Of a DNA stretch of 64,000 nucleotides, positions 1 through 64,000 are shown one piece after another (position 1 is the stretch's first letter; every line of letters starts with the position of its first letter). The stretch is taken from the NCBI GenBank assembly GCA_014379345.1, contig JACMLY010000148.1:1-64000 (forward strand). Direction: 5' to 3'. Under the pieces are notes generated by a model. It was not told the DNA's origin. It saw nothing but the letters and a program-made list of their open reading frames with translations, and did not search any database. Both the position numbers and the translations under genes were made by a program. Source of the stretch: Chitinophagaceae bacterium. Its GTDB lineage: Bacteria; Bacteroidota; Bacteroidia; Chitinophagales; Chitinophagaceae.

Positions 1-110
1 TAAATTGCCGTTATCTTTTATTTTTTTTTATACAATTTCAATTTTATATTAATTGTTTGTTCTATTACCCGCTTTACAACTTTCCCAATGTGTCAATCTT
101 ATTTTATGTT

Positions 111-176
111 GAATTTTGAATGTTAAATGTTGAATGAGTTTTCACTCAACATTCAAAATTTATCATTCAACATTAC
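111..176. repeat. AT-rich TTGAATGTT-type repeat cluster upstream of 5S rRNA
   Basis: Seen directly: short units related to GTTGAAT and GAATGTT occur several times in one orientation (about 111-137) and then inverted (about 139-176). ATTTTGAATGTT has an exact inverted match AACATTCAAAAT, and AATGTTGAATGA has one in TCATTCAACATT. The arms can fold into alternative hairpins just before the 5S gene. The role is unknown; it may be an interspersed intergenic repeat or part of the rRNA spacer. Confidence 0.5.
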
Positions 177-181
177 CTTTT

Positions 182-293
<112 letters not shown>

Positions 294-301
294 TTTATTT
301 T

Positions 302-334
302 AAGCCTCTTCGATTTTTCGAAGAGGCTTTTTTT
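302..334 (+). terminator. Intrinsic terminator after 5S rRNA
   Basis: Perfect 12-bp stem AAGCCTCTTCGA (302-313) with TCGAAGAGGCTT (318-329), a four-base loop, and a T run to 334. It ends the rRNA transcript. Confidence 0.92.
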
Positions 335-413
335 ATGGCCTTCGCACAGCATATCGACTTAACCGAACTAACTTACTGTCCGTTTCAATTGGTCCACAGG
401 AAATAAAAAAATC

Positions 414-1025
414 ATGGCTCACTGGATAGATCCACGCACAAAATTAACAGGACACTGCGTTGACTTGCTACCACTAACCCAAAACCATTTCGTGGAACTT
501 GAAGTAGTGGCGCATGATAAAAGAATATGGGAACATTACGTCTATGATGGAAGCAATGCCGATACTTTTAAAAATATTTTTAATTCTGCTCTTATTGACA
601 AAGAAAAAGGAAATCAATTTCCATTTGTTATTTTTCATAAACAGGTTCAAAGAATCATTGGAAGCACGAGATTTCTGGATATTCAGCTGAAACATAAGAA
701 ACTCGAAATTGGGTCAACCTGGATACATCCGGATTATTGGGCTACAGAAGTAAACTTTGAATGTAAATTATTGCTTTTGGAATTTTGTTTTCATAATTTA
801 AAGGCAGTCCGTGTTCAATTGAAAACAGATGAGAATAATCTACGATCGCGAAGAGCAATCGAAAAGATAGGTGGACGGTTCGAGGGAATTATTCGACACG
901 ATATGATCAGGGATAATCAAACAAAAAGAAACTCTGCCTGCTATAGTATTATCGATGATGAGTGGAGTAAAGTAAAATTAAAATTGATAGCTCGGTTAGA
1001 AGAGAAAAGGGTTGCACGTAAGTAA
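414..1025 (+). CDS. GNAT family N-acetyltransferase (RimJ/RimL-like)
   Basis: A 203-residue protein with the layout of RimJ/RimL-type GNAT acetyltransferases, which move an acetyl group from acetyl-CoA to an amine. The family pattern is visible in the IGSTWIHPDYW strand (residues 99-109), the helix that follows, and the NLRSRRAIEKIGGRFEGIIR segment, typical of enzymes that acetylate protein or small-molecule amines. Odd point: the acetyl-CoA pyrophosphate loop, usually WGTGVNTEAK-like in this subfamily, reads WATEVNFECK (residues 109-118), so both glycines are missing. The enzyme may be weakened or altered. The gene stands alone between the 5S unit and a convergent oxidoreductase operon. Substrate cannot be read from sequence. 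Confidence 0.82.
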   Translation: MAHWIDPRTKLTGHCVDLLPLTQNHFVELEVVAHDKRIWEHYVYDGSNADTFKNIFNSALIDKEKGNQFPFVIFHKQVQRIIGSTRFLDIQLKHKKLEIGSTWIHPDYWATEVNFECKLLLLEFCFHNLKAVRVQLKTDENNLRSRRAIEKIGGRFEGIIRHDMIRDNQTKRNSACYSIIDDEWSKVKLKLIARLEEKRVARK

Positions 1026-1162
1026 TGGTAAAAATCAATGTTGCAAAACGACGGAATCTGAAAATGTATTTTATAAAATATTTTCCTTATTCCAGCCTTC
1101 AAATTTCTTTCGTGCGTAGTGTTAACTATCGTACTCACAATTTTGGTACTTTTAACTTCCGA

Positions 1163-3316
1163 TCAGAATCCTTTTTTAGCAGAATTATAAAGAGGTTGGT
1201 CGATAAACGGTTGATTTTTTAAACGTATGCCGGTTGCCTTAAAAATGGCGTTCGCCACTGCGCCGCCTGTGGGAGGCAGTGCTGGCTCACCCAGGCCTGT
1301 CGGGTCTATGCCATTATCAATAAAATGTGCTTCTATTTCAGGAATTTCTTTCATGCGGATAAGGCGGTATTCACCAAAATTCTTTTCCCCCGGCACTCCA
1401 TCCTTAAAAGTTAATTTGCCATACATGGCATGTCCGTATCCATCAACGATCGCTCCCATTACCTGCTGGAGCGCTCCGCTTTTGTTGATGACCTCTCCGC
1501 AATCGGAAACAGCAACTATTTTTTTAACAGCAGGCTTCCCCGATATCATAACTACATCACAAACCTGCGCTACGTACGAAGCGTGAGAAAAGTAAACACT
1601 GAAACCCTGTGAAACTCCTTTTTTGGTTCCCCATCCGGATTTTTCTGCAGCTTGTTTGATTACTGTTTCCATCCTGTCAATATTATATTTAATAGCACCG
1701 ACAGAATTCATTCTTGCCTTTTGTAATAGTTCTAATCTGAATTGTACCGGATCTTTTCCAGCAGCCACAGCTACTTCATCTAAAAAACTCTGCTCTGCAT
1801 ATGCCAAAAAGTTTGTGACGGGAGCCCTCCATGGGCCAGTGGTGATGGGGGATATATGTTCAACGGAATCAATCAAAAGATTTTCAACCGCACCCGAAGG
1901 AAAGTTGTCTTCCCGTGTGGAGTTATTCACATTGATCCCTACACCCCTGAGTTTATAACCAACCATATTTCCCTTTTCGTCCAACGCAGCTTCAAACCGG
2001 TAACGTACTGCCGGACGGTAACTGCCACCCATCATATCATCTTCACGCGACCAGATTACTTTGACCGGTTTTTTAATGATACTGGATAATTCAGCAGCTT
2101 CCACTACATAATCGAATTTGAGACGCCTTCCAAAACCTCCACCCAGACGGGTGATCGTTACCGTTATTTTATCTTCAGGAATATTTAAAAGTTTTGCGGT
2201 AGCCGTCCGGGCACTGGCGGGTGTTTGAGTCGGTCCTACCAGTTCTACTCCATCTGCGCGTACGTCGGCAAAAAAGTTCATCGGCTCCATCGGATTATGC
2301 GGAATGAATGGACACTGGTATTCACTCTTAACAATTTTAGCTGCATTCTTAAATGCAGTTTCCACATCGCCGTCCTTTCTGCGAACTTTTGCCTGGTCGC
2401 TATTTAACAGTGAAACGAATAATCGGTCGTGGTCTGAGGTGCTTTCTATATTCCCGTCTTTTTCATATTCAATTTTTACCGCTTTCCTGGCCTTCATGAT
2501 TTCCCAGGTGGATTTGCCAACTATAGCAACATTGTTTTTGAATGTGACCACATCGATAATACCGGGCATAGCTTTGGCGGCAGAAGCATCCACAGATTTA
2601 ATCTTTGTGCCAAAAGCAGTAGGACGTTGGATCATGGCTAATACCATTCCCTCCCGGTAAAAATCCAAACCAAAAATTCCTTTGCCTGTAATGATCTTTT
2701 TATTTTCAACATTGCGAACTGAGCTACCGATAATTTTAAAATCTTTCCGGCTCTTAAGAGGAACTTCTGCAGGTACAGCTATTTTAGAAGCTTCGTCAGC
2801 AAGCTCGCCATAACCGAGTTTATTTCCTGATTTGGCATGTAATACAAAACCGTTGCTGGCGGTGCATTCCGAGGGCTCCACCTTCCAACGGTTGGCAGCA
2901 GCAGCCATTAATAAATACCTCGCTGTAGCACCGGCGGTCCTTAATCTTTTCCAGGAGTGTGGAATTGCACCGCTACCACCCGTCAACTGGCGCTCAAATT
3001 TTTGCGTATCCAGGGGCGCCTGCACCACTTTCACTTTGGTCCAGTCTGCATCCAGTTCCTCAGCCACTATCATGGGAAAGGAAGTCATGATGTTCTGTCC
3101 CAGCTCAGGATTGGGTGAAAAAATAGTGATTGTTCCGTCTGTAGCTATTGACAGGTAACTATTAATACCCAGTTCACCTATAAAGTTTGCTTTGGTCATA
3201 ACCGCCGGAATTTCTGCTTCAGCACTGAACCAGCTAAACCTAAGTAGCAAACCGCCGCCGGTCATCGATGTGATTTTTATAAAATCTCTCCTGCTATTTT
3301 TATTTAATGTTGTCAT
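1163..3316 (-). CDS. Molybdopterin-binding subunit of xanthine-dehydrogenase-family oxidoreductase (IorB-like)
   Basis: A 717-residue large subunit of the molybdenum hydroxylase family, closest in layout to the beta subunit of isoquinoline 1-oxidoreductase and related aldehyde dehydrogenases. The start is placed at 3316, which gives an N-terminus with the twin-arginine motif SRRDFIKITS and a hydrophobic stretch, so export by Tat to the periplasm is likely; an upstream in-frame ATG at 3418 would overlap the partner gene. Family signatures include GGGFGRR (typical of the cofactor pocket), the GPWRAP segment, and GLGEPALPP near the C-terminus with the conserved glutamate. It lies four bases downstream of the 2Fe-2S subunit in one operon. 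The substrate is unknown. No cofactor-insertion gene (XdhC type) or cytochrome c partner is adjacent. Confidence 0.88.
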   Translation of the reverse strand: MTTLNKNSRRDFIKITSMTGGGLLLRFSWFSAEAEIPAVMTKANFIGELGINSYLSIATDGTITIFSPNPELGQNIMTSFPMIVAEELDADWTKVKVVQAPLDTQKFERQLTGGSGAIPHSWKRLRTAGATARYLLMAAAANRWKVEPSECTASNGFVLHAKSGNKLGYGELADEASKIAVPAEVPLKSRKDFKIIGSSVRNVENKKIITGKGIFGLDFYREGMVLAMIQRPTAFGTKIKSVDASAAKAMPGIIDVVTFKNNVAIVGKSTWEIMKARKAVKIEYEKDGNIESTSDHDRLFVSLLNSDQAKVRRKDGDVETAFKNAAKIVKSEYQCPFIPHNPMEPMNFFADVRADGVELVGPTQTPASARTATAKLLNIPEDKITVTITRLGGGFGRRLKFDYVVEAAELSSIIKKPVKVIWSREDDMMGGSYRPAVRYRFEAALDEKGNMVGYKLRGVGINVNNSTREDNFPSGAVENLLIDSVEHISPITTGPWRAPVTNFLAYAEQSFLDEVAVAAGKDPVQFRLELLQKARMNSVGAIKYNIDRMETVIKQAAEKSGWGTKKGVSQGFSVYFSHASYVAQVCDVVMISGKPAVKKIVAVSDCGEVINKSGALQQVMGAIVDGYGHAMYGKLTFKDGVPGEKNFGEYRLIRMKEIPEIEAHFIDNGIDPTGLGEPALPPTGGAVANAIFKATGIRLKNQPFIDQPLYNSAKKGF

Positions 3317-3320
3317 AGTG

Positions 3321-3779
3321 CTAGATTTTTTTGGCGGCTGATAACACGGCTTCACGAATGCGATGATATGCACCGCACCGGCAAATATTTCCATGCATTG
3401 CATTGTCGATTTCTTCAACCGTAGGTTTGGGCGTTCGTTTTAATAATGCAGCGGCTGTCATGATCTGACCCGCCTGGCAATAACCACATTGAGGTACATC
3501 CACTTCGTCCCAGGCAATTTGCAAAGGATGGTCTCCGTTTTCTGACAAGCCCTCAATCGTTGTAATTTTTGATGTCTTGACTGCCGAAATGGGCAACACA
3601 CAGGATCTGACGGCATTTCCTTCAAAAAGAATTGTACATGCTCCGCATTGTGCAATTCCGCAACCGAACTTCGTGCCAACCAAACCAAGATGATCCCTAA
3701 GGACCCACAAAACCGGCGTGTCGGCTGCAACATCAGCCCGGTATTCCTTTCCATTTATCTGAAGGGTGAACATAGCCAT
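3321..3779 (-). CDS. (2Fe-2S)-binding subunit of molybdenum hydroxylase (IorA-like)
   Basis: A 152-residue small subunit carrying two [2Fe-2S] clusters. The N-terminal plant-type ferredoxin cluster is seen in GCGIAQCGACTI with a fourth cysteine in AVRSC. The C-terminal cluster is seen in QCGYCQAGQ and NICRCGAYHRI. It takes electrons from the molybdopterin site in the downstream subunit. It has no signal peptide, so it would be carried out of the cell with its Tat-signal-bearing partner, as in known two-subunit enzymes of this type. First gene of a two-gene operon. The separate FAD subunit of classical xanthine dehydrogenases is absent, which fits the IorAB type. Confidence 0.92.
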   Translation of the reverse strand: MAMFTLQINGKEYRADVAADTPVLWVLRDHLGLVGTKFGCGIAQCGACTILFEGNAVRSCVLPISAVKTSKITTIEGLSENGDHPLQIAWDEVDVPQCGYCQAGQIMTAAALLKRTPKPTVEEIDNAMHGNICRCGAYHRIREAVLSAAKKI

Positions 3780-3925
3780 CGGGAGTTGTTTTGATTCTTA
3801 GTTTGAAGTTAGGCAAAAGCGATTATTTTTTAAAAAGCAATTCAATCAATCTTTGCTATTAAACATTTAATTACATAATAGAATTAAGGCTTCCTTTATA
3901 CCTCAGTACGTACACTGACAGTGCT

Positions 3926-3933
3926 TATATTTG
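3926..3933 (+). promoter_or_regulatory. Possible -7 box for the P1 peptidase gene
   Basis: TATATTTG matches the Bacteroidota -7 consensus TAnnTTTG and lies about 48 bases before the chosen start. No TTG was found at the expected -33 distance, so support is partial. Confidence 0.35.
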
Positions 3934-3981
3934 GGCAACCCTACAGAGATCGGAAATTATGACGCCAATAAACATTTAATT

Positions 3982-5145
3982 ATGAAACAAATTTCAATAA
4001 CCTTGTGCCTGATTATTTTTCAGATTTTTATCTACGGGCAAAAGCCCAGAGCAAGGGATATTGGAATTCCGTTTGAAGGCCTTACAGGAAAGTATAATGC
4101 AATAACAGATGTGAAAGGCGTTGAAGTCGGCTATAGCACGATTATTTCAGGACTAGGAAAGAACGTTTTAGGAAAGGGTCCGGTTAGAACTGGTGTTACC
4201 GCCATTTTACCAAGAAGCAGAAATAACAACCCGGTGTATGCAAATTGGTATTCATTAAATGGCAATGGAGAAATGACCGGTACAACCTGGATCACCGAAT
4301 CCGGATTCCTGGAAACGCCCATCATGATCACCAATACAAACAGCGTGGGTATTGTTCGGGATGCTGTTCTAAAATGGTTTGTTGAAAAGCATTGGTACAA
4401 AGAAAACTGGTGGTACACGTACCCCGTAGTAGCTGAAACATATGATGGGTTTCTGAATGATATTTATGGTTTTCATGTTAAAGAAAGCAATGCCTACGAG
4501 GCCTTGAATAGTGCATCGACAGGAAAAATAAGAGAAGGAAACGTTGGTGGTGGCACAGGAATGATGTGCCTGGGTTTTAAAGGGGGAACGGGAACTTCAT
4601 CCAGAATCGTGGAAATAAAAGATTCAACCTACACAATTGGCGTTTTAGTTCAATCAAATTTTGGAGCTAAGAAAAATCTCACAATTGCAGGAGTTCCTGT
4701 TGGCAAAGAATTACGCGACACCCTGAACTATGAACTAACCGCCTCTCCAATGTCTTTCAAACAAGAAGGTGAAGGGTCAATCATCGTCGTTGTTGCAACC
4801 GACGCTCCTTTACTACCTCACCAGTTAAAGAGAATTGCAGCGAGGGTTCCGATCGGTATAGGCAATGTAGGCGGTCGTGGTGAAAATGGTTCGGGCGACA
4901 TTTTTATCGCATTTTCAACTGGGAATGTATCCGCATTTCAAAGACAGAATTTTTCTAAGATAGATCAGCTACCGAATGACTTAATTAATCCATTGTTTGA
5001 AGCGACTGTACAAGCTGTTGAAGAAGCGATTATCAATGCTATGGTGGCCGCCGAAACCATGGAAGGGATCAATGGAAATAAAGCGCATGCATTGCCCCAC
5101 AATCTTGTTGTTGAACTCTTAAAAAAATACAAACGGATAAAATAA
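3982..5145 (+). CDS. Secreted P1 family (DmpA-type) aminopeptidase
   Basis: A 387-residue member of peptidase family S58/P1 (DmpA, L-aminopeptidase D-Ala-esterase/amidase and beta-peptidyl aminopeptidases). These Ntn-fold enzymes activate by cutting themselves just before a nucleophilic serine. The likely nucleophile here is Ser266 in EGEGSIIVVVATDAPL. Other family blocks are GVEVGYST, NVGGGTGMMC and VGGRGENGSGD. The start at 3982 is preferred because it gives a clean signal peptide (MKQISITLCLIIFQIFIYG) and dispenses with a 17-residue polar leader from an upstream ATG at 3931. Probably periplasmic. It is divergent from the molybdenum hydroxylase operon. Substrate (D-amino acid, beta-peptide or plain dipeptide) cannot be told. 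Confidence 0.88.
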   Translation: MKQISITLCLIIFQIFIYGQKPRARDIGIPFEGLTGKYNAITDVKGVEVGYSTIISGLGKNVLGKGPVRTGVTAILPRSRNNNPVYANWYSLNGNGEMTGTTWITESGFLETPIMITNTNSVGIVRDAVLKWFVEKHWYKENWWYTYPVVAETYDGFLNDIYGFHVKESNAYEALNSASTGKIREGNVGGGTGMMCLGFKGGTGTSSRIVEIKDSTYTIGVLVQSNFGAKKNLTIAGVPVGKELRDTLNYELTASPMSFKQEGEGSIIVVVATDAPLLPHQLKRIAARVPIGIGNVGGRGENGSGDIFIAFSTGNVSAFQRQNFSKIDQLPNDLINPLFEATVQAVEEAIINAMVAAETMEGINGNKAHALPHNLVVELLKKYKRIK

Positions 5146-5199
5146 GTTCGCGCATGTATAGCATGCAATCATCGTCATTAACCAATAAAAAATTCAATC

Positions 5200-5643
5200 A
5201 TGGCAAGAACAAACACTTATCTCAATTTTGCCCGCAATACGGAAGAAGCGTTCAATTTTTACAAATCCATTTTTGGTGGAGACTTTACCGGCAATGGTAT
5301 ATCCAGGTTTAGCGATATTCCTCCATCGGATGATATGCCTCCTCTTGCGGAAGAAGATAAAAATTTAGTGATGCATGTTGAACTTCCGATTGTCGGCGGG
5401 CATGTTTTAATGGGAACAGACGCCCCCGAAACCATGGGCTTTACCGTTAATTTTGGGAACAATGTTCACATAAGCCTTGAACCCGACACAAAAGCGGAAA
5501 CCAAAAAACTGTTTGACGCATTATCTGCTGGCGGCAAAGTAACCATGGAACTTCAGGATATGTTCTGGGGCGCCTACTTTGGAAGCTGCACGGATAAATT
5601 TGGGGTGCAATGGATGTTTAATTGTCAGCAGCAATCCTCATAA
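5200..5643 (+). CDS. VOC / PhnB-like glyoxalase-fold protein
   Basis: A 147-residue protein of the vicinal-oxygen-chelate superfamily, PhnB/DUF1338-like branch. The family shows as the N-terminal NTEEAFNFYKSIFGGDF block, the central HVELPIVGGHVLMGTDAP strands and the C-terminal WGAYFGSCTDKFGVQWMFN block. Such proteins are usually single-domain dimers of unknown substrate. It has its own start 54 bases after the peptidase gene and may be read through from it. It is one of three intact glyoxalase-fold genes in the first 21 kb, with a fourth broken copy. Confidence 0.85.
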   Translation: MARTNTYLNFARNTEEAFNFYKSIFGGDFTGNGISRFSDIPPSDDMPPLAEEDKNLVMHVELPIVGGHVLMGTDAPETMGFTVNFGNNVHISLEPDTKAETKKLFDALSAGGKVTMELQDMFWGAYFGSCTDKFGVQWMFNCQQQSS

Positions 5644-5650
5644 AGTTAGC

Positions 5651-5686
5651 CACGGATTTCACGAATTAACACGGATTAAATTCGTG
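5651..5686. repeat. CACGGATT/CACGAATT intergenic repeat with hairpin
   Basis: The stretch holds CACGGATT, CACGAATT, CACGGATT and the inverted AATTCGTG in a row. CACGAATT (5660-5667) and AATTCGTG (5679-5686) form a perfect 8-bp stem. Similar CACGGATT/CACGAATT elements are, to my knowledge, common interspersed repeats in bacterial intergenic DNA. It sits between an intact gene and a gene stub. Confidence 0.5.
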
Positions 5687-5848
5687 CCCAATTGAGGTTT
5701 ATACTGGGTCTTTTAATATAAATTAATGACACCTTATCTTTTTACTTACACTTCACGGGCAAAATATTTTCACATTATAAAATATTTCGCAAAGAACGAA
5801 TTCTCCATTTATATTGCAATGATGAAAGCCGACGAAAATCTGTTGCGC

Positions 5849-6024
5849 TATGCTAGGGCACACCTGGAGACAGTGGTGACCTACAAAATGATCTGCAAGG
5901 ATACGGTGGAAGAAAAAATCACTCAATTACAACAATGAAAAAAATAGCTAATGAGCTGGTTACTGAAGACGCCGGCTTTATAAAGAAGCTGAAAAAGGAG
6001 GATATTGAATTTTTGTTTAGTTAA
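5849..6024 (+). pseudogene. C-terminal stub of a SNF2-family DEAD/DEAH helicase
   Basis: Translation in one frame gives ARAHLETVVTYKMICKDTVEEKITQLQQ, a stop at 5936-5938, then KKIANELVTEDAGFIKKLKKEDIEFLFS and a stop at 6022-6024. This matches the end of bacterial SNF2 helicases: the motif VI region (RAHRIGQ...), then the YKMI.KDTVEEKI.xLQ.RK stretch, and the TEDAGF..xLTKEDI.FLF tail. Motif VI is damaged (RAHLETV replaces RAHRIGQ), and the stop sits where family members have arginine, so a CGA-to-TGA change is likely. Nothing of the roughly 900-residue upstream part is present. It is a deletion remnant, ten bases before the decarboxylase pseudogene. Confidence 0.8.
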
Positions 6025-6033
6025 AAAGAAACT

Positions 6034-7520
6034 ATGGCGAACCATCGAAAGATACCCATCGACATGGGTAAAGAAGAGTTCAGTGCAATCGGTCATCAAT
6101 TAATTGAAAGGATTGCCGACTTCATCGATACAATTCATGCAAAACCAGTTACAACCGGTGAGTCTCCAAAACAAATACAAAAATTATTAAGACCCAGGCC
6201 CTTGCCCGAAACCGGCGCTTCTGCAGCGGAATTGCTATCGCAGGCTTCCGATTTATTATTCAACCATTCCTTATTGAATGGTCACCCAAAGTTTTTCGGG
6301 TATATCACTTCATCTGCTGCTCCGATCGGCGCGCTTGCAGATTTGTTGGCAGCCTCCGTGAATCCAAATGTTGGCGCGAATATTTTAAGCCCGATGGCCA
6401 CCGAAATTGAAAAGCAAACGGTGAAATGGCTGGCCGAATTCATCGGCCTGTCATCAAGCTTCGGCGGGATACTCGTAAGCGGAGGGAATATGGCAAATTT
6501 CACCGCCTTTAGAGCTGCAATAACAGCCAGAGGCCCGAAAAATATTAAAGAAGATGGTATTGCCAGTACGGGGTCCAAACTGGTTGTCTATTGTTCAAAG
6601 ACCACCCATATATGGATCGAAAAAGCGGCTATATTGTTCGGACTGGTTCAAAGTCCATTCGCTGGATACAAACGGACGCAGCAAACAAAATGGATAATGC
6701 CATACTGGAGAAGACAGTACTCAGCGATATTGAGCAAGGCAACAAACCCATCATGGTAATAGGAACTGCCGGCGATGTGAGCACCGGCGTGGTGGATGAA
6801 CTTAAAGGAATAGCAGCAGTATGCAAAGCATTTAACTTATGGTTTCATATCGATGGAGCATATGGGGCGCCTGCTGCAATAATGCCGGACCTCAAAAACA
6901 TTTTTCAGGGCATCACCGAAGCCGATTCCATCGCACTTGATCCGCATAAATGGTTGTACAGTCCACTTGAAGCGGGATGTACTTTAGTAAAGGATCCAAA
7001 ACATCTGACCGATACCTATAGCACTCATCCTGATTATTATAATTTCGATGCGCAGGATGAAGAACAGGTGCAGAATTATTACGAATACGGCTTTCAGAAT
7101 TCGCGAGGATTTCGTGCATTAAAAGTGTGGCTTGCCTTACAACAGGTGGGCAGAACCGGGTATATCGAGATGATTGGTCAGGATATAGAACTTGCAAAAT
7201 TATTATTTGCTCTGGCGAACGCTCATCCTGAGTTGGAAGGAATTACACAAAGTTTGAGCATTACTACCTTCAGATATGTTCCTGTTGATCTCTCAACAGA
7301 TGCTGTAACAAGAGAAGCGTATCTCAATAAACTTAATAAGGATTTGCTTGATGAATTACAGGCAGGGGGTGAAGTATTTTTATCAAATGCGATCGTGCAT
7401 GAAAAATATTGTTTGAGGGTCTGTATTGTAAACTTCAGGACTTCGGAGAAGGACATTGACGAGATGGTTGATATAATCGTTACGCGAGGGAGAGACATGG
7501 ATAAGAGATTGCGGCAATGA
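6034..7520 (+). pseudogene. PLP-dependent group II (aromatic-L-amino-acid-type) decarboxylase, frameshifted
   Basis: Two overlapping frames together make one group II pyridoxal-phosphate decarboxylase of about 495 residues. The first frame (6034 to about 6646) holds the N-terminal part through VSGGNMANFTAFRAAI and KTTHIWIEKAAILFGL. The second (about 6647 to 7520) continues with GSKSIRWIQTDAANKMD, the cofactor-aspartate block WFHIDGAYG and the PLP-lysine block DPHKWLYSP (lysine at about residue 306 after repair). The break is near 6645: CTGGTTCA where CTGGGTTCA would restore the frame, so a single G has been lost from a short G run. All catalytic residues survive on either side. A sequencing error or very recent mutation is as likely as old decay. 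Intact, it would decarboxylate an aromatic amino acid or similar. Confidence 0.85.
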
Positions 7521-7642
7521 TATGAGGATTGAGAATATGAGGCAGGAGGCGTAATACACAAACAGGTGAGTTTATCAGTTGACAAGGACGAGGCAGAATG
7601 ATGTAAACGAAGCGGGATGTTGTCATTAACAGGTCAATTTAT

Positions 7643-8197
7643 ATGTCTACAGAAAAGCAAAAAATGTTGCGAGGTGATTTATACATCTCATCCGATCATG
7701 AGTTGGTAACTGACAGGCAAAGAGCAAGAGGCCTGTTTAAGCAATTCAATGATTCCGGCGACAATCAGCAATCATTAAGACAGCAGCTTTTAAGAGAACT
7801 AATACCATCACAAGGGGAAGGCTTATGGATTGAACCTCCTTTTTTTTGTGATTACGGAAGCAACATAATTGTCGGAGACAGGGTTTTTTTAAATTTTAAT
7901 TGTGTGATCCTGGATGTAATGAGGGTATCTATCGGCAGCAACGTGTTGTTTGGTCCCTCTGTTCAAATCTATACAGCCATGCATCCCATAAACTGGCAGG
8001 AAAGGGCGGAAGGCTCCGAATTTGCTAAGCCAGTAACGATTGGGTCAGATGTGTGGATTGGGGGAGGGGTGATTATTTGCCCCGGGGTTACGATTGGATA
8101 CCGTTCCGTGATTGGAGCAGGCAGCGTGGTAACCAGGAATATACCTGACGATGTGGTTGCAGCAGGAAACCCCTGCAGGGTTTTAAAAAACCTTTAA
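7643..8197 (+). CDS. Sugar O-acetyltransferase, maltose acetyltransferase (Maa/NodL) type
   Basis: A 184-residue acetyl-CoA-dependent O-acetyltransferase. The N-terminal Maa domain appears as MLRGDLYISSDHELVTDRQRA. It is followed by a left-handed beta-helix of hexapeptide repeats with the active-site histidine in YTAMHPI and the family blocks WIEPPFFCDYG and IGSDVWIGGGVIICPGVTIG. It ends with AAGNPCRVLK. Full length for the family. It probably acetylates the 6-OH of a sugar or thiogalactoside in the cytoplasm. It stands alone between the decarboxylase pseudogene and a convergent serine hydrolase gene. Confidence 0.92.
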   Translation: MSTEKQKMLRGDLYISSDHELVTDRQRARGLFKQFNDSGDNQQSLRQQLLRELIPSQGEGLWIEPPFFCDYGSNIIVGDRVFLNFNCVILDVMRVSIGSNVLFGPSVQIYTAMHPINWQERAEGSEFAKPVTIGSDVWIGGGVIICPGVTIGYRSVIGAGSVVTRNIPDDVVAAGNPCRVLKNL

Positions 8198-8337
8198 CTA
8201 ATGATGAGAGTTGCCAGATACGTTCTTACATTGCCATTTATGACGCGCAGTAAAAATATGGCTGGTTCCGCGACAAACCTGTAGTGTACCGTCAGTTTGG
8301 TATTCTTACGAGCAACACCAATTCCGTAGAATTACAA

Positions 8338-10752
8338 TCATTCCACTCTCGGCAATTCACTATCCATGCCATTCATATTCAGTTTAAAACCGGTGATCCT
8401 GCCGCTTGCATCTTTTACGAAATAAATTTTTGCATTGATCTCCTTAATAACAAAGTCAGTTTCTGACAGCGGTAACATTTCAACTTTAGGTTGATTCGTT
8501 GCTGTCGCAAACAGCCTGTTGTTTTCTTTTGAAACGGTAACGACAATGTTATCATTAAGCTTGTACTTGCCTATGTATTTATCCAGTATAGCAGGATCAA
8601 TAACTGCAATCTTTTCTTCCGGTAATCTTTTTGCGTTTAGCTCCTGACCGTTTTGAAACAATATGGCCTGTGTGTACTCTCCCTTGTCATCTTTTACGAA
8701 TTTTATTTTCGCATCCACTACTTTCCAGAAGAATTCATTCTCTGTCATAGGAAAGATTTGAAACTTCGGCTGGCCGCTGAGCTGTGAAAAAAGTTTATTA
8801 TCTTCTACCGTAATCGTTATGACGAGCTGTCCCAACAAATCATACCGCCCGGTAAATATCTGCAGATTCATTGGTTTTACAGATGCTTCAGAATAAGATG
8901 TTTGTTTATCCATTTTATCCCACAAAAATGCTTCTGCAATTTTATTGGCATCAAAATTCACCTCCGGCTCCGCAGTATTCGAAAACATGACAACGCTTAG
9001 TTTTTCTTTAGGGTAGTAATAAAGTTGCGTTATAAAGCCATGCAGCCCGCCGCCATGACTTACTATATCTTCGCCGCGGTACTTGCCTAAGATAAGCCCG
9101 TATCCATATTGCATTGGCGGCTGTTCAGCGTTTTTTAGAACCGCCGGTTTTAATGCTGCGTCAAAACTATTTTTTGCGAGCACTTTACCACCATATAATG
9201 CCTGGTTCCATTTCAGAAGGTCATCCACCGTTGAGTATATCGCACCTGCACCGCCGGCCCATGACATATCCCAGTTAAGAGCCTCGTCGTACTTGTTGGT
9301 ATTCCTGGTATATCCTTTTGCCTCAGTTGTTAATTTTATTCCGGCATAATGAACACCCGTATTTTCCATTTTAAGCGGATCAAAAAATGTTTCTTTGAGA
9401 TATAATTCGTACGGCTTACCCGAAACTTTGGTGATAATATAGCCTAATAAGAAATACCCCGAATTGTTGTACAGCATTTTTTCTCCTGGATTGAAATCAT
9501 AAGGATCTTTTTTTATAGAACTGACAAGTGTATCCGGTGAAATGGTCTTAGTGACCTTGCTTATAAAATCAGCTTTGCTGGTGTAACTGCGTATTCCTGA
9601 GGTATGAGTCAATAAATGGTGAATGGTAACCTCATCACCCCTCGGAAAATCGGGTATATACTTTGAGAGTTTATCATTCACGCTTAATAAATTGTTTTCC
9701 TGCAGTTTTAAAATGGCCGCTGCGGTAAATTGTTTGGTAACAGATCCTATGCGGAATTTTGTTTCGGGAGTCACAGGGATTTTATTTTTTACATCTGCAT
9801 AGCCAAATCCTTTTCTGTACAATACATTTCCGTCCTTCGCTACGAGTACCGCGATTCCCGGGCCTTCTTTTCCTTTTAATGAATTATAAAAGTTATCGGT
9901 TAGAATTTCGGAAGATGGAACATTTTTATCTTTTGCTCCCTTCTTCACCAGCGCCTGAACCACATCATCCCTGCCACTCACTTTTGCAGCAGCTACCGGA
10001 CTGATTCCATTGTTAGTAGCTGCGTTAACGTCGGCCCCACCTTCAATCAAAAGATTGATTTTATCAAGGTTTCCACTCCCGGCTGCAACATTTAACTGAT
10101 CTGTCATTGCGGCTCCGTCAAGCATCCTGACTGTGAATCCCCAGCCACCTTGCATATCCTGCACTTTAAGTAGTACCTGGTTGGATCCTTTTACAAGTTT
10201 CAACGGGACCAGGTCGTTGTCTTTCACAATACCTCTGGGTATCCAGTTGTCGTGGACAAGTTTGCCGTTATGCCAAACCTTTATTCCATCATCACTTCCC
10301 ACTGCCAGCATTACATTGGTGGGAGCGGAAGCTTGAATTTCAGACAATGCATAAGCATACACAAAATCCTTTCTTTTATAAAAACTATCCAGATCTACAA
10401 TATCGTCACCTAAAGAAACAAGTTGCCACTTAAATTCTTTTTGTTTTACCGACACAGGTACAACAGGTTTGCCCGGAATTACATTAACAGTAGAGATTAT
10501 GTCTGTTTTGAAGACTTTTTCCTGTAGTGCACCATCAGGATCAATTGAATCAGCACTAACAGAAAAAGGCCCCGCAACAAGCCAGGTCTTCATAAATTTT
10601 CCAACTTGTGAAGAATTGTATTGAGCTTTACCATATCCGTTTGTTGCTGCATTTATCGTTTGTGCAAAAACAGAATTTTCCCCGATTACGAAAACCAATA
10701 AAGCGGCTAAAATTACCGGATTGCAGTTTTTAGAAATATAGGTGAGGCCCAT
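8338..10752 (-). CDS. Multidomain serine hydrolase (class C beta-lactamase fold) with ankyrin repeats
   Basis: An 804-residue exported protein. Residues 1-30 form a signal peptide ending in SVFAQ. Residues about 50-215 form a beta-rich, PA14-like or carbohydrate-binding-like module (VGSDDGIKVWHNGKLVHDN). Residues about 220-275 are two ankyrin-type repeats (LLIEGGADVNAATNNGISPV). The class C beta-lactamase/DD-peptidase domain follows, with SVTK at Ser337-Lys340, the Tyr motif YNNSGY, and HGGGLHGF as the third motif. The C-terminus has two tandem DUF3471-like repeats that resemble each other (GRYDLLGQLVITI and GKYKLNDNIVVTV). It probably works in the periplasm on a peptide, ester or lactam; substrate unknown. 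It faces the acetyltransferase gene and has no operon partner. Confidence 0.9.
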   Translation of the reverse strand: MGLTYISKNCNPVILAALLVFVIGENSVFAQTINAATNGYGKAQYNSSQVGKFMKTWLVAGPFSVSADSIDPDGALQEKVFKTDIISTVNVIPGKPVVPVSVKQKEFKWQLVSLGDDIVDLDSFYKRKDFVYAYALSEIQASAPTNVMLAVGSDDGIKVWHNGKLVHDNWIPRGIVKDNDLVPLKLVKGSNQVLLKVQDMQGGWGFTVRMLDGAAMTDQLNVAAGSGNLDKINLLIEGGADVNAATNNGISPVAAAKVSGRDDVVQALVKKGAKDKNVPSSEILTDNFYNSLKGKEGPGIAVLVAKDGNVLYRKGFGYADVKNKIPVTPETKFRIGSVTKQFTAAAILKLQENNLLSVNDKLSKYIPDFPRGDEVTIHHLLTHTSGIRSYTSKADFISKVTKTISPDTLVSSIKKDPYDFNPGEKMLYNNSGYFLLGYIITKVSGKPYELYLKETFFDPLKMENTGVHYAGIKLTTEAKGYTRNTNKYDEALNWDMSWAGGAGAIYSTVDDLLKWNQALYGGKVLAKNSFDAALKPAVLKNAEQPPMQYGYGLILGKYRGEDIVSHGGGLHGFITQLYYYPKEKLSVVMFSNTAEPEVNFDANKIAEAFLWDKMDKQTSYSEASVKPMNLQIFTGRYDLLGQLVITITVEDNKLFSQLSGQPKFQIFPMTENEFFWKVVDAKIKFVKDDKGEYTQAILFQNGQELNAKRLPEEKIAVIDPAILDKYIGKYKLNDNIVVTVSKENNRLFATATNQPKVEMLPLSETDFVIKEINAKIYFVKDASGRITGFKLNMNGMDSELPRVE

Positions 10753-10886
10753 GGTTAAAATCTTTCAATAAATATAGTGCATTAAGAATTTCATTTATTT
10801 TCTATTGGTTAATAAGTTGCGAATTTTCATTACTAAAATTCATACCCTACCCGAATCTACATTTATGTTTCGCAGCATGGAAGGTA

Positions 10887-11305
10887 CTATCCCTTCGGCA
10901 TCTTACTCATATCCATGTACAACACACTCCATCTAAGGCCATCCAGATCCTCAAATCCGAATCTGTACATTCAGCCATGATTTTCGCCTGGTTTAACCCA
11001 AACTGCACCTCCGGCTGCTTTAAGTGTTGCAAGTTCATCCACTTCTTCCCTGCCTTCTGAATCAGTAGAAAATAACACTTACGTTAACTGTTTTGTATCA
11101 GCAATTTTGTTTTGGGCAAATCCCTGAACACTGGTTCTGCGCAAAGCATTATTATAATGCTCTTTGTTCCGGCAAATACATTGGACATTTGTTCGGTCTC
11201 GGGAAGACATGTGTTTTGAGTAAAACCGATTACATTAAAAAATTCTCTCGATTTTTTTACGTGTTTTACTGGTAGATTTATCAAAGTTCTTTTGTCATTA
11301 TACAA
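10887..11305 (-). pseudogene. Broken second copy of the VOC protein at 19647-20063
   Basis: Read on the minus strand, this copies the intact glyoxalase-fold gene at 19647-20063 along its whole length, from the INLPVKHVKKSREFF N-terminus to the MDMSKMPKG end. It is disrupted by at least three changes. A single-base deletion near 11126-11128 (ATCCCTGAACACTGG against ATCCCTGGAACACTGG) shifts the frame. The STEVLFS glutamate codon has become TAA near 11082. The tryptophan codon of the GENQGWMYG block has become TGA near 10973. About 70 N-terminal codons remain open. Some similarity continues upstream to about 11400, so a segment larger than the gene was duplicated. Confidence 0.88.
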
Positions 11306-11685
11306 TGTGTTTTTGACTAATGGTCATTAAGAGTACTAATGACATAGTATTGTACGCAGTGTAAAACCGCCAAGATAAAGGGCAATTCCGCTAATGAGGT
11401 GCAGTAAACTGAATTTCTGGAAGAGTCGCCTTCATAGCCCCCTGTTGGCTTTGAGACCTTTGCATTTATTGAATCTCTGCAAAGAAGCCAACTGCAAAGA
11501 GTGCTTAGAAGGAGATTGAAATAAGAAGATTGGCATCCGCGGTTGCTGAGTAAAGGACTGGCCAAGAATTGGCTTGCCGTTGGGGATACCCCAATATTGC
11601 AGCTCCGTGTCATGTGCCACCACCTTTAACATTAGTGAAGGGGAGACAGAACACCGTTCATTGATAATAGAATTAATTTTGTAGG
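11306..11685. other. Intergenic stretch, partly duplicated DNA
   Basis: No convincing gene. The part near 11327-11395 (GTCATTAAGAGTACTA... and GTGTAAAACCGCCAAGATAAAGG) resembles the upstream flank of the intact VOC gene (about 20098-20165), so it belongs to the duplicated segment. Two open frames on the minus strand have no protein-like composition. TAATTTTG at 11674-11681 resembles a -7 box but is too close to the next start to be convincing. Confidence 0.5.
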
Positions 11686-12849
11686 ATGGCAAAGAGATCG
11701 AAGAAATTTCAACTCAAAAGAAGGTATAAGATTATTATTGGCATCATTGCGGCGCTAATCATATTCAGGCTTTTCTTGCCTGAGATCGTACTTCGCTACG
11801 CGAACAACACACTGGCTGAGATTCCTGGCTATTATGGACATATCGAGGATATAGATATTTCATTATACCGTGGCGCTTACCAGATTGATAGCATTTATAT
11901 CGATAAGAAAGATTCCGTTTCCGGCAAACAAACTGATTTTTTCAGAGCTTCAATGATTGATCTTTCCATTGAATGGAAGGCCCTTTTTAAAGGCTCGCTT
12001 GTAGGAGAATTGATAATCAACTCACCCAAACTATATTTTACTAAAAACAAAACCGAAATTGACGATATAAAAAAAGATACTGCAGACTTTCGCAAAGTTT
12101 TGAAAGATTTAATGCCCCTTAGGGTAAACCGATTCGAAGTGAATAATGGAAGTGTACATTATATCGATGCCACTGCCCGGCCTAAAGTTGATATCGCTTT
12201 GAGAAAATCATATATACTCGCTCAGAATCTTACCAATGCTATAGATAATAAAACAAAGTTGCCGTCCAGCGTTATAGCGCGCGCCCAGGCATATGGCGGT
12301 ACAGTGTCATTTAATATGAAGCTAAATGCGCTTGCCGAAAGAGCTACCTTCGACTTGAATGCTGAAGTTAAAAACACGAACCTGGTATTACTGAATGATT
12401 TCCTCAAAGCCTATGCTAACGTTGATGTAAACAAAGGAACTTTTGGGTTATATACTGAATTTGCGGCGTTGAACGGTAAGTACAAAGGTTACGTAAAACC
12501 CGTTATCAAAGACCTTGACGTGTTTGGGCCGGAAGACAGAAGCGATAATTTCTTTCATAAAGTTTGGGAAGGGTTGGTTGGCGGCGCCGGAAAGATCTTA
12601 AAAAATCAAAAAAAGGACCAGATAGCTACCCGGGTTCCTATTGAAGGAGATTTCGGAGGGGCACAGACTGATATTACGGAAATGATATGGGAACTGCTCC
12701 GTAATGCTTTCATACAGGCGCTAATGCCCAGCATTGATAATCAGATCAGTTTAAGTTCTGTTGCAACAGAAAAGGAGAAGGATGATAGAGGGTTACTAAA
12801 AAGGATTTTCTCGGGCAAAAAAGATAAGGACAAAAAAGACAAAGACTAG
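11686..12849 (+). CDS. DUF748 family (AsmA-like) membrane-anchored protein
   Basis: A 387-residue protein with one N-terminal membrane segment (residues about 15-32, IIIGIIAALIIFRLFLPEIV) and a long beta-rich part outside the cytoplasm. The pattern of short beta units (SLYRGAYQIDSIYI, GELIINSPKLYF, RVNRFEVNNGSVHYID) is that of DUF748, part of the AsmA/TamB group linked to lipid transport between envelope layers. The C-terminus is highly charged (KRIFSGKKDKDKKDKD). Bacteroidota often carry one such protein as a stand-alone gene. Role is inferred from family only. Confidence 0.8.
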   Translation: MAKRSKKFQLKRRYKIIIGIIAALIIFRLFLPEIVLRYANNTLAEIPGYYGHIEDIDISLYRGAYQIDSIYIDKKDSVSGKQTDFFRASMIDLSIEWKALFKGSLVGELIINSPKLYFTKNKTEIDDIKKDTADFRKVLKDLMPLRVNRFEVNNGSVHYIDATARPKVDIALRKSYILAQNLTNAIDNKTKLPSSVIARAQAYGGTVSFNMKLNALAERATFDLNAEVKNTNLVLLNDFLKAYANVDVNKGTFGLYTEFAALNGKYKGYVKPVIKDLDVFGPEDRSDNFFHKVWEGLVGGAGKILKNQKKDQIATRVPIEGDFGGAQTDITEMIWELLRNAFIQALMPSIDNQISLSSVATEKEKDDRGLLKRIFSGKKDKDKKDKD

Positions 12850-12857
12850 TCAACTAT

Positions 12858-12897
12858 CGACGGCGAACGTCGGTTTTTCAATGGACCGCCGACGGTC
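12858..12897. terminator. Two GC-rich hairpins after the DUF748 gene
   Basis: CGACG-GCGAA-CGTCG (12858-12872) is followed by GGTTTTTC and looks like an intrinsic terminator. A second hairpin, GACCG-CCGA-CGGTC (12884-12897), lies 11 bases on. Both stems share the CGACGG/CCGACGG word, unlike the AT-rich surroundings. Confidence 0.6.
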
Positions 12898-12989
12898 AAC
12901 TTAACCAGTCAACCCATTTTGGAGTAAGTCCACCGGAAAGTTGTAAATTATATTCAAATCCTTCGTATAACGTAATTGAATGATCGCGT

Positions 12990-15869
12990 TTGAAGTTTCT
13001 TCCGGCCATATTAACTTTATTTCTTCAGTGCTGTAATTACCTTATTTCGCACTCCCAACAGATCAATATTTATAAGTACTCAATCCAGGATGGATTGGTA
13101 AATAATGATGTCCTTAAAATTTATCAGGACAGCCAGGGTTTTATCTGGATTTGCACGCGTGGTGGATTGAGCCGGTATGATGGAACGCGGTTTACGAATT
13201 ACACAACTGAAAATGGTCTTACAAATGACATGATCAATGATATTCATGAAGTAGCACCCCAGGAATTTATCATCGCTCAGAATCTCAACGGTCCCAGAAT
13301 GTTCAAGGGTGGTCGAATAACACCTTTTTCAGATGAAAATAAAGTCATAATTAATAATTTCTACCGAACCGGAAACAACAGGTTGCTGGTTGCAACAGAT
13401 TATGATGGGATACTTGAAGTTAAGGGAAACGGTTTTCAACAGATAAACCCGGCCAGTCGTGGGCAGGCAAACCAGGTCACTATCGTTAATGATTCGTTAT
13501 GGCTGGTACAAGAGGATCAAAGTTCCATTCAACTGATGACGCCGTTATTAGTACCTTTTTCTCTGAAAACACAGGCTTTTTCGAGTTGTGCGTACACCGA
13601 TTCGCGACATAATACATGGGTAGGTACTTCATATGGTTTAATGTTGCTGGCTCCGCAACAATATCGGAATCAAAGGATTCAGTTTCTACCATTGCCATCG
13701 GGTTTTGATCTGCCCCTTCTGCGTGAGAATTTCATTTTAGATATTATGGAAGACAGTCAGAAGAATTTTTGGATATGTACTTCGGCCGGGCTTGTTCTTA
13801 TTCGCCCCAATGGTAAGTCGACTGTATTCACTGAATTTCATGGATTACCTGCATCTATGATAACTTGTATCTCAGAGGACCGACAAAACAATTTATGGGT
13901 TGGATCCCCTTTGGGACTCGCTAAGTTTTCTTTACGCAATGAAGTCAAAATATATTCGCATAAAGATGGTTTTTCAGCATATGGGGCGGCATTCGTTTTA
14001 CCTATTACGCCAAATGCTACGCGTTTGTTCGGAATTAATGGCATATCTGAATTCGATTTTACGACTGAAAAGTTGTCGGAGCGGTTATTTAAAGATAGTT
14101 CGATACACCGTCTTTATCGTTTAGGTAAAGACGAAATAGCCTTGCTAAACAACCACAAAGCCAGTTTTTACAAAAGAAATAATACTAGTGAGGAAATCGT
14201 CAAATTCCCTTCACGCTATTATGGTTCCGTGAAACGTCTAGGCCCTGAAAAATTCATTGCTTCATACGACAATATTTTATTCAGTATTTCGCAGGGAGTT
14301 ATTCAGGATACAACTTACTTCTCTTCCATCAGTCATATTCCCTGTCTTGAGTTTTATAATAAAAATACACTGCTGCTCGGCACATTTAATACTGGTATAT
14401 ACAAAATAAATTTAGATGGTCATTCAATGCAAATATCTGATTCTATAACCGACATCTTGCCCGACAAACATATTCGGGCACTCTTTTCGGATAAAGAGAA
14501 TGAAATCTGGATAGGTACCCGGTACAAAGGTGTTATCCGTTTGGTAGAATTTGGAAAGGGGAGGTATCAGATTCAGCAATTCGGAACGCTTCAAGGCCTT
14601 TCTGCCAATTTTGTCAAGACAATTAATCGCGACAAAATTGGAAATATTTGGGTAGGAACCATGCAGGGCCTGGACAAACTGGTTCCTCAAGGCGATGGAT
14701 TTCATGTATTTAACTTTGGAAAATTGAACAAAATATATTCACAGATTCTTGATATTGATTTTTTACCTGATAATTATCTGCTTGCTGCTGGGTACCCATA
14801 CTTTATTTATGCACGCGATATGCAACTCGATACGTTGCCACCACAAGTAGCATTCCTTACAAAAGTGCAAACGGAATTCAGAACCAATTCGTTTCCGCAA
14901 GAAGCTCACCAAACTAGGCTTCCTTATGATAAAGCACGGATAGACTTTGAATTTAGCGTGCCGCAATTTATCAATGAGGAATTTATCCAGACTAGCTACA
15001 GGTTGTTGGGTAAGAGCGATACCGCCTGGATACACGCTGCCAAATCACGAAGTGTGTCTTTTGCCAACCTTAAACCAGGTAAGTATATTTTTGAAGTAAG
15101 AGCTCTTGGCTTTAATGGTAGATGGGGTCCCATCGCCTCGCATCATTTTATTGTTGTACCGCCCTTCTGGCAAGAAGCCTGGTTTGTTATATTGATCGGG
15201 TTACTAATTGCTCTTGGCGTGTACATGCTATATCTTTATCGCATTCGCCAATTGATGCGGCTTCAGAAGGTCCGCAACCATATAGCAGCCGACCTGCATG
15301 ATGAAATAGGATCCAATCTCACCAATATAAGCATACTCTCCACCCTTAGTAAAAAGAACATTTTAAAGCCGCAGGAGGCCACAGAGTTTTTGCAGCGCAT
15401 TTCTGAGGAAGTATCTTCCTCCTCGCAGGCGTTGGACGATATTATCTGGAGTGTAAATACTAATCATGATACACTTGATGAAACTGTTTCCAGGATGCGC
15501 CGTTATGCAGCTGAATTATTTGATGCCGCTAATATCCAGTATGAACTTCAGCTCGACGTCAAGTTCGAAGAACAAAAACTTATCATGGAGCAACGTCGCG
15601 ACGTGTACCTGCTATACAAAGAATCTGTAAATAATATCTTAAAACATGCAGAGGCTAAACATGTGACGATTAAAATATCAATAGAACATCAAATGCTTAT
15701 ACTGGATATCACCGACGATGGAAAAGGTTTTACAATGACCAATGAATCTGGCAGGCATGGATTACAAGGAATGAGAGCCAGGGTAGATAAATGGAAGGGA
15801 AAAATACAAATTGCATCCGCGAAAAATAAAGGTACTTCTATTCACTGCCGGCTTCCGCTGGTAAGGTGA
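12990..15869 (+). CDS. Sensor histidine kinase with beta-propeller periplasmic domain
   Basis: A 959-residue two-component sensor. After a signal peptide (MKFLPAILTLFLQCCNYLIS), repeats of the reg_prop type (IYQDSQGFIWICTRGGLSRYDG, IMEDSQKNFWICTSAGL, IGNIWVGTMQGLDKL) form a large beta-propeller, followed by a Y_Y_Y domain near residues 690-725. One membrane segment (about 728-750) precedes a HisKA_3 domain with the phospho-accepting His770 in ADLHDEIGSNL and a HATPase_c domain (NNILKHAE, DDGKGF, GRHGLQGMRARV). There is no receiver domain, so it is not a hybrid kinase. The start is a TTG codon at 12990; no in-frame ATG gives the signal peptide. The partner regulator follows at 16016. Confidence 0.92.
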   Translation: MKFLPAILTLFLQCCNYLISHSQQINIYKYSIQDGLVNNDVLKIYQDSQGFIWICTRGGLSRYDGTRFTNYTTENGLTNDMINDIHEVAPQEFIIAQNLNGPRMFKGGRITPFSDENKVIINNFYRTGNNRLLVATDYDGILEVKGNGFQQINPASRGQANQVTIVNDSLWLVQEDQSSIQLMTPLLVPFSLKTQAFSSCAYTDSRHNTWVGTSYGLMLLAPQQYRNQRIQFLPLPSGFDLPLLRENFILDIMEDSQKNFWICTSAGLVLIRPNGKSTVFTEFHGLPASMITCISEDRQNNLWVGSPLGLAKFSLRNEVKIYSHKDGFSAYGAAFVLPITPNATRLFGINGISEFDFTTEKLSERLFKDSSIHRLYRLGKDEIALLNNHKASFYKRNNTSEEIVKFPSRYYGSVKRLGPEKFIASYDNILFSISQGVIQDTTYFSSISHIPCLEFYNKNTLLLGTFNTGIYKINLDGHSMQISDSITDILPDKHIRALFSDKENEIWIGTRYKGVIRLVEFGKGRYQIQQFGTLQGLSANFVKTINRDKIGNIWVGTMQGLDKLVPQGDGFHVFNFGKLNKIYSQILDIDFLPDNYLLAAGYPYFIYARDMQLDTLPPQVAFLTKVQTEFRTNSFPQEAHQTRLPYDKARIDFEFSVPQFINEEFIQTSYRLLGKSDTAWIHAAKSRSVSFANLKPGKYIFEVRALGFNGRWGPIASHHFIVVPPFWQEAWFVILIGLLIALGVYMLYLYRIRQLMRLQKVRNHIAADLHDEIGSNLTNISILSTLSKKNILKPQEATEFLQRISEEVSSSSQALDDIIWSVNTNHDTLDETVSRMRRYAAELFDAANIQYELQLDVKFEEQKLIMEQRRDVYLLYKESVNNILKHAEAKHVTIKISIEHQMLILDITDDGKGFTMTNESGRHGLQGMRARVDKWKGKIQIASAKNKGTSIHCRLPLVR

Positions 15870-16015
15870 GTGACTTTAAGGCTTACAAATGCTTTCTCGC
15901 AAATGCGCTACTCCGGTCTTCCTTGCGGTTTTGCGAGAATCAACTCACATTAAAGAGGTGCGCCTAGTCCTAAAGAGGGATTTTTATCTGCTGGAACAAA
16001 TTTAATTTAGCACTA

Positions 16016-16648
16016 TTGGCAATCAGCATCATCATATTTGAAGACAACGATCGCCTTCGGCAATCCCTGGCATACCTGCTGCAGTCCATAGAGGATTATC
16101 AGGTAGTCGGTGATTATAACAATTGTAAAGACGCTGCCAATATTACCCGGGTGTATAAGCCCGATGTGGTACTCATGGATATAGATATGCCGGGTGAAAA
16201 CGGAATAAATGGAGTAAGCATTATTAAAGAAATTCGTCCACTCACGGCTGTGATCATGTATACGGTTGCCGAGGACGATGAAAAAATATTTCAGTGTCTT
16301 TGTGCGGGTGCCAATGGCTACCTGTTAAAAAAAACACCCCCTGAAAAGATCTTCGAATCCATTCGGGAAGTGGTGGAAGGAGGTGCGCCGATGAGCCCAT
16401 CCATCGCAAAAAGGGTGATTAGCAGTTTCCAATCTTCTAATACAGGCAACAAATATGGTCTTACTGAAAGGGAGCTCGAAGTTTTACAGCGCCTTTCAAA
16501 AGGATACAGCACGAAAGCAATTGCAGGTGAATTGGAGATAGCGTTTAACACAGTTCGTTCGCATCTTCAGAATATTTATTCAAAACTTCACGTGAATTGT
16601 GGCAAAGAGGCTATTGCCAAAGTATTGACTGAACAGATCCGTCTTTAA
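16016..16648 (+). CDS. NarL/FixJ-family response regulator
   Basis: A 210-residue regulator. The receiver domain has the acidic pair in FEDNDR, phospho-accepting Asp55 in VVLMDIDMPG, the conserved Thr in MYTVAEDDE and the Lys in LLKKTPPEK. The C-terminal LuxR-type helix-turn-helix covers about residues 148-205 (LTEREVLQRLSKGYSTKAIA pattern, FNTVRSHLQNIYSKL). It is the natural partner of the HisKA_3 kinase that ends 146 bases upstream. The start is taken as TTG at 16016, since no ATG precedes the receiver core. The next gene, an outer-membrane receptor, is a plausible target. Confidence 0.93.
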   Translation: MAISIIIFEDNDRLRQSLAYLLQSIEDYQVVGDYNNCKDAANITRVYKPDVVLMDIDMPGENGINGVSIIKEIRPLTAVIMYTVAEDDEKIFQCLCAGANGYLLKKTPPEKIFESIREVVEGGAPMSPSIAKRVISSFQSSNTGNKYGLTERELEVLQRLSKGYSTKAIAGELEIAFNTVRSHLQNIYSKLHVNCGKEAIAKVLTEQIRL

Positions 16649-16817
16649 TCTGATGCCTGTGGCAGGGTTTTCCTGTTCAGTGACTCCTCTTTTCTGAACT
16701 TTTCTTGATTCTAATACTAAATGAGGATTGACTTATTGGTTCACGGGAGTGAACTTTAACCTGACTATTTTTTTCATCGCTTCATTGCAGGTTTTATTTT
16801 TATCACTCTATCTTGAC

Positions 16818-19220
16818 ATGAAATACATTCTTCTCCTTTTGCCATTTCTCTATACAGAAGTTTATAGCCAATCCCTCAGCGGTACAGTCAGGGGAAACGA
16901 AGAACCAATTGCTGTTGTAAATATTTCATTACTAAAAGTAAAAGATTCATCACTTTCAAGGGCTGCCGTAACAGATAGCAAAGGGTACTACAAGATTGAA
17001 AATGTAAATCCAGGAACTTACCTTTTAAGCGCTTCCAAGATCGGATACAATCCCCAATTTCTATCGGGAATAACCATTAACAACAGCAAGGATGATATTG
17101 AATTACCTATGCTTACCCTAAGTCGATCGGCCACGCAATTAAACGAAGTAATCATCAATGGAAAGCGACCGTTCGTTGAGCAGAGGATTGACCGCCTGGT
17201 GGTGAATGTCGCTAACAGTATTATTGCCAGCGGTAGTACAGCACTGGAAGTATTGGAAAAAGCGCCGGGAATTATCATCGATCGTCAGAATGATCAAATC
17301 ATTTTTCGAGGCAAGGAAGGCGTCATAGTACAAATAGATGGAAAACCGACTTATTTGTCGATGGCAGATCTTGTTTCCTTGCTGCGTAGCATGCCAAGCG
17401 ATAATATTGACAGGATCGAGCTAATCACAAATCCATCTGCCAAATATGATGCAGCGGGGAATTCAGGGATCATCGATATCCGGTTAAAAAAGAATAACAA
17501 TATGGGAACCAACGGCTCGCTTGCTATCGGTTTGGGCACCGGGCGTTATGTACGTCAGCGCGGAAATATTCAGTTGAATCATCGTTCAAAAAAATTAAAC
17601 CTTTTTGGTAATTATAGCACTAACCGCGACGGAAGCTATTGGCATTTCGATATTCATAAGAAGATGCCTGATGGCGCACAGCAGAATTTCATCGAACAGG
17701 ATTCTTACATCACTTTCAAAATGCGTGGCCAGAATGCCAAGGCCGGTATAGACTACTTTATCAATAAGAAAACCGTGATTGGTATTGTATGGACGGGATT
17801 CTGGAACCGGCACTTTGAGAAAAGTCCGGCTGAGGCGAGGTTCCGCAGAGAGGATAAGGGAAATGTTTATGTAGAAACTTGGACAGATAAACGGTTGTCG
17901 AACATTCAATCGAATCATCTTTTCAATGGCAATATAAATCACGTGTTCGATGACAAGAGTCAATTGTCTTTTGACATTGACCTGGGAAAATTTAATCGAA
18001 TATTTGATAATTCATTATCGACAATTACTATTATACCGTCTGCTTCAGGCGATCCTGTTGCCAACCTACTGTCTTATATGCCCACATCAATCGATATTCG
18101 TAGTATCAGAACTGATTATACACGCACAATTGGGAAAAAATGGAAAATGGAGACTGGCTTAAAAGCAAGCTCTGTAAAATCAGATAATAATCTTCAGCTC
18201 AGCCAGGGTAAAAATGGAAACCTCAAGTTGGATTCTACGTTGTCTAACCATTTCAAATATAAAGAAGAGGTATATGCCGCCTACCTAAGCCTTTCTGGAA
18301 AACTGAATTTAAAAACGGAAGTTCTATTGGGTTTGCGGGCAGAACATACTCATTCGATAGGGCTCTCTATCAACCTGCAAAATAGCGTAACAAGAAACTA
18401 CCTCAATCTTTTTCCGAGCGTTTTTTTTACACGATCCATCGCAAAAAACCAAATTTTGAATTTTTCATACAGCTACCGGATCGACCGGCCAAATTATCAA
18501 TCGTTAAATCCTGCAAGGAGCTATATAGACCCTTATGCATTCACTGGAGGAAATCCGTTTCTTAAGCCGCAGTTCACACATTCCCTTGAACTTAAACATG
18601 GATTTAAGAATAAGCTGTTTACGGCTTTAGGAGCGAGCTATACAAGTGACCTTGTTTTCTTTGTTGTTCAACCGATCGACGGAACTTCCACACAACGAGT
18701 ACCTGATAACATCGGCGCCTCTCAGGTCTACAATATAACATTCAGTTTTCCCATAACGATTATGAAGGGATGGACGGCGCAAAATTCGGTCGTCGGCATT
18801 TTCAGCAAATTTAATTACCGGTACATGGGTATCGCGATGCGAAGAGAGCAGGTTTCGGGCAGGCTTAATATCGCAAACTCATTTGTTTTTGGAAAAGGTT
18901 GGACAGGTGAAATGTCTGGACGGATTAGTACGCCTACAGTTGATGCTTTTAGAAAATCTCCCTGGATGGGACTAATGGATATTGGCATTCAAAAAAGCTC
19001 TAAAAATAACTGGCGTGTAAAGCTTAGCATGCAAGATGTATTTCACACGAATCGATTTATCTCAAAAGTCAGGGTGCCGGAATTTGAAAGTGATTCCAGG
19101 ATCACTATGGATACCCGTATTGTCATGCTGAACGTAACTTATTCCTTCGGAAACCAACAGCTCAAAAATAGTCGACAGCGGAAAACAGCAGCTGAAGAAG
19201 AAGTACAACGGACGAATTAA
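16818..19220 (+). CDS. TonB-dependent-receptor-like outer-membrane beta-barrel protein
   Basis: An 800-residue outer-membrane protein. A signal peptide (MKYILLLLPFLYTEVYSQ) is followed by a carboxypeptidase-regulatory-like domain (SLSGTVRGNEEPIAVVNISLL, about 19-105), a plug domain (VLEKAPGIIIDR, IDGKPTYLS, IDRIELITNPSAKYDAAG) and a barrel of the outer-membrane beta-barrel family (OMP_b-brl_3). The motif SYRIDRPNYQSLNP is characteristic. No partner SusD gene is present, so it is not a glycan-uptake pair; members of this family may bind peptides or metals. The start at 16818 is chosen over an upstream ATG at 16728, which would place a second hydrophobic stretch before the signal peptide. Confidence 0.88.
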   Translation: MKYILLLLPFLYTEVYSQSLSGTVRGNEEPIAVVNISLLKVKDSSLSRAAVTDSKGYYKIENVNPGTYLLSASKIGYNPQFLSGITINNSKDDIELPMLTLSRSATQLNEVIINGKRPFVEQRIDRLVVNVANSIIASGSTALEVLEKAPGIIIDRQNDQIIFRGKEGVIVQIDGKPTYLSMADLVSLLRSMPSDNIDRIELITNPSAKYDAAGNSGIIDIRLKKNNNMGTNGSLAIGLGTGRYVRQRGNIQLNHRSKKLNLFGNYSTNRDGSYWHFDIHKKMPDGAQQNFIEQDSYITFKMRGQNAKAGIDYFINKKTVIGIVWTGFWNRHFEKSPAEARFRREDKGNVYVETWTDKRLSNIQSNHLFNGNINHVFDDKSQLSFDIDLGKFNRIFDNSLSTITIIPSASGDPVANLLSYMPTSIDIRSIRTDYTRTIGKKWKMETGLKASSVKSDNNLQLSQGKNGNLKLDSTLSNHFKYKEEVYAAYLSLSGKLNLKTEVLLGLRAEHTHSIGLSINLQNSVTRNYLNLFPSVFFTRSIAKNQILNFSYSYRIDRPNYQSLNPARSYIDPYAFTGGNPFLKPQFTHSLELKHGFKNKLFTALGASYTSDLVFFVVQPIDGTSTQRVPDNIGASQVYNITFSFPITIMKGWTAQNSVVGIFSKFNYRYMGIAMRREQVSGRLNIANSFVFGKGWTGEMSGRISTPTVDAFRKSPWMGLMDIGIQKSSKNNWRVKLSMQDVFHTNRFISKVRVPEFESDSRITMDTRIVMLNVTYSFGNQQLKNSRQRKTAAEEEVQRTN

Positions 19221-19646
19221 TTTTTTTGGTTTTCTTAGTCACGAAGAAAGAATTTATGAATGTATAAATCTGCGTTGGCTGAGTTGGTTGAGTAAAAAAT
19301 AAATCATGAAATCAAAAATCCTTCTCGTAATAGCATCCCTCGTGCTGCTGATCATGTGGGGTTTTAAATGTATTGAAGCTCATCAAATCCCCAAAGCCTG
19401 GACCTTGAAAAATTAAGTTCAATGCATTTGCCACTGCCTGATAGTTCTGTTGTTCCAAATCCAATTTCCGTATCACGGCCTGGCATAAAAGATCATACTC
19501 GTCCGGTAAAATCTCCAGATTAGCGTGTTTCACAAACTATCAAAAGAGCATTTGCTACCGTATCGGATCCAAACATATCCATTCAATAAAATAAAAAAGC
19601 CCGACGCAAGATTGATGGCGGGCCTCGTTTTAAAGCAGTAAAAGTT
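19221..19646. other. Intergenic stretch with two gene fragments
   Basis: Holds a + strand reading frame at 19306-19416 (listed separately). On the minus strand, about 19380-19533 encodes a protein-like stretch (LEILPDEYDLLCQAVIRKLD, then NYQAVANALNLIFQGPGFGD) that runs into the other fragment. A GC-rich inverted repeat GCCCG/CGGGC lies at about 19600-19624 and could be a weak terminator for the minus-strand gene ending at 19647. I see nothing else. Confidence 0.4.
19306..19416 (+). CDS. Short hydrophobic peptide or truncated gene start (36 aa)
   Basis: A 36-residue frame beginning MKSKILLVIASLVLLIMWGF, which is a textbook signal peptide or membrane anchor, then only about 15 further residues before a stop. 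It could be a small membrane peptide, but the abrupt end next to an antisense protein-like stretch suggests the 5' end of a larger exported protein cut off by rearrangement. No function is assigned. Confidence 0.25.
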   Translation: MKSKILLVIASLVLLIMWGFKCIEAHQIPKAWTLKN

Positions 19647-20063
19647 CTACCCCTTCGGCATTTTACTCATATCCATATGCAATACATTCCACCTGTGGCC
19701 ATCAGGATCGGTAAAAGCGCATCCATACATCCAGCCCTGGTTTTCTCCGGGTTTAGCAAAAACATTGCCTCCGGCGGCAGTAACCTTTTCAGCCAGTTCG
19801 TCTACCTCGTCCCGGCTTTCAGCATCAAAAGAAAATAAAACTTCCGTTGATTGTTTTGTATCTGCAATTTTGTTTTGGGAAAATCCCTGGAACACTGGTT
19901 CTGCGCAAAGCATTATTACAATGCTCTTTGTTCCGGCAAATACACTTGACATTTGTTCGGTCTCCGGGAAATGTGTGTTTTGTATAAACCCAATTTTCGT
20001 AAAAAACTCTCTTGATTTTTTTACATCTTTTACGGGTAGGTTGATCCAAAGTTCCTTAGTCAT
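19647..20063 (-). CDS. VOC family protein (glyoxalase/bleomycin-resistance fold)
   Basis: A 138-residue vicinal-oxygen-chelate protein with the YaeR/lactoylglutathione-lyase-like pattern: LWINLPVKDVKKSREFFTKI at the start, the central VIMLCAEPVF strand, and FTDPDGHRWNVLHMDMSKMP at the end. Substrate unknown. It has an AAGGAG stretch eight bases before its ATG, unusual for this phylum. A disrupted copy lies at 10887-11305, so this is the surviving member of a duplication. Confidence 0.87.
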   Translation of the reverse strand: MTKELWINLPVKDVKKSREFFTKIGFIQNTHFPETEQMSSVFAGTKSIVIMLCAEPVFQGFSQNKIADTKQSTEVLFSFDAESRDEVDELAEKVTAAGGNVFAKPGENQGWMYGCAFTDPDGHRWNVLHMDMSKMPKG

Positions 20064-20489
20064 GATTATTTTCTCCTTTTTTTGATTGTGATTTTATTGA
20101 TTAAAAGTACCGTGGAAATTACTTACGCATGCTGTGTAAAGCCGACAAAATAAAGGTCGATTACGACATTTTAATTAGAAATATGCCCGTATATTCAGTA
20201 TTGCGAGTTTATTTAAATATCAACGCGTACCAGTTGAGGTCGAAAATCATCGGAAATAATAAAATGCACATTGTATTTTGGTTTCGGGGAATGCTGAGCA
20301 TTTGTTTCAATCGCGAATAAAAATAATGGCAGGAATAGCTTTACCATCAATGCGCAGCATGAACCAATGAATTGTAAATATTCCATTAAAAAAACAGGAT
20401 TGATTTTTAGCTGAGTTCTGAACTTGGTAGCAAATATATAGTCATTCCGGGGCCTAGAAAAGATAAATAATTGACGCTGCCTTAGTAAA
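20064..20489. other. Intergenic stretch without recognisable gene
   Basis: The first 100 bases carry the likely promoter of the VOC gene on the minus strand and are partly duplicated near 11330-11400. A 63-codon + strand frame at 20129-20320 has no protein-like features. I see no RNA gene or mobile element. Confidence 0.4.
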
Positions 20490-20539
20490 AAGAAACCGAT
20501 AAAGTTTGCACGGTTGTATTTCGCGCAATCTTTATCGGT
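20484..20539 (-). terminator. Terminator of the PhnB-like gene
   Basis: The arms ACCGATAAAGTTTGC (20495-20509) and GCAATCTTTATCGGT (20525-20539) pair at 14 of 15 positions. Read on the minus strand the stem is followed by TTCTTTTTACT, as expected for the gene ending at 20565. Confidence 0.8.
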
Positions 20540-20564
20540 CCTCCTGAACTATCTTTACTCAAGC

Positions 20565-21074
20565 TTATGACGGTACTGCTTCTCCGTTATAGGCCTCTTC
20601 TAATTTTTGAATATCCAGCTTTTTCATTTTTAGCATCGCTTTCATTACGGCTTCTGATTTTTTGGAACCGTCCAATAGCATGTCGTCCATTATCGTAGGA
20701 ACGATCTGCCATGATAATCCGTACTTATCTTTCAGCCAGCCGCATTGTTGTGCATTTTTGTCGCCGCTTTCAGAAAGTTTATTCCAATAATAGTCTATCT
20801 CTTCCTGCGTTTCACAATTCACCACAAAGGATATTGCCTCACTGAATGTAAAGAGCGGGCCCCCGTTGAGCGCCAGAAAGGTTTGACCTTCGAGTGTGAA
20901 TTCAACCACCATTACACTGCCGGCGGGCATTTTGTGTATTTCAAACCCTTCTTTTCCATAGCGGCTGATTTTATTAATCTTCCCATTTTTGAAAATCGAA
21001 ATATAATAGTTTGCCGCCTCTTCGGCCTCTCTGTCGAACCATAAATTAGGTGTGATTTTTTGAATTGTTGCCAT
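20565..21074 (-). CDS. PhnB-like / 3-demethylubiquinone methyltransferase-fold VOC protein
   Basis: A 169-residue glyoxalase-fold protein of the PhnB (3-dmu-9_3-mt) family. It begins MATIQKITPNLWFDREAEEA, the usual family start, and contains FKNGKINKISRYG, FLALNGGPLFTFSEAISFVV and CGWLKDKYGLSWQIVPTIM, then a C-terminal helix. An in-frame ATG at 21215 would add 47 unrelated residues. The start at 21074 is favoured by the family and by a -7 box 36 bases upstream. Catalytic role unknown. A strong terminator follows. Confidence 0.88.
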   Translation of the reverse strand: MATIQKITPNLWFDREAEEAANYYISIFKNGKINKISRYGKEGFEIHKMPAGSVMVVEFTLEGQTFLALNGGPLFTFSEAISFVVNCETQEEIDYYWNKLSESGDKNAQQCGWLKDKYGLSWQIVPTIMDDMLLDGSKKSEAVMKAMLKMKKLDIQKLEEAYNGEAVPS

Positions 21075-21450
21075 ACGATTGTGTTTAATAGTTAATGAAT
21101 AATGATAGTCAAAGGTAGCCTCAATATTCAGGCCGGATGCTGTATACAAACGACGGATTAGGGGGGTGATTGCGACAAAAACTTTCTCTAAGCGAATTTT
21201 GGATGCATTCGGCAATTATCGTTTTAATGCGGAAATAAAAACCTATTCGGTCTTCATCAAGCTTTTACAATTGGTAAGAGATCTTACAAGACCTTATAGG
21301 TTCAATGCGGAAATGAATTCAGAGTAACAAATTAATAATATACTAATCGTTCGGTTTTAATTACGATTATCCAATGATCAGAAATGAAATGATGATGGAT
21401 TTAAGTGGCTAAAAAAAATGTGTATTTTTACTCGTCAGGCGTAGTTTATA
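21075..21450. other. Intergenic stretch with a small inverted repeat
   Basis: Contains the minus-strand -7 box at 21110-21117. At 21274-21287, GTAAG-AGAT-CTTAC forms a short hairpin next to AAGACCTTATAGGTT, which is partly palindromic. No gene is convincing. The last 40 bases lead into the unknown gene pair. Confidence 0.4.
21110..21117 (-). promoter_or_regulatory. Possible -7 box for the PhnB-like gene
   Basis: On the minus strand this reads TACCTTTG, identical to the box before rpsF and matching TAnnTTTG. It lies 36 bases before the chosen start. A TTG at the normal -33 spacing is not seen. Confidence 0.4.
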
Positions 21451-21724
21451 ATGGACATCTTATTACAAAAGAGATATCGCTACACTCTTGCAAGTTCACT
21501 TTGACATCACCAAAAAGAAATTGGAAGGAACACTGATAAACAAATGGCATGACCAATCGAAAAAATATTATGGCGTAATTAACGAAGACGGAACGTTTAC
21601 CTTGCAACAAAAAGTTATGTTCTCCATTATAGTGGATTCTGACCGCGCAGTCTATCTCAAGGGCAAATTGAAGGAAAATATAAATGGAACAGTAATTGAC
21701 ATTGTTAATATTATAAATGTCTAA
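21451..21724 (+). CDS. Unrecognised small protein, possibly frameshifted at the N-terminus
   Basis: Not recognised. The main frame from TTG at 21488 encodes 78 residues that look like a small beta-sandwich (INKWHDQSKKYYGVINEDGT, then YLKGKLKENINGTVIDIV). A better N-terminus, MDILLQKRYRYTLASS, starts at the ATG at 21451 but in another frame, and stops at 21502. Joining the two needs a frame change between about 21488 and 21501. So either the gene starts at TTG, or a one-base indel has damaged it. It overlaps the next gene by eight bases (ATGTCTAA), so the two are translationally coupled. No signal peptide. Confidence 0.5.
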
Positions 21725-22394
21725 AGAAGAACATGTGGATGATCATATTAATTATACGCCGGATTTTACAGGAGATGACTTTATCCACGATAAGGACATT
21801 CAAAAAGTGAGAAATGAAATAAAAGCCTATAAGCAGCTTGTAGAGAATTCAATTTCTGTTATCCTGCGTGAATTAAATCTTCAACAATCATCGCATGAAA
21901 ATCTTAATGCATTTTCGATTTTCAGTAGCTTGCAAGCTACGCTTATTAAGTCTTTTCGCCCCATAAACCCGTCTTTAAAGCTGGTTGTTACACTAGCTCA
22001 GTATTCATCGTCTTTTCCGATTGGAAAAAGTGCTAACGCTGGTACCTATGAATATGTATTTGGATGCCTAAGTTTGAGGAAAAAGTTTCCAAAAACTTTT
22101 ATTTGTAAGGAGACAATGAAAGAAAAGATAGCTGAATTGTTTTTAAAAACTGAGACCGATTTCACAGAGCACAAGAAATTTTCTCGAAAGTTCTTTGTAC
22201 TTACACAAAATGAACAAACCTTAGCTGATCTTATTCGACTTAAAAACCTTGAAGAACTAACTGCTTTCCCAGACATGGAGATTGAAATCCATGAGAACGC
22301 TTGTCTCTTAAGAAATTCAAGACGATCAGTTACGCCAGAGGAGGCGATTGAATTTTCGAAACTTACAAAAACGCTCATACGGATACTTAATTGA
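21717..22394 (+). CDS. Unrecognised 225-residue protein, coupled to the preceding small gene
   Basis: I do not recognise this family. The protein is soluble (no signal peptide or membrane segment), with an acidic N-terminus (about 1-30), a helical part (KVRNEIKAYKQLVENSISVI), a middle region with long hydrophobic strands (LKLVVTLAQYSSSFPIG), and a C-terminal alpha/beta half (FSRKFFVLTQNEQTLADLIR, MEIEIHENACLLRNS). Base composition matches its neighbours. The start overlaps the stop of the upstream gene, suggesting a two-gene unit whose products act together. No terminator was seen before the convergent flavin-binding gene at 22584. Context gives no clear function. Confidence 0.65.
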   Translation: MSKEEHVDDHINYTPDFTGDDFIHDKDIQKVRNEIKAYKQLVENSISVILRELNLQQSSHENLNAFSIFSSLQATLIKSFRPINPSLKLVVTLAQYSSSFPIGKSANAGTYEYVFGCLSLRKKFPKTFICKETMKEKIAELFLKTETDFTEHKKFSRKFFVLTQNEQTLADLIRLKNLEELTAFPDMEIEIHENACLLRNSRRSVTPEEAIEFSKLTKTLIRILN

Positions 22395-22583
22395 AATCAA
22401 TTCAGCTGCTCGTGTTGGGCTAGCGAACAACAACCTGCTTCATAGTATTCTGCTACTTTGGTAGATTGAGGAGGTACTCAGGCATTTCTTCCCGATAGAA
22501 AATATAAATTCATATTTTTTCGGGCAGGCTTTCGCTTTACCATTTCCGAAATGCTACGCAAAAGCTTGCCTGAAAATAAAATG

Positions 22584-23120
22584 CTACACCTTCAAAGTCC
22601 CTTCTACCGAATCATCAATCGTTTTGCCAATTACAGAGCCAACCACCATTTTTATGGTTGCTACCATATTGCCATGTTTGCTGTCCCAATAATAACCTTC
22701 ACTGGGTTGCACTTTTATGATGGAGATACGGGGATCATCCTTGCCTTCGGTAAACCAGGTCTTTAAAAACGGATTCCAGAGATCGTTGATCTTTGATCGA
22801 TCCTTGTGCAAAAATGCTTCACCAATAAGATACATCAGGTCTGAATGCGCGGAACCATGAAAGTATAACCTCACGGAAGGATTACTTGTTATTTCTTTGT
22901 TTTTATCGCTTCCTTTAGGACTTACAAACCATAATGTTCCATCATCATCTACTTTCAAAACGCTCATAGGCCTGGCACCTTTCGTTTGTCCTGTGGATGA
23001 TTCTGTACAAAAAAAGCAAATATTTGCCTGGTCTGCCAGTTCTTTTATTTTTTTTACAGCCTCGGCAGCGTCCAAATCCTTTTTGCTTTCATCTTCTTGT
23101 TTAATCTTGGTACTATTCAT
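22584..23120 (-). CDS. Pyridoxamine 5'-phosphate oxidase-family (general stress protein 26-like) protein
   Basis: A 178-residue flavin-binding split-barrel protein. It has the family blocks ICFFCTESSTGQTKGARPM (first strands), DGTLWFVSPKGSDKNKEI and SVRLYFHGSAHSDLMYLIGE, and a C-terminal KVQPSEGYYWDSKHG, typical of the general stress protein 26 branch. These bind FMN or a related cofactor but are usually not the vitamin B6 enzyme. It is single and convergent with the unknown gene pair. Confidence 0.87.
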   Translation of the reverse strand: MNSTKIKQEDESKKDLDAAEAVKKIKELADQANICFFCTESSTGQTKGARPMSVLKVDDDGTLWFVSPKGSDKNKEITSNPSVRLYFHGSAHSDLMYLIGEAFLHKDRSKINDLWNPFLKTWFTEGKDDPRISIIKVQPSEGYYWDSKHGNMVATIKMVVGSVIGKTIDDSVEGTLKV

Positions 23121-23481
23121 AATTTAAAAATTTAAACAAATGAGTTGATAATGATATTATTTCTATTGACGCGGTACAAATGAATACCGGCATGAAGGAA
23201 TTAGGTATAAAGTTTATGCCAGATGAAAATATTTGAAGACTTAATCTTTTTCATGGCCTGTGCATTGAAGCAAAGCACCGTCAAAAAAAGTAAGGATTTC
23301 AGAAGAAAACTGTTTTCAAAGCAGCATGGCGGTATCTGCTGCTAATGCATGGACAAAGGCTCGTAAAAATATCCTAACCAAGAACCTTATAAAAATGTTG
23401 GCCCATACATTTAATCGGTAACAGGCCCAAGGAATAACTTAAATTGCTCAACAGCAACTGCTTTGTTGTTGTATATCACAC
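23121..23481. other. Intergenic stretch without recognisable gene
   Basis: Divergent region between the flavin-binding gene (minus strand) and a secreted hypothetical (plus strand). AT-rich next to both starts. A weak inverted repeat, CAACAGCAA with TTGTTGTTG, lies at about 23450-23472. No RNA gene or conserved protein fragment was seen. Confidence 0.4.
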
Positions 23482-24180
23482 ATGCGACTCATCTTTTTAT
23501 TGATATTGATGCTTCTTCTAAGGCCATCGCATGGGCAAAATTTTATTTATCCCTCCATCAACTCTAACGGCTACAAATTAAGTGACTTTGTACCCCTCGG
23601 CTGGAGCATTCTCGACAGTGCAAAAGGTGACTTAAATAAAGATGGTATAAATGATGCTGCAATAATTCTGGAATATAACGATAGTATAACCTTTGTGAAA
23701 TCACGGGAGGACACAGTGCTTACACAACCGAGAATGCTTCTTATCCTCTTCAAAACAGCCTTGGACAATAATTTTCGTGTAGCGGCTCAAAGCAATTCAT
23801 TTATCTTAAATCATGATAGCCCGGCCATGGACGATCCCTATCAGGAATTGAAAATCGATAAAGGCGTATTGCGAATCAGGTTTCATATGTTTTATAATAT
23901 AGGAAGTTGGTATGTGACCAATACATCATATAAATTCCGGTACCAGCAGGGTGAGTTTATTTTGATCGGTGCTGATTATTACTCTTTCCATAGAGCTAGC
24001 CTTGACTTTGAGGAATATAGCTATAACTTCCTAACAAAAAAAAGAAGTTTCACAAAAGGGAATGACAACAAAGGCACTAAGAAAACAACATGGAAATCAG
24101 TAAAGATTAGTATGCCCAAAACTTTAAAAACTTTTAAAGAGCCATTTACCTGGGAAGTCGAAAAAGATTTGTATCTATAA
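23482..24180 (+). CDS. Secreted hypothetical protein
   Basis: A 232-residue exported protein with a clear signal peptide (MRLIFLLILMLLLRPSHGQ). Near residues 48-62 it carries KGDLNKDGINDAAIIL, which resembles the calcium-binding loop of FG-GAP/VCBS or dockerin-like repeats, but only one copy is present. The rest is beta-rich with many aromatics (FHMFYNIGSWYVTNTSYKFR). Similar single-loop secreted proteins occur in Bacteroidota without known function. It stands alone before the ApbE gene, with about 100 bases between them. Confidence 0.65.
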   Translation: MRLIFLLILMLLLRPSHGQNFIYPSINSNGYKLSDFVPLGWSILDSAKGDLNKDGINDAAIILEYNDSITFVKSREDTVLTQPRMLLILFKTALDNNFRVAAQSNSFILNHDSPAMDDPYQELKIDKGVLRIRFHMFYNIGSWYVTNTSYKFRYQQGEFILIGADYYSFHRASLDFEEYSYNFLTKKRSFTKGNDNKGTKKTTWKSVKISMPKTLKTFKEPFTWEVEKDLYL

Positions 24181-24283
24181 AAAAGGACGCCTTTGATGAC
24201 TGAAAAAAATTAGCGGGGCATATTAAAATTAAAATACTGTTTTGCATTCGTGATCTATCTGTACCATTGCTTACATTTGTTCG

Positions 24284-25288
24284 GTGAGGTTCACGATTGC
24301 ACTTTTTATTGCTTTTTTTTGCGTTGCCGCTTTTAACCGTTCACCGGTTGTGAAATATGTGCTTACCGGCGAGGCACAGGGGACAACCTACCAGGTTATA
24401 TACTATGCATTGGATAGTATTGTGACAAAAAAGCAGGTAGACAGTCTTCTTATTAAGATAGACAGTTCTCTTTCATTGTACAAACCTTACTCGCTTATAA
24501 ACCGGTTTAATCAATCGGATTCCGGGATGCCTGTCGATCATCATTTCCTAACGGTATTGGAAAAATCATTACTGACTTTTAAGGAAACCAATGGAATTTT
24601 TGATGTTACGGTACAACCACTGGTTCAGGCATGGGGCTTCGGAGTAAAGAAGATCAACAAGCTTCCTGATTCTTCTACCATCAGCAAACTGAAACATTGC
24701 ATCGGTTCGAACTTACTGCAAGTTTCGGGCACTAAAGTCGTCAAAAAAAAATCCTGCGTTAAAGTGGATATGAATGGAATTGGTCAGGGATACAGCGTAG
24801 ATATTATTGCAGATCTGCTCGATCAGAAAGGAATAACAAACTATATGGTTGAATTAGGGGGTGAAATAAAAGTAAGGGGAAGAAAACAACCTAATAATGA
24901 AAAGATGAGGATCGGTATTGAAACGCCCGGCGCGGATGAGTTTGAGAGAAGGGTTATGCAAAAAGTAATTGTTATTGAAGAAGGCGCCATTACTACATCG
25001 GGTAACTACAGAAGATATTACGAGACACAAGGAAAAAAAATTTCACATCTGATCGATCCGCGAACGGGGTATCCGGTAGAAAATGAATTGATCAGCATCA
25101 CGGTATATGCAAAGGATGCAATGACGGCAGATGCCTATGATAATGCGTTAATGGTGATGGGATTAAAAGAAGCAATGCATTTTATTGAAGAAAGAAAAGA
25201 ATTGGCCGCTCATTTTATTTACAAAGCAGAAAATGGCGCCATAAGGGACACGATGAGTAGGCAGTTTTATCAGTTTGTTCAACAGTGA
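24284..25288 (+). CDS. apbE: FAD:protein FMN transferase
   Basis: A 334-residue ApbE-family enzyme that attaches FMN from FAD to a threonine of target proteins such as NqrB/NqrC or RnfG. Family blocks are GEAQGTTYQVIYY near the N-terminus, VDMNGIGQGYSVD (about 165-177), NYMVELGGEIKVRG, TSGNYRRYY, SHLIDPRTGYPV and the metal-binding TADAYDNALMVMG. The first 20 residues are a signal peptide, so it acts in the periplasm, as is usual. The start is GTG at 24284. A TACATTTG box ends five bases before the start, which could give a leaderless message, but this is uncertain. Confidence 0.93.
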   Translation: MRFTIALFIAFFCVAAFNRSPVVKYVLTGEAQGTTYQVIYYALDSIVTKKQVDSLLIKIDSSLSLYKPYSLINRFNQSDSGMPVDHHFLTVLEKSLLTFKETNGIFDVTVQPLVQAWGFGVKKINKLPDSSTISKLKHCIGSNLLQVSGTKVVKKKSCVKVDMNGIGQGYSVDIIADLLDQKGITNYMVELGGEIKVRGRKQPNNEKMRIGIETPGADEFERRVMQKVIVIEEGAITTSGNYRRYYETQGKKISHLIDPRTGYPVENELISITVYAKDAMTADAYDNALMVMGLKEAMHFIEERKELAAHFIYKAENGAIRDTMSRQFYQFVQQ

Positions 25289-25433
25289 ATTATTATCTTT
25301 AGATGCTTTAGTATGAAAAGGCTGCGGAGGACACTTGCATCGTGATCGCTTTGCAGAAGCAACAATTACTATCTGTGTTTTGCGTATCCGATCCGTGAAT
25401 GAAAACCCGCTTTTAATCTTTCAATATAATAAC

Positions 25434-26810
25434 ATGCTCCAGCAAAAGCTAGTGGTAACTCTTTGTTTGATCGTATTGGTAATTGCACTTCGTGCGCAGG
25501 GTCCTGAAAAGGGATGGAAGAATTTGTTTGACGGAAAATCATTCACCGGCTGGAAGAAACTGGCTGGTAATGCTGACTATAAAATCGAAAATGGAGCGAT
25601 TGTAGGGGTAACAGTGGCTTCATCGCCCAATACATTTCTGGTAACAGAGGAAGAGTACGGGGATTTTATCGCGGAAATGGAAATAAAGCTTGAAGATTCT
25701 TCTATAAATTCAGGCGTTCAATTCAAAAGTAAATTTGATCCTGCCGGCAGAGAAGGAAAAGGATTGGTTTATGGGTACCAATTTGAACTGGATCCTTCCT
25801 CACGCAAGTGGACAGGTGGAATTTATGATGAAGCCAGGAGAGGCTGGCTATATCCTTTGACATTGAATCCGAAAGCGCAAAATGCTTTCAAACAAGGTGT
25901 GTACAATAAGATCAGGATTGAGAGTATAGGAAATACGATCAAAACATGGGTCAATGGAACTTTAACGGGCTATCTCGTAGATACATTAAGTGAAGAAGGA
26001 TTTATCGGGTTGCAGGTTCATAGTGTTGGCAAACCTGAACAGGTGGGAAAGAAAATGTATTGGAAAAACATTCGTATTAAAGTGGCCAATCTCAAAGCCA
26101 CTCCTATTCCGAAAGAAGTTTCTGTGGTTAATTTAATTCCAAACTCTCTTACCAAATATGAAATAAAGAATGGATGGAAACTACTATTTGATGGAAGCTC
26201 AATGAAAGGATGGAGATCAGCAAATAGAGATAGTTTTCCTGAAAAAGGGTGGGAGATAAAAGACGGGGCTATGAATGTATTGCCTTTTAACGGTGGCGAA
26301 TCGACCAATGGCGGTGATATAGTAACGCAGGAACAATTCAGTGCGTTCGATCTTACATTCGAGTTTAAATATGTTGCTGGCGCGAACAGTGGGTTGAAAT
26401 ATTTTGTAACTCTCGCTGAAAACAATAAGGGGTCCGCGATTGGCCTCGAGTACCAGGTATTGGATGATAAACTTCATCCAGACGCGAAGGCAGGACGGGA
26501 CGGCAATCGTACACTGGCATCGTTGTATGATCTTATTACCGCCAAAAAGCAGGAAAGATTTTTAAAGCCCGTCGGTCAATGGAACCAGGGGCGTATAGTC
26601 GTTTATCCTAACAATCACGTTGAGCATTTTCTGAACGGCATTAAAGTTTTGGAATATGAGCGCGGATCGCAGGCTTTTCGTGATCTGGTAGCGATTAGTA
26701 AATACAAGGTATGGCCTAATTTCGGTGAAGCCCCTAAAGGCCGCATACTTCTGCAGGATCATGGAGGTGCTGTGGGCTTTCGCAGTATTAAGATAAAGAC
26801 TTTGAAATAA
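25434..26810 (+). CDS. Exported protein with two DUF1080 (3-keto-disaccharide hydrolase) domains
   Basis: A 458-residue secreted protein built of two DUF1080 domains in tandem, each opening with the same signature: GWKNLFDGKSFTGWK (about 25-39) and GWKLLFDGSSMKGWR (about 247-261). Both are concanavalin-like jelly rolls (NSGVQFKSKF, NSGLKYFVTL). DUF1080 proteins of Bacteroides have been shown to cleave 3-keto-glycosides by elimination. The start at 25434 gives a signal peptide (MLQQKLVVTLCLIVLVIAL). The Gfo/Idh/MocA oxidoreductase 34 bases downstream would make or reduce the 3-keto sugar, so the two genes look like a functional cassette. Confidence 0.87.
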   Translation: MLQQKLVVTLCLIVLVIALRAQGPEKGWKNLFDGKSFTGWKKLAGNADYKIENGAIVGVTVASSPNTFLVTEEEYGDFIAEMEIKLEDSSINSGVQFKSKFDPAGREGKGLVYGYQFELDPSSRKWTGGIYDEARRGWLYPLTLNPKAQNAFKQGVYNKIRIESIGNTIKTWVNGTLTGYLVDTLSEEGFIGLQVHSVGKPEQVGKKMYWKNIRIKVANLKATPIPKEVSVVNLIPNSLTKYEIKNGWKLLFDGSSMKGWRSANRDSFPEKGWEIKDGAMNVLPFNGGESTNGGDIVTQEQFSAFDLTFEFKYVAGANSGLKYFVTLAENNKGSAIGLEYQVLDDKLHPDAKAGRDGNRTLASLYDLITAKKQERFLKPVGQWNQGRIVVYPNNHVEHFLNGIKVLEYERGSQAFRDLVAISKYKVWPNFGEAPKGRILLQDHGGAVGFRSIKIKTLK

Positions 26811-26844
26811 CGATCAGCTACGAATTTCCAACAAATAAATACTT

Positions 26845-28158
26845 ATGCAAAGAAGAGATTTTATTAAAAACGCTTCCTTGGTAACAACTGGAGTTACCAT
26901 TCTTAATTTCCCCGTTTTTGGGAAAAACGCTCCCAGTAATAAGGTAATTGTGGCAGTGATGGGTGTGAATGGGAGGGGCGCTTATCTTGCAGGGTCTTTT
27001 GCAAAACTTCCGAATGTGGAAGTTGCCTATTTATGCGATGTGGAAGAAAAAGCCATTGCCAATGGTTTAAAACCCTTCAAAGATTCAGCAAGAAAACCTT
27101 CTGTGGTGAAGGATATCCGCGAGCTTGTACAAAGAAAAGATTTTGATGCGCTGGTAGTTGCTGCGCCCGACCACTGGCATGCGCCTGCCGCCATCCTGGG
27201 AACGAGCAATGGCAAACATGTATATGTTGAAAAGCCTTGTGGCCACAATCCTTATGAGGGAGAGTTGCTGATACAGGCGATGGAGAAACACGGAAAATTG
27301 ATCCAGATGGGCAATCAGCGCCGATCTTTTCCGAGCCTGATCAATGGGGTAAAAGAGGTTAAGGATGGAATTATCGGGAATGTGTATTTCGCTAAAGCAT
27401 GGTATGTAAATAATAGAAAGGCAATAGGTGTCGGCAAAAAAATATCGCCACCTTCCACACTTGATTTTAATTTATGGCAGGGTCCGGCACCAAGGATGGA
27501 ATACAAGGACAATCTTGTTCACTATAACTGGCATTGGTTCTGGCACTGGGGTACAGGAGAGGCCTGTAACAATGGTACCCATGAAGTTGATTGTTGTCGC
27601 TGGTTTCTTGGTGTGGATTACCCGGTGAAGGTAACTTCTTCAGGGGGACGCTATGCCTTTAAAGATGATTGGGAAACGCCGGATACGCAGGTAGCCAATT
27701 TTGAATTTGAAAATGGCAAAGCCATAACATGGGAGGGAAGAAGTTGCAATAATTATCCCGTGGAAGGTTCGGGCCGCGGGTTTATTATTTATGGTACTGC
27801 GGGAACGCTTGTAAATTCAGGAGGAGCCGATTATAAAATTTTTGATGATAAAAATAAATTAGTGAAAGAGGTAAAATCAGATATAAAAGCCGATCCTAAT
27901 AATCCCGTCAGTGCAAGTGGCGAATTGGATCTTTATCATTTGAGTAATTTCGTCAATAGTATTCGTGGAGAAACCAAACTAACGGGGCCGGTTGAAGTAG
28001 GACATAAAAGTGTGTTGCTTTGCCATCTCGCCAATATTGCCCAACGTACAGGAACCACCCTGCATTGCGATCCAAAGAACGGTCAAATTAAAGACAATAA
28101 AGATGCTGTCAAATTATGGGGAAGAGAATATGAAAAAGGATGGGCCCCAAAACTTTAA
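26845..28158 (+). CDS. Gfo/Idh/MocA-family oxidoreductase, exported
   Basis: A 437-residue NAD(P)-dependent sugar oxidoreductase. It begins with a Tat-like signal (MQRRDFIKNASLVTTGVTIL), then a Rossmann domain (VIVAVMGVNGRGAYLAGSFA, VAYLCDVEEKA), the catalytic-lysine block VYVEKPCGHNPYE, and the C-terminal alpha/beta substrate domain (HWFWHWGTGEACNNGTHEVD). Tat export with cofactor bound is typical of this Bacteroidota branch. It forms a two-gene cassette with the DUF1080 protein upstream and probably oxidises the C3 hydroxyl of a glycoside. Last gene before a convergent RNA-binding protein gene. Confidence 0.9.
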   Translation: MQRRDFIKNASLVTTGVTILNFPVFGKNAPSNKVIVAVMGVNGRGAYLAGSFAKLPNVEVAYLCDVEEKAIANGLKPFKDSARKPSVVKDIRELVQRKDFDALVVAAPDHWHAPAAILGTSNGKHVYVEKPCGHNPYEGELLIQAMEKHGKLIQMGNQRRSFPSLINGVKEVKDGIIGNVYFAKAWYVNNRKAIGVGKKISPPSTLDFNLWQGPAPRMEYKDNLVHYNWHWFWHWGTGEACNNGTHEVDCCRWFLGVDYPVKVTSSGGRYAFKDDWETPDTQVANFEFENGKAITWEGRSCNNYPVEGSGRGFIIYGTAGTLVNSGGADYKIFDDKNKLVKEVKSDIKADPNNPVSASGELDLYHLSNFVNSIRGETKLTGPVEVGHKSVLLCHLANIAQRTGTTLHCDPKNGQIKDNKDAVKLWGREYEKGWAPKL

Positions 28159-28332
28159 ATGCGAATTTACGCTAATGGGATGCTGATGGCGTAGACGATG
28201 CAGTTATAGCGTTGACGTCTATGTTGAATTGTGAGAATATTAACTGGTAAATGGGTTCAATCAAAAGAATAGCCGGCGCCGGCTTGCCAACTCTCTTGCG
28301 CGGCGCCAAACTGCATTTGCGCAATTCGCGTC

Positions 28333-28366
28333 AAAAAAAAATCCTTTCATCATTGAAAGGATTTTT
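28333..28366 (-). terminator. Terminator of the RRM gene
   Basis: Stem ATCCTTTCA (28341-28349) with TGAAAGGAT (28354-28362), extended by A-T pairs. On the minus strand it ends in an eight-T run. Confidence 0.88.
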
Positions 28367-28393
28367 GTAGAGGAAGAGATATTATAAAGTAAA

Positions 28394-28777
28394 TTAATAA
28401 TCCCTATTGTAGCCGCCACCGCCGCCGCCTCCTCTGTTAAAACCACCTTTCTTGTAACCGCCACCGCTGCCGCCACTTCCACCGCCGCCGCCGAAGCTTC
28501 TTTTCTTAAATCCGCCGCCACCGCCGCCATTTTGTGGTTTCGGTTGAGCCTCATTAACGATGATTTTGCGACCGAGGACTTCTGAATCGTACAGGCTGCT
28601 CAGTGCATTTTGAGCTTCAGTGTCATCAGGCATTTCAACAAAACCAAAGCCTTTGCTCCGGCCGCTTACTTTGTCCTTAACGATTTTAGCTGAGGTAACT
28701 GAACCATACTGCTCAAAAAGTGTTCTTAAATCCTCATCGGTCATTTGCCAGGAGAGGTTTCCTACGTAAATGTTCAT
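28394..28777 (-). CDS. RRM RNA-binding protein with glycine-rich tail
   Basis: A 127-residue protein with one RNA-recognition motif (residues 1-80): RNP-2 is IYVGNL (3-8) and RNP-1 is KGFGFVEM (42-49). The tail (about 88-127) is nearly all glycine with arginine, lysine, phenylalanine and tyrosine (GGGGGGYNRDY end), as in cyanobacterial and Bacteroidota Rbp proteins and eukaryotic glycine-rich RNA-binding proteins. Such tails promote RNA contact or condensation. Role in this phylum is mostly inferred: cold response or global post-transcriptional control. Monocistronic, with its own terminator. Confidence 0.93.
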   Translation of the reverse strand: MNIYVGNLSWQMTDEDLRTLFEQYGSVTSAKIVKDKVSGRSKGFGFVEMPDDTEAQNALSSLYDSEVLGRKIIVNEAQPKPQNGGGGGGFKKRSFGGGGGSGGSGGGYKKGGFNRGGGGGGGYNRDY

Positions 28778-28983
28778 TGTAACAAAAATTTTAAGTTCTG
28801 AAATCCGATTATGACAGTAGTTGCTACAATGAACGAAGAAACCGTGATGCAGGTAAAAAACTTCAGGTCACGAGAACTTACTACATTAATCAGATATGAA
28901 GGTAAGAAAAAAAGTATCTATTAAAACAAAAATTCTCATCTTGGGAATTTTACTGTTAAATCAAGTAAACCTGCTATGGGTTC

Positions 28984-29015
28984 ATGAAAAAAGCCCGCGT
29001 AATAACGCAGGCTTT
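28984..29015 (-). terminator. Terminator of the rpsF-rpsR-rplI operon
   Basis: AAAGCCCGCGT (28990-29000) pairs with ACGCAGGCTTT (29005-29015) with one mismatch. On the minus strand it is followed by a run of six Ts. Confidence 0.85.
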
Positions 29016-29036
29016 GCTATTCAAACAAAAGATATT

Positions 29037-29483
29037 TTACTCTCCAACCACTTCAAATTCAACTTCTGTACTGTTGCCATTCCCAAAATCAATAGAAGCT
29101 TTATATGTACCAACTTCTTTTACTTCATCACTGATATGGATCTTTTTCCGATCTATGTCGTATCCTTTTTGTTCCCTGATTGCACGGGTCAATTGCAATG
29201 AAGTCACACTTCCGAAGATCTTGCCGCTGGTTCCGGTTTTTGCACCAATCTTTAAAGGAGCTTCTTTCAGTTTTGCAATGACCAGGTTCAATTCAGCGAG
29301 CATTTTAGCTTCCTTCTTCTGAAGTTGTTTGGTCTTTTCTTCCTGTTGTTTCCTGTTTGAGGGATTCGCTTCGAGCGCTAATTTTTGGGGAATCAGGTAA
29401 TTCCGGGCATAACCGTTGCGTACTTTCACCAATTCATTGGCGGCACCAAGGTTATCAACGTCTTGTATTAATATTACTTCCAT
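29037..29483 (-). CDS. rplI: 50S ribosomal protein bL9
   Basis: A 148-residue bL9 of normal length. The N-terminal domain opens MEVILIQDVDNLGAANELVK and continues VRNGYARNYLIPQKLA, the family signature. A long connecting helix (rich in K/E/Q, about 42-75) and the C-terminal 23S-binding domain (GKIFGSVTSLQL, DIDRKKIHI) follow. Third gene of the rpsF-rpsR-rplI operon. It has a strong Shine-Dalgarno site overlapping the rpsR stop codon. Confidence 0.97.
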   Translation of the reverse strand: MEVILIQDVDNLGAANELVKVRNGYARNYLIPQKLALEANPSNRKQQEEKTKQLQKKEAKMLAELNLVIAKLKEAPLKIGAKTGTSGKIFGSVTSLQLTRAIREQKGYDIDRKKIHISDEVKEVGTYKASIDFGNGNSTEVEFEVVGE

Positions 29484-29488
29484 GGTAT

Positions 29489-29494
29489 CCTCCT
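29489..29494 (-). promoter_or_regulatory. Shine-Dalgarno site of rplI
   Basis: AGGAGG on the minus strand, five bases before the rplI ATG and overlapping the rpsR stop. A full-consensus site is notable because most genes in this window, and in this phylum, lack one. Confidence 0.8.
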
Positions 29495-29759
29495 ACTTTA
29501 AAAGATCGGTTACATACGGCAACAACGCCATCTGACGCGCTTTCTTTACTGCCTGCGACACCTTACGCTGGAACTTCAATGAGTTGCCCGTAATGCGACG
29601 CGGCAATAATTTGCCTTGTTCGTTTAAAAATTTCTTCAGGAATTCAGCATCCTTATAATCGATATACTTGATGCCCATCTTTTTAAAGCGGCAGTATTTC
29701 TTCCTGGGCTTATCAGCCTTGATCGCCGTCAGGTACTTAATTTCGTTTGCTTTTGCCAT
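29493..29759 (-). CDS. rpsR: 30S ribosomal protein bS18
   Basis: An 88-residue bS18. The core shows in [33 protein letters not shown] and [20 protein letters not shown], ending near LPYVTDL. bS18 pairs with bS6 on the platform of the small subunit near the 3' end of 16S rRNA. It starts three bases after rpsF, with GGAGG eight bases before its ATG. Confidence 0.97.
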
Positions 29760-29762
29760 AAA

Positions 29763-30116
29763 CTAAGCCTCCACTTTTTCGATTCCTGTAGGTACGCCTC
29801 TTCTCTTTTTTTCATTGTACTCGACGGCGTATTTATCGAGTGCGGTGAACATGTGACGCATTATATTGTCGTCACGCAGAAGCTGGATTTTCAGCTTCTC
29901 ATTGAAGTCGGATGGCGCTTTGTACTCCAATACCCAATAAAGACCGGTGGTCTTCTTGTTGATTGGAAAGGCCAGTGATTTTAGTCCCCATGGTTTTTCG
30001 TGCAATATTTCACCGCCGTTTTCTTTGATAAACGAGGTAAATTTTTTCTGAGATCCTTTGTAATCATCATCAGAAAGCACAGGGGTAAAAATCACCATCA
30101 ATTCGTAGTTGTTCAT
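29763..30116 (-). CDS. rpsF: 30S ribosomal protein bS6
   Basis: A 117-residue bS6 with the family start (NNYELMVIFTPVLSDDD), the KPWGLKSLAFPINKKTTGLY block and the end region (LRDDNIMRHMFTALDKY). First gene of the operon and partner of bS18. It lies behind a well-matched Bacteroidota promoter. Its own ATG has no Shine-Dalgarno site, unlike the two genes after it. Confidence 0.97.
   Translation of the reverse strand: MNNYELMVIFTPVLSDDDYKGSQKKFTSFIKENGGEILHEKPWGLKSLAFPINKKTTGLYWVLEYKAPSDFNEKLKIQLLRDDNIMRHMFTALDKYAVEYNEKKRRGVPTGIEKVEA
29768..29772 (-). promoter_or_regulatory. Shine-Dalgarno site of rpsR
   Basis: GGAGG on the minus strand, eight bases before the rpsR ATG, inside the last codons of rpsF. 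Part of the sequence is fixed by coding, so it could be partly chance. Confidence 0.6.
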
Positions 30117-30160
30117 TGCCCTGTTTTTGGTTAAATAATAATAAAATTCAAAATGGGTTG

Positions 30161-30190
30161 CAAAGGTAGGGGAATCACGTCAAAAGGCAA
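30161..30190 (-). promoter_or_regulatory. Promoter of the rpsF-rpsR-rplI operon
   Basis: On the minus strand TTG (30190-30188) is followed after 19 bases by TACCTTTG (30168-30161), an exact match to the Bacteroidota consensus. It leaves a leader of about 40 bases before rpsF. Confidence 0.8.
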
Positions 30191-30366
30191 AGGGTGCGGT
30201 CAATTTACTCTTTATAGCAGTCAATATATGAGGTGTTCGATAAACACGTGCTCAAAAAACCAATTATTACGCTAACATTGCGGCTCAAAACCTGACAAAA
30301 TTTCTCTTTTTTAGACTTATCAGTCTGTGGCATCCGGTTTGGTAACCCATTATAAAATTCATCATT

Positions 30367-32214
30367 ATGCAAAAAGGAACGATTCGTGTTCAGACAGAGA
30401 ACATTTTTCCCATCATAAAAAAGTTTTTATACAGCGATCATGAAATTTTTCTCCGTGAATTGATCAGCAATGCCGTGGATGCAACTCAAAAATTAAAAAC
30501 CTTGTCCTCCATTGGGGATGCCAAAGGTGAGTTGGGAGAATTGAAAATAGACGTAAAACTTAATAAAGACAATAAGACGCTAACCATTTCTGACAACGGT
30601 ATTGGAATGACTGCCGAAGAGGTTGACAAATACATTAACCAGGTGGCGTTTTCAGGGGCCGAAGAGTTTTTGGAAAAATACAAGGGTCAAAAAGAAGCCA
30701 ATATCATTGGTCATTTCGGATTGGGTTTTTATTCAGGATTTATGGTAAGTGCGAAAGTGGAGATTTTCACAAAAAGCTATAAAGAAGATGCAAAACCGGT
30801 GAGGTGGGAATGTGATGGCAGTCCTGAATACATCCTGGAAGAAACAGATAAGGAAACCAGGGGAACGGATATAGTTCTTCATATTAATGAGGAGAGCCAG
30901 GAATTTTTAGAGGCAGACCGGATAAAGCGCATTCTCGAAAAATTCTGTCGCTTTCTGCCTGTTCCGATTTTCTTTGAAGAAAATCAAATTAATAATACGC
31001 AGCCTGCCTGGACAAAAAAGCCGTCAGAATTGACTGCGGACGATTACAGGAACTTCTATAAAGAAATTTATCCTTTTCACGAGGCGCCATTGTTTTGGAT
31101 ACATCTGAATGTTGACTACCCGTTTAATTTAACCGGGATTTTGTATTTTCCGAAAATCAAGCAATCCTATGAAATACAGAAAGACAAAATTCAGCTCTAC
31201 AGCAACCAGGTTTTTGTTACTGATGAAGTAAAGGACATTGTTCCGGAATTTCTTATGTTGCTTCATGGGGTCATTGATTCTCCTGACATACCACTGAACG
31301 TTAGCCGCAGTTACTTACAGGGAGATCCGAATGTAAAGAAGATCAATAACCATATCACTAAAAAAGTGGCTGATAAGCTGGAAGAGATTTTCAACAAAGA
31401 CAGAAAAGAGTTTGAAGAGAAATGGGAGAGCCTGGGTCTATTTGTGAAGTATGGCATGATGACAGATGACAAGTTTCTGGAAAAAGCAAACAAATTCCAC
31501 GTGATGGAAAATGTGGATGGAGGTAAATTTTATACCTATGACGAATACAAGGAAGCCGCCGGTGTGCTGCAAACAAACAAAGAAGGAAAGCTTGTAATAC
31601 TGTATACAACAAACCCTGTGCAGCAGCATAGCTATATCCAGGCCGCCAAAACAAAAGCGTATAAAGTAGTCAAGCTTGAAACTATTGTTGATGCGGCTTT
31701 TATCAACCAGATGGAAATGAAATGGGAAAATGTTCATTTTGTAAGGGTTGACGCTGACATCCCTGATAATTTGATCGACAAAGCAGAATTGGTTGAGAGT
31801 TTATTAAACAAAGAAGAAGAAGAAAAACTAAAGGGATTATTTAATTTTCAGGTTCCCGAGCTTCATGTAACAGTTGAGGTGAAAGGTCTTAGTTCAGAGG
31901 CACCGCCGGTTGTAGCTACAAGGCCTGAATTCATGAGGCGTATGAAGGATATGTCATCGATGAGCGGTATGGGAAGCTTTTATGCAAATATGCCCGATGA
32001 AGTTACCCTGACGGTGAATGGCAATCATCCTATTTATCAAAAAATCTTAAAAGAGGAGGAGGCTGAAAAGCAACAGATGGAGGCGCGCAATCTTGCTGAC
32101 CTGGCCTTGCTTTCTCAGGGATTACTGAAAGGAAGTGAGCTGACTTCTTTTATCAATAGAAGCGTTGAATTGTTGGGAGGCGGGCAAAAAAGCAAAATTA
32201 TTTTGGAAGCGTAA
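30367..32214 (+). CDS. htpG: Hsp90-family chaperone HtpG
   Basis: A 615-residue bacterial Hsp90. The GHKL ATPase domain has FLRELISNAVDATQKL (catalytic Glu and Mg-binding Asn), LTISDNGIGM and NIIGHFGLGFYSGFM. The middle domain includes LNVSRSYLQGD with the ATP-contacting arginine. The C-terminal dimerisation domain is short, as in Bacteroidota HtpG. It folds and remodels client proteins in the cytoplasm. Monocistronic, divergent from the ribosomal operon, with a strong terminator after it. No heat-shock operator was identified upstream. Confidence 0.97.
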   Translation: MQKGTIRVQTENIFPIIKKFLYSDHEIFLRELISNAVDATQKLKTLSSIGDAKGELGELKIDVKLNKDNKTLTISDNGIGMTAEEVDKYINQVAFSGAEEFLEKYKGQKEANIIGHFGLGFYSGFMVSAKVEIFTKSYKEDAKPVRWECDGSPEYILEETDKETRGTDIVLHINEESQEFLEADRIKRILEKFCRFLPVPIFFEENQINNTQPAWTKKPSELTADDYRNFYKEIYPFHEAPLFWIHLNVDYPFNLTGILYFPKIKQSYEIQKDKIQLYSNQVFVTDEVKDIVPEFLMLLHGVIDSPDIPLNVSRSYLQGDPNVKKINNHITKKVADKLEEIFNKDRKEFEEKWESLGLFVKYGMMTDDKFLEKANKFHVMENVDGGKFYTYDEYKEAAGVLQTNKEGKLVILYTTNPVQQHSYIQAAKTKAYKVVKLETIVDAAFINQMEMKWENVHFVRVDADIPDNLIDKAELVESLLNKEEEEKLKGLFNFQVPELHVTVEVKGLSSEAPPVVATRPEFMRRMKDMSSMSGMGSFYANMPDEVTLTVNGNHPIYQKILKEEEAEKQQMEARNLADLALLSQGLLKGSELTSFINRSVELLGGGQKSKIILEA

Positions 32215-32234
32215 ATTATTGCAATAGCTCTTTC

Positions 32235-32276
32235 AATGGCCTTACAAAACACCCACTGTAAGGCCATTTCTCTTTT
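32235..32276 (+). terminator. Terminator of htpG
   Basis: Perfect 12-bp stem AATGGCCTTACA (32235-32246) with TGTAAGGCCATT (32257-32268), then TCTCTTTT. The remaining bases to 32510 show no gene. Confidence 0.88.
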
Positions 32277-32510
32277 ATTGGAATGCAGATCCTATTGAGA
32301 TCTAAAGAGAAGTTCATTCTCAGAACCTGGAAGCTTTTCTCATCTGCCTATCACTTCTCACCGCATGTTCCTTGGCGTGAGTAAAATAATTTATGCAAAT
32401 CTCTTTTTTTATCATTATCGTCCATGACTGATATTAACCGATATTCCATGCAAAAGGAGTTTTTTTGTCTTCGTATTACCGGTTTTGACTGTAACGAGGT
32501 AGTCATTTTT

Positions 32511-34214
32511 TTACTCACTCAATCTTAGGTCAATTACCTTCATCTGCAAGTGGCATTGATTATTCCACTCATTTTCATCGAGTGTAAAAACAACATCCAC
32601 CGGTTTTTGTAAATGAAGTAGATGAAATTTATCGGCCAGGCAAAAGCCTATACCGCTAAAAATAATATTACCTTTTCGCAATGAAAATTTAATGTGTTGA
32701 TCTTTTACAATTTTCGAGTAACCCGAGTCAACAACATTTTTAGCTATGAAAATTGGCCGTAGATTATCCGGACCGAACGGTTCCATCTGGCAAACAATAT
32801 TGTAGAAAGATTGTTTTAGATCCGAAAATTGTATTTCGGCATCTATCACTATTTCCGGCACCAATAATTCAGGTGTAATGGTGGCAGCAACTATTTCTTC
32901 AAATTTCAATTGAAAAGCCTTTACCTTATCCAGTTCAAGTGTCATCCCTGCTGCGTAAAAATGTCCTCCATAGCCTAATAACAGATCCTTGCATTGATGA
33001 ATGGCTTCGTACACATTGAAGCCGGCCACGCTACGGGCAGATCCGGCAGCATAATCGCCAGATTGTGTAAGAACGATTGTGGGTCGGTAATACCTGTCTA
33101 TAAGTCTGGAGGCCACAATGCCTACAACCCCTTTGTGCCAATGCGATTGAAATATAACCGTGGATTTTCGATTTATCAGCTCTTCATTGTTCGATATCAG
33201 GTACAATGCTTCTTCGGTTATTGATTGATCTGCTTCCCTTCTGTCCGTGTTATCTTCATGAAGCATTTCAGCATACAATAACGCCTCGTCAAATGTTTTT
33301 GCTACAAACATCTGAACGGCCTTGCGCGCATCATCCATACGGCCCGCGGCATTCACTCTCGGAGCGATCATGAATACCAGGTTATTGATATGAAGGTCTT
33401 TTTGTAATCCGCTTAATTGTTTCAAAGCTTTGATACCGTAATTGGGATTATCATTTGCCTTCTTTAACCCATAGTATGCCAAAATTCTATTCTCGCCGGT
33501 GATGGAAACAATATCGGCTGCAATCGCAGTCGCAACGAGATCTAAATACTCCAAAATTTCACTATCGGGAAGTTTTAATCTCCGCGAAAGAGCCGTTATC
33601 AATTTAAACCCAACACCACATCCGCACAAGTCCCGGAATGGGTATGAACAGTCGCTTTGTTTAGGATTGAGAATGGCAATGGCCGGAGGTAAAATGACAT
33701 CCGGCATATGATGATCGCATACAATGAAATCAATTTCAAGTCCTTTGGCATACTGTATCAGATCAATCGATTTGATGCCACAATCGAGTGCTATGATGAG
33801 TGAGTATTCATTTTTTTTTGCGAAATCAATCCCGGCTTTTGAAACACCATATCCTTCCCTGTACCTGTGAGGAATGTAGAATTCAACCTTTTCGGCAGAA
33901 TAATGTTTTTGAAGAAAATGTAACATGCATGCCACCGACGTTGTGCCGTCTACGTCATAATCTCCAAACACAAGAATTCTTTCATGCGCATCGAACGCTT
34001 CCAAAATGCGTTGTACTGCTTTCTCCATGTCTTTCATCAGCCAGGGATCATGAAGCATCTCCAACTGAGGTCTGAAAAACTTTTTAGATTCTTCAAAAGT
34101 TTCGATGTGACGCTGGGCCAATATTTTACAAATGATAGGGCTGATGTTGAGCGACTTCTGCAATGAAAGTACTTTTCCCCCGTCAGCCTCCAATATTTTC
34201 CAGCGTTTTTGCAT
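32511..34214 (-). CDS. recJ: Single-stranded-DNA-specific exonuclease RecJ
   Basis: A 567-residue RecJ, a 5'-3' single-strand exonuclease of the DHH superfamily used in RecF-pathway recombination and base-excision/mismatch repair. Motifs are VFGDYDVDGTTS (motif I), ALDCGIKS, FIVCDHHMPD (the DHH motif), and MIAPRVNAAGRMDDA; the DHHA1 region has GYGGHFYAAGMTL. The C-terminal OB-fold part follows. Full length. It follows the polyprenyl synthase gene by nine bases, so the two share a transcript. Confidence 0.96.
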   Translation of the reverse strand: MQKRWKILEADGGKVLSLQKSLNISPIICKILAQRHIETFEESKKFFRPQLEMLHDPWLMKDMEKAVQRILEAFDAHERILVFGDYDVDGTTSVACMLHFLQKHYSAEKVEFYIPHRYREGYGVSKAGIDFAKKNEYSLIIALDCGIKSIDLIQYAKGLEIDFIVCDHHMPDVILPPAIAILNPKQSDCSYPFRDLCGCGVGFKLITALSRRLKLPDSEILEYLDLVATAIAADIVSITGENRILAYYGLKKANDNPNYGIKALKQLSGLQKDLHINNLVFMIAPRVNAAGRMDDARKAVQMFVAKTFDEALLYAEMLHEDNTDRREADQSITEEALYLISNNEELINRKSTVIFQSHWHKGVVGIVASRLIDRYYRPTIVLTQSGDYAAGSARSVAGFNVYEAIHQCKDLLLGYGGHFYAAGMTLELDKVKAFQLKFEEIVAATITPELLVPEIVIDAEIQFSDLKQSFYNIVCQMEPFGPDNLRPIFIAKNVVDSGYSKIVKDQHIKFSLRKGNIIFSGIGFCLADKFHLLHLQKPVDVVFTLDENEWNNQCHLQMKVIDLRLSE

Positions 34215-34223
34215 ATCGATCGA

Positions 34224-35186
34224 TCAGTATTTTCTATCCGTTGTATATCTTACCAGTTCTTCAAGGGCCGTTCGTACTTCCCGGTTCTCAAATTCGTTCA
34301 AAATATTTAAAGCCTCATCCCTGTATTTAACCATTTTTTGGTTTGTATACTCAATGCCGCCTGTGTTTTTTACAATGTTAATGACGTGTTTTACTTTCTC
34401 CTTGTCTTTATTTTGATTCTTAATAATGTAGATCATTTCCCTGCGCACTGGTTTTGTAACGGAATTGAGTGTGTATATCAATGGTAAGGTTAGTTTTTTT
34501 TCCTTTATGTCATTCCCTGTTGGTTTTCCCACCGAGTCATTCCCGTAATCGAATAAATCATCCTTGATCTGAAAAGCAATCCCTACTTTTTCCCCGAATA
34601 ACCGCATCTTTTCAGCAAGTTTTTCGTTTTGCGACGTTGAGTAAGAGCCGGCCGCGCAGGCAGAAGCCAGCAAGGAACCCGTTTTATTCTTAATGATCTC
34701 GAAATAAATATCTTCCTGAAGATTTAGGGTTCTCGATTTTTCTATCTGTAAAAGTTCACCTTCACTCATTTGCCTCACTGCCTCTGAAAGTAACTGCAGA
34801 ATGCGGAAATCGTCATGGTCCAGGGATAACAATAAGCCCTTTGCTAACAGATAGTCGCCAACCAAAACCGATACCTTTGTTTTCCATAGAGCATATGTAG
34901 AAAAAAAACCCCGTCTTTCCAGAGATTCATCTACTACATCGTCATGCACGAGAGTCGCTGTGTGAAGCAATTCAACAAGGGAGGCAGCCCGGTAAGTAGA
35001 GCTGTTTATGTCACCGAATAATTTGGCAGATAGTAAAACAAACATCGGGCGTAGTTGTTTCCCTTTGCGATTTACGATGAACCGCATGATGCGATCAAGC
35101 AGGGGCACCTGACTTTTGACTGCATCGCGAAATTCCTTTTCAAAGATGACCAATTCATCTTCCAGTATTTGTTGGGATAGTTTCAT
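34224..35186 (-). CDS. ispB: Trans-isoprenyl (polyprenyl) diphosphate synthase
   Basis: A 320-residue all-helical prenyltransferase that lengthens farnesyl diphosphate with isopentenyl diphosphate, probably to make the menaquinone side chain. The substrate motifs are GKQLRP (42-47), the first aspartate-rich motif DDVVD (82-86) with the following RRG, and the second DDLFD (209-213), then GNDIKEKKLTLPLIY. The residues before the first aspartate motif (HTATLVH) are small-side-chain poor, as in long-chain synthases, but product length is inference. First gene of the recJ operon; divergent from the OmpA-family gene. Confidence 0.9.
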   Translation of the reverse strand: MKLSQQILEDELVIFEKEFRDAVKSQVPLLDRIMRFIVNRKGKQLRPMFVLLSAKLFGDINSSTYRAASLVELLHTATLVHDDVVDESLERRGFFSTYALWKTKVSVLVGDYLLAKGLLLSLDHDDFRILQLLSEAVRQMSEGELLQIEKSRTLNLQEDIYFEIIKNKTGSLLASACAAGSYSTSQNEKLAEKMRLFGEKVGIAFQIKDDLFDYGNDSVGKPTGNDIKEKKLTLPLIYTLNSVTKPVRREMIYIIKNQNKDKEKVKHVINIVKNTGGIEYTNQKMVKYRDEALNILNEFENREVRTALEELVRYTTDRKY

Positions 35187-35312
35187 TCAGTTGATAGTGC
35201 GGCAAATTACTACTTTGCCTTTTATTAGCTGGCAAGATATTTTCATATGGGAATTTTGTCTCTGATGCCTGAAAGACTTTTAGTTATGCGCATGTGTGTT
35301 AGCTAAAAAAAT

Positions 35313-35342
35313 TTGGTATTTAGGTATCAATTGATATTTTTG
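35313..35342 (+). promoter_or_regulatory. Promoter of the OmpA-family gene
   Basis: TTG at 35313-35315 is followed after 19 bases by TATTTTTG (35335-35342), an exact match to TTG-N19-TAnnTTTG. It leaves a leader of about 45 bases. Confidence 0.78.
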
Positions 35343-35392
35343 CACCAGTTGCGAACAAATCGTATTCTTAATCTATCACATAAATTTTAGTT

Positions 35393-37039
35393 ATGGCAAG
35401 CAAAAAGTACACAAAATTGTTAATCGGCTTACTCTTCCTGTTCGTGTCGAGCGCGTTTGCCCAAGACCCCAGCGGCTACAGCGTACAGGATTCCTCTGTT
35501 ATACCGGCCAAACGACTACCTCAACACACTGAATTCATGGCAAATAACCAGGCATTCCCTGCAAAGCCACGTAATATGTGGGAGATAGGGGTTAAAGGCG
35601 GCTTGTTTAATGTATCGGGCGATGTGAGATCCCGCTTATTCACTCCGGGAGTAGGGTTACATGTAAGGAAGGCTTTGGGATATGTTTTCTCACTAAGAGG
35701 AGAGTATACGTTGGGTTTTGCCAAAGGACTTAATTTTAGTTCTTCATCCAGCTATTCTAAAAATCGTGCATGGAATGGATACAACTCCGCTAATCCTACA
35801 AATAGGGTTTATTATAACTACAGGGCAAGAGTTTCTGAATTATCTCTGCAGGGTGTTGTAACCTTGACAAATATTCGTTTTCATAAAGCCAAGTCTGGAT
35901 TTAATATTTATGGATTGGCAGGGGTAGGAGGAATGATCTACAATACCAAGATCAATGCACGTGATGGCGCTAATCAACCTTACAATTTTAACAGCATAAC
36001 TATACCGAACACTTATTCTAATAGAAAGGATATCAAAGATGCCCTGAAAAGCCTGATGGATGATACGTACGAAACATTGCGTGAGGAAGATGGAACACAA
36101 CCTAAAATGTTTCAGGAGCCTTTCAAACCGACTTTTGTGATGGGTGCAGGTGTCCAGTTCAAACTCTCTAATAGGGTAAACCTGGCTCTGGAAGATAAAT
36201 TTTCTATTACCAAAACTGATTTGATAGATGGTCAGCAGTGGCAGGAAAACGGACCAGGAGTACAAACTGCTCAAACCCGTGATTATGATTCTTACAATTT
36301 CTTGTCTTTAGGGTTGAATTTTAATTTGGGAGGAAAGGCTGTTCAACCACTTTGGTGGCTGAATCCGCTTGATTATGCTTATAACGAAATCAATAAACCT
36401 AACCACATGAAGCTTCCAAAACCTATTTTGGATGACGCTGATGGCGATGGTGTAACTGATCAATTCGATAACGAGCCTAACACTCCGGCCGGAACACCTG
36501 TTGATACTCATGGTGTTAGCCGCGATACTGACGGTGATGGCGTTCCAGATTCTAAAGATAAAGAACTCATTACACCAACAATATGCCAACCAGTCGATGC
36601 TGATGGCGTTGGTAAGTGTCCGGATCCTTCATGTTGCGATTCATTGCGTGCATTGATTGAGCAGGGTGGTATCAGAGGTGCTTGTAATATAGGTGACCTT
36701 CCGAGCATCACCTTCAGCGGCAGAACTGTTTCACTGAGCAATGATGCCAGAGCATTGTTAGCAAGTGTTGCACAGAAGATTCGTGATAATGCAGCTTGTA
36801 AGATAGCAGTCATGGGATATTGCTCATCGAGCAAATCTGAACAACAATTGAGCTGGGATAGGGTAAATTCAGTAATTAATTACCTGATTGAAAAAGAAGG
36901 TATTGGAGCTGATCGCTTTATCTTTAAATATGGCCAGGAAGGTGGCGATTGCAATACGGTTGACCTGAGAGACGGGACAAACGAAGAAGGACCGACAACG
37001 GTTCCTGCTCCGCATCCGAACCTCAGACGCAGAGGATAA
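35393..37039 (+). CDS. OmpA-family outer-membrane protein with calcium-binding repeats
   Basis: A 548-residue outer-membrane protein. A signal peptide (about 1-23, ending FVSSAFAQ) leads to a beta-barrel part (about 65-320). Two thrombospondin type 3-like repeats follow, DADGDGVTDQFDNEP and DTDGDGVPDSKDKE (about 345-385), which bind calcium. A cysteine-containing linker follows (CQPVDADGVGKCPDPSCCDS). The C-terminal OmpA domain that binds peptidoglycan covers about 425-530 (MGYCSSSKSEQQLSWDRVNS, GADRFIFKYGQ). Typical abundant structural porin of Bacteroidota. Strong promoter and terminator fit high expression. Confidence 0.92.
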   Translation: MASKKYTKLLIGLLFLFVSSAFAQDPSGYSVQDSSVIPAKRLPQHTEFMANNQAFPAKPRNMWEIGVKGGLFNVSGDVRSRLFTPGVGLHVRKALGYVFSLRGEYTLGFAKGLNFSSSSSYSKNRAWNGYNSANPTNRVYYNYRARVSELSLQGVVTLTNIRFHKAKSGFNIYGLAGVGGMIYNTKINARDGANQPYNFNSITIPNTYSNRKDIKDALKSLMDDTYETLREEDGTQPKMFQEPFKPTFVMGAGVQFKLSNRVNLALEDKFSITKTDLIDGQQWQENGPGVQTAQTRDYDSYNFLSLGLNFNLGGKAVQPLWWLNPLDYAYNEINKPNHMKLPKPILDDADGDGVTDQFDNEPNTPAGTPVDTHGVSRDTDGDGVPDSKDKELITPTICQPVDADGVGKCPDPSCCDSLRALIEQGGIRGACNIGDLPSITFSGRTVSLSNDARALLASVAQKIRDNAACKIAVMGYCSSSKSEQQLSWDRVNSVINYLIEKEGIGADRFIFKYGQEGGDCNTVDLRDGTNEEGPTTVPAPHPNLRRRG

Positions 37040-37059
37040 TAATTCTGATATATTTAATC

Positions 37060-37086
37060 AAAACCCCCCGCCTCGCGGGGGGTTTT
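37060..37086 (+). terminator. Terminator of the OmpA-family gene
   Basis: GC-rich perfect stem AAACCCCCCGC (37061-37071) with GCGGGGGGTTT (37075-37085), a three-base loop and a short T run. Confidence 0.92.
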
Positions 37087-37168
37087 ATATTTTAATTAAC
37101 CCCTTGATTTTGTTATACTCAATCTATCCTTACATATTTGCCGGTAAAACCTTAATTTTGCCATCTTT

Positions 37169-37984
37169 ATGAGAATAGCCCTTGTCGCTTTCCTTATTGT
37201 TTTCAGTGTAGCATCCTGCTCGAAGTTTGCCAAAGTTCAAAAGAGTACCGATTACGAGTATAAACTCAGGATGGCGGAGAAGTATTATATTCAAAAGAAG
37301 TATAATAATGCCCAGATGCTATATGAAGAACTTTTTCCCATTTACAAAGGCGATCCTAAGTTTGAGGATATATTCTATAAATATGCCTATTGCTCCTACT
37401 ATCTGAAAGACTGGCTGCAGGCTGAAAACCTTTTCAAACAGTTTGTAGAAGTGTTTCCTTCAAGTCCAAAGGCTGAAGAGATGGAATATATGCGTGCGTA
37501 TACCTATTTCAAGCAGTCTCCTAAAATGGAGTTGGATCAAACGAATACAGCCAAGGCGATTGGGCTGATGCAAACATTTATCAATACTCATCCGGGTTCT
37601 GCGAAGATAAAAGAGGCAACAGGTATTATTGACCAGCTACGTGCAAAACTTGAAGTGAAAGATTATAACAACGCGCAGTTGTATTATAACATGGGCCATT
37701 ACAGGGCCGCCGCGATAGCATACAGCAGTCTCATGAACGATTTTCCCGATTCTCAAAAAAGCGATGAGTATAAATTGCAAGTCATAAAATCTTATTATCT
37801 CTATGCTAACAACAGCGTAGATGAAAAGAAAGCCGCGAGATATGAGCAGGTAATTACAGAATGTAATGATTTTGCCGATCGATTTCCTGAAAGCAAACTG
37901 ACTACCGAGGTACAACGTTATTCAAACTTATCCCAAAATAATATTAAAGCAATCCAAAATGAGCAGGTTAAGACGACAAATTAG
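37169..37984 (+). CDS. bamD: Outer-membrane assembly lipoprotein BamD
   Basis: A 271-residue lipoprotein of the BAM complex, which inserts beta-barrels into the outer membrane. The lipobox is VASC with Cys17. Tetratricopeptide repeats follow (MAEKYYIQKKYNNAQMLYEE, KDWLQAENLFKQFVEVFP, MGHYRAAAIAYSSLMNDFP). Normal length for the family. Its 3' end overlaps the rpoZ start by 26 bases. The bamD-rpoZ-coaBC order is common in this phylum. Confidence 0.95.
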   Translation: MRIALVAFLIVFSVASCSKFAKVQKSTDYEYKLRMAEKYYIQKKYNNAQMLYEELFPIYKGDPKFEDIFYKYAYCSYYLKDWLQAENLFKQFVEVFPSSPKAEEMEYMRAYTYFKQSPKMELDQTNTAKAIGLMQTFINTHPGSAKIKEATGIIDQLRAKLEVKDYNNAQLYYNMGHYRAAAIAYSSLMNDFPDSQKSDEYKLQVIKSYYLYANNSVDEKKAARYEQVITECNDFADRFPESKLTTEVQRYSNLSQNNIKAIQNEQVKTTN

Positions 37985-38300
37985 TGCCAATACCGCAAAC
38001 ACGGCTGAAACAAAGGATCTCAACGTGATCAAAAGAAAAACCGGCAATGTATACGAGTCAATTGCAATCATCGCCAAAAGAGCTAACCAGATCAATATCT
38101 CTTTGAAGGAAGAATTACATAATAAGCTGGAAGAATTTGCAAGTCATACCGATAGCCTGGAAGAAATTCACGAGAACAAGGAGCAGATCGAAATTTCGAG
38201 GGCATACGAAAGAATGCCCAATCCTGCGTTATTAGCTACGCAGGAATTCCTGGAAGATAAAATCTATTATCGTAAGAACGAAGATGATCTGTTCAGTTGA
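37959..38300 (+). CDS. rpoZ: RNA polymerase omega subunit
   Basis: A 113-residue Bacteroidota-type omega subunit. The conserved core is KRKTGNVYESIAIIAKRANQI (residues about 25-45) with the Rpb6-like helices, followed by NKLEEFA and EQIEISRAYERMPNPALLA, EFLEDKIYYR at the end. It helps assemble and stabilise RNA polymerase. Its start lies 26 bases inside bamD, so it is translationally coupled. It is followed by a strong terminator. The first 12 residues are not conserved and the true start may be a later codon. Confidence 0.9.
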   Translation: MSRLRRQISANTANTAETKDLNVIKRKTGNVYESIAIIAKRANQINISLKEELHNKLEEFASHTDSLEEIHENKEQIEISRAYERMPNPALLATQEFLEDKIYYRKNEDDLFS

Positions 38301-38326
38301 TGAGAGGTGTTTCAAAAAAATGTTTC

Positions 38327-38354
38327 GGCGGCAGTGTTCACTGCCGCCTTTTTT
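38327..38354 (+). terminator. Terminator after rpoZ
   Basis: Perfect 10-bp stem GGCGGCAGTG (38327-38336) with CACTGCCGCC (38339-38348) and a six-T run. Confidence 0.94.
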
Positions 38355-38399
38355 GTTTAGTTGCCCTTCTTTTTTTCAAGGAGAAAACACTTAATTTTA

Positions 38400-39602
38400 A
38401 TGATGTTTCAGGATAAAAAAATTGTACTGGCCATCACAGGTAGTATTGCTGCCTATAAATCTATTTTATTGATAAGGCTTCTTGTTAAAGCCGGGGCCGG
38501 GGTAAAAGTTGTAATGACGCCTGCGGCGAAAGATTTTGTGTCGCCGCTTACCCTGTCTACCTTATCGAAAAATCCTGTCTTGTCGGACTTGTTCAATAAT
38601 GACTCCTGGTCGAATCATGTGATGCTGGGGCGATGGGCCGATGTAATGGTTGTGGCTCCGTTGAGCTGTAATACACTCGGTAAGATGGCTCATGGGTTGT
38701 GCGATAATATGCTTTTAGCTACTTACCTGTCTGCTACATGCCCCGTAGTACATGCTCCGGCTATGGACGAAGATATGTGGCATCATCCATCAACAAAATT
38801 GAATCTGCAAAAATTAGAATCCTTTGGAAATAAAATTATTCCGGTTGAAAAAGGAGAGCTTGCCAGTGGATTGTACGGTGATGGAAGAATGGCCGAGCCT
38901 GAAACAATCGTATCATTTATTGCAGAAAATTTTTTTTTAAAAAAAGACCTGGCGGGGAAAAAAGTTCTCGTAACGGCAGGGCCCACGTTCGAACCTATCG
39001 ACCCGGTCCGTTTTATTGGAAATCATTCATCAGGCAAGATGGGTGTTGCCATTTGCCGTGAACTAGCCAGTCGGGGCGCCGAAGTACATTTGATCCTGGG
39101 CCCTTCCTCGATGCATGTGGATGACGAACGGATCCACATCCATAAGGTTCAGACCGCTGAGCAGATGTATCAAGCCTCTTTAAAGATTTTTCCTCAAGCC
39201 GATATTGCGATCATGTCGGCGGCGGTTGCGGATTATACGCCGGTGAGTACTCAACTCGAAAAAATAAAAAAGACTTCTGACACCTTCACCGTGGAACTGA
39301 CAAAAACCAAAGACATCCTTAAAAGCCTGGGTGAAAAAAAATACAACGGACAAATCCTGGTGGGCTTTGCGCTCGAAACAACAAATGAGCGAGAATATGC
39401 TTTAAATAAGCTTAAAAATAAAAACGCAGATATGGTCGTACTGAATTCTTTGAATGATGAGGGCGCCGGATTCGGTTACGACACTAATAAAATCACAATT
39501 TTTGAGAAAAACGGTAAGGAGATTTCCTACGAGAGAAAGCCGAAGCAACAAGTGGCCAAAGATATCGTTGATAGAATTGTAAATATGTTGTATGCCAAGT
39601 AA
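38400..39602 (+). CDS. coaBC: Bifunctional phosphopantothenoylcysteine decarboxylase/phosphopantothenate-cysteine ligase
   Basis: A 400-residue bifunctional enzyme for two steps of coenzyme A synthesis. The N-terminal CoaC flavoprotein has IVLAITGSIAAYK, a conserved His in SNHVMLGRWAD, and PAMDEDMWHHP as the substrate-recognition clamp. The CoaB part begins near residue 190 with KVLVTAGPTFEPIDPVRFIG and NHSSGKMG, the ligase signature. The start is at 38400 (a second ATG follows directly); an upstream TTG at 38361 would add a polar leader that does not match the family. Next gene overlaps by 11 bases. Confidence 0.96.
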   Translation: MMFQDKKIVLAITGSIAAYKSILLIRLLVKAGAGVKVVMTPAAKDFVSPLTLSTLSKNPVLSDLFNNDSWSNHVMLGRWADVMVVAPLSCNTLGKMAHGLCDNMLLATYLSATCPVVHAPAMDEDMWHHPSTKLNLQKLESFGNKIIPVEKGELASGLYGDGRMAEPETIVSFIAENFFLKKDLAGKKVLVTAGPTFEPIDPVRFIGNHSSGKMGVAICRELASRGAEVHLILGPSSMHVDDERIHIHKVQTAEQMYQASLKIFPQADIAIMSAAVADYTPVSTQLEKIKKTSDTFTVELTKTKDILKSLGEKKYNGQILVGFALETTNEREYALNKLKNKNADMVVLNSLNDEGAGFGYDTNKITIFEKNGKEISYERKPKQQVAKDIVDRIVNMLYAK

Positions 39603-40515
39603 AGCGCTATTTTTTCTATTTGTCCTTTCAGGATCCTGGCTAATACTTCCCGCACAGGAGATCCAGGCCCGGATCACCATCAATTCAAGCCGGATTAGCT
39701 CTCAGGTAGACAAAAAAGTTTTTCAGACATTGCAAACAGCGCTGCATAATTTTCTTAATAACCGGAAATGGACTACGGAAGCATTCCAGGCAAACGAGAA
39801 AATCAATTGCAATTTCTTGCTGAATATTACCCAGGCAACAGATGCTAATATTTATAAAGCATCATTGACCATCCAGGCTGCCCGACCTGTTTATAACACT
39901 TCGTATGAAACCCCATTGATCAATTTTATGGATGAGGCTCTTACATTTAAATATGTGGAATACCAGCCTATTGAATTTAATGAGAATAGAATAGGCGGAT
40001 CGGATGCATTGGCTTCAAATCTTTCGGCAACATTCGCCTTTTATATTTATATCATTTTAGGACTTGATTATGATTCATTCACTTTGCGTGGCGGTGATGC
40101 CTTTTTTCAAAAGGCACAGAATGTCGTAAATAATTCTCCCGAAGGCAGAGATGTTTCGGGATGGAGGGCCTTTGATGGACTGCGTAATAGGTACTGGTTA
40201 ATGGAAAACCTCACCAATAACCGCTATGCCCTGATACATGACGCATTATACAGTTACTACCGACTGGGAATGGATTTCATGTATGAGAATGAAACAGCCG
40301 CAAGAACAGCTATCATGAACACCATTAGTTTATTGAATACAGTGAATAACGATATTCCAAATTCGATGATCATTCCCTTCTTCTTTCAGGGCAAGGCCAA
40401 TGAAATTGTTCGTGTGTTTAAAAAAGCGCCTCCTGAAGAAAAAAAACAAGCTCAGGAAATGCTGGTTAAGCTCGATATCACCAATGCCAATCTGTATAAA
40501 CAGGAATTGAGATGA
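39592..40515 (+). CDS. porD: DUF4835 family protein (PorD-like, type IX secretion)
   Basis: A 307-residue secreted protein (signal peptide MPSKALFFLFVLSGSWLILPAQ). It carries the DUF4835 pattern: QEIQARITINSSRI at the mature start, KWTTEAFQANEKINCNF, NFMDEALTFKYVEYQPI and FYIYIILGLDYDSF, with the C-terminal helix EEKKQAQEMLVKLDITNANLY. DUF4835 proteins are named PorD in type IX secretion annotation; the exact role is still poorly defined. It overlaps coaBC by 11 bases and is overlapped by the next gene by 4. Confidence 0.88.
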   Translation: MPSKALFFLFVLSGSWLILPAQEIQARITINSSRISSQVDKKVFQTLQTALHNFLNNRKWTTEAFQANEKINCNFLLNITQATDANIYKASLTIQAARPVYNTSYETPLINFMDEALTFKYVEYQPIEFNENRIGGSDALASNLSATFAFYIYIILGLDYDSFTLRGGDAFFQKAQNVVNNSPEGRDVSGWRAFDGLRNRYWLMENLTNNRYALIHDALYSYYRLGMDFMYENETAARTAIMNTISLLNTVNNDIPNSMIIPFFFQGKANEIVRVFKKAPPEEKKQAQEMLVKLDITNANLYKQELR

Positions 40516-40874
40516 AAAGAATGCTGCCGGCTATTGTGATCCTGTTCATTTTTGGCTGTACAAACACTACCAAAATTCCCAATGACATACTATCCAAACA
40601 GAAAATGCAGGTTGTTCTATGGGATATTGTGCAGGCCGAACGATTTTCTGCAGTGTATTTATTAAAGGATTCATTGACTAAGAATATGCAGCTGGAGAAA
40701 TTTAAATTGTACGAGCAGATTTTTTACATGCACAAAGTGTCGAGAGAAGATTTCATTAAGAGTTATAAGTATTATCTGCGCCGGCCTGATATGGCCAAAG
40801 CAATATTTGATTCCATTGATGTGAAGGCTCAACGACAAAAGGAAAATAATTACAAAAGCGCTCCTGTTAAATAG
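40512..40874 (+). CDS. DUF4296 lipoprotein
   Basis: A 120-residue lipoprotein with a lipobox around Cys16 (LFIFGCTNTTKIP). The DUF4296 features are IPNDILSKQKMQVVLWDIVQ, a region of helices, and SREDFIKSYKYYLRRPDMAKAIFDSI. The family is restricted to Bacteroidota; function unknown. It overlaps porD by four bases (ATGA) and is probably the last gene of the coaBC-porD unit. Confidence 0.88.
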   Translation: MKRMLPAIVILFIFGCTNTTKIPNDILSKQKMQVVLWDIVQAERFSAVYLLKDSLTKNMQLEKFKLYEQIFYMHKVSREDFIKSYKYYLRRPDMAKAIFDSIDVKAQRQKENNYKSAPVK

Positions 40875-40934
40875 ATATATTATTAATTTCCATAAATTTT
40901 CCCGACGGTATTTTTACATTCCAAATATTTTATC

Positions 40935-41645
40935 ATGAATAAAGTTGTTTTGAATGCAATTGAAGCAATAGCTGATATCCGGGATGGCAATACAATTATG
41001 CTTGGCGGATTTGGATTGTGTGGAATTCCGGAAAACTGTATTGCAGCGTTGGTGACCAAAGGGGTAAAAAACCTGACATGTATTTCTAACAATGCGGGCA
41101 TTGATGAATTCGGACTCGGTCTTTTATTGCAAACGCGCCAGATAAAAAAAATGATAAGTTCATATGTTGGAGAAAATGCTGAATTTGAACGCCAGTTGTT
41201 ACAGGGAGAGCTGGAAGTTGAATTGATACCACAAGGCACATTGGCTACCCGGATACAAATGGCGGGAATGGGTATCCCTGCTTTTTTTACACCTGCAGGT
41301 TATGGAACTGAAATAGCTTTAGGTAAAGAAGTAAAGGAATTCAATGGAAAAAAACACCTGATGGAATATGCACTTCCGGCCGATTTTGCTATTGTGAAAG
41401 CGTGGAAAGGAGATATGATGGGAAATCTTGTTTTTAGAAAAACGACTCGTAATTTTTCAACATCAATGGCCAAGGCCGGCACAATAACGATTGCCGAAGT
41501 AGAGCAACTTGTGCAGGCCGGCGAAATAGATCCTGATCACGTGCATGTGCCCGGCATTTACATTCATCGCATTTTTCAAGGGGGGGCCTATGAAAAAAGA
41601 ATAGAACGAAAGACGGTACAGATAACCGAAAAAATAGGTTCATAA
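40935..41645 (+). CDS. scoA: CoA transferase subunit A (3-oxoacid type)
   Basis: A 236-residue alpha subunit of a family I CoA transferase. The signature is DGNTIMLGGFGLCGIPENC (about 18-36), followed by SNNAGIDEFGLGLLL, SSYVGEN and EVELIPQGTLATRIQMAG. In the complete enzyme it pairs with a beta subunit that carries the catalytic glutamate, and together they move CoA between succinyl-CoA and acetoacetate. Here no subunit B gene follows: the next gene is unrelated and begins about 450 bases away. The partner must be elsewhere in the genome or lost. Confidence 0.92.
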   Translation: MNKVVLNAIEAIADIRDGNTIMLGGFGLCGIPENCIAALVTKGVKNLTCISNNAGIDEFGLGLLLQTRQIKKMISSYVGENAEFERQLLQGELEVELIPQGTLATRIQMAGMGIPAFFTPAGYGTEIALGKEVKEFNGKKHLMEYALPADFAIVKAWKGDMMGNLVFRKTTRNFSTSMAKAGTITIAEVEQLVQAGEIDPDHVHVPGIYIHRIFQGGAYEKRIERKTVQITEKIGS

Positions 41646-42094
41646 TTTTATATAGGCATCTCCCGAATTCCAATAAGAAAAAAACAAGATCAAATGTTTT
41701 TTTCACAATCTGATTCATATCATACATTTTATCTTTACCGTAATAAGAAATGGATCATGAGCCAAATCTTCGCAACATTCTGCGAGCCTGGTTATTCCCT
41801 TGATTGAGTCCATATCAGTACCCACGGGATTGCAATTAATCTAATTGTGATCCTTTTCTATTTAAGAAATGATGTACCGGCGATGAATGGGAGTCGCCAA
41901 TATATTGCATTATAAAAAATTTGTTGTATTTTACAGAAACAGCAAGTAAAAACTAAGCTGAACAAAAAAGAACTTCAATGATTACGGTTAAATCCTTTGT
42001 TTTGAATAATATTTTTTGAAAAAGATTCCAATCATGAAAAATCTAATGTGACGATGGTTTGCTAAAAGTTATGATAGAAATAATTTTTAGCACT
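41646..42094. other. Long intergenic stretch before the polysaccharide locus
   Basis: No gene seen. A near-perfect palindrome, GGATTGCAATTA (41827-41838) with TAATTGTGATCC (41842-41853), followed by TTTTCT, may be a terminator for the CoA-transferase gene or a regulatory hairpin. A shorter stem GGCGA/TCGCC lies at about 41879-41898. The rest is AT-rich and probably carries the promoter for the next operon, though no clean consensus was found. Confidence 0.45.
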
Positions 42095-43279
42095 ATGGGG
42101 ACAGAACTAAGAACTGCTATAAGGGATGAAATCGAACATGTGTTTGGGAGAAAGATCTCTTCTTCGCGGGATTGTATCCAGTTAAGTGAAGATATCTATC
42201 ACCGCACACAACAGCAATTGAATTCCAACACACTCCGGCGTTTTTTTGGATTGGTAAAAGCAGATTACCCGCCATCCAAATCCACTCTTACCATTTTGTC
42301 GGCTTATTGCGGATTCTTTTCCACCGAGGATTTGATAAACCGCAAAAGACCCGGGGATACGGGCGAATTGATCGCACAGGAAGGCCTTGTACATTACCTT
42401 GTTTCGCTGTTTTGCGATATTCACATTGAGGATTTTACAGATAAGACTTTTCTCAGCCTCGTGAGGCAAACGATTCGCTTTTTAAACAAGAATGCCGTAT
42501 TGGCTGATAAGTTTCAAAGCCTTGTTGCCAAAACCAAAAACGGCCAGGAATTTTATTTCGAGCAATTTGTCAATATAGACAAATTCAATTATTACTACGA
42601 AGACGGACTTCGCTACTACCTGAATGAAAAACCTACCCGTGATGCCAGGATATTCGCAAATTCGGTATTTGTATACAAGTATTGGTTGAACGACAATCAC
42701 GAACGGGTTTTGCGGCATGCAAAAGAAATATCGGAAATCACCCAAGAAACACTCTCGCCATTACCTGGAACATATATCACCAGCAGGTATTTCGCGGCCT
42801 TGTTGTTTTCGGTTCCCGGTTCAGCCAGGCAGGTTGATCAGATCCTTATTAATATTTATAAGTACTATTCAGCAATAATCGGCGACGTTTCCAACGAGCA
42901 GATGTTGTATTTCGAATATGTTGTTTCGGAAGCATTGATCCTAACGGGTCATTACAACGATGCCTTGTACTATCTTTCTCAGTCCGAAGAGAGAAAATTA
43001 AAATCCGAACAATTTAAGTATACTATCAGCCAGCATAATTTCAAATTACTGAAAGCGGTTGCATTACTCAAAACAGATAATTGGGACAGTGCAAAAAAAA
43101 TATTTGATGAGATCAAGCCATCGGAGTTTTATTTTCTGAACAAGAAGTTTTCAGCCATCATGTATACTTACTTATCCAATCAGTTTCAAAGAACAAATGT
43201 GAAATCTGTCGAATTTATGAATTCGCTTGTTGATGAAACGGGCTTTGTAAAACTGAAATTGATTCTGGCAGAAGCCTGA
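42095..43279 (+). CDS. Hypothetical protein, possible DNA-binding N-terminus plus helical repeats
   Basis: A 394-residue protein I recognise only as a Bacteroidota type. The first 85 residues (IQLSEDIYHRTQQQLNSNTL, RRFFGLVKADYPPSKSTLTI, LSAYCGF) fit a small all-helical domain found at the N-terminus of several Bacteroidota proteins and resembling an HTH unit. The rest is alpha-helical, TPR-like (LILTGHYNDALYYLSQSEER, LKTDNWDSAKKIFDEIKPSE). No signal peptide. The start is set at 42095 (MGTELRTAIRDEI); in-frame starts at 42059 (TTG) and 42071 are possible. It lies 35 bases upstream of manC and could regulate the polysaccharide locus, which is inference. Confidence 0.65.
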   Translation: MGTELRTAIRDEIEHVFGRKISSSRDCIQLSEDIYHRTQQQLNSNTLRRFFGLVKADYPPSKSTLTILSAYCGFFSTEDLINRKRPGDTGELIAQEGLVHYLVSLFCDIHIEDFTDKTFLSLVRQTIRFLNKNAVLADKFQSLVAKTKNGQEFYFEQFVNIDKFNYYYEDGLRYYLNEKPTRDARIFANSVFVYKYWLNDNHERVLRHAKEISEITQETLSPLPGTYITSRYFAALLFSVPGSARQVDQILINIYKYYSAIIGDVSNEQMLYFEYVVSEALILTGHYNDALYYLSQSEERKLKSEQFKYTISQHNFKLLKAVALLKTDNWDSAKKIFDEIKPSEFYFLNKKFSAIMYTYLSNQFQRTNVKSVEFMNSLVDETGFVKLKLILAEA

Positions 43280-43314
43280 GGATTGCTCGCCATTTCCTTT
43301 GAAAAATAATTTTT

Positions 43315-44463
43315 ATGAATAATTATTATGCCGTAATTATGGCAGGGGGCATTGGTTCCCGCTTTTGGCCAATAAGCAGGGCCGATTATCCAAAGCAGTT
43401 TCTCGACATCATGGGCTCCGGTCAAACCTTGATCCAGCAAACCGTGAGCCGCTTCAGGGAAATGGTTCCCATTGAGAATATCTATGTAGTTACATCAGAT
43501 GAATACATCGACATTGTAAAGGCCCAGGTGCCATCGCTGCTAACCGAAAATATTATCGGCGAACCATTGCGAAGAAATACGGCGCCCTGTATTGCATATA
43601 TTTCTTTTAAATTATTTAAAAAGGATAAAGATGCAACAATGATCGTTGCACCGTCCGATCATCTGATCACCGACCTGGCGCAGTTCAATGAAGACTGTAC
43701 ACTGGCATTAAATTTTGCACAGGATCGTCAGGCGCTTGTAACCCTTGGCATAAAGCCAGGTTATCCAAGTACCGGTTATGGCTATATCCAAAAGGCTCAG
43801 GAGGAAATAAGCCCTTCCGTATTTCCGGTAAAACAATTCATTGAAAAACCGTACCTGGAACTGGCAAAAACATTTGTCAAAAGCGAAGACTATTTGTGGA
43901 ATTCAGGAATATTTGCCTGGAGAGCAACTGATATTTTAAGGGCATATGAAAAGCATCTGCCCGATATGTTCAATCTTTTTATCAATGCTGAACATGCATA
44001 CAATACTACTGAAGAGCATGATTCTATTATACCCGTCTATCAGAATTGTGAGAACATTTCAATAGATTTTGGAATCCTGGAAAAATCAGGGAATGTGTAT
44101 ACTATTCCATCTTCATTTGGCTGGAGCGACCTTGGCACATGGTGCAGTGCATGGGAAAATATGCGAAAGGATTATATGTTCAACGCAATTGCTGCAAAAA
44201 AGGCCATGATGATCGATACCGCAAACTGTATCGTTCACGCATCACCTGAAAAATTAATATTGATCCAGGGATTGGATGATTTTATTGTAGCGGACACGAA
44301 GGATGTATTGTTGATCTGCCGCAAGGAAAAGGAGCAGGAAATCAAGAACTATGTAAAGGAGGTAAATAAATCAATGGGAAATCAATTTCTCCATTCTTAC
44401 AGGAAGCCCGTTCTTGAAAAAGATTTTATGGGGCAAAGAGATTCAGCCGTTCCTTATCCATAA
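43315..44463 (+). CDS. manC: Mannose-1-phosphate guanylyltransferase
   Basis: A 382-residue nucleotidyltransferase making GDP-mannose from mannose-1-phosphate and GTP. The signature AGGIGSRFWPISRADYPKQF (about 10-29) is followed by VAPSDHLI, EKPYLELA, NSGIFAWR and FGWSDLGTW. It lacks the C-terminal isomerase cupin of longer ManC proteins, so it is the single-function form. Its product feeds Gmd and Fcl downstream (50.5-52.6 kb). First enzymatic gene of the locus. No phosphomannomutase gene is in the window. Confidence 0.95.
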   Translation: MNNYYAVIMAGGIGSRFWPISRADYPKQFLDIMGSGQTLIQQTVSRFREMVPIENIYVVTSDEYIDIVKAQVPSLLTENIIGEPLRRNTAPCIAYISFKLFKKDKDATMIVAPSDHLITDLAQFNEDCTLALNFAQDRQALVTLGIKPGYPSTGYGYIQKAQEEISPSVFPVKQFIEKPYLELAKTFVKSEDYLWNSGIFAWRATDILRAYEKHLPDMFNLFINAEHAYNTTEEHDSIIPVYQNCENISIDFGILEKSGNVYTIPSSFGWSDLGTWCSAWENMRKDYMFNAIAAKKAMMIDTANCIVHASPEKLILIQGLDDFIVADTKDVLLICRKEKEQEIKNYVKEVNKSMGNQFLHSYRKPVLEKDFMGQRDSAVPYP

Positions 44464-44527
44464 AGCTGAACGGATTTAGTTTCAATTCACAGATAAATAC
44501 AGTTTTGACAAACTGCATGTTCATTCC

Positions 44528-46522
44528 ATGAAAAGTTTTACCATGAAACAGTGCTTACTCTTAGTTTACGTTCTATCAGCTTTTGTAATCGTAAAAGGAC
44601 AAGTTGCTTATACCGATAAACCACTTTCTTTACAATTATACCCTCGCAACCCTGTTAATAACACGGCCACAGTTGTAACAAGCGGCACAATTACCAGCCC
44701 GGGAATTGTTTTAGTAAAATTAGAAGTATACAAAAATAATGTTCTTGTAAAAACCAGTTCACAGTCACTGGCTGGAAATGTAAACGAAAGTTTTTCATTT
44801 TCTGAAACCATCATAGCAGAGCTGAGCAACTATAAATTTGTAGTCAGCATATTGTTTACAAATGGAGTTTGGGTTGAGAATTATGTCGCTGATAAGGTTG
44901 TAGCGGGCGATGCGATTATCATACAGGGACAGTCGAATGCTGAGTCGGCATTGGTGCAAGGAAGTTCTGCTGCGTATCAAAATGACTTTATCAGGGTATA
45001 TTTTTCGGGAAGTGATGTTTGGTTCCCTCCATTCATTCAATGGTATATCGGACAGGGAGACGGCTACAACGGTACTGTTGGTAATACCGGCCAATGGGGT
45101 CTTGTGCTTGCCAATTACCTGGTAACACAAACCAATTACCCGATAGCAGTTTTTAATGGCGCCCAGGCGGCTTCTCCCATTAGCTATTTTTTACGCAATA
45201 ATACTGTTCGCTCGGATCTGAGTACGAATTACGGACGGCTTCTTACCCGGATACAGGGAACAGGTTTTCAAAACAATATCCGTGCTGTTTTTTGGTACCA
45301 GGGTGAAGCCAATGCACAGAATCTGGAACTCGATGATATTAATACATACAAAACAAAATTTTATGCATTACGAAATGCCTGGCTTGAGGATTATCCAGGG
45401 GTCAATCGTTTTTATATTTCGCAAATCCGCTATGGTTGCGGTCAATTTCAAAATACAACGGTTTTGATCAAGGAAGCATTAAGGCAGATCGCCGTTGAAA
45501 ATGCTGATACCCGTATCTATGGTACAGGAGCATTGCAGCATGATGCCGATCTTTGTCATTTCACATTTGTCAATGGTTATGAGAAACTTGGTATTGATTG
45601 GAGCTACATCGTTAAAAAAGATCTATACGGAGGTGCCGACCTGGCTGACATTGAGTCTCCACTTGTAGTAAGTGTTTCTCAAATCAATTCAAGAGAAATT
45701 CAATTAAAATTAAAAAGCCCGTCCGATAACATCAGCATTCAAACAGGATCGCTGGATGATTTTCATTTCGAAGGAGCATCCGTGCAACCGGTAATTCAAA
45801 ACGCCGCGATTTCAGGAAATAATATAATACTAACACTTGATATGATACCACCAGGCACTACTGGCCTGAGTTATTATGAAAATCACGTAATAGGAGCCGC
45901 CCCCAATATTGTAAATGCAAATAATATGGCATTGGTGAATTTTTATAATATGCCTGTTTTATCGGCGGTCTTGCCTACCAGATTAGTGAAGTTTGAAGCA
46001 CGATGGAATGAGTTAAAGAACATTGCGTTTGAATGGAGTATTGAGGAGGAGTCGGATATGCTTGGATATGAGATTGAATATTCGCGTGACGGAATTAATT
46101 TTCAGTTTATCAGTATGACAGCTGCCATCAACTCCCTGGCAACACAAAATTATTCGTCAAAGTATGTGCTGGCGACTTCTAAAGAAAATTACTTCAGACT
46201 TAAGCTGATTGCAAGGGGAGGGAAAATAAGTTACTCAAGGATAGTCAGGTTAACCTCATTGAATAATCTGAAAGAAATGAACGTATATCCAAACCCTGTT
46301 ACTAAAAAAGCCTTTTTGAATATACATGCTTCTGTGGTGGGTAAAGCGAGATTGCAAATGACAAACATTATGGGGCAGGAAATAAAGTCTTTATCTGTAA
46401 ATCTTGTGCAGGGTGAAAACACCATTGACTTAGGAACGCTTATCTCTTCCAAAAAAGGCATGTATTACATTCATGTATTCATGAACAACGACATGCAAAC
46501 AACTAAAATTATTATTCAATAA
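44528..46522 (+). CDS. Secreted sialate O-acetylesterase-like protein with T9SS sorting domain
   Basis: A 664-residue exported enzyme. A signal peptide (about 1-25) is followed by a SASA/DUF303 SGNH-hydrolase domain with the nucleophile block IIQGQSNAES (Ser136), VFWYQGEANAQ and a later DADLCHFTFVNGY that holds the likely catalytic Asp/His. The C-terminal 80 residues are a type A T9SS sorting domain (MNVYPNPVTKKAFLNI, GMYYIHVFMN, TTKIIIQ). Thus it goes through the type IX system to the cell surface. Such enzymes remove O-acetyl groups from sugars. Location between manC and wza suggests action on the polysaccharide itself; three acetyltransferase-like genes lie downstream. Confidence 0.87.
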   Translation: MKSFTMKQCLLLVYVLSAFVIVKGQVAYTDKPLSLQLYPRNPVNNTATVVTSGTITSPGIVLVKLEVYKNNVLVKTSSQSLAGNVNESFSFSETIIAELSNYKFVVSILFTNGVWVENYVADKVVAGDAIIIQGQSNAESALVQGSSAAYQNDFIRVYFSGSDVWFPPFIQWYIGQGDGYNGTVGNTGQWGLVLANYLVTQTNYPIAVFNGAQAASPISYFLRNNTVRSDLSTNYGRLLTRIQGTGFQNNIRAVFWYQGEANAQNLELDDINTYKTKFYALRNAWLEDYPGVNRFYISQIRYGCGQFQNTTVLIKEALRQIAVENADTRIYGTGALQHDADLCHFTFVNGYEKLGIDWSYIVKKDLYGGADLADIESPLVVSVSQINSREIQLKLKSPSDNISIQTGSLDDFHFEGASVQPVIQNAAISGNNIILTLDMIPPGTTGLSYYENHVIGAAPNIVNANNMALVNFYNMPVLSAVLPTRLVKFEARWNELKNIAFEWSIEEESDMLGYEIEYSRDGINFQFISMTAAINSLATQNYSSKYVLATSKENYFRLKLIARGGKISYSRIVRLTSLNNLKEMNVYPNPVTKKAFLNIHASVVGKARLQMTNIMGQEIKSLSVNLVQGENTIDLGTLISSKKGMYYIHVFMNNDMQTTKIIIQ

Positions 46523-46724
46523 ATCGGAACAGGCAGATAATAATTTTATTATGAACAAAAAAGAACTGGAATATAAATTGTATAAAATATAATTTACAAT
46601 ATCAATTTCACCAGGTCAATATCCTTTGTTGAAAATCTCATCCTGGTATTAATATCCTTCTTTGCGTCTCTTTAATTTGTCAAATAGATTGTTTGTAATA
46701 TGAGAAATCATAAAAAAAATATTT

Positions 46725-47513
46725 ATGACTATCATACACAAATATGTTTCCCGAAAAGTATTAGCCGCTGCAGTTGTGTCAGTCCTGATAAGCTTATTTA
46801 GTTGCACGAGTACAAAAAAAGTAACTTATTTTTCAGGACTTCAGAATGATACACTGAACTCTGTTAACGTTGTTCCCGATCCTGTAATTCAGAACAACGA
46901 TTTATTGAGTATATCTGTTGGCAGTCTCAACCCCGAAGCTTCAGTTATTTTTAATGCAAATTATCCACGCAGTGCGCAGGATCCTTCCGGCAATACGGCT
47001 TCTGCCTACCTGGTAGATGCTTATGGATATATACAGTTTCCTGTTCTGGGTAACATCAAGGTGGCTGGAATGAATAAGTACAAACTAAAAGAACTTATCA
47101 CTGGCAGATTGATCGAAAATAAATTACTGGTAGATCCTGTTGTCAATATTCGTTACCTGAATTTTAAGGTTACTGTGTTGGGTGAAGTGAACAAACCTTC
47201 TGTACTGTCGGTTCCAAGCGAAAAGATATCATTACTGGAAGCTCTTGGTTTGGCAGGTGACATGACATTATTCGGGAAAAGAGAAAACGTTTTATTGATA
47301 AGGGAAGAAAATGGTAAAAAGATTTCAAGGCGGATCAATCTTAACACCCAGGAATTGTTCGAATCAGGATTTTATTACTTAAAGCCGAATGATGTTGTTT
47401 ATGTGGAAACTACAAAAGCAAAAGTTACAAATTCGGGGAAGGCTATATGGGTGCCTGCTGTAATTAGCGGATTATCTTTTGTTGCCATTATTGCCGGTCA
47501 GGTCATAAAATAA
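46725..47513 (+). CDS. wza: Polysaccharide export lipoprotein (Wza family)
   Basis: A 262-residue outer-membrane polysaccharide export protein. The lipobox is LFSC with Cys27. The Poly_export domain (IQNNDLLSISVGSLNPEAS, GYIQFPVLGNIKVAG) and an SLBB domain (VTVLGEVNKPSVLSVPSEK) follow. A C-terminal hydrophobic stretch (VPAVISGLSFVAIIAGQVIK) is the transmembrane helix of the octameric channel. It precedes the Wzc-type kinase by five bases, the classic export pair. Confidence 0.93.
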   Translation: MTIIHKYVSRKVLAAAVVSVLISLFSCTSTKKVTYFSGLQNDTLNSVNVVPDPVIQNNDLLSISVGSLNPEASVIFNANYPRSAQDPSGNTASAYLVDAYGYIQFPVLGNIKVAGMNKYKLKELITGRLIENKLLVDPVVNIRYLNFKVTVLGEVNKPSVLSVPSEKISLLEALGLAGDMTLFGKRENVLLIREENGKKISRRINLNTQELFESGFYYLKPNDVVYVETTKAKVTNSGKAIWVPAVISGLSFVAIIAGQVIK

Positions 47514-47518
47514 TTGAT

Positions 47519-49855
47519 ATGCAGGAAAAAACAATGAAGAGCATGAGTAGCAGCAATCAGGAGAATATATTGTACCAGTTATGGTTCAGATATTTTCCCT
47601 ACTGGCCGTTGTTTGCCGTTCTCATAGTGATAAGCCTCGGCTCGACTTTGATCTATGTCAAAAACATCACCCCAATGTATGAATCGGCTACCACAATATT
47701 GATCAAAGATGAGAGAAAGGGCCTGGATGATTCGAAGATGATCGAATCACTAAATCAATTGGCAACAAAGAAGATCATTGAGAATGAAACCGAAGTGCTT
47801 CATTCAAGATCGTTGATGAATGCGGTAGTAAAGAAATTACAATTATACGCGCCCGTTTCTGAAACGGGAAAAATGGTATCTGCTTCTGCTTATGAGTCTT
47901 CACCGATTAGCATAGCTGTTAAAAACCCTGATTCCCTAAGAGAAACCGGTAATATCGATGTAGCTTATGACGCCCGCAAAGAATTAGTGAAAATTGGCCA
48001 GCTTTGGTATCCACTCAATACATGGGTGGCTACCAAATTCGGAGAGTTGTTGTTCGCAAAGAACGCAGTTGACGGGTATAATGGAAAAAGTTTCTATTTT
48101 TCGTTGATAGATCCTAAACGCATCACTCAATTGTTGAATGCGAGGCTTACTATTTCTTCCGTCAATAAACTTTCTACGGTAATTAATCTTAAGATCAGAG
48201 ATGAAGTTCCGTCCCGCGGGGAGAAGATACTGGACCAGTTAGTTTGGGAATATAACAAAGCGGCGATCGATGATAAAAATGCCCTCGCGTTGAATACCTT
48301 GTCTTTCGTGGAAGATAGATTGAGCTATGTAGCTCATGACCTTGATTCCATTGAGCATAGGATACAGCAATATAAGTCTGCAAGAGGAGCGGTGGATGTA
48401 GGAGCTCAGGGAAGGCTATTTCTTGAAAATGTAAGCGCGAATGACCAAAAGATGGGCGATATCAGTATGCAGCTCGCGGTTTTGAAGAAGGTTGAGCAAT
48501 ATGTGATGTCGAAAGACAATGCTGGTGTGATCGTACCGTCCACTCTCGGTATAAGTGATCCATTGCTTTCCCAACTTCTCGAAAAGCTATACAGCCTGGA
48601 ACTTGATCATGAGAGGCTTCGTAAGACGACTGCTGAAAACAATCCTGTTCTTGTATCCATATCCGATCAGATCAATAAATTAAAGCCAGGTATCGTGGAA
48701 AACCTGAGGAATAGGATCGTGAGCCTCAATGCAGGGATGGCCAATTTGTATAATACAAATGCAGCTTATGCGTCTTTGCTACAGACAATTCCACGTAAAG
48801 AGCGGGAGCTTGTCGAGATTAGCCGGGAGCAAAGCATTAAGAACAGCATATATACTTTTCTACTTCAGAAAAGAGAGGAGGCTGCGTTGTCTCATTCTTC
48901 AATGGTGGCCGATAGCAGGGTAGTAGATAAGGCTGAATCATCATTGGTCCCCGTTAGCCCAAATAAAAAACTATATTATATCATTGCCATAGTTGCTGCG
49001 CTCATTCTGGGAGTTGCCATCCTTTCAGGGAATGAAATATTCAATCGAACCATATTATTTCGGCAGGAAGTAGAAAAGTTTACCTCCATCCCAATTCTCT
49101 CTGAAATAGCTTATGAAAAGCTGAAAACTCCACTCGTGTTAGGTAATGGAGAGAGAAGTTTTATTGCAGAGCAATTCAGAAAATTGAGAGCTTCCGTACT
49201 GCACATGACAAATCCACAAAAAAGAAAAAAGATATTAGTAACCTCCGGTATTGCTGGTGAAGGCAAAAGTTTTATTACACTGAATCTTGGTCTTAGTCTT
49301 GCGATCACGGGCAAAAAAGTTGTTGTTGTTGAATTCGATCTTATCCATCCCACATTTTCAAAAAAATTAAATCAATCTCATACAAAAGGCCTGTCAGATT
49401 ATCTCACCGGCCAGGCGGAGCCTGAAGAGATCATAAAAAGATCTGAAGCAAATGAAAACATGTTTTTAATATTTGCGGGAGCGTTGCCATCTAATCCATC
49501 AGAACTGATCTTAAGTGAAAGGGCTGAGGACCTGTTATCATACCTGGCGGCTATTTTTGATTATGTGATTGTAGATTCTGCTCCCGCCGGTCCATCTTCT
49601 GACGCATTTATTTTATCGCCATTATGCGATGCCACTTTATATATCATTCGTCATAAGTTCACGCCAAGAATAATGGTGCAGCGCCTGGATGAAAATATTA
49701 AGACAACAGGGTTAAAAAATATCGAGATCATTTTTAATGGGGTTAAGTCGCGGGGTTTCTTAAAGAGTAACTATGGCTTTGGGTATGGTTATGGATATGG
49801 CTTTAATTATGACGATGCAAAAAAGATCGAGAAAGGAGTTAAAGCTTCAGCCTGA
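47519..49855 (+). CDS. wzc: Polysaccharide co-polymerase with tyrosine autokinase domain (Wzc family)
   Basis: A 778-residue inner-membrane protein. An N-terminal Wzz domain has a first membrane helix at about 25-48 (WPLFAVLIVISLGSTLIYV) and a second at about 485-505. A periplasmic coiled-coil part lies between. The cytoplasmic BY-kinase domain has Walker A at residues 577-585 (Lys583 in GIAGEGKSF), Walker A' VVVVEFDLIHPTFSKKL and Walker B YVIVDSAP. The C-terminus is a tyrosine cluster (GFGYGYGYGFNYDDA), the site of autophosphorylation that controls chain length and export. In Wzc, Asp is usual in A' where the first acidic residue here is Glu, but the DLIHP core is kept. Confidence 0.94.
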   Translation: MQEKTMKSMSSSNQENILYQLWFRYFPYWPLFAVLIVISLGSTLIYVKNITPMYESATTILIKDERKGLDDSKMIESLNQLATKKIIENETEVLHSRSLMNAVVKKLQLYAPVSETGKMVSASAYESSPISIAVKNPDSLRETGNIDVAYDARKELVKIGQLWYPLNTWVATKFGELLFAKNAVDGYNGKSFYFSLIDPKRITQLLNARLTISSVNKLSTVINLKIRDEVPSRGEKILDQLVWEYNKAAIDDKNALALNTLSFVEDRLSYVAHDLDSIEHRIQQYKSARGAVDVGAQGRLFLENVSANDQKMGDISMQLAVLKKVEQYVMSKDNAGVIVPSTLGISDPLLSQLLEKLYSLELDHERLRKTTAENNPVLVSISDQINKLKPGIVENLRNRIVSLNAGMANLYNTNAAYASLLQTIPRKERELVEISREQSIKNSIYTFLLQKREEAALSHSSMVADSRVVDKAESSLVPVSPNKKLYYIIAIVAALILGVAILSGNEIFNRTILFRQEVEKFTSIPILSEIAYEKLKTPLVLGNGERSFIAEQFRKLRASVLHMTNPQKRKKILVTSGIAGEGKSFITLNLGLSLAITGKKVVVVEFDLIHPTFSKKLNQSHTKGLSDYLTGQAEPEEIIKRSEANENMFLIFAGALPSNPSELILSERAEDLLSYLAAIFDYVIVDSAPAGPSSDAFILSPLCDATLYIIRHKFTPRIMVQRLDENIKTTGLKNIEIIFNGVKSRGFLKSNYGFGYGYGYGFNYDDAKKIEKGVKASA

Positions 49856-49898
49856 TAAGGTGTGATTGTTTCCTTTGAACATTTTTTAAAAATATTAG

Positions 49899-49920
49899 AC
49901 CAGTCGTTTGTGTGACTGGT
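49899..49920 (+). promoter_or_regulatory. Hairpin in the wzc-upxY gap
   Basis: ACCAGTC (49899-49905) and GACTGGT (49914-49920) make a perfect 7-bp stem with an eight-base loop. No T run follows at once. A pause or antitermination site upstream of upxY is possible. Confidence 0.4.
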
Positions 49921-49985
49921 ATGGGCGAAGCCTTTTTAAAAAAATACAGAACAGCTTCCGATTCAGTTAAACTAAAACCCTTACT

Positions 49986-50516
49986 ATGAGTACTTCAAAA
50001 AATTGGTATGTAGTATATACCAGGCCTAAATGGGAAAAAAAAGTTTCTCAGATCTTGTCCGGGAAAAGTCTTGTTAACTATTGTCCGTTGAACAAAGTAC
50101 AGAAACAATGGTCCGATCGTAAGAAGATTGTTATGGAGCCTCTCTTCACTTCATATGTATTCGTTCATGCATCGGTTTCAGACCATGCAATCATCAGGCA
50201 ATCTGACGGCATCATCAATTTTGTGTACTGGTTAGGTAATCCGGCCATTGTACGCGAAGAAGAAATAGAGACGATAAGGAAATTCCTGAATGAATACAAG
50301 CTTGTAACACTCGAAAAATTATTTGTGAATATTAACGATAATATACGCATTACAAGTGGTCCGTTGATGGACATTCAGGGCAAAGTAATAGAAATAAAAA
50401 CACGAACTGTTAAGGTATACCTTCCCACATTGGGATATCAGATGATCGCCGAAGTAGAAAAATCAAGTATTGAGATTCTGGCGTCTGAAGGTTTGGCCCA
50501 TCCGCTGGCATCGTGA
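49986..50516 (+). CDS. upxY: UpxY-family transcription antiterminator (NusG/RfaH-like)
   Basis: A 176-residue NusG-type protein. The N-terminal NGN domain starts NWYVVYTRPKWEKKVSQIL, with KIVMEPLFTSYVFV and a C-terminal KOW-like part (ITSGPLMDIQGKVIEIK). UpxY proteins in Bacteroides bind the 5' leader of their own capsule operon and stop early transcription termination, allowing only one locus to be expressed. Odd feature: UpxY usually is the first gene of its locus, whereas here four to five locus genes precede it. It may govern the part from gmd/fcl onward. Confidence 0.9.
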   Translation: MSTSKNWYVVYTRPKWEKKVSQILSGKSLVNYCPLNKVQKQWSDRKKIVMEPLFTSYVFVHASVSDHAIIRQSDGIINFVYWLGNPAIVREEEIETIRKFLNEYKLVTLEKLFVNINDNIRITSGPLMDIQGKVIEIKTRTVKVYLPTLGYQMIAEVEKSSIEILASEGLAHPLAS

Positions 50517-50565
50517 TAATATTTCACAACCTTAATAAAAGATCTCAACATTAAATTAAAGGAGT

Positions 50566-51519
50566 ATGGAACAGAGCAATAAAATATATATAGCAGGACA
50601 CCGGGGCATGGTTGGTTCTGCTATCAAACGCCATCTTGAAAAGAAGGGGTATGATAATCTGATATGGAGAACTTCGTCAGAGCTCGATTTACGAGACCAT
50701 GAAGCCGTCAGAAACTTTTTTGATAATGAAAAACCAGAATATATCTTCCTTGCTGCTGCAAAAGTTGGGGGCATACATGCCAACAATACTTACAGAGCCG
50801 ATTTTATTTACGATAATATGATGATACAAAGCAATATCATTCATCATGCGTACAGGACCGGGGTCAAAAAACTTCTGATTCTTGGTTCGTCCTGTATTTA
50901 TCCCAGGCAGGCGCCCCAGCCTATTAAAGAAGAATCACTTTTGACGGGGCCGCTTGAGCCCACAAACGAGCCTTATGCAATTGCAAAGATCGCAGGCATC
51001 AAAATGTGTGAGGCATATCGTCATCAGTATGGATGCAATTTTATAACGGTGATGCCGACTAACCTGTACGGGCCTGAGGATAATTATGATCTTGAAAACT
51101 CTCATGTGCTCCCCGCCCTTATCCGGAAATTTCATGAAGCGAAAATTTATGGGAAGAATGAGGTTGCTTTCTGGGGAACCGGAAAGCCGATGCGGGAATT
51201 TCTGTATGCGGACGACCTGGCCGATGCCTGTGTTTTTTTAATGCTGAATTACAACGATGGCGGGCCGGTCAATGTTGGCGTCGGTGTGGATATCAGTATA
51301 GCTGAACTTGCGAGGATGGTGCGGGATGTTGTGGGTTATGATGGAGAAATAAGATTCAATCCTGAAATGCCTGACGGAACTCCAAGAAAATTACTGGATG
51401 TGACAAAATTGCGAACGCTGGGATGGAAGCATAAAGTATCCCTGGTGGAGGGTATCCATCTGGCCTATTCAGATTTCCTTAAAAATAAAATAGAGCAATC
51501 CGATTTGCTGGTTGCATAA
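50566..51519 (+). CDS. fcl: GDP-L-fucose synthase
   Basis: A 317-residue NADPH-dependent epimerase/reductase making GDP-L-fucose from GDP-4-keto-6-deoxymannose. The Rossmann motif is [10 protein letters not shown] (about 8-17), the catalytic region is GSSCIYP and [10 protein letters not shown] (Tyr-x3-Lys), and [13 protein letters not shown] and PRKLLDV are seen. It precedes gmd by 26 bases; the pair together with manC make GDP-L-fucose from mannose-1-phosphate. Probably supplies fucose to the polysaccharide. Confidence 0.96.
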
Positions 51520-51545
51520 ATTCCTTCATTAAACTATCATTAATC

Positions 51546-52649
51546 ATGAAAACTGCATTAATTACGGGTGTAACCGGACAGGATGGTGCATATCTCGCTG
51601 AACTTCTTCTCGACAAAGGGTACATGGTACACGGCTTAAAAAGAAGATCTTCTCTTATCAACACGCAACGCATTAATCATTTATATGTAGACCCGCACGA
51701 AAGCAACGTTCGCTTTAAATTGCATTATGGAGATCTGACCGATAGCACAAATCTGATTCGCATAGTACAGGAAACCCAGCCGGATGAGATTTATAATCTT
51801 GCTGCTATGAGTCATGTTAAGGTTAGTTTCGATACACCTGAATATACTGCTAATGCAGACGGTATCGGTACGTTGCGTTTGCTTGAAGCAGTTAGAATTC
51901 TGGGTCTAAAAGACAAAACAAAGATCTATCAGGCATCAACTTCCGAATTGTATGGGTTGGTACAGGAAATACCGCAAACGGAGCAAACTCCTTTTTATCC
52001 CAGAAGCCCTTACGCCGTTGCGAAATTATATGCATACTGGATCACAGTCAATTATCGCGAGGCATATGGCATGTTTGCATGCAACGGGATCTTATTCAAC
52101 CATGAAAGTCCAATACGCGGAGAAACTTTTGTAACAAGAAAAATAACAAGAGCAGCTGCCGCTATTGCTCTCGGCTTTCAAAATTGTTTATATCTGGGAA
52201 ACTTAGACGCACAAAGGGATTGGGGACATGCTAAAGATTATGTAGACGCTATGTGGAGAATACTGCAGCAGGATACTCCCGAAGATTTTGTGATTGCAAC
52301 AGGTGTAACAACCAGCGTGCGTGAATTTGTGCGCCTGTCTTTTGCAGAATTGGGCATCACCATCGGGTTTACTGGTTCAGGGATCAATGAAAAAGGCATT
52401 GTGGCTGCATGCGATAATGAGGAATATCAATTGCCGATAGGCCAACAGGTGATCGCAGTAGATCCGAATTATTTCAGGCCCACAGAAGTTGAATTATTGA
52501 TTGGTGATCCTACAAAAGCCAAGAAAAAGCTTAACTGGACTCCTGCCTATACGCTCGATAAACTGGTAATGGAAATGGTGGACAGTGATGTTACGATGTA
52601 TAAAAAATACGGTGTTGAATATGAATTTTCACAATTGGAACCATTTTAA
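51546..52649 (+). CDS. gmd: GDP-mannose 4,6-dehydratase
   Basis: A 367-residue short-chain dehydrogenase-type dehydratase. It shows [18 protein letters not shown] (nucleotide-binding), the Ser/Tyr/Lys catalytic set in STSELYG and [12 protein letters not shown], and [19 protein letters not shown] as the family-specific block. Product is GDP-4-keto-6-deoxymannose, the substrate of the fucose synthase. Full length. Confidence 0.96.
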
Positions 52650-52703
52650 AGACGGTTGCTCATTGTTTCATCAGGCATTCAATTATAACAAGGAAATATA
52701 AAG

Positions 52704-54065
52704 ATGTTCTCTGCACTCAGGACGAAGGCACTGAATTACTTCTCGGGGAGTAACGACCGTACCAGGAAAATTACCCACAACATACTCATGTCTTTCGGGG
52801 TGAAAGCTGCCAGTATTCTTGTGGGTATAATTCTGGTCCCTATGACCATCAATTATGTAAACCCAATTCAGTATGGGGTTTGGCTAACCATCAGCTCCAT
52901 TGTGGCCTGGATGAATTTTTTTGATATTGGTCTTGGAAACGGTTTGAAGAACAAACTGGCTCACTCCATTGCTGTGGACCAGCACGCCGAAGCCCGGAAT
53001 TACATCAGCACAACCTATGCCCTGCTTTTCATTATTTCCTCCATCATTTTTCTTTGTTTTCTATTTATCAATGTTTTCCTGGATTGGCACAGCATACTGA
53101 ATATTCCGGCCAATTCGGTAGAAGATCTTGAAGCTATTGTTCTTATTGTGGTGGGGTCGTTTTGTGTGCAGTTTGTTCTCCAAACACTCAATACAATTCT
53201 GATAGCTACTCACCAGCCTGCAAAAACAGCAGTCATTTCTTTTTTGGGACAGGTTTTTGTTTTTGCCTGCATAATCATCCTGAGGAAGTGGATGCCTTCG
53301 AATTTGAAAGCCCTTGTCATTGTAGCCACAGGTATTCCGATAATTGTGACACTGATTGCGACCGTGTACTTTTTTAGAAATTCACTGAAAGCTTTCACTC
53401 CTTCATTTTATAGTATTCATTTAAAGTACATCAGGCCCTTACTCAATCTGGGGATAATGTTTTTTGTTATTCAAATGGGTGCACTCATTCTGTTTCAAAC
53501 CGATAATATTGTGATCACCCGGATCCTGGGTCCCGAAGCAGTTACCATATTCAATGTTTCATACAAACTTTTTTCAGTAGTGACCATGATATTTGTGATC
53601 ATCATCACTCCTTACTGGAGCGCTTTTACGGACGCGTATGCAAGTCAGGATTTTCAATGGATGAAGAATAGCATGGACCTCATCAGGAAAGTATGCATAT
53701 TTCTATCACTGGCGGCATTTCTTGTATACCTGCTTTCTCCCTGGATTTTCAACTTATGGTTGGGCGATACTATCCGCATAGACAGAACATTGACATTTGC
53801 CATGATGATCTACGCCATTGCTTATATATGGCAGACTGCACATGTCTTCTTATTGAACGGTGTCGGTAAGATCAGGTTACAATTAATCCTGGTGATACTT
53901 TCCGCAATAATTAATATTCCGCTGGCTGTGATCCTGGGGCATCGATGGGGCCTCCCGGGAATAATCTCGGCCAGTTCAATCCTGTTCATTGTTATGGGTT
54001 CGGTATTTTATTTACAAACAGAAAAAATTGTCAATCAAAATGCGAAAGGCATCTGGGATAAATAA
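52704..54065 (+). CDS. wzx: Oligosaccharide flippase (Wzx family)
   Basis: A 453-residue membrane protein of the MOP/Wzx type with about 12-14 predicted helices, for example [54 protein letters not shown] and [20 protein letters not shown]. It flips undecaprenyl-linked repeat units across the inner membrane. Its C-terminus overlaps the next acyltransferase gene by 26 bases. Confidence 0.9.
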
Positions 54066-54753
54066 AGTTTTTTTATACTCCGGGATTTTTTTCAGCAATA
54101 TGATCTCGTTGCTCAAATCCCTGGTTAGAGAAAAAGACCTGTTTTGGAACTGGAATTTATCAAGGCTGGACAACTGTGAGTTACATAAAAACACGGTATT
54201 AAATAAACCACACTCCTTGAGAAATTGTTATATCGGAAAGGGAACGGCCATTGGCCCGAATTCGAGGATGGGAGATTCCACTATTGGAAAATTCTGTTCT
54301 ATCGGCCCTAATTTTTTGGCGGGATGGGGTATTCATCCCGTCAACGGTATTTCTACCTCGCCTGTTTTTTATTCAAGCAGCAAACAGGCAGGGTTTAGTT
54401 TTTCTACAAAGGATAAAATCCGGGAGCATTTACCAATTCATATAGGGAATGATGTTTTCATCGGAGCTAATGTAATTGTATTGGATGGGATTTCAATCGG
54501 TGACGGGGCGGTAATAGGGGCCGGAGCTGTTGTAAGCAAGGATATCCCTCCTTATGCCATAGCAGTTGGGTCACCAATAAGGGTTATTAGATATAGATTT
54601 GAGCCGGATGTTATTGAAAAATTGCTCGAAATAGAATGGTGGAATCAGAGCGATGATGTATTATCTAAAGTTGAAAAACATTTTTTTGATGTTGACACTT
54701 TCTTACAGGAAACGTATGCAGTCGATTACCGGCAAGAGGTTCAGGCTGGCTGA
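54040..54753 (+). CDS. CatB-related O-acetyltransferase (hexapeptide repeat)
   Basis: A 237-residue acyltransferase with a left-handed beta-helix. It starts at an ATG 26 bases before the end of wzx (54040); an upstream ATG at 53989 would make a longer overlap without family-like residues. Hexapeptide repeats run from about residue 60 ([20 protein letters not shown]). The CatB/xenobiotic acetyltransferase features are [14 protein letters not shown] with the catalytic His and [20 protein letters not shown]. Ends with [12 protein letters not shown]. It probably O-acetylates a sugar of the repeat unit. Its 3' end runs close to or into the next acyltransferase gene. Confidence 0.88.
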
Positions 54754-54763
54754 TGTAGGAGAC

Positions 54764-55372
54764 ATGCTGCTTCACATATTGCGATTCATAAAGAACAATT
54801 TGAGTATTACCATTGTGGTCAATGCGGTATACAATCGTGCTACGCTTTCCTATCAAAAGGTCAGGTGTTCTTCTTATCCGCAAATAAGAGGAAGATTGCA
54901 AGTGCAAAACAATGGAACTATGTCGCTGGGCGACGACGTGAGATTTAATAGTTCGTTGTCATCAAACTTTGTTGGGTTGTATAAGTCATGCACCATTGCG
55001 GTAACTTCTAAAGGCCGCCTGCAAATCGGAGATGGTTCAGGTTTTTCCGGTGTATCTATTTATTGCGATGCTGCGATCACTATCGGCAGATACGTGAATT
55101 GCGGTGGAAACGTAAGCATATGGGACACTGATTTTCATCCGCTGAATGCCGAAGACCGGAGAGTGAATGACGTTACTAAAATTATTTCCGTGCCGATCGA
55201 GATCGGCGATGACGTTTTTATTGGTGCAAATTCAATTATTTTAAAAGGGGTCAAAATAGGTGCGCGTTCTATAATCGGGGCCGGAAGTGTAGTAACCAAA
55301 CACATCCCTGCGGATGAGATCTGGGCAGGCAACCCAGCGAAATTCATTAAGAATATTTCAACAAACAGTTAA
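54764..55372 (+). CDS. Hexapeptide-repeat acyltransferase
   Basis: A protein of about 202 residues with a left-handed beta-helix ([60 protein letters not shown]). The WDTDFHPL block holds the likely catalytic His, typical of capsule-linked serine/maltose-type acetyltransferases. Start choice is unsure: ATG at 54764 lies ten bases after the previous stop and gives a common N-terminus ([12 protein letters not shown]), while ATG at 54716 would overlap by 38 bases. Probably O-acetylates or N-acylates a sugar. Confidence 0.82.
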
Positions 55373-56725
55373 GTGGCAGGTTTAATCATTTTATTGCTGG
55401 CATTGTATTTCTATTTTGATCAGGCTAAAAAGTATCTGTCGATATTTTTTCTTTTTGCCCTATTAACTGCGGGTTTTCAATTTATTCCGGTGCAGTTGAT
55501 GATCTTACCGGCTTTGGGGATTGGAAAAAGCTACGACTGGATGCTGATTTTTATGGGGATCATACTTTGCGTGAAACCGGCAACTTTTTTGCAGGCGTCC
55601 TTATGGAAAGAGTTTACCCATGTCAAAATATTTTTTCTGGTGCTTCTTGGACTATTGTTTTATAGCATCTATATTCAGAATATTGAGTTATCGATCAGTG
55701 TGAGGGTTTTCAGAAATTTCATTTTTATTCTTTCTGTTTTCCTTTTTTGCTCGCTTCAGAGAACCGAGATAGACAAAGTTTTCAGGTTGATCGTTTATTT
55801 CACTTCAGTTGGTGCATTCGTCTATTGTATTCAAAACGTTATCCACGTCTCGTTATTGAACACTGTACTGGATGATTATCAGCCCAGCGTTATGGAAATG
55901 CAGGTGAATAGCGGTATCGCACGATACTACAACCTTCCGGTTTACGTAGTGCCCGTGTTGTTCTTTCTGCTTTTTGATAAAAACCTCCTGACTGGCAAAT
56001 TAAAATGGATATGTGTAAGTGCAAATGGTCTGGCCATTGTTTTTTCCCAACATAGAAATTTGCTTATATCGATACTTGTTTGCCTGGTTATTTACTATGT
56101 GATCAGGCACCGGGTTAGTTTTGGGAAACTGGCGCTTGTTTCCATACTTAGTTTTATTTCATTGTTTGCTTTGGATAGCGTGCTTGGCAATCGTTTCTCC
56201 GAAGGATTTTCAGATATCAGGGGGGTATTTACAAATGGCCTCAATGAAAACGAGTTAATGGCCGCGAATATGGCCGATATGTCAACCAGTGAATTCAGGT
56301 TTTATCTTTTTTATGAAAGGTGGAATTATATATCTAAGGATATTTTACATTCTCTTTTTGGAATAGGACTGGTTACGGAAGATTCACGTGTTGCCCGGTC
56401 TCTTAGTTTTAATGTAGGTGGCGCGACCGATGATACCGGTACTATTTCACAGGTTGATACCAGTGATATTGCCTGGGCCCCCCTTATCATTTACTTCGGC
56501 ATTGCAGGGAGCATCGTTTTCTTATCTGTTTATTTTAATCTGCTGAAGCGATTTTATCAATACCGTAGCGATACAACTATGATAGTTGGTTTCTTGTTTG
56601 TTATTAGCTTGTTCTTTACTTCTTTTTACAGCATCCTTTTGATCTCCCAGTTTTCTATATCCGTGCTGATGTTGTTTGCTGCCTATCAATATAAGCTCAA
56701 ATCCGATACAACCAATGACTTCTAA
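55373..56725 (+). CDS. wzy: O-antigen polymerase/ligase-like membrane protein (Wzy candidate)
   Basis: A 450-residue polytopic membrane protein with about 11-12 helices (for example LIILLLALYFYFDQAK, FFLFALLTAGFQFIPVQLMI, IFIFIL-like core, FGKLALVSILSFISLFALDS) and one large periplasmic loop at about 290-345. This is the layout of Wzy polymerases and O-antigen ligases, whose sequences are poorly conserved, so the call rests on topology and context. Starts with GTG directly after the previous stop; overlaps the next gene by 11 bases. Confidence 0.75.
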   Translation: MAGLIILLLALYFYFDQAKKYLSIFFLFALLTAGFQFIPVQLMILPALGIGKSYDWMLIFMGIILCVKPATFLQASLWKEFTHVKIFFLVLLGLLFYSIYIQNIELSISVRVFRNFIFILSVFLFCSLQRTEIDKVFRLIVYFTSVGAFVYCIQNVIHVSLLNTVLDDYQPSVMEMQVNSGIARYYNLPVYVVPVLFFLLFDKNLLTGKLKWICVSANGLAIVFSQHRNLLISILVCLVIYYVIRHRVSFGKLALVSILSFISLFALDSVLGNRFSEGFSDIRGVFTNGLNENELMAANMADMSTSEFRFYLFYERWNYISKDILHSLFGIGLVTEDSRVARSLSFNVGGATDDTGTISQVDTSDIAWAPLIIYFGIAGSIVFLSVYFNLLKRFYQYRSDTTMIVGFLFVISLFFTSFYSILLISQFSISVLMLFAAYQYKLKSDTTNDF

Positions 56726-57620
56726 AGATACAACGCCAGTTAAGGTTTCGGTGATCACCTCATTGTACAAATGTGAAAGGTTTCTTGAAAGCTTTCTCGA
56801 ATGCGTTTCTGCAATGAACAATCTTGAACAGTGTGAATTTATTCTGGTTCACAACGACCCTTCCGAGAAAGAGTTATGCATTTTAGAAAAATATAAATAT
56901 GGAGCGGTTAATTTGGTTCATATCGGTGTTGACCGTGAGGGTCTTTATTGTTCCTGGAACCGAGCAATCAAAATGGCAAGAGGCAAATATCTCACTATTT
57001 GGAATGTAGATGATATCAGGTTTGAAGATTCAATCTGCCAACAGGTGAAAGCACTCGATGAAAATCCAACTGCCGGTATTGCTTATGGGGATATGTACGG
57101 TTCTTCAGTGTATGGGCAAGCGGGGGAAAAGCTTTACAATTTCCCTGATTGGTTTAGCCATAAGAAAGAATTCTATCGCTCTTACCTGATGTCTTGCTTT
57201 CAAATGTGGCGAAGATCTATCCACGAATCAGTTGGCTACTATGATGAGCAATTCCGATGTGTTGCCGACTTTGATTTCCAGGTGAGAACGGCATTGCATT
57301 TTCCCCTTGTTAAGGTGCCAAAACCTCTCGGAATTTACCTGGAAGATCAACCGCACAAGATCAGTGGCGATTCTGCTCAGGTACTGGAAAATAATATGGT
57401 GTATCTCCGGTATGGTGTGTTCGAGAAAATTCAATTGCCACTGTTACGAAGATCGCTTGCAAACTATAAAAAGAAGGAGTTCCTGTTTTTTGGTCAATGG
57501 AAGAAAAATCCTGAAAGAAGTCCCTTTGGTTACAGCTATATTCTTAAAGGCATTTTCTTAAGCCTTTTAAAAGCTCCGGTATACTATGGAAAGATGATTG
57601 TAAAAAACTACGCAAAGTGA
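56715..57620 (+). CDS. Family 2 glycosyltransferase
   Basis: A 301-residue GT-A-fold transferase. It shows VKVSVITSLYKCERFLESFL (nucleotide pocket), DREGLYCSWNRAIKMARG (nucleotide site) and the DXD-like NVDDIRFED. The start at 56715 overlaps the Wzy end by 11 bases; the ATG at 56676 lacks family-like residues. Uses a nucleotide-sugar donor and lipid-linked acceptor; which sugar is unknown. Followed by an overlapping gene of unknown transferase type. Confidence 0.88.
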   Translation: MTSKDTTPVKVSVITSLYKCERFLESFLECVSAMNNLEQCEFILVHNDPSEKELCILEKYKYGAVNLVHIGVDREGLYCSWNRAIKMARGKYLTIWNVDDIRFEDSICQQVKALDENPTAGIAYGDMYGSSVYGQAGEKLYNFPDWFSHKKEFYRSYLMSCFQMWRRSIHESVGYYDEQFRCVADFDFQVRTALHFPLVKVPKPLGIYLEDQPHKISGDSAQVLENNMVYLRYGVFEKIQLPLLRRSLANYKKKEFLFFGQWKKNPERSPFGYSYILKGIFLSLLKAPVYYGKMIVKNYAK

Positions 57621-58528
57621 TCAGAACAATTATTTTTTCTTTCAATCGCCCGATCCAGCTTGAATTGCTGCTGAAGAGTATTGTAAAGTACGACAGCTTT
57701 CATTTTTTAAAGATCTCGGTGCTTTATAGTTTTTCCTCTTCAGAATACGAGGCCGGATACCAAAGATTGATCGAACAATTTCCAAATGTATTCTGGATCA
57801 GGGAGCAAAAGCATTCCAAGACAGCGGTATGGCCTTTATTCCCTCTTTATTGGCGCAATTACTATTGGTGGCTGAAATATAGAAGCAGCCGGCACTCGGA
57901 AAGTAGTTTTAAAAACCAGCTGATCCAAATGTTGGAATGGTTTCAAGAGGAGCTGGTGATGTTCCTGACAGATGATAGCATGTTTTATAAAACGATCTCT
58001 GTCCCTGCTTTGGCAGTCCGGGCAATTCAGGAAAAGCCTGCAATACATTCTTTTAGCCTCAGGCATGGCGAAAATATTGAGGGTGGACATTTCCAATGCA
58101 GCAATAGCTTGATCCAATGGAATATTTACAGCGGACAAGATCATCATGAATGGAATTATCCCTTCTCAGTCGACGGCCAGATTTACTGCAAATCTTTTAT
58201 TCAGCGGATTATTAAAAAAGTAAGTTTTAAGAATCCGAATTCATTGGAGGGAAATATTGCCTGTTTCATTAAGGATAAACGGTTGCTGCCAATTGTTTTC
58301 AGTAACCAGTTGAGCTGCCTTGTCGGTTTCGAACTTAACAGGGTACAAAATTTATGCATGAACAATAACCTCAATATTGACAGCAAATACCTGAACTCCT
58401 TGTTTATAGATGGCTATTCCATGGAAATTAATTTCGACAACAATGAAAACTCGTTCTTCAGGCCCTTAAAATTCCAGGTAAACGCTGTGAGGGAAAATGA
58501 GTTGCTGAACATCATTACGTTAAAATAA
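57617..58528 (+). CDS. Unrecognised glycosyltransferase-like protein
   Basis: A 303-residue protein beginning MIRTIIFSFNRPIQLELLLKS, which is like the first strand and helix of GT-A transferases. The region around residues 110-125 has LVMFLTDDSMFYKT, possibly a metal-binding DD pair. Between these there is a tryptophan-rich patch (FPLYWRNYYWWLKYRSSR). I do not recognise a family, and the usual DXD and ED/R motifs are not clear. It starts at GTG and overlaps the previous gene by four bases. Context makes a transferase of the locus most likely. Confidence 0.6.
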   Translation: MIRTIIFSFNRPIQLELLLKSIVKYDSFHFLKISVLYSFSSSEYEAGYQRLIEQFPNVFWIREQKHSKTAVWPLFPLYWRNYYWWLKYRSSRHSESSFKNQLIQMLEWFQEELVMFLTDDSMFYKTISVPALAVRAIQEKPAIHSFSLRHGENIEGGHFQCSNSLIQWNIYSGQDHHEWNYPFSVDGQIYCKSFIQRIIKKVSFKNPNSLEGNIACFIKDKRLLPIVFSNQLSCLVGFELNRVQNLCMNNNLNIDSKYLNSLFIDGYSMEINFDNNENSFFRPLKFQVNAVRENELLNIITLK

Positions 58529-58534
58529 TTTAGT

Positions 58535-59497
58535 ATGACAATCCCCCATGTAACTGTTGCAATTCCTGTCTATAACCGCGAAGATTGTATTGGAAGTTGC
58601 ATTGAAAGTGTTTTAAATCAAACGGTCAGTCCGTTTGAAATCATGATTGTTGATGATGGGTCAACAGACCGTACAAAAGAAATTATCTCGAAGTATACAT
58701 GCATCTCTGACAAGATCTCTTTTTTCGCTGCACCAAAAAATGGCGGCGAGAATTATGCAAGGAACAGGTGCGTAGAGTATGCTAAGGGCGAGTTTATTTT
58801 TTGGCTTGATAGTGATGACGAGCTTGTACCCGATGCAATTGAGAATATTAACAAGGCGCTTACCGGGAATTCTGGATTTCTTCACTACATGTTTCTGACA
58901 TCCGACAGGCAAACAGAGTTTCAGGACAATTCGGCGTTTTCTCAAAACCTTCATGTAACGACTTACCAGGATTGGGTGACTTTTAATGTTTCCGGTGACT
59001 TCGCTCATCTTATGCATAGATCTGTGTTCGAGGGTTTACCATTTTTTGAACAGATTAGAGGCTTTCCCGGTATAAATTTTTTGAGGATACACCGCAAAAC
59101 AAAGGAACAACTTTTCGTAAATCAGCTTGTAACCGTAAGAGACCGAAATCGTACAGACGCTTTGTGCCTGACAGGATATTTGACAAATAAAAAATCCATC
59201 TGGGAGCAGTACGTCAACAACAATTTCTACTTTGACTATTTCGAAGATGATTTACTAAGGTTCAATAAAAAGCTTCTCGAAAAAAAGGCAAAGAAAAATA
59301 TTCTTTTAGGTATTGCTATCAATGAGACAAAAGCAAACAAAGCTGTTATTAAGCGGCTCAAATCGAAAAAAGTAAATCTCTTTCCCGTTAATGTTTTGAA
59401 TCTTCGGTTTGTGGCCCCCCTTGTTTACTCGATCATTACCAATTATGTGAAGTTTAAGCAACGGGCTGCCAAACCTTCCATGGCCGGACAAATATAA
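58535..59497 (+). CDS. Family 2 glycosyltransferase
   Basis: A 320-residue transferase with a standard GT2 N-terminus: VTVAIPVYNREDCIGSCIES, IMIVDDGSTDRTKEII (Asp pair for UDP/GDP), and FIFWLDSDDELVPDAI (the DXD motif). It probably adds a sugar to the repeat unit. Seven bases after the unrecognised transferase and 28 bases before the next GT4 gene. Confidence 0.92.
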   Translation: MTIPHVTVAIPVYNREDCIGSCIESVLNQTVSPFEIMIVDDGSTDRTKEIISKYTCISDKISFFAAPKNGGENYARNRCVEYAKGEFIFWLDSDDELVPDAIENINKALTGNSGFLHYMFLTSDRQTEFQDNSAFSQNLHVTTYQDWVTFNVSGDFAHLMHRSVFEGLPFFEQIRGFPGINFLRIHRKTKEQLFVNQLVTVRDRNRTDALCLTGYLTNKKSIWEQYVNNNFYFDYFEDDLLRFNKKLLEKKAKKNILLGIAINETKANKAVIKRLKSKKVNLFPVNVLNLRFVAPLVYSIITNYVKFKQRAAKPSMAGQI

Positions 59498-59525
59498 TAA
59501 TAACTCAATTTTATAATCTGTTAAC

Positions 59526-60608
59526 ATGAAAATAGTTCATTGCTTATTTACTATTAAAACAGGTGGGGCGCAAATTCTTGTCGTTGATATGTTGAATGAA
59601 ATGAGCATGTACCATGATGTTTCATTGATCATAGTTAATGATCAGTTGAATGAAAATATTCTTTCTCAATTAAACAGGAATGTAAAATTATACCTGATCA
59701 ATCGGAAAGAGGGAAGTATTAATCCACTACCGGTTTTGAAATTGAATTTATTGTTGTTAAAGTTGAAACCCGATATCATCCACTGTCATGAAGCCAATAT
59801 GGCAAAATTTATTAAAGTGGCTGGCGGAAAATTGGTTTATACCATCCACGATGTAGGCATCCCTGTTTCTTTATACCATCATTTTGACTCTGTGATTGCT
59901 ATTTCAGGAGCTGTTTACGCGGATGTTGTTACACGTATCACCGGAGACATAAAAAAAGTATTCAATGGCATTCCAGTCGGTTCGTTTCAAAAAAGGAAAG
60001 AATATGGTTTAAGAAACGAAGAAAGGTACAGGCTCGTACAGGTGAGCAGGCTGATGCACACAAAGAAAGGCCAGGATGTTTTGGTAAAAGCATTGCACAA
60101 AGTGGTTTATGAACTTGGGTTCGTAAATATCTCACTGGATTTAATTGGTTCCGGCGATTCAGCTGAGTACCTGTACCAGTTAGTAGAAGAATTGAATTTA
60201 GGTCAGCATATTCGTTTTTTGGGTGAAAAAGACAGGAATTGGTTATTTGCCAATCTTTCCAAATATCATCTGCTTGTTCAGCCTTCTTTTTACGAAGGTT
60301 TTGGATTAACAGTTCTCGAAGGCCTTGCCGCCGGTATACCGGTACTGGCTTCTAATATTGATGGTCCGGCGGAGATCATTGCTCAGACCAGTGGAGGATT
60401 TTTGTTTGAAAAAGGAAATGTTGAAAGTTGTGCAGGTGAAATTTTTAAACTCATTCAAATGTATGAGAACAGGCAGGTAGGTGAGATGATGCGTCATTCG
60501 ACGCTTCGGGTCCACGAACGCTATTCAATTCAATCCTGTGTCCGTGGGTATCTTCAAGAATACACGTATGTTCTCAGGCCTAAACATTTAAAACTGCAAA
60601 CTGCGTAA
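59526..60608 (+). CDS. Family 4 glycosyltransferase
   Basis: A 360-residue GT-B transferase. Family features are the N-terminal glycine loop (FTIKTGGAQILVVDMLNEMS), the lysine-arginine donor region (LVQVSRLMHTKKGQDVLVKA) and the E-x7-E block (FYEGFGLTVLEGLAAGIPVL). Its stop codon overlaps the next start by one base (TAATG). Sugar and linkage unknown. Confidence 0.92.
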   Translation: MKIVHCLFTIKTGGAQILVVDMLNEMSMYHDVSLIIVNDQLNENILSQLNRNVKLYLINRKEGSINPLPVLKLNLLLLKLKPDIIHCHEANMAKFIKVAGGKLVYTIHDVGIPVSLYHHFDSVIAISGAVYADVVTRITGDIKKVFNGIPVGSFQKRKEYGLRNEERYRLVQVSRLMHTKKGQDVLVKALHKVVYELGFVNISLDLIGSGDSAEYLYQLVEELNLGQHIRFLGEKDRNWLFANLSKYHLLVQPSFYEGFGLTVLEGLAAGIPVLASNIDGPAEIIAQTSGGFLFEKGNVESCAGEIFKLIQMYENRQVGEMMRHSTLRVHERYSIQSCVRGYLQEYTYVLRPKHLKLQTA

Positions 60609-61138
60609 TGGATTATAGTATTGAGCTTTCTTCTGCTCCACCAATGAGTATATGGAAATATATTAGACAGGATCTGCCTTTCAATAAGTCTAACACAAAG
60701 GGAAAATGCATCATCGTTCTTTTTAGACTCGCCGCGCTTATTGCCAGGAATAGAGTAACGAAGGTTCTTTTTTCTCCTTATCTCCTGTTTTATAAAATTA
60801 TAATTGAATGGATATTGGGCATTGAATTGCACTGGGATACCAGGATCGGTCCCGGACTCAGGATTTATCATGGACAGGCCACCGTAATTAATAAAGATTC
60901 ACGAATTGGCTCGCATTGTATCATCCGTCAATCTACAACCATTGGAAACGCCAGAGTCGATGGCAGTTGCCCTGTAATTGGAAATTATGTTGATATAGGT
61001 AGCAACGTCTGCATTATCGGGGATCTTACCATTGGAGACAATGTTGTTATAGGCGCCGGATCTGTTGTTGTGAAAAGCATCCCACCTAACTCACTCGCTG
61101 TTGGAAACCCGGCAAGGGTAATAAAGACCATAGTGTAA
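60608..61138 (+). CDS. Serine acetyltransferase-like hexapeptide transferase (CysE fold)
   Basis: A 176-residue protein with a short helical N-terminus and a left-handed beta-helix (LRIYHGQATVINKDSRIGSH, IGNYVDIGSNVCIIGDLTIG, DNVVIGAGSVVVKSI), ending in LAVGNPARVIKTI. The C-terminal fold and the GPGLRIYHG motif match the serine acetyltransferase family, but in surface-polysaccharide loci such genes often acetylate a sugar instead. It is coupled to the upstream glycosyltransferase by a one-base overlap. A true housekeeping CysE would be longer and sit with cysteine genes. Confidence 0.85.
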   Translation: MDYSIELSSAPPMSIWKYIRQDLPFNKSNTKGKCIIVLFRLAALIARNRVTKVLFSPYLLFYKIIIEWILGIELHWDTRIGPGLRIYHGQATVINKDSRIGSHCIIRQSTTIGNARVDGSCPVIGNYVDIGSNVCIIGDLTIGDNVVIGAGSVVVKSIPPNSLAVGNPARVIKTIV

Positions 61139-61195
61139 CGGCATATAGATTACACGATCTACTCTTTCATAAACATTTTGATTAAAAACAGTCTT

Positions 61196-62278
61196 ATGTC
61201 AAACAACCGTGTATTGATCAGTAGCCCCAGCTTGGATGTAAAAGAAAATGTAAGCGGTATATCTTCATTGGTATCTGACATTATAAGTACAAGTAGATTT
61301 CAATTTATTCATTTTCGATTGGGTAGTAAGGACAGTGAGAAAAAGAATATACTTTGGTTTGGAAGACAAATTATGGTTTATTATAAGGCTGTCTATTGTT
61401 CACTTTTTAAGCAGTTCACGATTTTCCATTTAAATCTCGGCCTCGAAAAATTATCCATTGTAAGGGACTATTTTATATTTCTCATCTTCAAAAAGATATT
61501 TCGCAAGAAAATGTTGCTTCATATTCATGGTGGATATTATTTGATGAATACGCCATCGGAGCCTTTTTTTTCTTACCTCCTGAAATCGTTATTTGAAAAC
61601 GCAGATGCAATTATTGTGCTGAGCTCCTTAGAAAAAAGTATTCTGACAAATCGATACGGGCCCCGAAATTTTCATGTTCTGCCAAACGCTGTAAGAATCA
61701 CTAAGGCTGAACCGGCATCTAAGCCATCTGGAAAGGACAAGCGAAAGCTGATCTTCATGGGAAGGATCAATAAATCAAAAGGCGTGTTTGTTATTAGCGA
61801 AGCCTTTAAATACCTCACCGATTATTTTGGCAAATTTAGTTTTGAGATTTACGGAGCCGGCCCGGAAACCGAAGAATTTGAGAAATGTTTGTCGCATTAT
61901 GAAGGACTAGATTTTTCATTCAGGGGGATTGTGGGTGGCGATGACAAATGGAACGCACTGCGGAAGGCTGATGTATTCTTATTGCCTTCACTTCATGGCG
62001 AAGGCCTGCCTGTAGCTCTTCTTGAAGCAATGTCGGTTGGTTGCGTTGTAATTGTAACGGATGACGCTTCCATTACAACGGTCGTAAAGAATAATGAAAA
62101 TGGAATTGTAATACCTAAGAACGATCCTCTTGAACTTGCATTCAGGATTATTGCCATACTTGATGGCGAAATCAATTCAAATTTACTCGGCTTCAATGCC
62201 CAGAACTATATCTCGAAAAACCTCTCTATTAATAACTATATCCATTCTTTGGAAGGCGTGTATTCTACATTGAATTAG
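61196..62278 (+). CDS. Family 4 glycosyltransferase
   Basis: A 360-residue GT-B transferase. It shows LIFMGRINKSKGVFVISEAF (donor site), FSFEIYGAGPETEEFE, and DVFLLPSLHGEGLPVALLEA with the E-x7-E motif. The start at 61196 (MSNNRVLISSPSL) is preferred over a TTG at 61178. Sugar unknown. Confidence 0.9.
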   Translation: MSNNRVLISSPSLDVKENVSGISSLVSDIISTSRFQFIHFRLGSKDSEKKNILWFGRQIMVYYKAVYCSLFKQFTIFHLNLGLEKLSIVRDYFIFLIFKKIFRKKMLLHIHGGYYLMNTPSEPFFSYLLKSLFENADAIIVLSSLEKSILTNRYGPRNFHVLPNAVRITKAEPASKPSGKDKRKLIFMGRINKSKGVFVISEAFKYLTDYFGKFSFEIYGAGPETEEFEKCLSHYEGLDFSFRGIVGGDDKWNALRKADVFLLPSLHGEGLPVALLEAMSVGCVVIVTDDASITTVVKNNENGIVIPKNDPLELAFRIIAILDGEINSNLLGFNAQNYISKNLSINNYIHSLEGVYSTLN

Positions 62279-62323
62279 TCATTGCTTTTATCCTTCAGTA
62301 ACCGTAACAAAAATTTTAATAAT

Positions 62324-63094
62324 ATGAAACTTCGAAAATTATTAAATTTTCCTATTTGCTTAGGAGAGTATAAGCAATTTATTGATGAGATCACCGATTC
62401 AAAAATTGAGCGAAGGAGCGAGTATGTTTGTCTTGCTAATGTTCACATGTTGTGTGAGGCAACGCGGGACAAAAAATTTCTTGATGTAATAAATAATGCG
62501 GGCATTGTTACTCCGGACGGGGTTCCATTGATCTGGGGGCTTAGGTTGCTGTATGGCATTAGGCAAAAGCGTGTAGCAGGGATGGATCTGTTCCCCGATC
62601 TATTACAAACCGCAGTGCTTCATCAGCTGCCTGTTTACTTCTACGGAGCTGACCAGGATACACTTCATGCCACAGATAAATACCTCAAAGGACTTTTCCC
62701 TGATTTGATCGTTGCGGGAATGTATAGCCCGCCTTTCAGGATACAGACAAAAGAAGAAGAAGCGGAGATCATAGAGAGAATTAATTCGAGTGGTGCCCGT
62801 TTGATATTTGTTGTATTGGGTTGCCCTAAGCAGGAGAAATGGATGGCAGGAATGAAGGGAAAAATTAATGGTGTAATGATCGGGGTAGGGGGCGCTTTGT
62901 CGGTATTAATAGGAAAGCAAAGCCGGGCACCGAAATGGATGCAACATTCGGGACTTGAATGGCTTTTCCGCTTAGCGTGTGAGCCTCGCCGGCTTTTTAA
63001 AAGATATGCGATTACCAACTCTTTCTTCATTTATATTTTGTTGAAAGAAATAATAAGGAATAAGATTTTCGGAAGCCATGCGCAGGCCGCTTAA
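62324..63094 (+). CDS. WecB/TagA/CpsF-family glycosyltransferase
   Basis: A 256-residue GT26 transferase, a family that adds N-acetylmannosaminuronic acid, N-acetylmannosamine or related sugars to lipid-linked GlcNAc. The signature blocks are CLANVHMLCEATRDKKFLDV, NAGIVTPDGVPLIWGLRLL, VYFYGADQDT, and LIFVVLGCPKQEKWM. The start at 62324 (MKLRKLLNFPICL) fits. Often the second step of repeat-unit assembly in capsule and exopolysaccharide loci. Confidence 0.92.
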   Translation: MKLRKLLNFPICLGEYKQFIDEITDSKIERRSEYVCLANVHMLCEATRDKKFLDVINNAGIVTPDGVPLIWGLRLLYGIRQKRVAGMDLFPDLLQTAVLHQLPVYFYGADQDTLHATDKYLKGLFPDLIVAGMYSPPFRIQTKEEEAEIIERINSSGARLIFVVLGCPKQEKWMAGMKGKINGVMIGVGGALSVLIGKQSRAPKWMQHSGLEWLFRLACEPRRLFKRYAITNSFFIYILLKEIIRNKIFGSHAQAA

Positions 63095-63167
63095 TTGGAA
63101 TGTATACACGCGCTTGGGCACATCTTCAATCACCGGACGGAAAGAATAAAAACCAAGTACTGAAAAA

Positions 63168-64000
63168 ATGGCTATGAAAATTGCATTTGTTACCACCTAC
63201 GATGCCCGGAATATTCTAAACTGGTCTGGCAGCAGTTATTACATCAGCAAATCCCTTGAAGACCAGCATAATGATCTTAAGTATATAGGAAATTTAAAGC
63301 GTATTGTTTCACCCATTGACAAGATAAAAAAGATCAATTGCAGGATATTTAGCAATAAAGATTTCGTTTTAGATCGCACCGTAGCAGTTTCCAAAAAATA
63401 TTGCGAACAGGTAGAGGAGCAATTGAAGCTACAGCAATGCGACTGTATTTTTTCAATCGGCTCTATCGAGATGGCTTACTTAAAAACCAAGATCCCCAAA
63501 ATTTTTTATACTGATGCCACTTTCGCTTCAATGATAGACTACTATAAAGGATTTATGAACCTATCGCCGGAAATTATTCGCCAGGGTCATAGAATAGAAA
63601 AACAGGCGCTTGAAAATTGCACCCTGGCGATTTATTCATCGGAATGGGCAGCTAATTCTGCCCGTGACTTTTACGGGATAAACAAGGCAAAAATTAAGGT
63701 AGTGCCTTTGGGAGCCAATATGGAGATCGAATATTCGAAGACTGAGATCAATGAGTTTATAAATAAAAAGACGAACGCGTCACTTAAGATATTATTCAAC
63801 GGAGTTGATTGGGAAAGAAAAGGCGGTGATATGGTTGTTCAGACGGTCAAAGAAATACATTCAAGGGGAATCAATGTACAATTACACCTTGTTGGTGGCA
63901 AGACACCCGATATAGGGCCGTTGCCTGACTTCATTACCGATCATGGGTTTCTGAATAAATCGGTCGCAAGGGAGAAAGCGATATTGACGGATCTTTATAC
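63168..64000 (+). CDS. Family 4 glycosyltransferase, cut by window end
   Basis: The frame opens MAMKIAFVTTYDARNILNWS (ATG at 63168 or 63174) and stays open for 277 codons to the window edge. It has GT-B features: an N-terminal Rossmann-like half (CDCIFSIGSIEMAYLKTKIP, FYTDATFASMIDYYK), a YSSEWAANSARDFYGI segment, and the C-terminal start LKILFNGVDWERKGGDMVVQ typical of GT4 donor domains. The E-x7-E motif would lie beyond the edge. The locus continues past the window. Confidence 0.85.
   Translation, partial: MAMKIAFVTTYDARNILNWSGSSYYISKSLEDQHNDLKYIGNLKRIVSPIDKIKKINCRIFSNKDFVLDRTVAVSKKYCEQVEEQLKLQQCDCIFSIGSIEMAYLKTKIPKIFYTDATFASMIDYYKGFMNLSPEIIRQGHRIEKQALENCTLAIYSSEWAANSARDFYGINKAKIKVVPLGANMEIEYSKTEINEFINKKTNASLKILFNGVDWERKGGDMVVQTVKEIHSRGINVQLHLVGGKTPDIGPLPDFITDHGFLNKSVAREKAILTDLY

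Follow-up and report, generated by a model that had tools for sequence, protein, structure and literature searches.

Rare Shine-Dalgarno sites on rpsR and rplI as candidate sensors of ribosome completeness in a Chitinophagaceae bacterium

In F. johnsoniae, a pocket made of bS21, bS18 and bS6 hides the tail of 16S rRNA, as described by McNutt 2023 (PMC9976891). In the reporter experiments presented in that paper, an AGGAGGU site in a tuf reporter raised expression by over 2-fold when bS21 was truncated at its C terminus and by 70% on depletion, a reporter carrying AGGA was virtually unchanged upon bS21 loss, and the addition of AGGAGGU gave no rise in expression in wild-type cells. The rpsU gene itself goes up 3- to 4-fold upon bS21 loss, and the same work presents autoregulation as shown for F. 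johnsoniae rpsU. According to the summary of Jha 2021 given there, rpsR often carries a strong Shine-Dalgarno (SD) sequence in Bacteroidales, Cytophagales and Sphingobacteriales, and Chitinophagales are among the groups that this summary names for rpsU, not rpsR; rplI is listed among the SD genes of certain Bacteroidia. That bS21 and/or bS18 regulate their own synthesis has been proposed in these sources (PMC9976891, PMC8710568), and the feedback idea with which the original prediction interpreted the present locus is thus already in print for rpsR. Our literature search found nothing demonstrating rpsR autoregulation and no report of an rpsR site in Chitinophagales, supplements and most subscription papers lying outside its scope. 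A second described system acts on the same operon: in E. coli, bS6:bS18 represses rpsF via a leader RNA, as set out in PMC4647458, and this leader is described in PMC7247131 as very widespread and missing in Chlorobi.

The 64,000-nt window analysed here (the whole stretch of DNA, not the operon alone) comes from a 5.14-Mb MAG (173 contigs), and contains rpsF, rpsR and rplI as a head-to-tail series on the minus strand (Table 1). A homologue of rplI follows rpsR in 144/144 family genomes. As originally predicted, with coordinates and description that agree with the sequence, GGAGG precedes rpsR and AGGAGG precedes rplI. The rpsR GGAGG overlaps the final rpsF codons (GTG GAG GCT TAG), the sequence up to the start being GTGGAGGCTTAGTTT followed by ATG, and the rplI AGGAGG begins within the rpsR stop codon TAG (AAAGTAGGAGGATACC followed by ATG). 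The description of both spacings as ideal fits rpsR, at 8 nt; the 5 nt of rplI is short, and recurs in 14/17 family members having the site. The rplI site and start are largely paired in a single predicted fold of the isolated mRNA, computed with no control, and would therefore need unfolding, for example by translation. The rpsF start in the window has no SD site (CAAAAACAGGGCA followed by ATG). The putative promoter upstream was assigned with what we take to be the Bacteroidota promoter consensus, and TAnnTTTG is found at most 110 nt upstream of rpsF in 116/141 family genomes.

Table 1 Features of the rpsF-rpsR-rplI operon in the window
Feature	Position	Strand	Basis and remarks
Putative Bacteroidota-type promoter, TTTG-N19-TACCTTTG	30161-30191	minus	Sequence
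rpsF leader, ~44 nt, AT-rich	30117-30160	minus	No structured leader RNA detected; ends CAGGGCA before ATG
rpsF (bS6)	30116-29763	minus	ORF; PDB relatives 9i5v and 7jil bS6; first gene of the operon
GGAGG of rpsR	29768-29772	minus	Sequence; 8 nt to ATG; pairing -10.2 kcal/mol with the family 16S tail
rpsR (bS18)	29759-29493	minus	ORF; PDB relatives 9i5v and 7jil bS18
AGGAGG of rplI	29489-29494	minus	Sequence; 5 nt to ATG; pairing -12.6 kcal/mol
rplI (bL9)	29483-29037	minus	ORF; name from position and the original prediction

Sites of this kind are rare in the genome. In 951 kb of this MAG, window included, a simple caller, whose start positions may be wrong, took as genes the largely non-overlapping ATG open reading frames with a minimum of 80 codons. 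GGAGG lies 4-12 nt before the start in 2/54 called genes of the window, namely rpsR and rplI, bearing out the prediction that most genes in the window have no site. Across the 951 kb the count is 4/753, compared with 3/753 for a mock position 40 nt further upstream, and the four genes are rpsR, rplI, rpsH (L202:612-1010) and an unnamed gene (L218:1101-1688, minus strand). With sites at background level genome-wide, two neighbouring genes with well-placed sites are far beyond chance. Among the 753 genes, 17 starts versus 35 mock windows reach a predicted pairing energy of -9 kcal/mol or below with the 16S tail, a result from which SD sequences seem to be avoided in this genome, as they are in Flavobacteriales according to McNutt 2023 (PMC9976891). 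Of the 119 genes whose start is 30 nt or less from the preceding gene, 3 have a site, rpsR and rplI included. A scan of 623 genes for alternative in-frame starts with GGAGG gave 7 candidates; in six, the start codon is GTG or TTG. The pattern GGAGG-N4-10-ATG shows a mild excess genome-wide (842 matches versus 587 for the reversed pattern) and most matches in the sampled part lie away from called starts, so that the motif is present at many non-start places.

Besides rpsR and rplI, two window genes reach -9 kcal/mol: a small protein gene at 19647-20063 on the minus strand, with AAAGGAG upstream (MTKELWINLPVKDVKKSREFF, -11.4 kcal/mol), and a doubtful ORF at 11317-11613, with a predicted pairing of -9.8 kcal/mol. 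Elsewhere in the genome (G000:C36), rpsH (uS8, plus strand) carries AAGGAGG upstream of its start, a site found in 4/30 loci, its own included, and in 0/3 other genomes of the genus. The unnamed gene, also on G000:C36, starts 1 nt after its neighbour and has ACAAGGAGG before its ATG; its pairing of -13.0 kcal/mol is the strongest among the 623 genes scored first, and its product is perhaps an anti-sigma factor, which is a guess.

The components of the anti-SD pocket, on whose existence the original prediction relied, are present in this lineage. The organism's own 16S rRNA was not found in the MAG; its 3′ end reads GGAAUACCUCCUUUUUAGAG in 5/5 relatives in which the end was found (16S matches in 10/49 genomes, some partial), indicating that the family retains the CCUCC core. 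For bS18, bS6 and bS21, the F. johnsoniae 7JIL chains are the best or second-best PDB match, and Tyr54 of bS21 is conserved in 47/47 sequences from 46 genomes. The pocket is thus represented by 16S CCUCC (taken from the five relatives), bS21 Tyr54 and Bacteroidota-type bS18 and bS6. Of the two genes bearing a site, rpsR encodes the pocket protein bS18, and the rplI product, bL9, is outside the pocket.

Compared with F. johnsoniae rpsU as described in PMC9976891, the locus is alike in placing an SD on a pocket-protein gene, in an SD-poor Bacteroidota genome with conserved pocket proteins. It differs in pairing: 9-13 bp and below -13 kcal/mol there, 5-6 bp here, with energies from another program (RNAduplex; the published -13 kcal/mol cut-off stems from the authors' free_scan). 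By RNAduplex, rpsR, rplI and the organism's own rpsU (-9.5 kcal/mol) all pair more weakly than this mark of rpsU-type autoregulation, and rplI is a non-pocket gene. With 5 and 6 bp, the sites fall between the weak (AGGA) and strong (AGGAGGU) published test sites. The locus also resembles the rpsR SDs of Jha 2021, in the form in which PMC9976891 and PMC8710568 present them: the gene and the proposed self-regulation are the same, and the rpsR value falls within their range of -7 to -14 kcal/mol, again in an SD-poor genome. The present case differs from those of Jha and McNutt, as they are described there, in extending to a Chitinophagaceae-like family, with the site in 78/144 genomes, and in adding codon evidence.

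We followed the sites through a family sample of Chitinophagaceae-like genomes that includes the window. An even draw of 147 family genomes yielded rpsR in 142, to which two more members of the genus were added; the resulting 145 loci plus the window make 146, and removal of two second copies (L271 and L366), with one partial copy (G130:C219) left out, leaves 144 genomes. The rpsR GGAGG is present in 78/144 (mock 0/144) and in at least one member of 57/96 genera, the rplI site in 17/144 (mock 0), and an rpsF site in 0/141, three loci having no rpsF. By pairing of -9 kcal/mol or better, the counts are 80/144 for rpsR (mock 13), 18/144 for rplI (mock 6) and 5/141 for rpsF (mock 10). Conservation, proposed as a check on the prediction, is thus partial: 66/144 genomes have no rpsR site and 127/144 no rplI site. 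Within the genus, both sites occur in the window genome alone (1/4), the three other genomes having AGAAG in place of the GGAGG motif. A quick tree built from 139 genomes calls for at least 17 changes in the rpsR site and at least 13 in the rplI site. Among 80 named loci, split into Chitinophagales-like and Bacteroidales-like by match-list rank and not by taxonomy, the rpsR site is found in 26/49 and 24/31, respectively (mock 0), the rplI site in 7/48 and 16/31, and an rpsF site in 0/45 and 0/30. Lacibacter cauensis (L020), whose rpsF also has a class B leader RNA (see below), and Niabella hibiscisoli (L038) are two named strains carrying the rpsR site.

Co-occurrence of the rpsR and rplI sites was considered and is not claimed: the counts 13/5/4/33 give p = 9e-6 with gaps of at most 15 nt and p = 0.07 with gaps unlimited, and independent tree pairs, too few to decide, show none (median p 1). 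Three genomes hold second rpsR copies (L271 in G158, L366 in G146 and G130:C219, one of them partial), and one genome holds a second, divergent bS21 gene (L082, G038:C48:119-277); these extra copies are either paralogues or contamination.

The overlap of the rpsR site with the end of rpsF allows selection on the RNA to be told from selection on the protein. In 110 genomes no more than 5 nt separate rpsF from rpsR, and any site there overlaps the rpsF end. A penultimate Glu of rpsF is encoded by GAG in 78/96 of these cases, versus 1079/3642 for Glu codons elsewhere within the three genes. GAG is in the majority in 55/68 genera (p = 3e-18 against background, genera not being fully independent). 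The Val codon preceding GAG is GTG in 52/53, versus 697/3349 Val codons elsewhere, and the Val preceding GAA is GTA or GTT in 9/9. This skew of synonymous codons towards GTG GAG indicates that the rpsR GGAGG is kept as a nucleotide signal, apart from the protein end of bS6; it is under selection at the RNA level. The codon evidence covers the rpsR site alone, not that of rplI.

These data bear directly on the idea that the sites arose by chance or as a by-product of an rpsF protein ending in Val-Glu-Ala, to which we give very little credence. GGAGG is only five bases long, and 50/110 of the tight genomes do end in VEA; the synonymous codons are nevertheless skewed, the GGAGG mock count is 0/144, and 10 genomes with a VEA or AEA end have no GGAGG. 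The codon test speaks against chance for rpsR, and chance is less firmly excluded for rplI taken alone.

The same tight gene arrangement suggests another explanation, in which the sites are constitutive helpers of re-initiation that keep bS6, bS18 and bL9 in proportion with no sensing of the pocket: a ribosome ending rpsF or rpsR would halt over the site and be held for the next start. Each of the two sites overlaps the stop codon of the preceding gene or lies next to it, rplI sites occur only at gaps of 9-13 nt (17/17), and where the rpsF-rpsR gap could be measured it is at most 5 nt in 77/77 genomes with an rpsR site, compared with 33/64 site-less genomes. On the other hand, 116/119 genes placed 30 nt or less behind another gene in the 951-kb sample of the organism's own genome have no site, and the AGGAGGU reporter described in PMC9976891 gained nothing in wild-type F. 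johnsoniae. Taking these together, we regard re-initiation as a possible but less probable account, and the sensing of incomplete ribosomes as the preferred one.

Feedback on the operon might also run through the known binding of bS6:bS18 to rpsF leader RNA, with the SD sites playing a minor part. We found two structured, covarying kinds of leader before rpsF in relatives, located between the promoter-like TAnnTTTG and the ATG (hereinafter designated class A and class B). The class B alignment (A2; 29 sequences, e.g. L241:968-1059), made of 24 of the 29 sorted class B leaders and five others picked by eye, has 17 pairs, 8 of them changed on both sides, with 95.9% of cells paired and a covariation of 0.428 versus 0.114 shuffled and at most 0.110 slid. 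The class A alignment (A1; 26/32 sequences, e.g. L238:2126-2224, minus strand) has 13 pairs, 11 of them changed on both sides, with 91.1% paired and a covariation of 0.657 versus 0.281 shuffled and at most 0.201 slid. Searched against 77 loci, some from genomes also used in building them, the class B model gave 15 strong matches (E ≤ 1.7e-8) and the class A model 8 (E ≤ 0.0016), each lying immediately upstream of rpsF. Class B gave three weaker matches besides (20.3-21.4 bits), which likewise run up to the start of rpsF; two of these belong to the nearest congener (L002, L223). Rfam reached no family at gathering score at the rpsF leaders of 40 loci (9 class A, 13 class B), and in the window it found only 5S. 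Judging from position and a CC element, the two classes are probably forms of the bS6:bS18 leader.

The covarying leaders in relatives and the established E. coli system (as described in PMC4647458) favour such a leader-based feedback; the window's own short leader does not. Neither model finds a leader there: the class B model (R1) scores 9.1 bits unfiltered and R2 gives nothing with filters on. Elsewhere in the window, R1 scores no higher than 20.8 bits (E 0.009), at 11283-11352 on the minus strand, an AT-rich stretch far from rpsF that we take as noise and as marking the noise level. Sorted by our own pattern classes, the rpsR site accompanies 24/29 class B leaders, 29/43 short leaders, 24/37 others and 0/32 class A leaders, the last figure not being independent, since a distance of 10 nt or more between rpsF and rpsR, at which no genome has the site, was one of the marks used to sort class A. 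The coexistence of site and class B leader means that the site is not superfluous where a leader is present, and we consider it quite unlikely that leader binding accounts for the feedback in the window species. Relative to the bS6:bS18-binding rpsF leader as described in Babina 2015 and, in the account of citing papers, in Matelska 2013 and Fu 2014, the operon, the proteins and the feedback on synthesis are the same; there, free protein represses via the leader RNA, and in the window species no such leader was detected.

Replacement of the leader RNA by the SD was also considered and is not seen, the site being common with both class B and short leaders. An AGGG no more than 6 nt from where rpsF begins, in many cases as CAGGGTA directly before ATG, is found in 72/141 family genomes, the window (30117-30123, minus strand) included, and that near a start in only 3/623 cases in the organism's own genome; it is too near the ATG for a normal SD.

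The organism's own rpsU (L001, G000:C35) carries AAAGAGGUAU, a weakened extended SD. Many relatives have strong rpsU sites, AAAGGAGGUAU or AAAGGGGGUAU, and the HJP_bin9 relative (G002) reaches -15.7 kcal/mol with AAAGGAGGUAU. Many of the extended rpsU sites of relatives are AAAGGAGGUAU, which fits the family's own 16S tail rather than the more general form, UCACCUCC. A trade-off between rpsU and rpsR sites was looked for in 46 genomes and not seen, with strong defined as -13 kcal/mol or better and G038, which has two rpsU copies, represented by its C55 copy: 17 have both, 16 rpsU only, 7 rpsR only and 6 neither (p = 1). The rpsU and rpsR sites are thus independent, and there is no general switch between them. 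What this analysis adds to the published proposals is the spread of the rpsR site through a Chitinophagaceae-like family, its patchy occurrence there, the skew in synonymous codons, the lack of an rpsU trade-off and the leader RNAs.

We put at roughly 55% the probability that the two sites are real SD sequences in an SD-avoiding genome, that of rpsR kept by selection, and that they act as sensors of ribosome completeness. On a complete 30S subunit, bS21, bS18 and bS6 would hide the 16S tail and the sites would do little. On a 30S subunit short of pocket proteins, the free tail would pair with GGAGG, rpsR and rplI would be read more, and the supply of bS18 would climb until the pocket closes again. 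The likeliest sensor would be bS21, which is bound loosely, or, more generally, late intermediates of 30S assembly, rather than bS18 alone, and the sites may form a small SD regulon of rpsR, rplI, rpsH and, weakly, rpsU. By analogy, we infer that rpsR and rplI in this organism would respond as do F. johnsoniae rpsU and the SD reporter.

Sensing of a free anti-SD covers rplI and rpsH, and the strict idea of a pocket protein controlling itself does not. The feedback reading as first predicted is supported in so far as the sites are rare and partly conserved, that of rpsR is selected as RNA and the pocket proteins are present; it falters on bL9, a non-pocket protein, and on bS6, whose gene has the site in 0/141 family genomes. 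Counting against the sensor reading, at the probability given, are the patchiness of the sites, the non-pocket status of rplI and rpsH, pairing below that of rpsU, the lack of a link with strong rpsU sites, and the predicted mRNA pairing of the rplI site and start. An extension of the sensor reading that we consider unlikely is that this lineage moved its free-anti-SD sensor from rpsU (AAAGGAGGUAU in G002, AAAGAGGUAU here) to ordinary SDs on rpsR, rplI and rpsH. A few genes, one of them for a 50S protein, would on this view be adjusted to how complete the 30S platform is, with no bS6:bS18 leader RNA; the three other genus genomes have no sites on rpsR, rplI and rpsH alike, as if the set had been lost or gained together.

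SD sites kept by genes of SD-blind ribosomes reveal what such ribosomes can still sense, and the family, which offers natural pairs of genomes differing in the presence of the site or of the leader RNA, makes the published rpsR proposal testable. If the sensor reading is true, the loss of platform proteins would retune the supply of ribosomal proteins via the ribosome itself, without a repressor.
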